Below, piece after piece: positions 1-28,967 of a stretch of 28,967 nucleotides of DNA. Position numbers and translations under genes: made by a program. The notes below the pieces were generated by a model. The model was not told where the DNA came from. It did no database searches and worked only from the letters and a program-made list of their open reading frames with translations. Positions within the stretch are counted from its first letter, which is position 1, and each line of letters begins with the position of its first letter. Origin of the DNA: a virus; IMG/VR virus record IMGVR_UViG_3300027763_000183, positions 1 to 28,967 of that record; one strand, given 5' to 3'.

Positions 1-78
1 CAAATGAAAATGTTTCCGGGTGCGGCCTCAGATCCTAATTCAAGACTGAGACAAGCCCGTAGAAGATGGAAGTGCTAA
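1..78 (+). CDS. C-terminal end of an unidentified gene (partial)
   Basis: The frame starting at base 1 is open through the window edge and stops with TAA at 76-78, giving at least 25 residues ending in an Arg-rich tail (RQARRRWKC). The start lies outside the window. The next start follows one base after the stop, so it belongs to the same plus-strand run of small basic genes. The fragment is too short to assign a function. It carries one copy of the GGHCTCAG word at 24-31. Confidence 0.5.
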   Translation, partial: QMKMFPGAASDPNSRLRQARRRWKC

Positions 79-79
79 T

Positions 80-184
80 ATGTTTAATTGTAATTTTGTA
101 GCTAAGAAGCTAGAACACAACAACTCAAAACCTACCAAAGCAAGTGGTAAGGTAAAGGTATCACAGAATAAACCGAAAAAATAA
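80..184 (+). CDS. Small basic protein, 34 aa
   Basis: ATG at 80 lies one base after the previous stop and the frame runs to TAA at 182-184. The product is Lys/Asn-rich (starts MFNCNFVAKK, ends QNKPKK) with no membrane segment. I recognise no family. Support comes from its place between two other small basic genes and the tight spacing. Coding status is moderately likely. Confidence 0.45.
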   Translation: MFNCNFVAKKLEHNNSKPTKASGKVKVSQNKPKK

Positions 185-185
185 T

Positions 186-193
186 TATATTTG
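186..193 (+). promoter_or_regulatory. Possible Bacteroidota -7 box (TATATTTG)
   Basis: TATATTTG fits the Bacteroidota -7 consensus TAnnTTTG and lies 3 bases before the ATG at 197. No TTG is found at the expected -33 position, so this is a half-match in AT-rich sequence. If real, transcription would start at or very near the start codon (leaderless). Confidence 0.3.
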
Positions 194-196
194 TAT

Positions 197-409
197 ATGA
201 AAAAACCAATGAAAAAAGCCCCTGCTAAGAAGATTTCTCAGCACGGAGGCATGGAGAAGTACGCTTCTAAAGCAGCTATGGTAAAGCACGAAAAAACCGA
301 AAGTAAAAAAGTTGCAAAAAAAGAAGATGCTATGTTCGCTAAGAAAACTATGGCTAAAGGAGCAGTTAAATCTGCTGCTAAAAAGAAGCCTTTTATTATG
401 GGTAATTAA
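197..409 (+). CDS. Lys/Ala-rich basic protein, 70 aa
   Basis: I choose the ATG at 197 over the upstream TTG at 191, because the TTG falls inside a possible -7 promoter box. The product begins MKKPMKKAPAKK and consists largely of Lys, Ala and Met with scattered Gly and Ser, much like histone H1-type or nucleoid-condensing tails. No enzyme motif is visible. It is one of six successive small, strongly basic proteins, which suggests minor virion or DNA-associated proteins. That role is inference from composition and position only. Confidence 0.65.
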   Translation: MKKPMKKAPAKKISQHGGMEKYASKAAMVKHEKTESKKVAKKEDAMFAKKTMAKGAVKSAAKKKPFIMGN

Positions 410-420
410 AATTTAAAATT

Positions 421-801
421 ATGGCAAACAAATTAATAGATCACATGTACTCAAGGGCAGCCATGCAAAATGGTCCAGGACCTAAAAAAGAAGAAGTTAA
501 AAGTTTAACTTTAAAAAGAGCTAACGAATTAGAAAGAAGAACTCCTGAAAAAATTATGGGAGATTCTAGAACTAAATACGAAAGAGAGATTTTACCTGTA
601 ACTCAAATCAAAAGAGGATCGAAGTTAGGAGGATTTCAGCAAGATTCAGTTATGAATGCGGCATGGGAAAGACAAGCTGCTGGATATCAAGCTGCTGATG
701 CAAAACAAAGGAAGATGGATATGCCAGAAATAAAAGCCGGAGACTTAGAGGAAAGAATGCAAGTAAAATACAAAATTCCAACAAAGAAAAAGAAAAGGTA
801 A
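421..801 (+). CDS. Hypothetical phage protein, 126 aa
   Basis: ATG at 421 follows an A/T-rich spacer 11 bases after the previous stop. The protein is hydrophilic and charged, with a Lys-rich tail (KYKIPTKKKKR). It has no membrane segment, Cys cluster or known catalytic motif. Its stop overlaps the next start by one base (TAATG), so the two are probably translationally coupled. I do not recognise the family. A minor structural role is possible from its neighbours. Confidence 0.7.
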   Translation: MANKLIDHMYSRAAMQNGPGPKKEEVKSLTLKRANELERRTPEKIMGDSRTKYEREILPVTQIKRGSKLGGFQQDSVMNAAWERQAAGYQAADAKQRKMDMPEIKAGDLEERMQVKYKIPTKKKKR

Positions 802-1013
802 TGGCATACGGAACTGCAAAACAAAGAAGCACCATTGCAAAGGCTGCAAGAGCAGGTAAAGACATTGGTAAAAAAGGTAAGGGTTTTGGTCCTATGGCTG
901 ATGCTGTAGCGAAGAGTTACGAAAAGAAAGGTATGTCTGCTAAAAAAGCAACTGCTATTGGTAAAGCTGTAGCAGCAAAGCAAATGTGGAAGACTGCAAC
1001 TAAAAAGAAATAA
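801..1013 (+). CDS. Basic Ala/Lys/Gly-rich protein, 70 aa
   Basis: It starts in the TAATG overlap with the preceding gene. The product (MAYGTAKQRSTIAKAARAGK to ATKKK) alternates Ala, Lys and Gly and has no Cys or membrane segment. The composition resembles small nucleic-acid-binding or DNA-condensing proteins. The phrase 'MAKSYEKKGMSAKKATAIGKAVAA'-like region (residues about 35-58) looks helical and amphipathic. Function is not known. It belongs to the plus-strand cluster of tiny basic genes. Confidence 0.65.
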   Translation: MAYGTAKQRSTIAKAARAGKDIGKKGKGFGPMADAVAKSYEKKGMSAKKATAIGKAVAAKQMWKTATKKK

Positions 1014-1037
1014 TGAGAAAATAAAGACAAATCGTCT

Positions 1038-1154
1038 GTGAAATCTTGGTCTGCTAAATCAAAAGTTAGTAGACCAGGCGTTCACGCCAAGACTAAGACT
1101 AGTTCTACTAAAACCAGTAAGAACTACAAAAAGAAAGACAGAGGACAAGGATGA
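1038..1154 (+). CDS. Small basic protein, 38 aa, GTG start
   Basis: No ATG exists in this frame after the in-frame TGA near 1014. A GTG at 1038 gives a 38-residue protein reading MKSWSAKSKVSRPGVHAKTK at its start and ending YKKKDRGQG. I know short proteins of this kind (SWSAKSK...RPGVHAK) from Bacteroidota phages, which supports the unusual start. The stop TGA overlaps the next ATG (ATGA). It was too short and lacked an ATG, so automatic calling would miss it. Function unknown. Confidence 0.6.
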   Translation: MKSWSAKSKVSRPGVHAKTKTSSTKTSKNYKKKDRGQG

Positions 1155-1297
1155 AACAAGGACTTTATGCAAACATAAACGCTAAGAAAAAGCGTATTGC
1201 AGCAGGAAGTGGAGAGACTATGAGAAAGCCGGGTACTAAGGGTGCTCCAACAGCAAAGGCTTTTAAACAATCTACTAAGACCGCTAAGAAGAAATGA
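1151..1297 (+). CDS. Small basic protein of the 'LYANINAKKKRIAAGSGE' family, 48 aa
   Basis: ATG at 1151 overlaps the previous stop by four bases and the frame ends at TGA 1295-1297, itself overlapping the next ATG. The protein reads MKQGLYANINAKKKRIAAGS, then a stretch with MRKPGTKGAPTAKAF, and a Lys-rich end. Short proteins with this pattern recur in many tailed-phage genomes near structural genes. No biochemical function is established to my knowledge. The perfect start/stop couplings on both sides make the gene call strong. Confidence 0.75.
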   Translation: MKQGLYANINAKKKRIAAGSGETMRKPGTKGAPTAKAFKQSTKTAKKK

Positions 1298-1404
1298 ACA
1301 CAGCATATATTGTTTCGGTTTTATTTACCATTTTTATAATAGGAATATTCATACTAATTGACGAAATAACAGATGCCAAAAAACACAATAAAAGGAAAAA
1401 ATAA
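1294..1404 (+). CDS. Single-pass small membrane protein, 36 aa
   Basis: ATG at 1294 lies in the ATGA overlap with the previous stop. The product is 36 residues: a short polar N-terminus, one hydrophobic helix (about residues 5-22, IVSVLFTIFIIGIFILI) and a basic tail (KKHNKRKK). The positive-inside rule puts the C-terminus in the cytoplasm. Its 3' end overlaps the following gene by 32 bases in another frame. It could be a holin or a membrane accessory protein, but size and topology alone do not decide. Confidence 0.55.
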   Translation: MNTAYIVSVLFTIFIIGIFILIDEITDAKKHNKRKK

Positions 1405-1633
1405 AAGACCTGGTTCTAATAAAGCAACAGGCAGAGATTATAGTTACGACAAAGCGTATCAAGCAACTCCTGAGCGTAAGAAGTACAGAGCTGAACTAAA
1501 CGGTGAAGCTAAGAAGCGTGGCATTTATGGAAAACGAGCCACAAAAGGAATCGACTTGAGCCACAAGAAGGATGGGACCATGACGATTGAAAAAGCTTCA
1601 AAGAATAGAGCAAGGAATAGAGGCAAATTATAA
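1373..1633 (+). CDS. Small HNH-fold-like phage protein, 86 aa
   Basis: Reads MPKNTIKGKNKRPGSNKATG and continues with DYSYDKAYQATPERKKYRAE, then KKRGIYGKRATKGIDLSHKKDG and SKNRARNRGKL. The order YDKAY...RKKYRAELN...KG.DLSHKKDG...S.NRARN matches a common phage protein that others have described as HNH-like because of its D-x-x-H-K and N-R motifs. The classical catalytic HNH residues are not clearly complete. It lies next to the terminase genes, where small HNH proteins often act in packaging. Its stop shares TTATAA with the opposing terminase gene. Confidence 0.65.
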   Translation: MPKNTIKGKNKRPGSNKATGRDYSYDKAYQATPERKKYRAELNGEAKKRGIYGKRATKGIDLSHKKDGTMTIEKASKNRARNRGKL

Positions 1634-3472
1634 CATCACCTCTTTCCAAGTTCTCACAGCTCTTCCATTCACATAATCAATAAACGGAATTAATTTTTTA
1701 GTGGGTATTTCGGCAATCGTTGTTTTACTTTTTTCAACTACATGCTTATGAAGAATTTCACAAGAAACTACAGCATCTAAAAAGTCAGTATTATCTACCA
1801 AGTAATTTTTAGCTTCATGGATTAATTCTGGAAAATATATATTATCCCAGTTATGTCTTAAGTAATCAATCAGATAAGCATTTGCTCTTTCAGCTGTGTG
1901 ATCATTCTTATACCATCCGTAAGATTTTAAATCTTCTTTCGTGGCTAAGAAAGTCTTACCTAATGAGCTGGGTCTCCGAGCAATCAAATCTAATCTTCCT
2001 CTATTCTTATACTGGTCGATAATTACTCCTCCTCTATTGGCCTCAATAAGCATTTTAGCTGCTCCATAATAATCTTGTAGATTAATACAGTTTGTCACAA
2101 TAATATCAGGATCAATTGCTCTCTCCATATAATAAGCCACATATCTATTTGTATCAATATCTTTAATGGCTATACAGTTTTCTGAACCATCATTAAGCTT
2201 TGCACTGATAAAAGGTATCGGATCCATCCCGGCAATGTACTTATGGTCCGAATTGAAACGCTCTAGAATTGAAAATTTGCCTCTTGTGTTGGGTAAGATG
2301 TTGAATTTTCGATCCATATCCTTCTGAATATCGGCTTTTTCTATAGGAGGAGGACTAGAAAGTAGTATTCTCTCCTGTTCGTTTAACTTTTGAATTACAT
2401 CTTGAGGTAAAGAACCTTTTGCGTTGGCACTAAATACTTCTTGAATATCTAGTGGATACTGTTTGATAAAGTTATCCAAGTAAGACTTGTCATCCATCTT
2501 ATCGTACAGATCCCTGGTTTGCATAATCCACTCTCTGGCTGCTTTCTCATCAGACATACCATTAGGACAGAAGTTAAGAATCTTTCCAGTTTCTTTTCCT
2601 TTACTATCTAATTCTGGAGCCTGACTAATTCCCATCCAACCAGGAAGAAATACAGTAAGCATTCTAATAGACTCAGCATTCTTCCAAAGTTCGGCTCCTT
2701 TCTTCTGACCAATTACCGAAGATTCCCCGGCACTTCCCCCCATAACAATAGGAGCTACTTTCATAAAACCTTTCTTTACAGAAGCCTGTGCTGAACGGTG
2801 AACAATGTCTGCTTTAGGATGTAAGAAAAACTCATCCAAGAAGATATGCATGGCACGAAACGCTTCTAAAGAAGTTGGAGCATCTACAGTTTCACGGGTA
2901 ATGATTTTAGAATCTAATCCCGTAACAGTACCTGTTTTTACATCTAGCTTTCCTAAATGTAAATAACCTGCTTGACGTGTAGCAACAACACCAGGACGAA
3001 TCCAATCATCCAGTCCATCATATACTACGCGCAACTTATCTTTGTACATTTCTTCCAAACGAGTTTTATCGGCAGAAGTCATCAAAGAAGTAGAACCTGG
3101 ATGAGTAAGTGCTATCCACATTGGAATAACTCCACCAAAGGTAAGAGATAGACCGGCCTCACGTCTCTTAGTAACCATAAGATCCCAAGATGTTTTCTTG
3201 GCTTGTTCGTAGGCCCCATAGATAAGATCATCCAAATCCCTCCATACAGGTTTCATTCTGTAACCAGTTGCATCCTTGATGGTTGCTTGGGTTAAAGAGA
3301 AATAGTGAGCCGGAGTTAATCCAAATCTACCTTCGTGCCAGTATTCCATTTCCTTACCCCACCATAAGTCTTTTTCTTTTTTGGTAGCGTTCGGATCTAA
3401 TCCAAATTTTTTATTCCATAAGTCGTATTCGAACTTAGAATGGGAGTTGGCAGCGTTAGGTAGTATTATCAT
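1628..3472 (-). CDS. terL: Terminase large subunit
   Basis: This is the DNA-packaging motor, an ATPase plus nuclease acting at the prohead portal. In 614 residues I see a Walker A-like segment with the deviant form KRREAGLS (about 102-110), a Walker B IFLDEF (D213, E214), and an RNase H-fold nuclease with acidic residues in AGMDP (D417), LIEANR (E477) and DFLDAVV (D563, D566). Length and domain order fit TerL. The start overlaps the upstream gene by four bases. The Walker A lacks the usual GKS/T, as in several divergent TerL groups. The family is certain; the packaging type is not visible. Confidence 0.93.
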   Translation of the reverse strand: MIILPNAANSHSKFEYDLWNKKFGLDPNATKKEKDLWWGKEMEYWHEGRFGLTPAHYFSLTQATIKDATGYRMKPVWRDLDDLIYGAYEQAKKTSWDLMVTKRREAGLSLTFGGVIPMWIALTHPGSTSLMTSADKTRLEEMYKDKLRVVYDGLDDWIRPGVVATRQAGYLHLGKLDVKTGTVTGLDSKIITRETVDAPTSLEAFRAMHIFLDEFFLHPKADIVHRSAQASVKKGFMKVAPIVMGGSAGESSVIGQKKGAELWKNAESIRMLTVFLPGWMGISQAPELDSKGKETGKILNFCPNGMSDEKAAREWIMQTRDLYDKMDDKSYLDNFIKQYPLDIQEVFSANAKGSLPQDVIQKLNEQERILLSSPPPIEKADIQKDMDRKFNILPNTRGKFSILERFNSDHKYIAGMDPIPFISAKLNDGSENCIAIKDIDTNRYVAYYMERAIDPDIIVTNCINLQDYYGAAKMLIEANRGGVIIDQYKNRGRLDLIARRPSSLGKTFLATKEDLKSYGWYKNDHTAERANAYLIDYLRHNWDNIYFPELIHEAKNYLVDNTDFLDAVVSCEILHKHVVEKSKTTIAEIPTKKLIPFIDYVNGRAVRTWKEVML

Positions 3473-3789
3473 TTCTTACGGGCTGTTCTATCTAAGAATG
3501 AGATTTCGGCACTATCATCTTCCTCTTCAGGAAATGCTTCTAGTTTAGCCAAGCGTAAAGACTTCGATACTTTATCGCCAGCCTGCAAAAGCTGAAATAA
3601 ACTTTTTTGATAAATGTCATCTGTTAAATCTAATGTTTTAAGTTTTACTGCTTTGGTTAGATCCTTAGATGCGTCAATCATTGTGACGTACAAATCTTTA
3701 GCAGGATCTAACTCAACCACCTGGAGTCTATTCAATACATCTTCTTCGGATAAGTTATTATCCCTCATGTACTTAGAAAGTATTTCCAT
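3469..3789 (-). CDS. Possible terminase small subunit, 106 aa
   Basis: Acidic, helical, 106 residues, four-base overlap with terL. An N-terminal segment (MRDNNLSEEDVLNRLQVVEL) could be a helix-turn-helix and the middle (KAVKLKTLDLTDDIYQKSLFQLLQ) is likely coiled coil, while the tail is acidic then basic (DRTARKK). A small helical protein immediately upstream of terL is typical of TerS. There is no sequence motif that proves it, so the assignment is by position and shape. Confidence 0.5.
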   Translation of the reverse strand: MEILSKYMRDNNLSEEDVLNRLQVVELDPAKDLYVTMIDASKDLTKAVKLKTLDLTDDIYQKSLFQLLQAGDKVSKSLRLAKLEAFPEEEDDSAEISFLDRTARKK

Positions 3790-3791
3790 AA

Positions 3792-3932
3792 TTACCTTTT
3801 TTTATTTTTAAACTCTCGTTTAAGAGCTTCGATTTGTTTTTGGCATTTATTTGCCTCTATCTCGTTATTGTTTTGCTGATAGAATTCATACCAACAAAAT
3901 AACTTTTCTAGTTTGATTACATTCTCTCTCAT
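3792..3932 (-). CDS. Small coiled-coil-like protein, 46 aa
   Basis: ATG at 3932 lies in an ATGA overlap with the stop of the DUF3310 gene and is preceded by a clear Shine-Dalgarno GGGGAGGT. The 46-residue product (MRENVIKLEKLFCWYEFYQQ then NNNEIEANKCQKQIEALKRE) is charged, helical and Lys-rich at the end. The stop lies two bases before the next ATG, completing an unbroken chain of coupled genes. Family not recognised. Confidence 0.65.
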   Translation of the reverse strand: MRENVIKLEKLFCWYEFYQQNNNEIEANKCQKQIEALKREFKNKKR

Positions 3933-4255
3933 AATTTACCTCCCCAATAATTAATTTCTGTTGTATGTGTGATTGGCTTTACAGCAGAAGGATGAATAAA
4001 AGGCTCTAATGGTCCTGATGTTCTTGTGAATAAAACCGTTTCCTCTTCGTGAGATTTAATCATTCTTTCTAAATACCACAAAGCTTTTTTCATATCTTCT
4101 ACTCCTCCTTTGTCTTCACAACGCCAGATATATTTAATTACATTAGCAGTACAAACTGCATCTAAACCTTTTTTGTTAATCGTAGCCGATTCGATTGCGT
4201 CAATGCACTCAACCTTACCTTGTTTGTAGTGCGATGGATTAATATTATCTTTCAT
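3929..4255 (-). CDS. DUF3310 protein (SaV-like)
   Basis: The N-terminus NINPSHYKQGKVECIDAIES followed by ANVIKYIWRCEDKGGVEDMKKALWYLERMI (described by its key residues) is the hallmark of DUF3310, a small helical domain common in phages: P-x-H-Y, E-x-I-D-x-I, K-Y-x-x-R, K-G-G, D-L-x-K-A-x-W-Y-L. The domain fills residues 1-70. The C-terminal 35 residues are specific to this protein. The function of the family is not established; links to nucleotide metabolism have been suggested. Bases 4025-4033 also read as a DnaA-box-like word, probably by chance. Confidence 0.85.
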   Translation of the reverse strand: MKDNINPSHYKQGKVECIDAIESATINKKGLDAVCTANVIKYIWRCEDKGGVEDMKKALWYLERMIKSHEEETVLFTRTSGPLEPFIHPSAVKPITHTTEINYWGGKL

Positions 4256-4256
4256 A

Positions 4257-5264
4257 TTAAATAATTTTGCCGTTTAAAATTTTCATATTGTTAACGCTGA
4301 ATGTACCGTCTTCCAAAACTTCAACAAAAGCAAAACCGTGTGACCATTTGGTATACGCATACATCCTATATTCAGGAGTTAATTCACAAAGACAACCGGT
4401 AGACCATACTCCTACTTGATCTCCATTTAAATTGTTTTCTGAGTGATGAGACACTTGATGGTTATGTCCAAACAAAATAGAAGCCTTAGCTTTTAAGAAC
4501 ATTCCTCTTGCTGGATTTACTGGTGAGAATACAGATTCTCCCATTTCGTGTCCGTGTAATACAATAAGTTTTCCTAATTTAATCATCTCTCTATTTACAA
4601 TAGAAATCTTGTATTGATCAAGTCTTAATAAAGACTCAAGAGTGATTTCATTTATGTCAGCAAACTCCTTTGCGTTTCTTAAAACATAGGCTCTCATTCT
4701 CTCTTCGTGGTTACCTAGCTTGTAGAATATTCCCTGGGTAGGAAATAGTTCTCTTAGGTATTGAAAGAATTGTCTTCCCATTTCAAGTTCTTCACTGATC
4801 TTAGGGCGTTTAATTTCCTTAGAGAAACGAGATACATCGTAACAGTCTAGTATATCACCATTTAAAATGATATCTGTGATTTCGGTATTTGTTGCCCATT
4901 CCAATGCAGCAGCCAAAGCTTCCTCATTGTGAAACGGTAAGTGAATATCTGACAAAATCAAATACTTACCTTTACCTAAAATCACATGTTCTGGGGCCTC
5001 AGCCTTAGAAATGATTCCTAGTTTTGCTAATCCTTCCTTAATGGAAGAATGATTAACTTCTGTGATGTGACCAGCACTAATTGCGTGCTTGCCATTCTTT
5101 TCCCCTGTTGCTCCTTTGTAATATCTAATACAAGATCTAGCGTCTTCAGCAGATGCGAATAGTCCTTCTTCTTTAGAAAAAATTAAATGAGCAAGTGTTT
5201 TGTTAGGGAGTTTTGGATACTTAAGGATGTAGTCTTTTACCACATCTTGTTTTAGTGACCTCAT
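4257..5264 (-). CDS. Calcineurin-like metallophosphoesterase with N-terminal HTH-like region
   Basis: A two-metal phosphoesterase of the calcineurin superfamily. The motifs run in order: LILSDIHLPFH (D-x-H), LNGDILDCYD (G-D), LGNHEERM (G-N-H-E), VLHGHEM (H) and FGHNHQVSH (G-H-x-H), covering residues about 105-290. The first 60 residues (LKQDVVKDYILKYPKLPNKT region) look like a winged or HTH domain, suggesting a DNA-linked substrate. Phage homologues have been reported as DNA phosphatases or nucleases. The substrate here is unknown. All catalytic motifs appear intact. A -7-like box lies 20 bases upstream of the start. Confidence 0.88.
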   Translation of the reverse strand: MRSLKQDVVKDYILKYPKLPNKTLAHLIFSKEEGLFASAEDARSCIRYYKGATGEKNGKHAISAGHITEVNHSSIKEGLAKLGIISKAEAPEHVILGKGKYLILSDIHLPFHNEEALAAALEWATNTEITDIILNGDILDCYDVSRFSKEIKRPKISEELEMGRQFFQYLRELFPTQGIFYKLGNHEERMRAYVLRNAKEFADINEITLESLLRLDQYKISIVNREMIKLGKLIVLHGHEMGESVFSPVNPARGMFLKAKASILFGHNHQVSHHSENNLNGDQVGVWSTGCLCELTPEYRMYAYTKWSHGFAFVEVLEDGTFSVNNMKILNGKII

Positions 5265-5284
5265 AAAAATATTTAATGGTTATA

Positions 5285-5292
5285 CAAATATA
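5285..5292 (-). promoter_or_regulatory. Possible -7 box (TATATTTG) before the phosphoesterase gene
   Basis: On the minus strand TATATTTG lies 20 bases before the ATG at 5264. It matches TAnnTTTG, but there is no TTG at the -33 position. The same short intergenic stretch also carries a TTATCGGT word that resembles the repeat core found at 5840 and 5890. Weak support. Confidence 0.3.
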
Positions 5293-5312
5293 ACGGCATT
5301 AACCGATAAAAC

Positions 5313-5738
5313 CTAATCCTTGTAGATTAGTTTACCTATTTCAATTCCTATGAATAATCCTAAAGATAAACAGAAGATAGAAAAAAGAATTGTTAGTGTA
5401 TAATTTGTTTCTTTTATTTTTACTATTTTTCCAGGCACTTTAACCTGATAAGATATTGTATCTCTGAAAGTTAAGGTATCTGGCTTAACTGTTATTCCAA
5501 AATGCTTTCCTTTTTTCTTAATGATTAATTTTTTAGTTTCAAAGAATGTATCGTGTTCAATAATAAAAGAATCGCTAAACTCTTTAGTTATCATTGTGTC
5601 TATTTCAACTAAGGTGTCCTTGATTGTTACGGTATCAGTTTCAATTAAATCTGGATACTTCATAATTAAACGATCATACCTTTGCTTAGGTGTAAAGCAA
5701 GACGTAAAAATAACAGCTATTAAAATTAGTTTTTTCAT
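5313..5738 (-). CDS. Lipoprotein with C-terminal membrane anchor (u-spanin candidate)
   Basis: I start at the ATG at 5738, which gives MKKLILIAVIFTSCFTPKQ, a short lipoprotein signal with Cys at residue 14. The longer reading from 5768 would bury the signal and crosses a -7 promoter box. After the Cys comes a Thr/Asp-rich, beta-prone periplasmic stretch (repeated DT pairs), and the end has one hydrophobic helix (about residues 113-135, LTILFSIFCLSLGLFIGIEI) before KLIYKD. An N-terminal lipid anchor plus C-terminal inner-membrane helix is the layout of a unimolecular spanin (as T1 gp11), which fuses inner and outer membranes at lysis. Role inferred from topology. Confidence 0.7.
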   Translation of the reverse strand: MKKLILIAVIFTSCFTPKQRYDRLIMKYPDLIETDTVTIKDTLVEIDTMITKEFSDSFIIEHDTFFETKKLIIKKKGKHFGITVKPDTLTFRDTISYQVKVPGKIVKIKETNYTLTILFSIFCLSLGLFIGIEIGKLIYKD

Positions 5739-5743
5739 ATTTT

Positions 5744-5751
5744 CAAAGATA
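5744..5751 (-). promoter_or_regulatory. -7 box (TATCTTTG) five bases before the u-spanin start
   Basis: TATCTTTG on the minus strand matches TAnnTTTG and is identical to the boxes at 14853 and 27835. It sits 5 bases before the ATG at 5738, so initiation would fall at the start codon. No TTG lies at the -33 position, so strength is uncertain. Confidence 0.45.
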
Positions 5752-5780
5752 CAATTTTTTATTATCATTATAAAGAGTTA

Positions 5781-5803
5781 GTTACGAAGAGTTCGTTACG
5801 AAG
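5781..5803. repeat. Tandem 14-bp repeat (GTTACGAAG core)
   Basis: GTTACGAAG occurs at 5781-5789 and 5795-5803, giving two copies of a 14-bp unit (GTTACGAAGAGTTC and GTTACGAAGTGTAC). It opens a 370-base gene-free stretch upstream of the u-spanin gene. Confidence 0.7.
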
Positions 5804-5823
5804 TGTACGTAATCATCGTACGT

Positions 5824-5903
5824 TTAATATATTACTCCTTATCGGTAATAAATCGAGTATATGGTTAATATATTACACTTATTATACCCTATCGGTAATA
5901 AAA
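5824..5903. repeat. Paired intergenic repeat module A
   Basis: TTAATATATTAC occurs at 5824-5835 and 5865-5876, each followed by TATCGGTAATAAA (5840-5852 and 5890-5902). The spacing between the two words differs (4 and 13 bases), so these are two separate binding-like words repeated as a pair rather than a simple tandem duplication. Confidence 0.75.
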
Positions 5904-5942
5904 ATACACTGGGGTAAGTTATTTATACCCGTTCGCATATAA

Positions 5943-6036
5943 ATATCGCATATCGCAATACCAGATATTATTACCTCAAGGCTTTTTATCTATAGCCTAG
6001 AAGATATAATATCGCATATTGCAATAATAGATATTA
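5943..6036. repeat. Paired intergenic repeat module B
   Basis: ATATCGCATATCGCAATA (5943-5960) recurs as ATATCGCATATTGCAATA (6009-6026) with one change, each followed after 3 bases by GATATTA. The repeat distance is 66 bases. It completes a stretch (5769-6141) with no credible ORF, made of three different duplicated modules. Likely regulatory or origin-related DNA. Confidence 0.75.
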
Positions 6037-6141
6037 GGTCAACGCCTTATAAATACTCAATATAAGTCTGTAGGCTTATTCATATATTAACACCATAATG
6101 TGTCATTAATGTATGATTTATCCGTCATTACGTAATAATAG

Positions 6142-6870
6142 TTAATTTATTTTTCTTGAAGATCTTTTATTGTATTCCGTTTTGTTTAATAAACTTTTTT
6201 CCTTGAAGCATTTATTAAACCAATACTTGCAAAAATCATAATCGATTAAACATCTATTTATAAAGTCATTTTTAGTATCTGGATAATCACCTTTGAATTC
6301 ATTTGACTTTGAATAATAAAAATTATAAAACCCATCAATTCCAATATTAGCAAAGAAAATTAATTTCAAATATGTTAAAAACATTACTTCTGTGTTTGAA
6401 TTTCTTAAATTAGATATAGTCCTCCTACCAACACCAAACATATATCCAAGTAAATCATCTTTAAAGTTTGTGCTTATTTTTAATGATTTATACACCTCTC
6501 CCATATTTAACATGCACAAATACGTTGTATTTATTTGCTCTCTTGTTGTCGTTGATGGAGAGTTTATTGAATTATATTCATCTCTGTTTCCATTTAATAG
6601 CATACCTTGGGTGTTAGAATAATATGTTATATGAAATCTTTCTCTGTCTGACAAATCATTTATGTCATCAACTTTCTCTATTACGTCTATAAATGGCTCA
6701 AGTCCTTGTTTATTTAATTCAGATACCCATTCGTTTACGCTGCTATTGTGTGATTCTTTAAGGTGAACTAATGGTCTATCATCTCCAATAGATGTTTTTC
6801 CTATGTATCTGTATGTGTCGTTCCTTGGGTCTCTAAGACCATAAATGTAGTTTTTGTATATATTTTTCAT
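6142..6870 (-). CDS. GIY-YIG family endonuclease (probable free-standing homing endonuclease)
   Basis: The N-terminus NYIYGLRDPRNDTYRYIGKT gives the two signature strands (GIY read as IYG, YIG exact). They are followed by an Arg/His region, N-x-x-V-x-E-W, and a conserved Glu in SDRERFHITYY (about residue 75), as in GIY-YIG nucleases. The C-terminal half is Lys/Asn-rich and contains a helix-turn-helix-like stretch (FGVGRRTISNLRNSN), the usual DNA-binding part. At 242 residues it fits a mobile endonuclease. It sits alone between repeat-rich DNA and small genes, as expected for a selfish insertion. Target unknown. Confidence 0.8.
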   Translation of the reverse strand: MKNIYKNYIYGLRDPRNDTYRYIGKTSIGDDRPLVHLKESHNSSVNEWVSELNKQGLEPFIDVIEKVDDINDLSDRERFHITYYSNTQGMLLNGNRDEYNSINSPSTTTREQINTTYLCMLNMGEVYKSLKISTNFKDDLLGYMFGVGRRTISNLRNSNTEVMFLTYLKLIFFANIGIDGFYNFYYSKSNEFKGDYPDTKNDFINRCLIDYDFCKYWFNKCFKEKSLLNKTEYNKRSSRKIN

Positions 6871-6936
6871 TTATTTTGTTTTTAATATGCTAATTTGTGC
6901 CTTATAATGCACTTTATTGTGACAAACTCACAAGAA

Positions 6937-7194
6937 TCAAACATAAGCCTGTAAGTGTTCTTTACTGTCATTTGTTTGCTCTATGACATCTCTTACATCC
7001 TCCCAGAAGGAGTAATACATTTCTTTGTCTTCGTCTGTGATTAGATAAAATCCAGTCTTGAGTTTTAACTTATAGATTTCATCAACTGCGATTAGAGCAC
7101 ATTGTTTAGCCGTATACTCGTCTATGTGTCCTTGATAACAAAAGAGCATATTATTAATTAACTCTTTTGCCTTCTCTTGTGCTGGTGTCATCAT
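6937..7194 (-). CDS. Small phage protein (AKQCALIAVDEI family), 85 aa
   Basis: The sequence EKAKELINNM...YTAKQCALIAVDEIYKL...FWEDVRDVIE belongs to a small helical family frequent in Bacteroidota phages, often present in several copies per genome. The gene at 17939-18136 looks like a divergent paralogue (KANELI...LAIKVVNEII...LVKEEIKTY). No function is known. The start overlaps the stop of the preceding gene by four bases. Confidence 0.7.
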   Translation of the reverse strand: MMTPAQEKAKELINNMLFCYQGHIDEYTAKQCALIAVDEIYKLKLKTGFYLITDEDKEMYYSFWEDVRDVIEQTNDSKEHLQAYV

Positions 7195-7415
7195 CTAAGT
7201 TTAAGAGCATTCTCATTTAGTATCTCATATAGTTTCTCTCTAGTATCATCTAATGCCTTCCATGTATCTTCTGACATTCCTTCTGGAGGATGTTTAGTCT
7301 GAGACCGAAGGTGTTGATCTAGTTCCCACATTGCTAAAGACCATCTCTGTCCATTGACAGCATCTTCAAAATCGATGTGATCCTCTGGTAAATTGAATTC
7401 AATAATTGCTTTCAT
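7191..7415 (-). CDS. Conserved small phage protein (MKAIIEFNLPED family), 74 aa
   Basis: MKAIIEFNLPEDHIDFEDAV, then RWSLAMWELDQHLRSQTKH and a helical end. This opening (a beta strand, then LPED and a helix ending in a Leu-Asp pair) is familiar from many tailed phages, where the gene usually lies among replication and nucleotide genes. Function unknown. It carries one GGHCTCAG copy (7299-7306) in the frame encoding Arg-Ser-Gln. Confidence 0.75.
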   Translation of the reverse strand: MKAIIEFNLPEDHIDFEDAVNGQRWSLAMWELDQHLRSQTKHPPEGMSEDTWKALDDTREKLYEILNENALKLR

Positions 7416-7482
7416 AGTTTTTTTGTCAGGTTTGAGCTGATATTATGTATACAGAGGGACATTGATGCCCCTTTGTTATTTG

Positions 7483-7608
7483 TCAGAGAGACAGGACTCT
7501 AACCTGTATTTTGGGCACTCTATGGTTAGAGGGCTAATCCCAAATTGCTATATTTAGCTAGCAGCGTCTAACACGTCAGGGTTACCCCTAACCTTCCGCC
7601 ACTCTCCG
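7483..7608 (-). ncRNA. Large tRNA-like RNA (Leu-type elements, 126 nt)
   Basis: On the minus strand a 7-bp acceptor (CGGAGAG with CTCTCTG, one G-U) encloses TG, a GCG/CGC D-stem, a 5-bp anticodon-type stem (TGCTA/TAGCA), a long variable arm (CCCAAA/TTTGGG) and a 5-bp T-stem (ACAGG/CCTGT). TGGCGGAA and TTAGACGC resemble a leucine tRNA. Unusual points are an 8-nt anticodon loop, a T-loop TTAGAGT in place of TTCRANY, no encoded CCA, and extra mini-hairpins in the D-loop (7580-7593) and variable arm (7518-7531), each a perfect 5-bp stem with 4-nt loop. A TAGATTTG -7-like box lies upstream at 7739-7746. It is either a degenerate tRNA or a distinct RNA. The rest of 7416-7785 shows only short hairpins (such as 7711-7726). 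Confidence 0.5.
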
Positions 7609-7785
7609 GTATTTGCCTTTTTGAACGATGTCGGGAAGGCTAACCCTATCTCCTATACGATGAGAACAGCTGCGTTGAGCATTGTCAAGAGGCTTTCTGT
7701 ATTTTACGATCCCCTGATCAACGGGGCTAATTACTTTACAAATCTATATTTACTTTTTTATATTTGTGTCATCTGAGTGTCATAT

Positions 7786-10596
7786 TTAAACTACCTCACA
7801 ATTATTTCCAGAGCACGCTTGTTCGCCCATAAGATTGGTATTATCACTAACTTCAATAACTTTTGTGACATCAATCTGATGAATCTTTTTAGACATCTTA
7901 TCGTATTCTTCCTTCGTGATTGTTTCGAATGGAGTCTGTGGATAAGAACCTAAATCTTCAGGTAAGAAAGATAAGCCATTGTAATGGTTTTGATTTTCCC
8001 ACAACCACTCTCCAACCATTGCCCACTCGTTTTTCTTAACAGTAACAGTAGCTGAAACATTGTGCGTATTTTCTCCGTACACATGACCTGGTTTAATCCA
8101 TTTCTCGTGAATAAGTTTAACACGTTCAAGGAATTCAATTGCGCTTTCTGAACTTCTGGTGATGGATCCTTTAGGTGCAGCCACTGGAATACTTACTACT
8201 GAATTAATAGTAGGCTGGTATACACAATCCTCAAGAAGCTCAGGATGATAAATTGAAAGATAAGTATAAATAGCTTCGTTCTTACCAATTCTCATTCTGC
8301 GAACATAATACTCATCATGCCAAGCATGGATACCAGATGAAGTACCTAGAACCAAAGATGAAGTTCCACTAGGTTTAACCGTTGTGATACGAGCAGCAGG
8401 ATTGATTCCAATAGCAGCAGCAGTAAATGAATTAACTCTCATTGTAGCTTCAGCAGCTTCAGCCATATCTAAACTAAATATTTTACCACTAGCAATACCA
8501 GTCATACCTACACCTAATAATGCTTCACGTTCTGTTACTTCTTTCCAAATAGGTCTCAAGTAATGAAAGTCTGTATAAGATGCTTGAAGTGTTCCAATAA
8601 ACGCAGCGGCCTCAGCTCTTGCTTCAAAATCCCATTGGTCAGTTATATCTGACGCATTGATTTCTACTAAGTTACAGAACTGAAATGAATTTAAGCTAAT
8701 CTCACCACAGTTGTGAACAACTACTCCTTCAACTACACCCCAATGGGTATCACCTTCCAAGCTAAAGTCAAAAACCTCTTTGTTATTATAGTTAATAATA
8801 CTTGTTGCAAGCGGAGCCCTTTTTGAAATAAGATTATTCAAAGAATTCATTTTGTAAGTATGTACAAATCCAATATTTTCAGCAAACCAAATAATATCTT
8901 TTATTTGTCCAATATTTACATCATAAGATTCTTTACATTCGTAATTACCATTAGTAAACTCAACAGTTTTTGCTTTGTTTGTTGTAATATACGGACTTAA
9001 TTCAAACCACCGAAGAATCGTCATAAGCTCATTGGCTAATTCTAGACAAGTGGTTTTGTATGCAATCCTTGAAGTAGTTATTACGCTTCCATTTGCAGAG
9101 TACATTCCTTTTAAAAATGATTTCTTTGCGTCATTGTCTAAATGGTAATATCCAGTCGGTATCTCTCTTTTTGGTAATGGTTCAGAACTAAATCCTAATA
9201 CTTTTAATGCGGTATTGAATCCGTTTACATATTTCTTACCTGTATCTTCGAATCCAAAAATTTCCGCAACGTCTTGATCTTTTTCTCCAAAGTAAATTTC
9301 AAGACCTTTATGTGATTCGCTTTTTAACCTTCCAGTGCAACCGTCTCCTTGAATAAATCCAAGTTTTACAAATTCGTTTATTTCTTTATTTGGAACATAG
9401 TGAGGCATTACTCTTTTGCCTTTTAAATCTTTAGCTTCACACGCTTCACCATTACTCAACATAAATCTATGGTCAGGTGTACATTCTATTTCAGTTCCGT
9501 CATTTAATTTCACAGCACAAATTTGTTTTGACCCATTGGACCAAACCAGACCATCAACAGTTTCGCCATTCTTGTTAACAAGCTGAACGCTCTCTTCTTT
9601 TACAAGGTCTTCAAATCTTCTGTAACCCTGTGATGTCAATAATTTCATGTTACCGGTGAAGCAAGGATTTGTTCCTAATTCTAGATCGTTAGTAAATAAG
9701 AAACCCGGTTCTCCTGCGTTACTAGCTTCAACCTTTTTCCATAGATTCAAAAACAATTGCTTATCTACAGAACCACGCTTTAATTTAACACTGTTGTTGG
9801 CTCTTCCTCTTTGAGGATTAAAATCATACCATTCTCCAGACTTACAAGTCAACATCTCTTCATCATCTTCATCGAAGAGAGCAATCATTGCTGATCTACG
9901 AATACCTCCGCTCAATACTGCGTTAGCAATGTGGCATAAGATATCGTGACACTCTACAGAAGTTAATTGTTCGCCATCTTTTTTGCGTTCTAAAATCGCT
10001 TCGATATGAGCAACACAAATCTTCAAAGGTTCTGGTCCTGGAGCTACTCCACCACTAGTGATTAATCTTTCTCCTTTGGCTCTGATAGCACGGTAATCAA
10101 AGTTTGGTTTCCATGTGCTGAGACCGAAGTAAGATTTCATCAATACTTTAATCGCATCGGCCCATCCCTCGATGTTATCCGGAATAAGATAACGTCTTGT
10201 TTTAGTTGCTCTAGAGATTTTTGGAAGTTTAGCTATGTGATTTTTACTAACACTATATCCAACTCCAGTACCTGAAAGAAGTAAGAACATTGTTTCATTG
10301 AATGCTCTATAGTCATCAATGTGCAAATAGGAGCAGTTGAAAAGTCTACTATTATTTACCTCGATTGGTTTACCACCAAACTGAAGCGAACGCATAGAAG
10401 GAAGTACCTTCTGGTCATAAACTAATTCATAACTTGTTCTGATTAACTTTTCTAACTGTGGAAACTTACGAATATGCATTTCCATATTACGAGTAATAAT
10501 CTCTTGCCAGGTCTCTCTGCGTTGTAATGCTTCTGAGTATTTAGCATACTTAGACCACACCACAACGTCTGACAATATTTTGTGACTATCTTCCAT
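7786..10596 (-). CDS. nrdJ: Class II (B12-dependent) ribonucleotide reductase with in-frame intein
   Basis: Reduces ribonucleotides to deoxyribonucleotides for phage DNA synthesis. Motifs fit the monomeric adenosylcobalamin type: RLFNCSY (redox Cys about 88), LLLSGTGVGYS, NP-CGEISL (radical site Cys630 and Glu), FQFCNL (redox Cys 641), VKPSGTSSLVLGTSSGIH and the C-terminal shuttle ACSGNNCEVV. An intein of 318 residues (312-629) interrupts NP|CGEI, exactly at the radical Cys, so activity needs splicing. Removing it leaves 618 residues, somewhat short for this class. The start overlaps the MazG-like gene by one base. Class I is less likely since no small-subunit gene is seen. Confidence 0.9.
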   Translation of the reverse strand: MEDSHKILSDVVVWSKYAKYSEALQRRETWQEIITRNMEMHIRKFPQLEKLIRTSYELVYDQKVLPSMRSLQFGGKPIEVNNSRLFNCSYLHIDDYRAFNETMFLLLSGTGVGYSVSKNHIAKLPKISRATKTRRYLIPDNIEGWADAIKVLMKSYFGLSTWKPNFDYRAIRAKGERLITSGGVAPGPEPLKICVAHIEAILERKKDGEQLTSVECHDILCHIANAVLSGGIRRSAMIALFDEDDEEMLTCKSGEWYDFNPQRGRANNSVKLKRGSVDKQLFLNLWKKVEASNAGEPGFLFTNDLELGTNPCFTGNMKLLTSQGYRRFEDLVKEESVQLVNKNGETVDGLVWSNGSKQICAVKLNDGTEIECTPDHRFMLSNGEACEAKDLKGKRVMPHYVPNKEINEFVKLGFIQGDGCTGRLKSESHKGLEIYFGEKDQDVAEIFGFEDTGKKYVNGFNTALKVLGFSSEPLPKREIPTGYYHLDNDAKKSFLKGMYSANGSVITTSRIAYKTTCLELANELMTILRWFELSPYITTNKAKTVEFTNGNYECKESYDVNIGQIKDIIWFAENIGFVHTYKMNSLNNLISKRAPLATSIINYNNKEVFDFSLEGDTHWGVVEGVVVHNCGEISLNSFQFCNLVEINASDITDQWDFEARAEAAAFIGTLQASYTDFHYLRPIWKEVTEREALLGVGMTGIASGKIFSLDMAEAAEATMRVNSFTAAAIGINPAARITTVKPSGTSSLVLGTSSGIHAWHDEYYVRRMRIGKNEAIYTYLSIYHPELLEDCVYQPTINSVVSIPVAAPKGSITRSSESAIEFLERVKLIHEKWIKPGHVYGENTHNVSATVTVKKNEWAMVGEWLWENQNHYNGLSFLPEDLGSYPQTPFETITKEEYDKMSKKIHQIDVTKVIEVSDNTNLMGEQACSGNNCEVV
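8710..9663 (-). mobile_element. Intein with LAGLIDADG endonuclease inside the reductase
   Basis: It begins at Cys312 (CFTGNMKLLTSQGYRRFEDL) and ends in VVEGVVVHN at Asn629, followed by Cys630 as the +1 nucleophile. Block B reads DGTEIECTPDHRFML, with Thr and His in place. The endonuclease has two LAGLIDADG helices, LGFIQGDGC (about 412-420) and LKGMYSANGSV (about 495-505). The second has Asn where the usual catalytic Asp stands, a variant I associate with reductase inteins but which may reduce cleavage. Splicing residues are all present, so protein splicing should be intact. Confidence 0.92.
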
Positions 10597-11000
10597 TAAA
10601 ATGCCTTTCCGTGTTTATATGGACGCATAGAGTTATAATGCATTTTCAATGCTATGTGTTTATCTAAATCGATTCTGAGACCCCCACACAAATCAAATAA
10701 CCTAATGGCTACATCTGCTAACTCATCTTCAAATGAACTCTTGATGTGCTTTTCAAAGTGTTGTTTCCAATCGTCTTTACTGTAAGTAAACTCTTCATCT
10801 TGACTATCCAATTGAAGGTCATGTGCTAAATCTGATGCCAAGTCCTTGTGAGCAAAATTATCCTTACGCAAAGCTTCTTGGGCTTCCGCTAATTCACTCA
10901 CTACTAACATTAACATCTCTGATACGTTACGCTCTTCATCCCAGAAGCCGTTACTTGCTGCCATTCCGTGGCTCGCTCTGATTAAACTTTGTATATTCAT
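10596..11000 (-). CDS. MazG-like nucleotide pyrophosphohydrolase, 134 aa
   Basis: All-alpha NTP pyrophosphohydrolase fold: an N-terminal helix pair, SELAEAQEALR (about 33-43, E-x-x-E metal ligands), a variable insertion of about 35 residues rich in Asp, and FEDELADVAIRLFDLCG (about 90-106, the second E-x-x-D pair), then KHIALKMHYNSMRPYKHGK. It probably hydrolyses dNTPs or (p)ppGpp-type nucleotides. It is directly coupled to the reductase gene, which supports a role in balancing nucleotide pools. Substrate not predictable from sequence. Confidence 0.85.
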   Translation of the reverse strand: MNIQSLIRASHGMAASNGFWDEERNVSEMLMLVVSELAEAQEALRKDNFAHKDLASDLAHDLQLDSQDEEFTYSKDDWKQHFEKHIKSSFEDELADVAIRLFDLCGGLRIDLDKHIALKMHYNSMRPYKHGKAF

Positions 11001-11001
11001 T

Positions 11002-12864
11002 TTAAAATAAGGTTAATTGTTTTGGTTCAATTTCGTTAATGATCTTATTACATTCAACAATGAAGTAATCGTAATCAATCTTGTAGTCTTCAATATTCTT
11101 TTGTTCATATTTATTAAATGGTTTTGTTGGCCAGCCCGATAATAGATTGATTATCTTGCCTTCTTTGTTCTTTTTGATTGCGGTCCCACCCTTATCTGTT
11201 GTCGGGTAGAATCGAAGTATTTTTCCATAGTTCGTTGTTGCCAAAACAATATCTTCACCTTTCTTTTGGGTTGTGTGGTATTCGGCATACCATCCTGAAT
11301 TCGCTTTATATCGTCCACAAAAATCATAAATGTTTGTATTAGCTTTTAAACTCTGCTCTATCGGAGTTCCATTAAGAAAGTATTCAACGAGTGCTTTAGG
11401 TACTGCAAGAAAACTGTTGTCTTTATGAAATTCTTTAGAGGTTTCAAAGATACCCTTTTTCTTTAACTTTTTATCAACATATTCACCCAAGTAATTGTTA
11501 ACATCTCTTATGACCATCTTATTATAGTAGACTTTTTCCATAATCAGTTTTGTTTTCTGCATGAATTTTTCTATAATTAGCTCACACTTTGTTTCTTGAT
11601 TCTTTGGTATCCAAACAGTTAGACCATCCGTGTTGATTTGTAATACCTTTAATTCAGGTACGAAATCTACAAATGCTTCAGCCAACATAGCTAAGGAAAG
11701 TTGTCCATTCAATGTGATTCTGTAGAAGAAATACCTATCAAAGAATGCACTTGTTTCTTCGCCACTCTTACCGAATATTCCATTGAGGGATAACTTAAGT
11801 CCAGCCTGTTCGGCATCCTTGCCTTCTTTTTGTTTTTGTACACGTTCATCAAAGATATCGCTGTACACTTTACAAAATACATCTTTCTCGATGTGACCTG
11901 GGTGAAATTCATTTTGAATAGATAAGTTAGGATAGTAAGATTTCACATCATAATCAATGATCAATCCATCTCCGGCTTCATATATTCCTGCTGGAACACA
12001 TCCGTGAATACCACCTACTCCAAACTCATAAATAAAGTCTTTGTATCTTACACTTTGTTTAAACTTTCTATAAGGAGTTACTAAAGTTTTCTTTACGTCT
12101 AATAACATATTGGAAAACTGAGGACCATTGTATTTAATGTAAGGTAATACACATTCCCAAAGTTTAACTGCATCGTGTTTTACAGTACGTTCTTGTAACA
12201 TTTTCTTAGTGAGGCCGCTCTCCTTTTTTATATAATGTAAAAAGATCTCCTCACCAATGGTTACGTCTGATTTATTGGTGAAATCTTTACCATAAATCTT
12301 ACTAAAAGTGTCACGGATTTTAATTTTTTCGTGACACAAATTATAAAATGCACGTGTAGAAAGTACGTCATTTAAGTTGTATCCAAGAATGTCATCCGTT
12401 TGGGACTCTTCTATGACAGCATCGTGACTAAAGGGCATGTCTTGTACGTTTTCCCAATAGATATGGCACTGGAGGGCCTTCAATGAGGTGCTACGAGCCT
12501 TGTTATCAAAGTGATTAATCTTAAATAAATCAATCTGCTTATGCTTGGGTCTCAGATTATGATTTTGAGCAGTCTCTCTATCTCTAATGAGGTTCTGAAC
12601 AAAACTATAAATACTTTTTGCTGCTTGATCTCCGGTCTTTTTAATAAACTGAGATTTGTTTTCTATCATATAGGCTAATACAATAGAGTCAAAAGCCAAG
12701 TTGTTGTAACCAATCTGAACTAGCTTGTTACTTAAGTGTCCAAATAACTCAACAATGTCATTTCTCCACCCACAAACAACAAAGACGTTTACATTATCCT
12801 TCTCGTCTATGTCAGTGTAGGAAAAAAAGTTACTGAGTGTTTCTATATCGTATACTACTTTCAT
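11002..12864 (-). CDS. Family B DNA polymerase, short form (620 aa)
   Basis: Replicative polymerase with proofreading. YDIETLSNFF (D6, E8) is exonuclease motif I, and GYNNLAFDS with a later NDV-type Asp fits motifs II and III. The polymerase part shows motif A IDYDVKSYYPNL (about 305), motif B LKLSLNGIFGKSG (about 355) and motif C INTDGLTVWI (about 413), where NTDG replaces the common DTDS. At 620 residues it is shorter than typical family B enzymes, with reduced palm or thumb insertions, like small phage polymerases. No terminal-protein gene is recognisable, so protein priming is unproven. Its start lies in an ATGA overlap with a 28-residue gene. Confidence 0.88.
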   Translation of the reverse strand: MKVVYDIETLSNFFSYTDIDEKDNVNVFVVCGWRNDIVELFGHLSNKLVQIGYNNLAFDSIVLAYMIENKSQFIKKTGDQAAKSIYSFVQNLIRDRETAQNHNLRPKHKQIDLFKINHFDNKARSTSLKALQCHIYWENVQDMPFSHDAVIEESQTDDILGYNLNDVLSTRAFYNLCHEKIKIRDTFSKIYGKDFTNKSDVTIGEEIFLHYIKKESGLTKKMLQERTVKHDAVKLWECVLPYIKYNGPQFSNMLLDVKKTLVTPYRKFKQSVRYKDFIYEFGVGGIHGCVPAGIYEAGDGLIIDYDVKSYYPNLSIQNEFHPGHIEKDVFCKVYSDIFDERVQKQKEGKDAEQAGLKLSLNGIFGKSGEETSAFFDRYFFYRITLNGQLSLAMLAEAFVDFVPELKVLQINTDGLTVWIPKNQETKCELIIEKFMQKTKLIMEKVYYNKMVIRDVNNYLGEYVDKKLKKKGIFETSKEFHKDNSFLAVPKALVEYFLNGTPIEQSLKANTNIYDFCGRYKANSGWYAEYHTTQKKGEDIVLATTNYGKILRFYPTTDKGGTAIKKNKEGKIINLLSGWPTKPFNKYEQKNIEDYKIDYDYFIVECNKIINEIEPKQLTLF

Positions 12865-12947
12865 TTCTTTCTCCTTATTTCCCTTAATTCACTAGCAATT
12901 ACCCAAAGTGGCATAGCTACCATAAGTGCACATATTACTATTATCAT
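12861..12947 (-). CDS. Tiny membrane protein, 28 aa
   Basis: ATG at 12947 overlaps the stop of the upstream gene (ATGA), and its own TGA overlaps the polymerase ATG (ATGA); a purine-rich AAGGAGAAAGAA before that ATG would serve the polymerase. The 28-residue product is one hydrophobic helix (MIIVICALMVAMPLWVI) plus a charged tail (SELREIRRKK). Two coupled junctions argue for real translation, if only as a coupling peptide. Function unknown. Confidence 0.55.
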   Translation of the reverse strand: MIIVICALMVAMPLWVIASELREIRRKK

Positions 12948-13177
12948 TTGTTTTCTATTTTAAGTTCGTGTTTAATTTTCCATTCTACTAATTCTAATGC
13001 TCTGTAGTACCCTGCTGAATATCCATCGGCATAACTCATCTCTTTACCTGCAACCTCCATCTCTTTGGCTTGTTTGATTTCATATTCAAAACAATCAAGC
13101 ATCTCTTTTATTCTATCGTAGCTATTAAAATAATTAATCAACCACTCCACTGCCGTTTGTTTTGTTTCGTTTGTCAT
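12944..13177 (-). CDS. Small phage protein of the KQTAVEWL family, 77 aa
   Basis: The pattern KQTAVEWLINYF, FEYEIKQAKEMEVAGKEMSY, then a GYSAGYYRALE helix is characteristic of a family that is widespread in Bacteroidota phages, often in several paralogues. The gene at 18345-18554 is a paralogue here. The protein is helical and acidic. No activity is known. Start and stop overlap the neighbours by four bases each. Confidence 0.75.
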   Translation of the reverse strand: MTNETKQTAVEWLINYFNSYDRIKEMLDCFEYEIKQAKEMEVAGKEMSYADGYSAGYYRALELVEWKIKHELKIENK

Positions 13178-13479
13178 ATTAATTTTACTATTGGTCCTGT
13201 TGTTATATAATAATCATCGTTTACTTCCATCAAGTGAAATGTCATTCTGGTTCCTGGAAGAGTTTTCCAATTGTCTGAGACCACTCGAATTTTTATTTGT
13301 CCATATTGCACTATCATTGTGGTTCCGTCATCAGAAAGCACATCGCAGAACTTCTTACCTTTCAAGCCAGTTCTCAAGGATAGATAAGACATATCATCCA
13401 TATTAACGTAGTCAATATCTTTTCCTATAAGTTCAGCGAACTGAACGATCCTTCCAAAGGTTAACATTGATACGTTCAT
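13174..13479 (-). CDS. Hypothetical protein, 101 aa, beta-rich
   Basis: A 101-residue protein with an N-terminal helix (FGRIVQFAELIGKDIDYV) followed by alternating strands (TTMIVQYGQIKIRVV, TRMTFHLMEVNDDYYITTG). The fold could be a small beta-barrel, possibly nucleic-acid binding, but no motif confirms this. It is coupled to the helicase C-terminal gene (four-base overlap), so it may work in the replisome. Family not recognised. Confidence 0.6.
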   Translation of the reverse strand: MNVSMLTFGRIVQFAELIGKDIDYVNMDDMSYLSLRTGLKGKKFCDVLSDDGTTMIVQYGQIKIRVVSDNWKTLPGTRMTFHLMEVNDDYYITTGPIVKLI

Positions 13480-14333
13480 AACAAAGAGAATTGATTTAAT
13501 AAGACATCAGAAAGATTATCGTAGTTTCCATTTTCAGAATACCGACCAGTCTTTTTATCAAAGTAGTAATCTACATTTCCAAGCTGACCTCTAAAGTGAT
13601 ACTTCATTTTTTGTACATGAAGTGTTATGTTTTGTTCTCCGGGTTCTCCTTGAAATCTTCTATGAACTACCATACCAACATCTGAACTATTGAAGAAGTG
13701 ACTTGACTGAGCAATGTCGTAAAGCGTAGGTACTTTATATTCAGCACCTAACTTATCCATCTTACGAGGATGGGCTACTAATGTCACATTAATGTCATAT
13801 TTCAAACAAAACTTCTTGAGGTTTCTCAATAACTCTCCAATGTTCTCGTGGGTATTTTCTTTACTGCCTTCTAATTCTAAATAGTTGAATGGATCTAAGC
13901 ACAAACAAGTGATACCGTATCGTCTAATCATTCCTTTAGCCAAAGTTAAGATGTGTTCAATTTTAAAGTTTTCCATCTCCTCGATATTATAAAAGTAAAA
14001 GTGATCATTGATAAAGCTCAAGGCGTATTTAATTTGTTCTTCGTTTAACTCTTTGATTGAATCTCCCATCAACTGCTCGATCATCCTTGTGATCTTTAGT
14101 GGTACAGCATTCTCAGGAGAGAATATTCCAAACTTCCAATTCTCAATAACAGCCAGTCGAATGTAATAGTAATCTATCAGAGTACTTTTCCCTGAGTTGT
14201 GTACAAGGATTGGGGTACTGTTTGTTGCTAGGTAGTAATTGTGATTTGTATCTACGGTCAAGTCATATACTTCTTCGCAAGGTATTTCCTCAAACGATAC
14301 AATTTCTTCTAAGTTTAAGATAAATGCTTCCAT
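13476..14333 (-). CDS. Split primase-helicase, C-terminal part: intein C half plus helicase
   Basis: Residues 1-46 are the C half of a split intein: EVYDLTVDTNHNYYLA is block F, PILVHN ends in the splice His-Asn, and Ser47 is the +1 nucleophile. Then SGKSTLIDYYY continues the Walker A loop begun in the upstream gene. The helicase core goes on with LCLDPFNYLE (Walker B), LVAHPRKM (H4-like) and QKMKYHFRGQLG with a final Tyr-rich strand, as in T7 gp4. The gene has its own ATG at 14333, overlapping the HNH gene by 19 bases. It gives 239 helicase residues after splicing. Alone it lacks half the ATP-binding loop. Confidence 0.88.
   Translation of the reverse strand: MEAFILNLEEIVSFEEIPCEEVYDLTVDTNHNYYLATNSTPILVHNSGKSTLIDYYYIRLAVIENWKFGIFSPENAVPLKITRMIEQLMGDSIKELNEEQIKYALSFINDHFYFYNIEEMENFKIEHILTLAKGMIRRYGITCLCLDPFNYLELEGSKENTHENIGELLRNLKKFCLKYDINVTLVAHPRKMDKLGAEYKVPTLYDIAQSSHFFNSSDVGMVVHRRFQGEPGEQNITLHVQKMKYHFRGQLGNVDYYFDKKTGRYSENGNYDNLSDVLLNQFSLL
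14196..14333 (-). mobile_element. Split intein, C-terminal half (46 aa)
   Basis: From Met1 to Asn46 of the downstream helicase gene. The conserved VYDLTV...NYYL and terminal LVHN are intact, and Ser follows. A 46-residue C half is within the usual range of natural split inteins (35-50). It pairs with the N half at 14817-15119. Confidence 0.88.
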
Positions 14334-14848
14334 GTTCTTCTTTGTACGAGTTGTTTTATTACTGCAAATGTTGTATTGTATTTATCTGCTAATTGTTGTT
14401 TAGTCATTCCTTTTCTTGTTTTTTTACCGAATTCATAGTTTGCTAATATTTCTTTGGCTTGTTCTTCTGTTATTGTTGCGCTTGGATTTCTTTCTCCTTT
14501 GTTGCTAGATATACCAATCTTAAAGGAGTGGATACTATTTTCCCTAAATGTACACCACTCCAAATTAATTAATCGATTGTCATTTCTAATTCCATTGATG
14601 TGATTAACAACTGGTTTGTTTTCAGGATTTTCTAAAAAGGTTTGTGCGACTAATCGATGTACCTTAACTGTACACAACTTACCATCAGAATCTCTTTTTA
14701 AAACTGTTCTAAGATAACCACAACCATCAAGTGCAGGTTTCATAATTCTTTCCTTACCCATGTTTTTCCAATTAAATGTTTTAATTTCTCCATAGTTTGA
14801 AATTTCGTACAAACTAAATGCTGGTATTTTCTTCCATATTTTTATCAT
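14315..14848 (-). CDS. Free-standing HNH homing endonuclease (NUMOD4-HNH) between the intein halves
   Basis: A 177-residue nuclease. Residues 1-45 are a NUMOD4 DNA-binding motif (IWKKIPAFSLYEISNYGEIK). Residues about 60-108 form an HNH_3-type core: VHRLVAQTFLENP, VNHINGIRNDNRLINLEW and N-S-I-H. The C-terminus has a helix-turn-helix (QQLADKYNTTFAVIKQLVQR). The reading frame differs from both flanking genes and overlaps them by 35 and 19 bases. A perfect-spacing promoter ends 4 bases before its ATG. It presumably cleaves intein-free helicase alleles and so spreads the split intein by homing; this target is inference. Confidence 0.9.
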   Translation of the reverse strand: MIKIWKKIPAFSLYEISNYGEIKTFNWKNMGKERIMKPALDGCGYLRTVLKRDSDGKLCTVKVHRLVAQTFLENPENKPVVNHINGIRNDNRLINLEWCTFRENSIHSFKIGISSNKGERNPSATITEEQAKEILANYEFGKKTRKGMTKQQLADKYNTTFAVIKQLVQRRTWKHLS

Positions 14849-16085
14849 TCTTCAAAGATAGCAATAAATCTTTGATTTGCAAATATGACACCCCAGTAAA
14901 AAATTCATGATTCTCTGTAACCTTGATTATTGTTCCATCCTTCATTGTTATTTTATACATCTTATCGGGCGTTGTTTTGTGTATTGGAGTTGCCAATACT
15001 CTGCGCCACTCGTTGATGTCTTTGTCTTGATTGTAAGAAAGAACATAATCTTTTGTTGTGATTTCTGATATTGGAACAACCCCTCTTCTTGTGTGAATTA
15101 ATTGTTCTTTATCAAAACATCCTGGAACGCCCGAACATACAACCAACTCACCTCTGTTCCAACTCAACAACTTGTCAGTATCATTCATCGCAACAGTGGC
15201 TCCCTTAGGGTATCCGTCTGATCTATAAGTAAAAATCAAATCCCTATAGTCTAGGGCCTCAGATAATTCTTTGATTGGTAATAACTTAGCTTCTTTGAAT
15301 AAGTTACCCAAGTATTCTGATCCGTACAACTTAAGTACATCGTTGGCATCCTTGCAATCATCAGGGAAGGATACAACATAAACATCAGAGTGTTCAAACC
15401 TTCTAGCCAAGTCATCTCTTAACTTTCTTCCAGGAGCATCGCTATCTGTAGCTAAGATGATCTTTTTATTCTCGAAGTACTGATAGGAATTATCCAGCCA
15501 CTCTAAGTTGTTTGTATTTACATTGGCTCCTCCGGGACAAGATACAACGTGTGGATAACCTGACTGATGCCATACCATTGTTTCTTCTTCTCCCTCGCAG
15601 ATAATAACGTAGTCAGATTCTTTAATTGAATTAAGATTGTAAGCAATCTTCTTTGCTCCGGTAACCATTTTAAATAGTTTAGTCGAAGTCTTAAATTTTA
15701 TATTCACAAGGGACATATCATCGTAATAGTTAAAACAAACTGTTAGATGTTTCTTTCCATCTTGTGGCATGGTTTCTACAGCCATAGTGATCCGGAAGGA
15801 TTCTACCGTTAAAGGCAGGATCCCCCGTCCACTAAAGTATGCCTGTATTCTACCATCAGGGCCCTCTTTTCTTGGTTCAGGCACATTGTATTGGCGTGCT
15901 GATGCTGAACCGCTCCACTGGCAATTGTGGCATTTGTATAATCCTGTATCGATGTTAACCGATAAGCAAGGATCATTTTGTTTTTTCCTAGTGCTTGAGC
16001 ACTTAGGACATTTAGTTTTTATAAGACCACTAAATTGGCCTTTGGTATCAATACCTAATTTTGATAATTCGCTTTGGTAACTCAT
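14814..16085 (-). CDS. Split primase-helicase, N-terminal part: primase plus intein N half
   Basis: T7 gp4-like. A zinc finger (C26-P-K-C29 and C52-H-N-C55), then an RNA-polymerase/Toprim primase with IICEGEEETM (E164) and ILATDSDAPG (D214, D216) and a linker. The start of the helicase ends at CSGVPG (residue 322), midway through Walker A. Residues 323-423 are the N half of an intein (starts CFDKEQLIHTRRG; block B DGTIIKVTENHEFFT), followed by a stop. After trans-splicing with the downstream gene the loop reads GVPGSGKST and the enzyme is about 561 residues, close to T7 gp4 (566). It primes and unwinds at the fork. Confidence 0.9.
   Translation of the reverse strand: MSYQSELSKLGIDTKGQFSGLIKTKCPKCSSTRKKQNDPCLSVNIDTGLYKCHNCQWSGSASARQYNVPEPRKEGPDGRIQAYFSGRGILPLTVESFRITMAVETMPQDGKKHLTVCFNYYDDMSLVNIKFKTSTKLFKMVTGAKKIAYNLNSIKESDYVIICEGEEETMVWHQSGYPHVVSCPGGANVNTNNLEWLDNSYQYFENKKIILATDSDAPGRKLRDDLARRFEHSDVYVVSFPDDCKDANDVLKLYGSEYLGNLFKEAKLLPIKELSEALDYRDLIFTYRSDGYPKGATVAMNDTDKLLSWNRGELVVCSGVPGCFDKEQLIHTRRGVVPISEITTKDYVLSYNQDKDINEWRRVLATPIHKTTPDKMYKITMKDGTIIKVTENHEFFTGVSYLQIKDLLLSLKNDKNMEENTSI
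14817..15119 (-). mobile_element. Split intein, N-terminal half (101 aa)
   Basis: Cys323 to Ile423 of the primase gene. Cys at the splice junction, block A (CFDKEQLIHT), block B with Thr390 and His393 (VTENHEFF). The frame then ends in TAA; the last 11 codons overlap the HNH gene. About 100 residues is typical for a split-intein N half. Confidence 0.88.
14853..14882 (-). promoter_or_regulatory. Bacteroidota-type promoter of the HNH endonuclease gene
   Basis: On the minus strand TTG (14880-14882), 19 bases, TATCTTTG (14853-14860). This matches the Bacteroidota sigma-ABfr consensus in both boxes and in spacing. It lies inside the 3' end of the N-half gene. TTTG ends 4 bases before the HNH ATG, so the transcript is probably leaderless. 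It could also supply the helicase C half. Confidence 0.72.
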
Positions 16086-16396
16086 ACAATTAATTTATTA
16101 TTTTTCTTTTCCCATTCTTTCCATTGCTTGGTAGCAAGTTTCCAGTTCTTCATTTTGTTCTTACCAACCATCCAACCTTTTGATCCATAGAAACTTACGA
16201 ACTGGTCTGCATATTCCTTGGGTCTCAGATAACCTTGCTCTTTCAAATGACTCTCTACTTCCTGTAAAGAAGGGGGAACAAATTTACTACTTTTAGGAGC
16301 CTGTTTAACTAAAGTTATCAACATTTCTTTATCTTCCTCGCTTACTTCTTTAAGCTTATAGATAATTCTGGATAGATGAATTAGTAAGTCGTTCAT
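16082..16396 (-). CDS. Replication-associated small protein, 104 aa (GWMVGKNKMKNW motif)
   Basis: The C-terminal half, YADQFVSFYGSKGWMVGKNK then MKNWKLATKQWKEWEK, is a motif found at the end of many phage replication and loader proteins: F-x-x-F-Y-x-x-x-G-W, then W-x-x-A-x-x-x-W. The N-terminal half is helical and charged. Its place directly before the primase-helicase (four-base overlap with both neighbours) suggests a loader or replisome accessory. The motif is real, the role is inference. Confidence 0.65.
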   Translation of the reverse strand: MNDLLIHLSRIIYKLKEVSEEDKEMLITLVKQAPKSSKFVPPSLQEVESHLKEQGYLRPKEYADQFVSFYGSKGWMVGKNKMKNWKLATKQWKEWEKKNNKLIV

Positions 16397-16794
16397 ACTT
16401 GATTTGTAATTTCTAGTTTCTTGATTGCATCATAATACATTTGGGCTTGTAATGGAGACATCTTAGGCATCTCCAAGTAATTATTGTATTTCGTTACTCC
16501 GTTTATTACAGTTGCGTGATCTCTGTCGCTTAAACTTCTGCCAATTTCTTTTAGAGTATATCCGTACACTTTCTTGGCTATATACATAAAGCAATGTCTT
16601 GGTCTTACAGATACTTGAGATCTTCCTTTTTTAACTATGTCAGCTACTGAGACCCCAGAGACTTCAGATACTACCTGGAGTATTAGATTTAAATCTGCCG
16701 GCTTGTTTGTTAATGTTCTACCCAAATGAAACTTGATACTTTCTAGTTCGGTTTCTATTTCTTTTTTTCTACTTAGTAGATCTTCTTTTGTCAT
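16393..16794 (-). CDS. DnaA domain IV-like DNA-binding protein, 133 aa
   Basis: After an N-terminal coiled coil (about residues 3-30) come ILQVVSEVSGVSVADIVKKG (about 37-56), RPRHCFMYIAKKVYGYTLKE and IGRSLSDRDHATVINGVTKY (about 67-106). This is the DnaA C-terminal domain with its signature (RDH-[AT]-T-V), which reads DnaA boxes. The AAA+ ATPase domain is absent, so it cannot act as a full initiator. It may mark the phage origin, compete with host DnaA, or regulate transcription. Gene order (recombinase, this gene, loader-like gene, primase) favours replication. Confidence 0.8.
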   Translation of the reverse strand: MTKEDLLSRKKEIETELESIKFHLGRTLTNKPADLNLILQVVSEVSGVSVADIVKKGRSQVSVRPRHCFMYIAKKVYGYTLKEIGRSLSDRDHATVINGVTKYNNYLEMPKMSPLQAQMYYDAIKKLEITNQV

Positions 16795-17504
16795 AAGTTT
16801 AAATGTTTTGTATAAATTGAATTGTCAACTATTTTTTTAATTGTGCTTTGTGTGAACTTACCACCTTTCTTTCCAATAAGTCCTTTGTTATTTAAAGTGG
16901 AAGCTATGTTAAAGTAAGATACTCCAGTCGACTTCATGTCGAATACAGTACTTACGATTTCCATTTCTTCTGGAATGATTATGAGCTGATCGTTTATCTT
17001 TTTAAATCCTAATGGTGTAGGACCACAGTAAACTTTCTCCTGATCCTTGAGATGATGCATCACACTGGTAATCAATTCACTGCGTTGATTGGATTCAAAC
17101 TCAGCGAAAGCAGCAATCATTTGCATCATTAACTTACCGTGAGATGTAGATGTATCGGCCTGAAAGTCTTGCGTGTAAAAAGATACGCCATGCTTTTCTA
17201 AGTATTCAATCCACTTAAGTGTATCTTTTAGATTACGACCGAACCTAGACAAAGAGTAAACAACTATAACATCGATTTGTTTTTTTTCTACAAGCTTTAT
17301 CATCTGCATAAACTGAGGTCTATTCTCAAACTTCCTACCTGATACGCCAGGATCTGAAAATCGATAATCCAAATCATATCCGTTGTACTTACAGAATGAT
17401 TCCAACTTGTCTATCTGATTATCTATCGATGATCCATCCTCAACTTGCATTGTGGTAGATACCCTCGTATAGATGGCTGCTCTTTTTACTTTACGAATTT
17501 CCAT
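16791..17504 (-). CDS. Serine recombinase, short form (237 aa)
   Basis: I choose the ATG at 17504 (MEIRKVKRAAIYTRVS), which places the catalytic Ser at residue 16. The resolvase core follows: DNQIDKLESFCKYNGYDLDY, DPGVSGRKFENRPQFMQM, VIVVYSLSRFGRNLKDTLKW and GKLMMQMIAAFAEFESNQRSE. Then comes a partial recombinase domain (GPTPLGFKK...GVSYFNIASTLNNKGL) ending at IVDNSIYTKHLNL. The zinc-ribbon and coiled coil of large serine integrases are missing. It could integrate or invert DNA, or resolve multimers. No attachment site is recognisable nearby. An alternative start at 17537 would add 11 residues without motif. Confidence 0.86.
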   Translation of the reverse strand: MEIRKVKRAAIYTRVSTTMQVEDGSSIDNQIDKLESFCKYNGYDLDYRFSDPGVSGRKFENRPQFMQMIKLVEKKQIDVIVVYSLSRFGRNLKDTLKWIEYLEKHGVSFYTQDFQADTSTSHGKLMMQMIAAFAEFESNQRSELITSVMHHLKDQEKVYCGPTPLGFKKINDQLIIIPEEMEIVSTVFDMKSTGVSYFNIASTLNNKGLIGKKGGKFTQSTIKKIVDNSIYTKHLNL

Positions 17505-17788
17505 AATAAAACCGTTAAAATCATTTTGAATGACCACATGAGGACTGGATAAATATAATCTCTAAGGATATAACCAAGCCAGAATGGGGAAAACATAAGA
17601 CTTGTACCTAGCCAGTACTCAATAAAAAAGAGACACTTGTTTTTATACTTGACTCCTCTGTATGCAACCTCCTCAAGCTCAACCATTTCTTTAAACATAT
17701 CCATTCCGCACTTGGTTGTTTCAGGAACCTTTCTGTATTCAGCATAGTTACTGCCGAAGTTTAAAAGGTAATTTCTTATTTTTTTCAT
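17486..17788 (-). CDS. Small membrane protein, 100 aa, two C-terminal helices
   Basis: A polar, Lys/Glu-rich N-terminal half, then two hydrophobic segments (about residues 54-73 and 77-97, FFIEYWLGTSLMFSPFWLGY and VLMWSFKMILTVLLWKF). Two helices with a short loop at a charged RDY fit a class II holin-like hairpin, but the recombinase gene next door gives no support for lysis. Overlap with the upstream gene is 41 bases; an internal Met at 17704 would avoid it. Function open. Confidence 0.5.
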   Translation of the reverse strand: MKKIRNYLLNFGSNYAEYRKVPETTKCGMDMFKEMVELEEVAYRGVKYKNKCLFFIEYWLGTSLMFSPFWLGYILRDYIYPVLMWSFKMILTVLLWKFVK

Positions 17789-17942
17789 GATCTATTTCTT
17801 CTTCTAGTTCGTAAATAATATCTTTGAGTTCTTCTTTTTCAGCATCTATTCCATATACATAACCTACATTTAACTGATCAGTTAAGTTGATGTTCCAAGT
17901 AATACCAGGAGCTTCTATTGTTGATCTATAAACTTTTATCAT
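17748..17942 (-). CDS. Hypothetical protein, 64 aa
   Basis: Short protein with a beta-like first half (MIKVYRSTIEAPGITWNINL) and an acidic helical second half (EKEELKDIIYELEEEIDHEK). Its start follows a strong Shine-Dalgarno cassette (ACATACGGAGGTAACAAATG) shared with another junction nearby. No family recognised. Confidence 0.55.
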   Translation of the reverse strand: MIKVYRSTIEAPGITWNINLTDQLNVGYVYGIDAEKEELKDIIYELEEEIDHEKNKKLPFKLRQ

Positions 17943-18136
17943 TTGTTACCTCCGTATGTTTTTATTTCTTCTTTAACAAGCATCCAAAATGTAATTGTAT
18001 CTAATCTTTTCATTTTTGAATTACTTGATTGTGGGTATGTTGGCATTGAATGGATTATTTCATTAACTACTTTTATTGCTAAATTCTTACCAAAAGTAGA
18101 TATTAGTTCATTTGCTTTTTCTGTTACGTTATTCAT
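17939..18136 (-). CDS. Small phage protein, paralogue of the 6937-7194 gene, 65 aa
   Basis: EKANELISTFGKNLAIKVVN then a helical part with FWMLVKEEIKTYGGNK. The scheme KAxELI...A.K.V.EI...V...I matches the AKQCALIAVDEI family described at 6937-7194. The C-terminal TYGGNK comes from a Shine-Dalgarno cassette also present at the end of the 18345-18554 gene. Function unknown. Confidence 0.6.
   Translation of the reverse strand: MNNVTEKANELISTFGKNLAIKVVNEIIHSMPTYPQSSNSKMKRLDTITFWMLVKEEIKTYGGNK
17940..17959 (-). promoter_or_regulatory. Shine-Dalgarno coupling cassette, copy 1
   Basis: Minus-strand ACATACGGAGGTAACAAATG holds a GGAGGT ribosome site, the last codons of the upstream gene (TYGGNK) and the next ATG. 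It recurs with one change at 18346-18365. Bacteroidota genes rarely use such strong sites. Confidence 0.65.
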
Positions 18137-18348
18137 TTGTTACCAATATTTTGTTTTAAATATTCTTCTTTAAATAATTCATAAACCCTATAATGTCTAC
18201 CTTTCTTATCTTCCCAAATACTCCGACAATTGTATTTATTTATTAAATCACCATAAATATTTGTAATAAATTTTAAATCAAGTTCAATTGCTTCTTTTTC
18301 AGTAAGAATCTTAAATGCTCTATAATAAAATAATTTTATCTCTTTCAT
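18133..18348 (-). CDS. Hypothetical protein, 71 aa
   Basis: Basic-acidic mixed protein with Tyr/Phe-rich ends (MKEIKLFYYRAFKILTEKEA then YLKQNIGNK). No motif, signal or membrane segment. It is coupled by four-base overlaps on both sides, and its start uses the second copy of the Shine-Dalgarno cassette. Not recognised. Confidence 0.55.
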   Translation of the reverse strand: MKEIKLFYYRAFKILTEKEAIELDLKFITNIYGDLINKYNCRSIWEDKKGRHYRVYELFKEEYLKQNIGNK

Positions 18349-18554
18349 TTATTACCTCCGTATGTTTCGTTGTAGTAAGTTTCAGCAGTATTTGGCGAAA
18401 GTACATCTCCAAATAATAAAGCATCTATTATCTGCTCCTTCTCCATTTCTTTGGCTTTCTCAAGTCCGTTGAATTGCTTAACGATGTAGTTCTGAGTATC
18501 TTTTGGAATTAAATTCCATAGTGTCTCTACTGCGGTTTGTTGTTTATCGTTCAT
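18345..18554 (-). CDS. KQTAVEWL / AKEMEKEQIIDA family protein, 69 aa
   Basis: MNDKQQTAVETLWNLIPKDT, then EKAKEMEKEQIIDALLFGD and YYNETYGGNK. This set of motifs is typical of a small helical protein family found many times over in Bacteroidota phages. It is a paralogue of the gene at 12944-13177. The terminal YYNETYGG is a conserved feature of the family, and here it is encoded by the Shine-Dalgarno cassette of the next gene. Function unknown. Confidence 0.75.
   Translation of the reverse strand: MNDKQQTAVETLWNLIPKDTQNYIVKQFNGLEKAKEMEKEQIIDALLFGDVLSPNTAETYYNETYGGNK
18346..18365 (-). promoter_or_regulatory. Shine-Dalgarno coupling cassette, copy 2
   Basis: ACATACGGAGGTAATAAATG on the minus strand, 19 of 20 bases identical to the copy at 17940-17959. 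It gives the ribosome site for the 71-residue gene and ends the preceding gene with TYGGNK. Confidence 0.65.
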
Positions 18555-18951
18555 TTTGTGCTACTAAAAATTGTTCCATGTCATTGTATGTTTCGTAATC
18601 TCCAGATGAGTCCCCGGCTTTATACCATCTCAACTCTTCCTCTCCATTGGTAGTTCCCTTCATCATTCTGCCTTGAAATAAGTGAAGTGTTTTTACATCC
18701 GATTCAGGTATAACATTTATATGACTGATAATCAAGCCTTTCCATGCTTTGTCAAATCTTCCCATGTCTGAACCCGAAGAAATGTAAGGACCACCACTCG
18801 GATCAACCATTGTATAGTTCTGTTGATCTCTTTGTTCATCTGTTACCCAACCATATCGAAAGTATTCACCTCCAATCATTTTCATTTCCCAATCTCTATC
18901 TTTCATGAAGAGAATCTTATCTCCGTAACGATTTATAAATTGTATTGTCAT
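18544..18951 (-). CDS. Hypothetical protein, 135 aa
   Basis: Aromatic-rich protein (FINRYGDKILFMKDRDWEMK, GGEYFRYGWV) with a Gly/Ser segment (DPSGGPYISSGSDMGRF) and a charged end. It looks like a compact mixed alpha/beta fold. No catalytic motif or Cys cluster. It overlaps the next gene by 11 bases. Family not recognised. Confidence 0.65.
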   Translation of the reverse strand: MTIQFINRYGDKILFMKDRDWEMKMIGGEYFRYGWVTDEQRDQQNYTMVDPSGGPYISSGSDMGRFDKAWKGLIISHINVIPESDVKTLHLFQGRMMKGTTNGEEELRWYKAGDSSGDYETYNDMEQFLVAQNER

Positions 18952-18953
18952 GA

Positions 18954-19151
18954 TTAATCTTGTCTTAGTGCATAAGTGATGTCAATGTTGTGAGCACCCT
19001 GTCCCAACGTTGTTTCTTTAAATGCTTTTTTCATTGATTTTGTCCAGTTAAGATCCGGAGAGCCAAGGTTATTAATAAACTCTTGGACTGGCTCCGAATT
19101 AAATGTTCTATCTGTGTGTTCTATTTCTATTTTAATTACTACTGTCTTCAT
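18954..19151 (-). CDS. Hypothetical protein, 65 aa
   Basis: Begins with a beta strand (MKTVVIKIEIEHTDRTF) similar in style to the 20722-20994 gene (MKTVTIKTRAVYHKIAEVTI), followed by a helix and a second strand (NIDITYALRQ). It might share a small ferredoxin-like fold with that gene, but similarity is limited to the first strand. It overlaps the upstream gene by 20 bases. Confidence 0.55.
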   Translation of the reverse strand: MKTVVIKIEIEHTDRTFNSEPVQEFINNLGSPDLNWTKSMKKAFKETTLGQGAHNIDITYALRQD

Positions 19152-19386
19152 CGCTCAATAATGCTTGAATGATTCTTTTTGCTTTAGGGTAACTAGTAGT
19201 AGTAAATTCACCACTTGGTCCGATTGAGAACTGCCAAACGCCTCGGTTCTTTTCATCTTCATCAATACAAAGAAATAGTTCCATTGAATCGAGAGTAAAG
19301 TAGTGATAAACCAAACTGTCTCCAGTCTTTTCTGTAGTTAAGGTGTGCTTCTTGAAACCTAAACTGATTGCTTCTTTTAGTGTCAT
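19132..19386 (-). CDS. Hypothetical protein, 84 aa
   Basis: Contains LVYHYFTLDSMELFLCIDED and WQFSIGPSGEFTTTSYPKAK, then helix RIIQALLSDED. The order beta-beta-alpha suggests a small sensor-like or binding fold. No known motif. It starts in a four-base overlap with the upstream gene. Confidence 0.55.
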   Translation of the reverse strand: MTLKEAISLGFKKHTLTTEKTGDSLVYHYFTLDSMELFLCIDEDEKNRGVWQFSIGPSGEFTTTSYPKAKRIIQALLSDEDSSN

Positions 19387-19667
19387 GATAAGTTTATAGT
19401 TAATATTTTGTTTGTTTTGTCTATGTCCATACTAATCTTTTGAAAATCATTTTCAGCTTTCTCAAATATATTTAGCCTGTTTAGTTGTATCATTGGTGTT
19501 TTAGTATGATTAGCTACTAAAATATTTTCAATGGTGTCTAAATTAAAATCAGAATTGGCTTCTTTTAATTTTTCTTCAAGCATTTTTGCTTTTGCTTCGA
19601 GTGCTCTACCATTCTCTTCGAGATTGTTGAGGTGTCTCATCAGGGTTTGTATTTCGCTATTTGTCAT
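19383..19667 (-). CDS. Coiled-coil protein, 94 aa
   Basis: Residues about 8-40 form a heptad-like helix (LMRHLNNLEENGRALEAKAK then MLEEKLKEA). The rest is hydrophilic with a short strand at the end (NKILTINLS). It is probably a small oligomeric protein. Four-base overlaps on both sides. Function unknown. Confidence 0.55.
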   Translation of the reverse strand: MTNSEIQTLMRHLNNLEENGRALEAKAKMLEEKLKEANSDFNLDTIENILVANHTKTPMIQLNRLNIFEKAENDFQKISMDIDKTNKILTINLS

Positions 19668-19879
19668 GGTTTCTTTGGTTTATATTGTTTTCTAATTTCT
19701 TTGTGTAAGTATTTAAATACATCGTTATACTCCAGAGTTTGATCTGGTTCAACAGTACTCATTGCTTTTGGTTTGCCTGGTTCCGGATAAGAAATTGAAG
19801 GGGCCTCCTCAGACCCCATCATACCATAAAACAAATCAAAACAAGTACCAATCTTGTTCTTAATTAGTGTGATTATCAT
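19664..19879 (-). CDS. Hypothetical protein, 71 aa
   Basis: MIITLIKNKIGTCFDLFYGM, then a Pro/Glu-rich loop (EAPSISYPEPGKPKAMS) and a helical Lys-rich end (YLHKEIRKQYKPKKP). It is directly downstream of the lysin gene and overlaps it by four bases, so it could belong to the lysis genes. No membrane helix is strong enough to call a holin. Confidence 0.5.
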   Translation of the reverse strand: MIITLIKNKIGTCFDLFYGMMGSEEAPSISYPEPGKPKAMSTVEPDQTLEYNDVFKYLHKEIRKQYKPKKP

Positions 19880-20391
19880 TTAAAAGTTTTAATTAGTTTA
19901 ACATATGAATCAGATGTAGCATATTTGCCATCTATATTCTTTAAATATCTATTTTGTATTAGTATGTAATCTTTGATACAATCCCTGTATGTTTTATAAA
20001 CGCAGTGATCATTCTTCATACCTATTACATATTTGCTTTTGCTTGTTTTAATTCCTGCAAAGTTTTTATTTTCTATTGTTACTTTAGATTTGAAGTGAGA
20101 ACTTTCTATTTTGAATTGTGCTAATGCTACACCCGGTAACACACAATCGTTACTAACTAACTCCCTCATGATCCCACTATCACTCAGAGTTATGTCATTC
20201 AAAGTGTCGTGGTAAATTAAAGTGCGGTACATAGTCGTGACTTTTGTTTTGAAATTGTACGGCAAATATAATATCAACATAATATTCAGTGTCACAGAAA
20301 TGTAAAATAATCGTTTCCATTTCTTTACGGATGGGATTTTATTTAACTCGGATCCGGAAAATAATTGTAAGTTCTTGTCTATAAATAACAT
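19876..20391 (-). CDS. Membrane-anchored glucosaminidase-type lysin, 171 aa
   Basis: An N-terminal cytoplasmic stretch, a hydrophobic helix (about residues 28-45, LFYISVTLNIMLILYL) and an outside catalytic domain. The core reads GVALAQFKIESSHFKSKVTI (Glu in FKIESSH, about residue 96) and NKNFAGIKTSKSKYVIG, then YKTYRDCIKDYILIQNRYL. This is the endo-beta-N-acetylglucosaminidase fold (PF01832-like; A-Q-x-x-x-E-S, N-x-F-G-I-K). It would cut peptidoglycan at lysis; the single N-terminal helix suggests a signal-anchor lysin. A spanin candidate is at 5313-5738. Confidence 0.82.
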   Translation of the reverse strand: MLFIDKNLQLFSGSELNKIPSVKKWKRLFYISVTLNIMLILYLPYNFKTKVTTMYRTLIYHDTLNDITLSDSGIMRELVSNDCVLPGVALAQFKIESSHFKSKVTIENKNFAGIKTSKSKYVIGMKNDHCVYKTYRDCIKDYILIQNRYLKNIDGKYATSDSYVKLIKTFK

Positions 20392-20395
20392 AGTA

Positions 20396-20722
20396 TTAAT
20401 ATAAGGTTAGTTCAGATTCTTTATTTAAAAATTCTTCTTCAAGTTCTTTGTAAAGAGTTAGTTCAAAGTCATGACGTTCTGGGGCCTCACTCCATTTTTT
20501 AATTTGAGCCAGCTGATAGAATACATTTTGAAACGACATCTTAAACGTAGATGCAATATCATCATGATGCACCCCTTTATTGTAAAGGAGTGCAATACAT
20601 ACATTTCTTATCTTGGCATATCTTTTCTTATTGCGTAGTAAGAAGAACTCAGTTCTATCTACACCACTAACCGCAATGGTAATATCCACTATGCGATTTC
20701 TTATTTGTGTTACTCTATCCAT
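20396..20722 (-). CDS. Second DnaA domain IV-like protein, 108 aa
   Basis: I use the ATG at 20722, which overlaps the previous stop by one base (TAATG), not the TTG upstream. The segment KKRYAKIRNVCIALLYNKGV then HHDDIASTFKMSFQNVFYQL follows the layout of DnaA domain IV (R-x-x-x-x-A-L, I-x-x-x-F, then V-x-x-x-x). The strict RDH-T-V signature is replaced by MSFQNVF, so homology is weaker than for the 16393-16794 gene. It could instead be a generic HTH protein of the sigma-70 region 4 type. DNA binding is likely. Confidence 0.6.
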   Translation of the reverse strand: MDRVTQIRNRIVDITIAVSGVDRTEFFLLRNKKRYAKIRNVCIALLYNKGVHHDDIASTFKMSFQNVFYQLAQIKKWSEAPERHDFELTLYKELEEEFLNKESELTLY

Positions 20723-20994
20723 TAGCAATGTCCTCCGAAAGTTATTTGTCCATTCTCAAATACATCGTACCTTGTTTCACTTTCACAATCTCTATCCTCA
20801 AACTCATCACTTAATCCAAAGCCGTAATCTAATACAGCCTCACTGAGTTTATCATCTAGCTCATCTACAAACATGTTCTCATTATCCCAAATCCAATCTC
20901 TAACATCTTCGTCTTGAATATGATCAGGAACCTCAATGGTTACTTCTGCTATCTTATGATATACAGCACGGGTTTTAATTGTTACAGTCTTCAT
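20722..20994 (-). CDS. Hypothetical protein, 90 aa
   Basis: I take the ATG at 20994, directly after the upstream stop, because the longer reading (from 21012) overlaps the neighbour without need. The product MKTVTIKTRAVYHKIAEVTI opens with two strands, then is strongly acidic (VDELDDKLSEAVLDYG, EFEDRDCESETRYDV). DNA mimicry is possible from charge alone, but it is not demonstrated. Family unknown. Confidence 0.6.
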   Translation of the reverse strand: MKTVTIKTRAVYHKIAEVTIEVPDHIQDEDVRDWIWDNENMFVDELDDKLSEAVLDYGFGLSDEFEDRDCESETRYDVFENGQITFGGHC

Positions 20995-20995
20995 A

Positions 20996-21514
20996 TTATT
21001 TATTTTTTTCATACAATGATTTTACATAACTTCTAAATTGTTCAGACTTACAGAAAGTTTCGAATGGTAATTTATTATAATAAACGATAGGATCTAATTG
21101 TCTTAAACTATTAGGCAAATATTCATTTTCGAATTTTGCATAATTTCCTACAACTTCTATATCAACTTTAGTAATCGTCGAAACTTTATTTCCTCGTATT
21201 GTTATTGTGTTTAGTAATCTTCCATCATAACATCTTGTCCAATGTTCAGAATATAATTCAGCATCTAAATCTAACTGTGTCAGTTCTGTTAACAGTAAAT
21301 CGAAATTATCCATAAATTCAAACCATAGTTGATCTGCTACAATCTCATTGTATCTTTTAATTCTTTCGGTTTCTTTTTGTTTTCTATCAATAGAATCAAT
21401 AATTTCTTTTATATCTAATAAAGATTTAGATAGCGTTTTGGTTTTGTTTTGACGCATAAATTCTTCCGTAATTTTTGCGATTAAGTTCTGTTGGTTTTCT
21501 GTTAAGTTTGTCAT
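20996..21514 (-). CDS. Hypothetical protein, 172 aa
   Basis: N-terminal helices (NLTENQQNLIAKITEEFMRQ, SLLDIKEIIDSIDRKQKE) precede a mixed segment with IRGNKVSTITKVDIEVVG and a helical end (FCKSEQFRSYVKSLYEKNK). Charged and soluble. No catalytic residues can be identified. It lies between two hypothetical genes in the early block. Confidence 0.65.
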   Translation of the reverse strand: MTNLTENQQNLIAKITEEFMRQNKTKTLSKSLLDIKEIIDSIDRKQKETERIKRYNEIVADQLWFEFMDNFDLLLTELTQLDLDAELYSEHWTRCYDGRLLNTITIRGNKVSTITKVDIEVVGNYAKFENEYLPNSLRQLDPIVYYNKLPFETFCKSEQFRSYVKSLYEKNK

Positions 21515-21520
21515 ATGTTT

Positions 21521-22111
21521 TTAGTTTTCTGATATTTCTTTTCTTCTTTTTTGAAAGCACTCAATAATAAATTGTTTGTCTTTAGATGTCATCTCATCAT
21601 AGATACTACCTATAGATGTAGGATCATCGATCTCATCATCATAGTCACCACAAGATATAGCATCTTCTTTACTGTTTAAGAAAGCATCTGGATCTTCTTT
21701 GTAATTAAACTCATCTGCTGTGGTATCTACTTCTTTAGTTACTACACCGTTCTCACAATTAAACCATCCTCCGATGTCATTGCCTCCTTCTTCATAACAG
21801 CTCTCTATCTTTAGGCTGTATACTTTACTAACCTTAAGAAAGAATTCTGAGACCGGGGACCATGCTGAATCACCCGATACCATCAACAGTTCATCGTGTT
21901 GTCTATCAAGGTAAACATCAAACCATCTAGATCCGAATTCCTCGTAACAATCTTTTTCTTTTTCCGGTGGTGTTTGTCCTAACGCTGTGTAAAAGGTTTC
22001 ATACCATAAATGTTTTTCATCTTTCAAAGCCAACATCGTATTGATTACGAATAGGTCTAGCATTTCTTTCTTTCCAGTAAGAACTGCGTGGTTATAACAA
22101 TTGTTTGCCAT
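21521..22111 (-). CDS. Api92/YubB-like ferredoxin-fold protein, 196 aa
   Basis: Starts MANNCYNHAVLTG, like the MANxCxN opening of Api92/YubB proteins. It then has GSRWFDVYL, GDSAWSPVSEFFLKVSKVYS and ESCYEEGGNDIGGWF, the characteristic S-A-W-S-P, Y-x-E-x-G and G-x-W motifs of this family (DUF1281, ferredoxin-like). The C-terminal 60 residues are acidic. The family occurs on phages and plasmids; its function is unknown. A GGTCTCAG copy lies in the codons for Pro-Val-Ser-Glu. Confidence 0.72.
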   Translation of the reverse strand: MANNCYNHAVLTGKKEMLDLFVINTMLALKDEKHLWYETFYTALGQTPPEKEKDCYEEFGSRWFDVYLDRQHDELLMVSGDSAWSPVSEFFLKVSKVYSLKIESCYEEGGNDIGGWFNCENGVVTKEVDTTADEFNYKEDPDAFLNSKEDAISCGDYDDEIDDPTSIGSIYDEMTSKDKQFIIECFQKRRKEISEN

Positions 22112-22112
22112 A

Positions 22113-22292
22113 TTAATCCTGTCTGTTTAATTCATTAAGCCATTGTTCTGCTCTTGCTTCAATTTCAGCACTACTGAGTTGAACACTAAAGCCATTAAGA
22201 TAAAGATACAATGATGAGTAGTCATCAATGTCTACATTGTAACTCATTGATTCAAACCAATGCTTTGCGTTTTCTAATGTTTCTTGTTCCAT
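22113..22292 (-). CDS. Small acidic protein, 59 aa
   Basis: ATG at 22292, two bases after the stop of the gp88-like gene's neighbour. MEQETLENAKHWFESMSYNV, then acidic DIDDYSSLYLYLNGF and EIEARAEQWLNELNRQD. The two A-x-x-W helices at each end (AKHWF and AEQWLNEL) are a pattern seen in small phage proteins. The TAA lies two bases before the next ATG. It is short enough to be skipped by usual gene calling. Confidence 0.6.
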   Translation of the reverse strand: MEQETLENAKHWFESMSYNVDIDDYSSLYLYLNGFSVQLSSAEIEARAEQWLNELNRQD

Positions 22293-22294
22293 AT

Positions 22295-22990
22295 TTATAT
22301 GTGTATTACAAATCCTGATGTGTCTTGTCTTGCTTTACCTTTAGCTCTGAGTCCTAAGATTGTACCCATTGGTATATCTAACATTAGATCGTCGCGTTCA
22401 TCTCCATCAACTACAGGGTAACCTCTCCACTCTGTGATCATAGCAGTGCCAGGTTTGATATTGAATACGGCTGCACCAATACATAACTTATTGTCAATCA
22501 TATACTTGAAAGACTCTATGTTATTCTCATGTAGACTATAAGTAACGTGGTATTTGTGACCACTTAAGAATGTACGTACTCCTGCTTTCTTGTAGTTCTT
22601 GGTGTAGTCATAGAACACTACGTTATCTGCTATGTTGTAATCTTTGAGAAGATGTTCTACTAATGGCTGATCACTTGTACCATTGAGGCGTATTGCCAAG
22701 GTCTCAGACTTCTTAGCTTTCTTATTAATCTCTAAAGCCAACTGTTGAATAAATGCATCTTTGTCGGATACATAGTACTTGGTCTTGTTGTAACGTGATG
22801 TTTGTACGTTACTGAATGCTCCTCTACCTGCTGTGTTAAGACAAGCAACTCTACAATTTTCTGTAGCGAAGGGACACATATCTTTACCTTCTACAACAGA
22901 GGGGTGAAGATACAATATCCCGGTAGGGCGTAAGTTCTTTTTCGTTTTGGCATTGGTCTTGCCATCGGATAGTAATGTTTTGATATTCAT
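22295..22990 (-). CDS. gp88-family protein with Cys motif, 231 aa
   Basis: It resembles the phage 'gene product 88' family (also seen as DUF7227): NAKTKKNLRPTGILYLHPS, MCPFATENCRVACLNTAGRG (C39, C46, C50) and SRYNKTKYYVSDKDAFIQQL. Later come IRLNGTSDQPL and FYDYTKNYKK, then VTYSLHENN and SGFVIHI. Three spaced Cys (C-x6-C-x3-C) hint at a metal or iron-sulphur site, and the alternating strands (LAIRLNG, NVVFYDYT, HVTYSLH) suggest a TIM-barrel-like core. The role of the family is unknown to me. Family recognition is from the motif order. Confidence 0.72.
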   Translation of the reverse strand: MNIKTLLSDGKTNAKTKKNLRPTGILYLHPSVVEGKDMCPFATENCRVACLNTAGRGAFSNVQTSRYNKTKYYVSDKDAFIQQLALEINKKAKKSETLAIRLNGTSDQPLVEHLLKDYNIADNVVFYDYTKNYKKAGVRTFLSGHKYHVTYSLHENNIESFKYMIDNKLCIGAAVFNIKPGTAMITEWRGYPVVDGDERDDLMLDIPMGTILGLRAKGKARQDTSGFVIHI

Positions 22991-22994
22991 GGTT

Positions 22995-23171
22995 TTATTG
23001 TTTGTTTATTAATTCCTGTAATAGTTCTAATGTTTTATCTAGCTGTTCAATGTTCCATTTAAAAGACTCTTTCATTTCTTCGTCTTCATTATTGTAGGAT
23101 GTTTCTAACGAATAGATGGCTTCGTTAATTGCTCCAGCCATGTTTCTTAATTCTTCTAATGTGTGTGTCAT
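22995..23171 (-). CDS. Small helical acidic protein, 58 aa
   Basis: MTHTLEELRNMAGAINEAIY, then SLETSYNNEDEEMKESFKWN and IEQLDKTLELLQELINKQ. Almost entirely helical, with Leu spacing that suggests a coiled coil. The ATG overlaps the upstream stop by four bases. It is below the length usually reported, but couplings and composition agree with the neighbours. Confidence 0.6.
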   Translation of the reverse strand: MTHTLEELRNMAGAINEAIYSLETSYNNEDEEMKESFKWNIEQLDKTLELLQELINKQ

Positions 23172-23428
23172 AGTTCTCTTTCGTATTTAGTTTCTCCTTC
23201 GTTTGGCCAATCGGTAAAGCAAGGTTGTTCTGTGTTGTTTTCTATTAGTTGTTCTAAGTGAGCGATAGAGTCATCCAAACATACACTTTTGAATGGTCCA
23301 TCCACATAATCATCGCTAAGATCTAACATGCATAGGTCATGAATGTCAAGGATCTGTTGTCTCAATTCAGGATATTCTCTGAGAGCCTCCTGAATTTGTT
23401 GTTTGAAGTACTGTAGTTTAGTTATCAT
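23168..23428 (-). CDS. Hypothetical acidic protein, 86 aa
   Basis: Helical and acidic: LQYFKQQIQEALREYPELRQ then LDIHDLCMLDLSDDYVDGPF. It ends with PCFTDWPNEGETKYEREL. No known motif. Four-base overlaps to both neighbours show it belongs to the coupled early block. Confidence 0.6.
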   Translation of the reverse strand: MITKLQYFKQQIQEALREYPELRQQILDIHDLCMLDLSDDYVDGPFKSVCLDDSIAHLEQLIENNTEQPCFTDWPNEGETKYEREL

Positions 23429-23673
23429 ATTGTATAAATTGTTTTTTGTTGTTCTAAATTTCCGTCATTGTAATACATAGCACCTCCATCATTACCTTCA
23501 TCATCACTCTGAGGTAACAAGAAAGTACCATCAGTGAATCGAATTATCAATGGTCGTTTGTGCCATCCGAAATGGTCGGCTTCTACTTTGCTCATGTATC
23601 TTACTGATGATATTTTTTTACCAACTAAGAATGCAAAGTCATTTGAATGTTTGAGATCGTTTATAATTTTCAT
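23425..23673 (-). CDS. Hypothetical protein, 82 aa
   Basis: Starts with helix IINDLKHSNDFAFLVGKKIS, followed by a strand-rich part VRYMSKVEADHFGWHKRPLI and a Gly/Asp loop (SDDEGNDGGAMYY). The order K-x-I-x-x-V-R-Y-M...F-G-W...P-L-I-I-x-F-T-D-G is seen in small phage proteins that regulate or bind ligands, but I cannot name the family. Coupled on both sides. Confidence 0.6.
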   Translation of the reverse strand: MKIINDLKHSNDFAFLVGKKISSVRYMSKVEADHFGWHKRPLIIRFTDGTFLLPQSDDEGNDGGAMYYNDGNLEQQKTIYTI

Positions 23674-23984
23674 AGGTTTAATAGTTCTGTTAGTTCATCT
23701 ATTGCTTTGTCGAGTGTAGGACATTCGATTGTGAGTACAGTGCGTGTGGCCTCAGAATATTCATCTACAATCATGTAGTAATTATATTCTTCTGTATCAG
23801 GATTAGTACGTATACTAGTAGGCAAGTATAACATAAGCCTTTCGTTTATTTCTAAACTTGGTGCGCCATCATTTATATAAGTGACATTGTACACATCATC
23901 AAAGTATCTTTCTAATTCTTTGATGACTACTAACGGACGTACCTTCCAAAAGTAATCGTAGTCTAATTTTTCTAAGTTGTTCAT
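23670..23984 (-). CDS. Hypothetical protein, 104 aa
   Basis: Mixed alpha/beta protein with YFWKVRPLVVIKELERYFDD and LEINERLMLYLPTSI, then EEYNYYMIVDEYSEATRTVL. Acidic overall. One GGCCTCAG copy falls in the Ser-Glu-Ala codons. No family recognised. Confidence 0.6.
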   Translation of the reverse strand: MNNLEKLDYDYFWKVRPLVVIKELERYFDDVYNVTYINDGAPSLEINERLMLYLPTSIRTNPDTEEYNYYMIVDEYSEATRTVLTIECPTLDKAIDELTELLNL

Positions 23985-23988
23985 GGTT

Positions 23989-24168
23989 TTAGATTGTGTG
24001 TAGTTCTATTAATAGTTCATAGTATTCGTCATAAAAATTGTCGAATGTTTTTTGTGCCTCATCCGAATAAACTTCTCCGTTATAAATGTCATCAAAGTCA
24101 TACAGGTCGATTAGTTTTTTGTGCGCAAGTTCACTTGCTGCCTCAACAATATTAATTGTTATGTTCAT
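23989..24168 (-). CDS. Small acidic protein, 59 aa
   Basis: I choose the ATG at 24168 (MNITINIVEAASELAHKKLI), 4 bases after the upstream stop, over the longer reading from 24213 that overlaps that gene by 41 bases. The rest is Asp/Glu/Tyr-rich (LYDFDDIYNGEVYSDEAQKT). Strong negative charge. Function unknown. Confidence 0.55.
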   Translation of the reverse strand: MNITINIVEAASELAHKKLIDLYDFDDIYNGEVYSDEAQKTFDNFYDEYYELLIELHTI

Positions 24169-24172
24169 ATCT

Positions 24173-24532
24173 TTATAATTCAGCAGTAAAACTACACGCT
24201 CCCGTGTCTTCAATACAATCTCTAATTTTATAACCCATCAGTAGATCAGCATACTCTTCTAAGTCATGTTGTGTAACTCCTAAATCTGCAATCGACTGGT
24301 CTGAGTAACTAATTACTTGTGCAAAGAAGTCATCTAACTTTTGTTTTTTGTCTCCTAACTTTTCTTCTATGTTTTGAATCTCTTCTTTGACTCCCGACAA
24401 ACCATCGGTATCAAAATAGTATTCAAGGTAAGAAGGTGAATAACCCGTGCTACCAAAACGGTCAGCACAATCTGATGATTGGAGAGCGAACCAAAACTTG
24501 CCCTCGATGTCTCCTGAATAATAACGTCCCAT
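24173..24532 (-). CDS. Hypothetical protein, 119 aa
   Basis: MGRYYSGDIEGKFWFALQSS is followed by DCADRFGSTGY, a long helix (KEEIQNIEEKLGDKKQKLDD) and a Cys-containing end (IRDCIEDTGACSFTAEL). The opening 'GRYY-GDIEGKFWF..QSSDCADRFG' is distinctive and I have seen it in phage hypothetical proteins, but no function is attached. Acidic. Confidence 0.65.
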   Translation of the reverse strand: MGRYYSGDIEGKFWFALQSSDCADRFGSTGYSPSYLEYYFDTDGLSGVKEEIQNIEEKLGDKKQKLDDFFAQVISYSDQSIADLGVTQHDLEEYADLLMGYKIRDCIEDTGACSFTAEL

Positions 24533-24539
24533 ATTTTAT

Positions 24540-25181
24540 TTATTTGTTTAATAGTTCTAATAGTTCTTTGTTGTCCATAATATTACCTTCTTGATCATAC
24601 ACAACGGCACAATCTTGTTCGATGTCCTGTGTAAGGTCATAACTATCCATGTAGTCTCTTAGATATTCGTGGATATAATATTCTTCTTGTGGCTTAAATA
24701 GTTTTGCATCAGTGTATCCACCACGTGCATCACATCCACCATGTATTTGAAGAAGTAGATATTGTTCGTCATTAATTTCGAGCCATGTTCCTTGTATGAT
24801 TTGAGATAGGTCTGAGTCCCCATTGTATGAGTTAAAACTATTAATAACTTTGACTTCGCATTTAGAATTGAGCCAATTCCATTGGGCCTCAGATACTCCA
24901 TAAATATCATCGCATTCACATTCCCAATCGAGACAAGGTAATTCATTAAAGTAATCACATACCCAATCACTATCTAATTGTGATAGGTAATGAAAGACAG
25001 ACACACTACGTTCTAAATAATTCCCAGTCCAAACAATACGTTCTTCGGGTTCACGTTCAAAGTCTTCAATTGTTTTACCTTGATTACGTTGCCAGTTACG
25101 ACCATAAGCATCACCACTGTCGCATAATGCTTTACCTGTGTTCTCTACAAGCATAGAGAAGATTAATTCTTTTGTTGTCAT
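24540..25181 (-). CDS. Conserved phage hypothetical protein (NTGxxxxDSGDAYGRNWxRNQ), 213 aa
   Basis: The N-terminus VENTGKALCDSGDAYGRNWQ RNQG is a well-known motif of a widespread phage protein of unknown role. Later come DSDWVCDYFNELPCLDWECE, an acidic stretch (LSQIIQGTWLEINDEQYLLL) and ARGGYTDAKLF (IHGGCDARGGYTDAKLF). Several Cys, two close to each other (ECEC), may bind metal. It carries two GGHCTCAG copies about 70 bases apart (24812 and 24885). Confidence 0.7.
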   Translation of the reverse strand: MTTKELIFSMLVENTGKALCDSGDAYGRNWQRNQGKTIEDFEREPEERIVWTGNYLERSVSVFHYLSQLDSDWVCDYFNELPCLDWECECDDIYGVSEAQWNWLNSKCEVKVINSFNSYNGDSDLSQIIQGTWLEINDEQYLLLQIHGGCDARGGYTDAKLFKPQEEYYIHEYLRDYMDSYDLTQDIEQDCAVVYDQEGNIMDNKELLELLNK

Positions 25182-25184
25182 ATG

Positions 25185-25418
25185 TTATTCGTTAAAACTT
25201 AATATCTTTTTTACTTTGGTTGATAGATTAATGTATAGTTGTGGATCTACTATCTGAGATTTGTGAGTAGGGTCTTCAAGTTCTTTCTTTGCCCACACTT
25301 CAGTGGCTTCCATGATACACATGATACGCTCTCTCATTAGAGCCATTTCAAACATGTTTAACTCTTTGGTTAGTTGTTTGAATACATCCAGGTTTGTTTT
25401 ATTTTTTGTGGTTTTCAT
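25185..25418 (-). CDS. Helical protein, 77 aa
   Basis: Long amphipathic helices (FKQLTKELNMFEMALMRERI, IMEATEVWAKKELEDPT) and a short end (NLSTKVKKILSFNE). No signal or membrane segment. It overlaps the upstream gene by four bases. Not recognised. Confidence 0.6.
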   Translation of the reverse strand: MKTTKNKTNLDVFKQLTKELNMFEMALMRERIMCIMEATEVWAKKELEDPTHKSQIVDPQLYINLSTKVKKILSFNE

Positions 25419-25888
25419 AATTTGTTTATTAGGTCTTTTATTTCTTCATCAGTACATTCATGTATTTCTTCAAGATCAGTTAACATCTCACCATATCCGT
25501 ATATACTATAGAAATCCTCATTAACTTCTATAAAATAGCAATTTCCATTCATGTAATGCTCAAACATCTGCAAGTCTTCAGACATGTCTTCATATACATC
25601 TGAACATAAAAAGCCAACTACACCTGAGTCCCATTGGCAAGGGAAAGGTTCTGTTCTAAATGCTAATCCGGAATGATCATACATGTATACTTTTTGTACG
25701 TTTTTAAATTCTTTCTTAAGATAGGTTTCTAATGCGTCCCAAGATGTGAAGTCTGAACTTACACCTGATGGGTTAGGAAGGTCATATCTCTTATGAAACA
25801 TGACGGGTGTAATGTTCTCATCATACAATAATGGATTGTCAGCGAAGTGGTCATAATGGACCGATAAGTTTTCTATTGTGTCTTTCAT
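25415..25888 (-). CDS. Hypothetical protein, 157 aa
   Basis: Acidic, Tyr-rich protein. Contains YDLPNPSGVSSDFTSWDALE, YMYDHSGLAFRTEPFPCQWD and GVVGFLCSDVYEDMSEDLQM, with a Cys pair. The motif FPCQWDSGVVGF is known to me from phage hypothetical proteins ('P-F-x-C-x-W-D-S-G'); no function is established. A GGACTCAG copy falls exactly in the WDSG codons. Confidence 0.68.
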   Translation of the reverse strand: MKDTIENLSVHYDHFADNPLLYDENITPVMFHKRYDLPNPSGVSSDFTSWDALETYLKKEFKNVQKVYMYDHSGLAFRTEPFPCQWDSGVVGFLCSDVYEDMSEDLQMFEHYMNGNCYFIEVNEDFYSIYGYGEMLTDLEEIHECTDEEIKDLINKL

Positions 25889-26100
25889 AATTTGTTTTTA
25901 AAATGGGTTACTACTTCAGGAATATATTTTTTGTAATAAGGTTGATTATCCATACACCAACGCTTAAGTTCTTCAGTTGTCTCAAATGATTTTGTGCCAA
26001 ATCTTTTGGAGTTGTCTCTAACTTGATGAAATGTTGGCTCTAATTCGTCAATGAAATCTTGAACGGTCCAGCCTTCCCAAATATGTCTATCGTTTATCAT
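25885..26100 (-). CDS. Small phage protein, 71 aa
   Basis: WEGWTVQDFIDELEPTFHQV, then FETTEELKRWCMDNQPYYKK and a basic end. Such W-x-V-x-D-F-I-x-x-L-x-P...L-x-x-W-C-x-x-N-Q-P-x-Y motifs occur in small early phage proteins. No known function. Coupled to both neighbours. Confidence 0.62.
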   Translation of the reverse strand: MINDRHIWEGWTVQDFIDELEPTFHQVRDNSKRFGTKSFETTEELKRWCMDNQPYYKKYIPEVVTHFKNKL

Positions 26101-26345
26101 AATGTTCCAAATCTTAATGTGTTAGTTTCATCGAACCAAGGCTCGTATTCTTTATGGTCAGCAACCATGTCATCAGTTTCCCAAAAGTCTGAGGCCTCAG
26201 CCAATTGTAATTCATGACACACACAGATAATAGGATACTCATCTCCACGTAAAGGATGTTCAACAAATTCTATCTGTTGACCTTTAGAATTAGTAATGAT
26301 CCCAAATGATGTAGGATCTAAGTCGATTAGTTTAGTATAGTTCAT
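26097..26345 (-). CDS. Hypothetical protein, 82 aa
   Basis: FGIITNSKGQQIEFVEHPLR, then GDEYPIICVCHELQLAEASD and acidic end. It looks beta-rich with one CVC. The palindrome CTGAGGCCTCAG lies in the codons for Glu-Ala-Ser. Family not recognised. Confidence 0.6.
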   Translation of the reverse strand: MNYTKLIDLDPTSFGIITNSKGQQIEFVEHPLRGDEYPIICVCHELQLAEASDFWETDDMVADHKEYEPWFDETNTLRFGTL

Positions 26346-26348
26346 GGT

Positions 26349-26540
26349 TTATTTTTTATCTACGTTAATTATATAGGTTGTAATTACTACAGTTAATACA
26401 GTGAATAACCAGACACATAGCATACATGCTTTTTGTGTTGAATCAGAATTAGGATACTGTTGTACCATTACGGCAAACAATGAAACGCTAGCAAGCATAT
26501 AGTATACTCGCAAAATGTGGGCTAATGTATATTTTTTCAT
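26349..26540 (-). CDS. Small membrane protein with two helices, 63 aa
   Basis: Helices at about residues 9-25 (LRVYYMLASVSLFAVMV) and 38-58 (ACMLCVWLFTVLTVVITTYI) with a polar loop between (QQYPNSDSTQK). The ends are basic (MKKYT, VDKK), so both should lie inside. It fits a class II holin-like or membrane accessory protein. A terminator hairpin ends just 17 bases before the start, so expression may depend on read-through. Confidence 0.6.
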   Translation of the reverse strand: MKKYTLAHILRVYYMLASVSLFAVMVQQYPNSDSTQKACMLCVWLFTVLTVVITTYIINVDKK

Positions 26541-26553
26541 AGGTGTAAAATAG

Positions 26554-26581
26554 AAAAAGCCCTACCGGTTAAGATAGGGCT
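26554..26581 (-). terminator. Intrinsic terminator within the early operon
   Basis: Minus strand AGCCCTA (26575-26581), 10-base loop, TAGGGCT (26558-26564), then a run of five T. A 7-bp perfect stem. It separates the two distal genes (26603-27149) from the rest of the block, and probably attenuates rather than blocks transcription since no new promoter is obvious after it. Confidence 0.75.
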
Positions 26582-26602
26582 GAATTGGTGTGGTCTCAGA
26601 AT

Positions 26603-26752
26603 TTAAATAAATGAATAGTTTTTATATCCCATAGAAACTTTACGTGTTTGCTTTCCATTCGAGGGACGATTAGCCTTTCTTAAGTTCTCAATACGTTGTG
26701 CTTTTTTAGGATCAACGTTTTTTAGTTCGGATAGATTGATAAGTTTTACCAT
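26603..26752 (-). CDS. Small basic protein, 49 aa
   Basis: ATG at 26752 directly follows the upstream stop. MVKLINLSELKNVDPKKAQR then IENLRKANRPSNGKQTRKVS and MGYKNYSFI. Basic, helical first half, polar end. It is the second gene after the main leftward promoter. Charge and size suit a nucleic-acid-binding early protein, but no motif proves it. Confidence 0.6.
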   Translation of the reverse strand: MVKLINLSELKNVDPKKAQRIENLRKANRPSNGKQTRKVSMGYKNYSFI

Positions 26753-26753
26753 G

Positions 26754-27149
26754 TTACTTGCTGATTAGTTTTTTTGCTTCTCCTAATAGTTTCTCTTCGA
26801 GTTGTTTCTCATCGGTAGGACGGTGAGCATAGTCAGAGATGTGCTTAAGTTTGTTAATGAATCGGACACGTCCCATCTCATTATTAGTTAACTTGAGGGC
26901 AAGTTGTGCCTCAGTGGATAGGCTCGACTCAGTATCGAGTACGACAGTCTGATTTCTGATAATTTTAAAGGCGAAAGGCTCGGATCCTTTGAATCCTTTT
27001 GCCTTGATTTTACGGCATAGGTCGTAGTAAGACATAAATTCATAGGCGAATCTGTTTCTTAGTCTGTCAATAGAACGATTGTTTGAATGTTCTAATACGA
27101 ATGTCCATTGAGTGCCATTGTTAGACACAATTACTTTTGAGGTTTCCAT
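26754..27149 (-). CDS. Hypothetical protein, 131 aa, first gene of the leftward operon
   Basis: I choose the ATG at 27149 (METSKVIVSNNGTQWTFVLE), preceded by a nine-A run typical of Bacteroidota start regions. The longer reading to 27287 runs through a strong hairpin and is poor in codon usage. The protein has an Arg-rich helix (NNRSIDRLRNRFAYEFMSYY), a beta-like middle (GSEPFAFKIIRNQTVVLDTE) and a helical charged end. It is the first gene after the 27835-27864 promoter. Not recognised. Confidence 0.65.
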   Translation of the reverse strand: METSKVIVSNNGTQWTFVLEHSNNRSIDRLRNRFAYEFMSYYDLCRKIKAKGFKGSEPFAFKIIRNQTVVLDTESSLSTEAQLALKLTNNEMGRVRFINKLKHISDYAHRPTDEKQLEEKLLGEAKKLISK

Positions 27150-27171
27150 GTTTTTTTTTGTTTTAGGTGGA

Positions 27172-27216
27172 GGGCAAGGCTGTATCGAAACATAACTACA
27201 TGAATAGTCCTTGCCC
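27172..27216 (-). promoter_or_regulatory. 5'-leader hairpin before the first leftward gene
   Basis: GGGCAAGG (27209-27216 on the minus strand) pairs with CCTTGCCC (27172-27179) around a 29-nt loop. It ends 22 bases before the ATG at 27149. There is no T run, so it is not a terminator. It could control translation or RNA stability. Confidence 0.6.
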
Positions 27217-27284
27217 TGATGGTAGAATAGATACCGTATGTGAGCGTTGCACATATTAAGCCGTCGACTATTGGCACGTAATTT

Positions 27285-27700
27285 CATGGGGACTCAGAAC
27301 ATACCAAGTCCCTATGAAGGAATAATGTAAAATCTTCTATGTATTTACGAATAGGATAGGCATACTCATTCCGAGTACGTATACATTCATAGGTGTGCTT
27401 TATACTTTAGTACACACGCTCCCTTAATAAAAGGGGTTGCCCATAGTGGCTAACGATAGCATAGAGTTGTCCAATAAATTAGACATCGGTCTATACACAA
27501 TTGCTGTTTTGCAATTCAACGGATATATCAGTATTATTTTGCTGTTTAACCTTTTTATGGGCGTGTTTCCTATCCGATAGGCAATACACTGATATCTTAA
27601 CAGCCGTCAAGTCAATACTTAAAAAACTTGCATACTTTTTCCGTAAGGTGAGTATACACACCCCTAATCACTTATGGACATAGGTATCCCTGTCGGGATA
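27285..27700 (-). ncRNA. Structured leader or non-coding RNA region
   Basis: Downstream of the 27835-27864 promoter the transcript would contain several strong inverted repeats. A 10-bp stem is at 27285-27316. A nested set lies at 27530-27619: stems 27530-27535/27614-27619 and 27541-27546/27599-27604 enclose a hairpin at 27563-27589. AATTGC/GCAATT is at 27499-27516 and TATCCC/GGGATA with a tetraloop at 27685-27700. ORFs here are short and lack coding character. A large phage ncRNA or long regulatory leader is the reading I favour. It matches no riboswitch class I know. Confidence 0.5.
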
Positions 27701-27834
27701 GGTCGCCCTTATTCCTGGATTATTAATATCGCATAGCATTCCCCCTCAGTTCCTCGACTGTTTTCAAATTTTGGATACCCCCAAAACTTTACTTGCACTA
27801 TCTTTATGAATACTATTTAATTTTTAATACAATA

Positions 27835-27864
27835 CAAAGATACAACTAACTTTTAACAATGCAA
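27835..27864 (-). promoter_or_regulatory. Bacteroidota-type promoter, main leftward
   Basis: Minus strand TTG (27862-27864), 19-base spacer, TATCTTTG (27835-27842). Both boxes and the spacing equal the Bacteroidota consensus, and the same architecture and -7 word occur at 14853-14882. Transcription would begin around 27829 and run through the structured leader into the 131-residue gene, about 680 bases away. Confidence 0.75.
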
Positions 27865-28040
27865 GTATTTTTTGAATATTTTTTGAATTATTTTTAAAGT
27901 ATTTTTTAAGTTGTTAATAATCAGTAAGTTACAAATAAAAAAAAATGTAATTTAGAATAAGTCTAAATAACTATAAGCAATAACGTAAAAATGTGACATA
28001 AAACAGACAAAACTATAGTAGTAATGTGAGATTAAATAGT

Positions 28041-28068
28041 TATACGTGCGCGTGTGCGCGTGTGCGCG
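28041..28068. repeat. 28-bp alternating purine-pyrimidine tract
   Basis: Fourteen consecutive pyrimidine-purine steps, mostly CG and TG (core GTGCGCGTGTGCGCGTGTGC), in a very AT-rich setting. Such tracts readily form Z-DNA under negative supercoiling. TATATATA follows directly. Confidence 0.85.
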
Positions 28069-28178
28069 TCCTATATATAGTAATAAAAAATAAAAAGATG
28101 ACACAAAAATGACATTCGAAGTTTGCATTTATGGATTTTTTTATTATGTCCAATGCATTGTACACCAACAAATGTTTG

Positions 28179-28273
28179 TATACTATAGTAGACACCATGC
28201 GTCCAGCATAATGGACGGTTTTATTGTACAAAATAATGTACAAAGTTGGGGTTGCCGTGTCTACTATTCTATA
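28179..28273. repeat. Large inverted repeat enclosing two hairpins
   Basis: TATACTATAGTAGACAC (28179-28195) pairs with GTGTCTACTATTCTATA (28257-28273), 15 of 17 positions. The enclosed loop holds two further perfect hairpins: GTCCA/TGGAC (28201-28216) and TTGTAC/GTACAA (28224-28243). The result is a cloverleaf-like or multi-branched fold in RNA or single-stranded DNA. The right arm also joins a CCGTGT/ACACGG hairpin (28255-28278), an alternative fold. Confidence 0.7.
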
Positions 28274-28388
28274 CACGGTGTCCAAAAAAGAGGACGGGGA
28301 TATTTTTTTTGTGGGGCTGAGGCTGGGATCCGCTAGCGGTAGACTCCAACACTTGCGAGATAACTCAATTTGCTTAATTCATAACCCA

Positions 28389-28444
28389 GGGGGGCTTTAT
28401 TTTACTTTTTTTATACCAGGGGGGGGTATTTTTAAAACAGGGGG
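28389..28444 (+). repeat. Spaced G-runs (6, 8 and 5 G)
   Basis: G-runs at 28389-28394, 28419-28426 and 28440-28444, each followed by a T-rich stretch (TTTATTTT, TATTTTTA, CATTTTTG), in otherwise AT-rich DNA. With further GGGG tracts at about 28249, 28296 and 28313 a quadruplex on the plus strand is conceivable. Confidence 0.6.
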
Positions 28445-28559
28445 AGCCATTTTTGTACTTATATACATTATACCCACCAATTATTCACATTTTTGGGTCT
28501 AAACCCGGTATTTTTGATGACAATCAACATATTATCTACATTATTATCAACATTAAAAC

Positions 28560-28592
28560 AAAAAAACCCCAACCGAAACGAAACAGCTGGGG
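28560..28592 (-). terminator. Intrinsic terminator after the right-edge genes
   Basis: Minus strand CCCCAGC (28586-28592), 12-base loop, GTTGGGG (28567-28573), then seven T. A 7-bp stem with one G-T pair. It ends transcription from the genes at 28615-28967. Confidence 0.8.
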
Positions 28593-28614
28593 CTAAATTA
28601 ACTAAACTAACCTA

Positions 28615-28707
28615 TTAATCTTGATCTTCCGGGGGAAACACAGCATCCCACACATAAAGCACTATACCTATGGATATCAGTATTAAAATAATATTATAAG
28701 CGAACAT
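28615..28707 (-). CDS. Tiny membrane protein, 30 aa
   Basis: ATG at 28707 one base after the upstream stop. The product is MFAYNIILILISIGIVLYVW followed by an acidic end (DAVFPPEDQD): one transmembrane helix with an acidic tail. The frame ends 23 bases before the terminator. The compact spacing supports it as a real gene. Function unknown; a holin or membrane regulator is possible. Confidence 0.55.
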   Translation of the reverse strand: MFAYNIILILISIGIVLYVWDAVFPPEDQD

Positions 28708-28708
28708 G

Positions 28709-28966
28709 TTATAAGTTGGATACATCTCTGTCTTGGCTTAAAATTACGTCTACGTAGTCAACTACTACAAAATGGGCTGGATGGAAGTTTTGAACCATTC
28801 TAAGCGTCTTAAATGCTTTCCATACACTGGAAACTATCTTTACGTTGGCAAATGCGCTAGAGAAGCCTATTTTATATTCTCCACACGTTATACTTGGGAT
28901 TATACTTCCTGTCTTTAGTCCCTCTCTTATTGTTCCGTACTTATGATCTATGTTTGTGTTTACTTC
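28709..28966 (-). CDS. C-terminal part of an unidentified gene (partial)
   Basis: The minus-strand frame is open from the window edge to TAA at 28709-28711 and gives 85 residues (EVNTNIDHKYGTIREGLKTG at the start, DYVDVILSQDRDVSNL at the end). It has alternating strands and helices and no membrane segment. An internal ATG exists, but the reading continues upstream, so the start lies outside the window. Family not recognised. Confidence 0.65.
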   Translation of the reverse strand, partial: EVNTNIDHKYGTIREGLKTGSIIPSITCGEYKIGFSSAFANVKIVSSVWKAFKTLRMVQNFHPAHFVVVDYVDVILSQDRDVSNL

Positions 28967-28967
28967 T

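What the first reader, a model, noticed from the sequence alone, without database searches (positions are those of the whole stretch)
7483..7608. 126-nt tRNA-like RNA with perfect mini-hairpins inserted in the D-loop and variable arm
All tRNA arms can be drawn with Leu-like sequence words, but the molecule is about 40 bases longer than a tRNA-Leu. The extra length consists of two perfect 5-bp/4-nt hairpins (GGTTA-CCCC-TAACC and CTCTA-TGGT-TAGAG as read on the plus strand). The anticodon loop has 8 bases and the T-loop lacks the conserved C. The D-loop insert could also pair with part of the variable-arm insert (GGTTAGGGG with CCCTCTAACC, one bulge). This is not simple decay, since the inserts are themselves structured. 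It may be a decoy, a regulatory tRNA mimic, or a tRNA adapted to escape nucleases.
Basis: partly seen in the sequence, partly recalled or inferred. Interest (0 to 1): 0.7.

Follow-up and report, generated by a model that had tools for sequence, protein, structure and literature searches.

The report
Leucine-tRNA body carrying swappable RNA cargo
This phage gene, and about 140 relatives in uncultured phages, makes an RNA with the body and probably the amino-acid-accepting end of a leucine tRNA, but the part that should read the genetic code is replaced by an exchangeable folded piece of RNA, so it is probably a carrier for another function, not a translator.

Summary
The tRNA-like RNA at 7483-7608 (minus strand) is real and is not a decaying tRNA. 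It belongs to an undescribed family found in IMG/VR phage contigs. I found no match in 50,697 cultured-phage records or 84,980 bacterial and archaeal species genomes. Members keep a leucine-type tRNA body: acceptor, D and T stems, the elbow pair 19-56 and the Levitt pair 15-48. The anticodon and variable arms are replaced by 45-150 nt of other structured RNA ("cargo"). In 19 relatives with the D-loop hairpin, 99.8% of body pairs hold and 14 of 22 pairs show changes on both sides. The missing T-loop C is compensated (G19-C56 became U19-A56). The D-loop insert is a 7-bp hairpin, not the 5-bp one drawn. Elements of 96 nt or more have a canonical anticodon arm no more often than shuffled sequence. 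Cargo moves between bodies: L120 and L123 are identical up to the D arm and then carry different cargo, L123 the window's. Directly upstream lies a second undescribed RNA (RNA A) containing a sub-threshold abiF antitoxin-like hairpin. Most likely this is a processed, possibly leucylated stable carrier of non-decoding RNA, perhaps counter-defence. The structure is well supported; the function is inferred.

The parts
7483..7608 (-). tRNA-body (shell) RNA, 126 nt including discriminator A73 at 7483
   Evidence: Rfam tRNA 26.4 bits, E 0.002; family and covariation
7602..7608 (-). acceptor stem, 5' strand CGGAGAG (partner 7484-7490)
   Evidence: 6 of 7 pairs with double changes among 19 relatives, 99.2% paired
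7484..7490 (-). acceptor stem, 3' strand CTCTCTG
7564..7599 (-). D arm: stem GCG (7597-7599) / CGC (7564-7566); loop holds the inserted hairpin and U19 (7571)
   Evidence: stem invariant in 19 relatives
7575..7592 (-). D-loop inserted hairpin GTTAGGG-GTAA-CCCTGAC, 7 bp, invariant U.G third pair
   Evidence: 100% paired in 19 relatives, 4 pairs with double changes; register test
7508..7563 (-). cargo: 56 nt in place of anticodon and variable arms (hairpins TGCTA/TAGCA, TTGGG/CCCAA, CTCTA/TAGAG); its last base U48 (7508) makes the Levitt pair with A15
   Evidence: fold z -1.96; same cargo on another body in L123; Levitt pair
7491..7507 (-). T arm ACAGG-TTAGAGT-CCTGT; A56 at 7500 pairs with U19 at 7571
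   Evidence: T stem 100% paired, 4 of 5 pairs with double changes; 19-56 tally
7615..7727 (-). RNA A: undescribed structured RNA, 6 bases upstream of the shell
   Evidence: exact core in 79 IMG/VR stretches; 10 of 23 pairs with double changes, 0/500 shuffles; model score 132 bits here
7666..7700 (-). abiF-RNA-like hairpin inside RNA A (core 7675-7694, AGCCUCUUGACAAUGCUCAA)
   Evidence: RF03085: 23.3 bits here; 25-28.5 bits over the whole model in five relatives; loop kept in diverged L230
7452..7475 (-). hairpin downstream of the shell (AAAGGGGCATCAATGTCCCTCTG)
   Evidence: same element in L003, L004, L006 and L038

Best explanation
The element is a tRNA-body RNA. Phages of this group use a leucine-type tRNA body (acceptor, D arm, T arm, elbow contacts, and here an extra D-loop hairpin) as a standard carrier for interchangeable non-decoding RNA domains. 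SHOWN by comparison: the body is under structural selection; members of 96 nt or more have no anticodon arm above chance; cargo folds, covaries and is exchanged between bodies by recombination at the D-arm end. INFERRED: host RNase P and RNase Z trim the ends, CCA is added, and host LeuRS may charge it, because the features that E. coli tRNA-Leu needs are kept and the arms it can lose are the ones replaced. The ends would make the RNA stable, and the cargo would act on host RNA or protein. Given the neighbouring abiF-antitoxin-like RNA A and the arms-race-like turnover of cargo, the likeliest role is counter-defence, as a decoy or antitoxin RNA. That last step is not shown.
For: Body: 99.8% of 418 pair cells form, 14 of 22 pairs have double changes, covariation 0.555 against 0.141 shuffled, 0/500; slid controls 34-52% paired. 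Elbow pair 19-56: of 120 elements 117 read G-C (two of them listed as C-C by the motif search because the base after GG is C), 2 U-A and 1 G.U. Levitt pair 15-48 complementary in 118 of 122, including 4 U-A and 3 G-C, although base 48 lies at the end of the cargo. A14 in 130/135, A73 in 118/135. Anticodon arm: 3 of 141 long elements, as in shuffles, against 60% of short ones. Default ARAGORN finds 8 of 150 elements over 95 nt. Cargo: mean fold z -0.83 over 96 representatives, p 1e-10; one cargo family with a pseudoknotted fold, 9 of 19 pairs double-changed, on four kinds of body. Exchange: L120 against L123. E. coli tRNA-Leu without anticodon and variable arms is still leucylated, needing A73, A15-U48, G18G19, A20a, G19-C56 and U54:A58 (PMC9976931). 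RNA A; no Abi_2 toxin gene in 21 phage records.
Against: No transcript, charging or binding data. The abiF resemblance is below Rfam's cut-off and lies in RNA A, not in the shell, and only about 4 of 97 shell-bearing loci from the 3'-half scan carry RNA A. No cargo matches a known RNA. Some shells have G73 (14 of 135), which in E. coli disfavours LeuRS. T54, A58 and G53-C61 were required by my finder, so their constancy is no evidence. The window's own cargo has too few distinct relatives for a covariation test.
Confidence: 0.55

Rival explanations
1. A decaying tRNA-Leu gene: insertions accumulate in a pseudogene whose stems have not yet been lost.
For: Tool scores are poor (26.4 bits, below cut-off; ARAGORN none). 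T-loop C56 and G19 differ from consensus.
Against: Acceptor stems with almost no shared sequence stay paired in 19 relatives with 14 double-changed pairs; 19-56 change is compensated; cargo itself covaries and folds.
Confidence: 0.06
2. A decoding tRNA interrupted by introns in the D loop and anticodon region, removed after transcription.
For: Inserts lie in places where other tRNAs carry introns; ARAGORN in intron mode accepts many elements.
Against: ARAGORN intron mode accepts shuffled cargo almost as often (57 against 50.6, range 45-55; 44 against 42.6). Inserts are far shorter than group I introns and nothing in Rfam matches. Cargo sequence is conserved between phages on different bodies.
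Confidence: 0.07
3. A functional tRNA with an 8-nt anticodon loop, acting as a frameshift suppressor or as a tRNA resistant to anticodon nucleases.
For: The window and L006 tRNA1 both show 8-nt loops. Phage tRNAs that evade nucleases through anticodon-loop changes are known (PMC10264068, abstract seen).
Against: 8-nt-loop hairpins are scarcely commoner in long elements than in shuffles (about 4% against 2%); most long elements have no anticodon-like arm at all.
Confidence: 0.08
4. A phage tmRNA-like RNA: charged tRNA-like body with a hidden tag reading frame that rescues ribosomes.
For: Same topology as tmRNA (tRNA-like ends enclosing other RNA); one element in L249 scores weakly as tmRNA (18.9 bits, cut-off 47).
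Against: D stem is intact and the body is Leu-type, not Ala-type; cargo changes follow base pairs, not codons, by inspection; window cargo is 56 nt. ARAGORN, which also searches for tmRNA, calls none in the window.
Confidence: 0.05
5. The body is only a processing and stability cap, or a recombination handle for moving cassettes, and the cargo is regulatory RNA acting on phage or host mRNAs (antisense), not counter-defence.
For: Arrays alternate bodies with other conserved RNAs; exchange point at the D-arm end; no defence target identified.
Against: Keeping the Leu-specific contacts 15-48 and 19-56 is more than a processing cap clearly needs; antisense targets were not searched.
Confidence: 0.19

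Closest known systems
tRNA-Leu (Rfam RF00005, class II)
   Same: acceptor, D arm GGCGGAA..GGTAGACGC, T arm, A73, A15-U48, G18/G19 elbow contacts
   Different: no anticodon arm above chance; 45-150 nt cargo instead of anticodon and variable arms; D-loop hairpin insert
tmRNA (RF00023), tRNA-like domain
   Same: tRNA ends and T arm enclosing unrelated structured RNA in place of the anticodon region
   Different: Leu-type with an intact D stem, not Ala-type; no tag frame recognised; many different cargoes
Phage T4 rnaC (species 1 RNA, 139 nt, NC_000866 70908-71046)
   Same: stable RNA of unknown function in a phage tRNA cluster with a tRNA-type T arm CCGGG-TTCGAAT-CCCGG near its 3' end
   Different: acceptor pairs only 4-5 of 7, no D arm seen; single RNA; rnaD has no T arm
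abiF RNA (RF03085), antitoxin of AbiF
   Same: RNA A beside the shell has the abiF hairpin loop CUCUnnACnAU within AGC/GCU and an outer helix
   Different: 25-28.5 bits in five relatives against a cut-off of 37 (19.9 in L005, 23.3 core here); embedded in a larger new RNA; no abiF gene nearby
GOLLD and ROOL RNAs
   Same: structured phage RNAs of unknown function near tRNA islands; GOLLD sometimes holds tRNAs (PMC12286853)
   Different: hundreds of nt long, unrelated structures, no Rfam match here
Artificial 'tRNA scaffold' for RNA expression
   Same: foreign RNA carried in a tRNA body to gain stability (tRNA-scaffold papers located; principle from own knowledge)
   Different: laboratory construct; here natural and multiplied

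Membership tests
tRNA (decoding) | 7-bp acceptor, D and T stems with elbow contacts | tested here: met
tRNA (decoding) | 5-bp anticodon stem with 7-nt loop and U33 | tested here: not met
   window loop is 8 nt; long family members 3/141, equal to shuffles
tRNA (decoding) | score above Rfam gathering cut-off | tested here: not met
   26.4 against 29; several relatives do pass
tRNA-Leu identity (E. coli rules) | A73, A15-U48, G18-G19 with G19-C56, U54:A58 | tested here: met
   window: A73, A15-U48, U19-A56 as compensated pair; family counts; charging itself untested
tmRNA | tag reading frame | not tested
   no frame analysis run; ARAGORN calls no tmRNA in the window
tmRNA | covariance-model match | tested here: not met
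   no tmRNA hit in the window
tRNA with intron | removing the insert restores a canonical anticodon arm | tested here: not met
   intron-mode detection close to shuffled cargo
abiF RNA (for RNA A) | score above cut-off 37 | tested here: not met
   23.3 in window, up to 28.5 in relatives
abiF RNA (for RNA A) | adjacent abiF toxin gene | tested here: not met
   no Abi_2 in 21 records; a decoy would not need one
abiF RNA (for RNA A) | neutralises AbiF | not testable with these tools
   needs an experiment

The most novel reading that the evidence does not exclude
Phages carry arrays of natural tRNA scaffolds: leucylatable tRNA bodies, freed from decoding, that carry exchangeable RNA effector domains, next to a second RNA platform (RNA A) with antitoxin-like hairpins. 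Together they form an RNA-only counter-defence island whose cargo is swapped by recombination.
Probability: 0.35. Interest if true: 0.92.

Novelty: new variant of a known kind. Interest (0 to 1): 0.74.

Why it matters
Phage tRNAs are usually explained by codon supply or by evasion of tRNA-cutting defences. Here is a family of phage 'tRNAs' that apparently cannot decode, yet keep the elements for being charged with leucine and carry varied folded RNA. Standard tRNA finders miss most long members (8 of 150 found). It makes concrete tests possible: are they charged, what does the cargo bind, and do phages use RNA antitoxin mimics against AbiF-type (Cas13-ancestor) nucleases? It may also bear on the old puzzle of stable RNAs such as T4 species 1 RNA.

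Tried and rejected
(2) Introns, decay, frameshift suppression: see rivals. (3) Host by sequence: RNA A and the D-insert are absent from genome contigs, so no host was identified; Shine-Dalgarno-like sites in only 2 of 24 genes hint at Bacteroidota, no more. (4) Terminase finds no cultured relative; DNA polymerase and RNR hits are below 60% identity and scattered. (5) Cargo in Rfam at relaxed thresholds: only tRNA-type and chance hits. (6) Phage-encoded CCA enzyme as partner: in only 2 of 20 records. (7) RNA A as obligatory partner of shells: rejected, about 4 of 97 shell loci. (8) T4 rnaC and rnaD as members: only a T arm in rnaC. (9) Literature searches found no description of such a family, but the library is open-access only.

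Full report
WHAT IS IN THE WINDOW. The finding lies in the 370-bp gap between the ribonucleotide reductase gene (7786-10596, minus) and a 74-aa gene (7191-7415, minus). On the minus strand, 7608 to 7483 reads as a tRNA body. Rfam's tRNA model matches exactly these coordinates at 26.4 bits, slightly under its cut-off; ARAGORN and Rfam at gathering report nothing. The molecule folds better than shuffles (z -2.7). The window is a 28,967-base virus record that stands alone.

RELATIVES. Neighbour-gene, RNR and DNA-pattern searches of IMG/VR gave about 300 loci. In close relatives the same gap holds an array. L006, for example, has RNA A, a tRNA-like gene, RNA B, the homologue of the finding, RNA C and a third tRNA-like gene. 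A finder that asked only for a T arm, a paired acceptor and D-stem geometry gave 413 distinct elements. Many have ordinary tRNA length, but 150 exceed 95 nt, and default ARAGORN recognises only 8 of these.

THE BODY IS UNDER SELECTION. For 19 elements with the D-loop hairpin, cargo removed, 99.8% of 418 pair cells form and 14 of 22 pairs carry changes on both sides. The covariation score is 0.555 against 0.141 in shuffles (0/500), and sliding the partner by 1-3 columns drops pairing to 34-52%. The D-loop hairpin is the 7-bp GTTAGGG-NNNN-CCCTGAC. Variants GTTGGGG/CCCCGAC, GCTGGGG/CCCCGGC and GATCAGG/CCTGGTC (loci found without using the hairpin sequence as query), and GTTAGGA/TCCTGAC, keep it, with an invariant U.G third pair. 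Two tertiary contacts that the finder did not require are also kept. Pair 15-48 is A-U in 111, U-A in 4 and G-C in 3 of 122, although base 48 is the last base of the otherwise replaced region.

WHAT WAS REPLACED. In elements of 96 nt or more, a 5-bp/7-nt arm with U33 directly after the D arm occurs in 3 of 141, as in shuffled cargo, against 60% of elements up to 78 nt. ARAGORN's intron mode accepts shuffled cargo almost as often as real cargo, so neither an anticodon arm nor an interrupted one is supported. The replacement is not random: 96 cargo representatives have a mean fold z of -0.83 (t -7.3), and the window's cargo -1.96. One cargo family of seven sequences shows a pseudoknotted fold with 9 of 19 pairs double-changed, 0/500 shuffles, and sits on four kinds of body with different acceptors and D loops.

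CARGO MOVES. L120 and L123 are identical through most of RNA A and the 5' half of the shell to the end of the D stem (GACGCT), then wholly different. L123 continues with the window's cargo, T stem and 3' acceptor strand; L120 continues with another cargo. The L123 hybrid still pairs 7/7, two of them G-U. This looks like recombination with the D arm as the joint.

WHY LEUCINE. In E. coli, tRNA-Leu lacking both anticodon and variable arms is still leucylated; the needed features are A73, A15-U48, G18G19, A20a and the D-T loop contacts G19-C56 and U54:A58 (PMC9976931, section 12). The shells keep these (A73 in 118 of 135, A14 in 130 of 135) and lose the dispensable arms. My inference is that they can be charged, or at least descend from a tRNA chosen because its charging ignores the anticodon, as the Ala-type body of tmRNA does. 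T54 and A58 were required by the finder and are not counted as evidence.

RNA A. The best conserved stretch near the finding is not the tRNA but 7615-7727. An exact 21-base core occurs in 79 IMG/VR stretches and in no cultured phage or bacterial genome searched. Its six helices, one a pseudoknot, have 10 of 23 pairs double-changed, 0/500. Helix 4 is invariant in that set because the scan used its sequence, but it differs yet remains pairable in diverged copies in L230, L220 and L285. The hairpin within helix 2 matches abiF RNA, the antitoxin of the AbiF nuclease (PMC12373285). The match covers the whole model at 25-28.5 bits in five relatives, and in all six first-searched records RNA A is the best place (19.9 bits, partial, in L005). 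The loop stays in L230 where the helix around it has changed. It never reaches the cut-off of 37, only 5 of the 20 records in a second search (one of them searched before) had a match, and no Abi_2 gene is present. The same position holds unrelated hairpins in other phages, so RNA A too looks like a platform with a variable part.

READING. Structure and exchange are shown by comparison. Processing, charging and stability follow from the tRNA body but are inferred. Counter-defence is the weakest step and rests on the neighbouring antitoxin-like RNA and the turnover of cargo. I file the element as neither a tRNA (anticodon arm not met) nor a tmRNA. It works like a tRNA-scaffolded RNA, for which I know artificial but no natural families. 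Searches for a prior description found none, in an open-access library.

Noticed in passing
window 7615-7727 (-): RNA A, a widespread undescribed phage RNA with pseudoknot and an abiF-like hairpin; other versions carry different hairpins (for example CCGTAAGATC type in L134, L147, L177, L187, L220).
   Followed up: partly
L006 5310-5471 and 5602-5733: Two more conserved RNAs (B and C) between the shells, found only in close relatives plus L111 (C) and weakly L304 (B); both end in a similar GACAACGGGGAAAGACCCGT hairpin.
   Followed up: partly
L131, L157, L161, L167, L176, L178 downstream of RNA A: RNA D, ACTATTAGTAAACTTTAGTACCC...GCTAATAGTAA, conserved and strongly paired; also RNA E (ATGTGTTG..CCCTTGAGAAAGG...AACACAGAGG) in L137, L164, L179, L193.
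   Followed up: no
L153, L163, L170, L185, L195, L196 just after RNA A: Short element TTGACAGCTTGGAAAGACAGCCACCTTCGGGTGT just before a coding gene; possible leader.
   Followed up: no
L119, minus strand, element starting at 2694: A shell whose D-loop insert is itself a small tRNA-like element (ACCCCGT...GTGGTTCGAATCCAC...ACGGGGT): one tRNA-like nested in another.
   Followed up: no
L213, L235, L246, L281: A further cargo family with GTG-type D stem and a conserved GGTTGACCAC segment, 155-175 nt.
   Followed up: no
window 13476-16085 (-): Replicative primase/helicase apparently broken in two by intein halves (N part in ORF 14814-16085, C part in ORF 13476-14333) with a free HNH-type gene (14315-14848) between: looks like a split intein with a fractured gene.
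   Followed up: partly
window 7786-10596 (-): Ribonucleotide reductase with a likely intein (CFTGN...VVVHNC); several relatives seem to lack this stretch.
   Followed up: no
window 6142-6870 (-); L003 207-830: GIY-YIG-like homing endonuclease genes close to the array; in L003 one lies downstream of the shell.
   Followed up: no
window 7408-7445 (-): Weak preQ1-riboswitch-like hairpin with A-rich tail before the 74-aa gene (14.9 bits, E 2.1); the TCAGTTCAAACCTGACA form recurs in relatives.
   Followed up: no
L249 1916-2038 (+): A shell that scores weakly as tmRNA (18.9 bits, cut-off 47).
   Followed up: no
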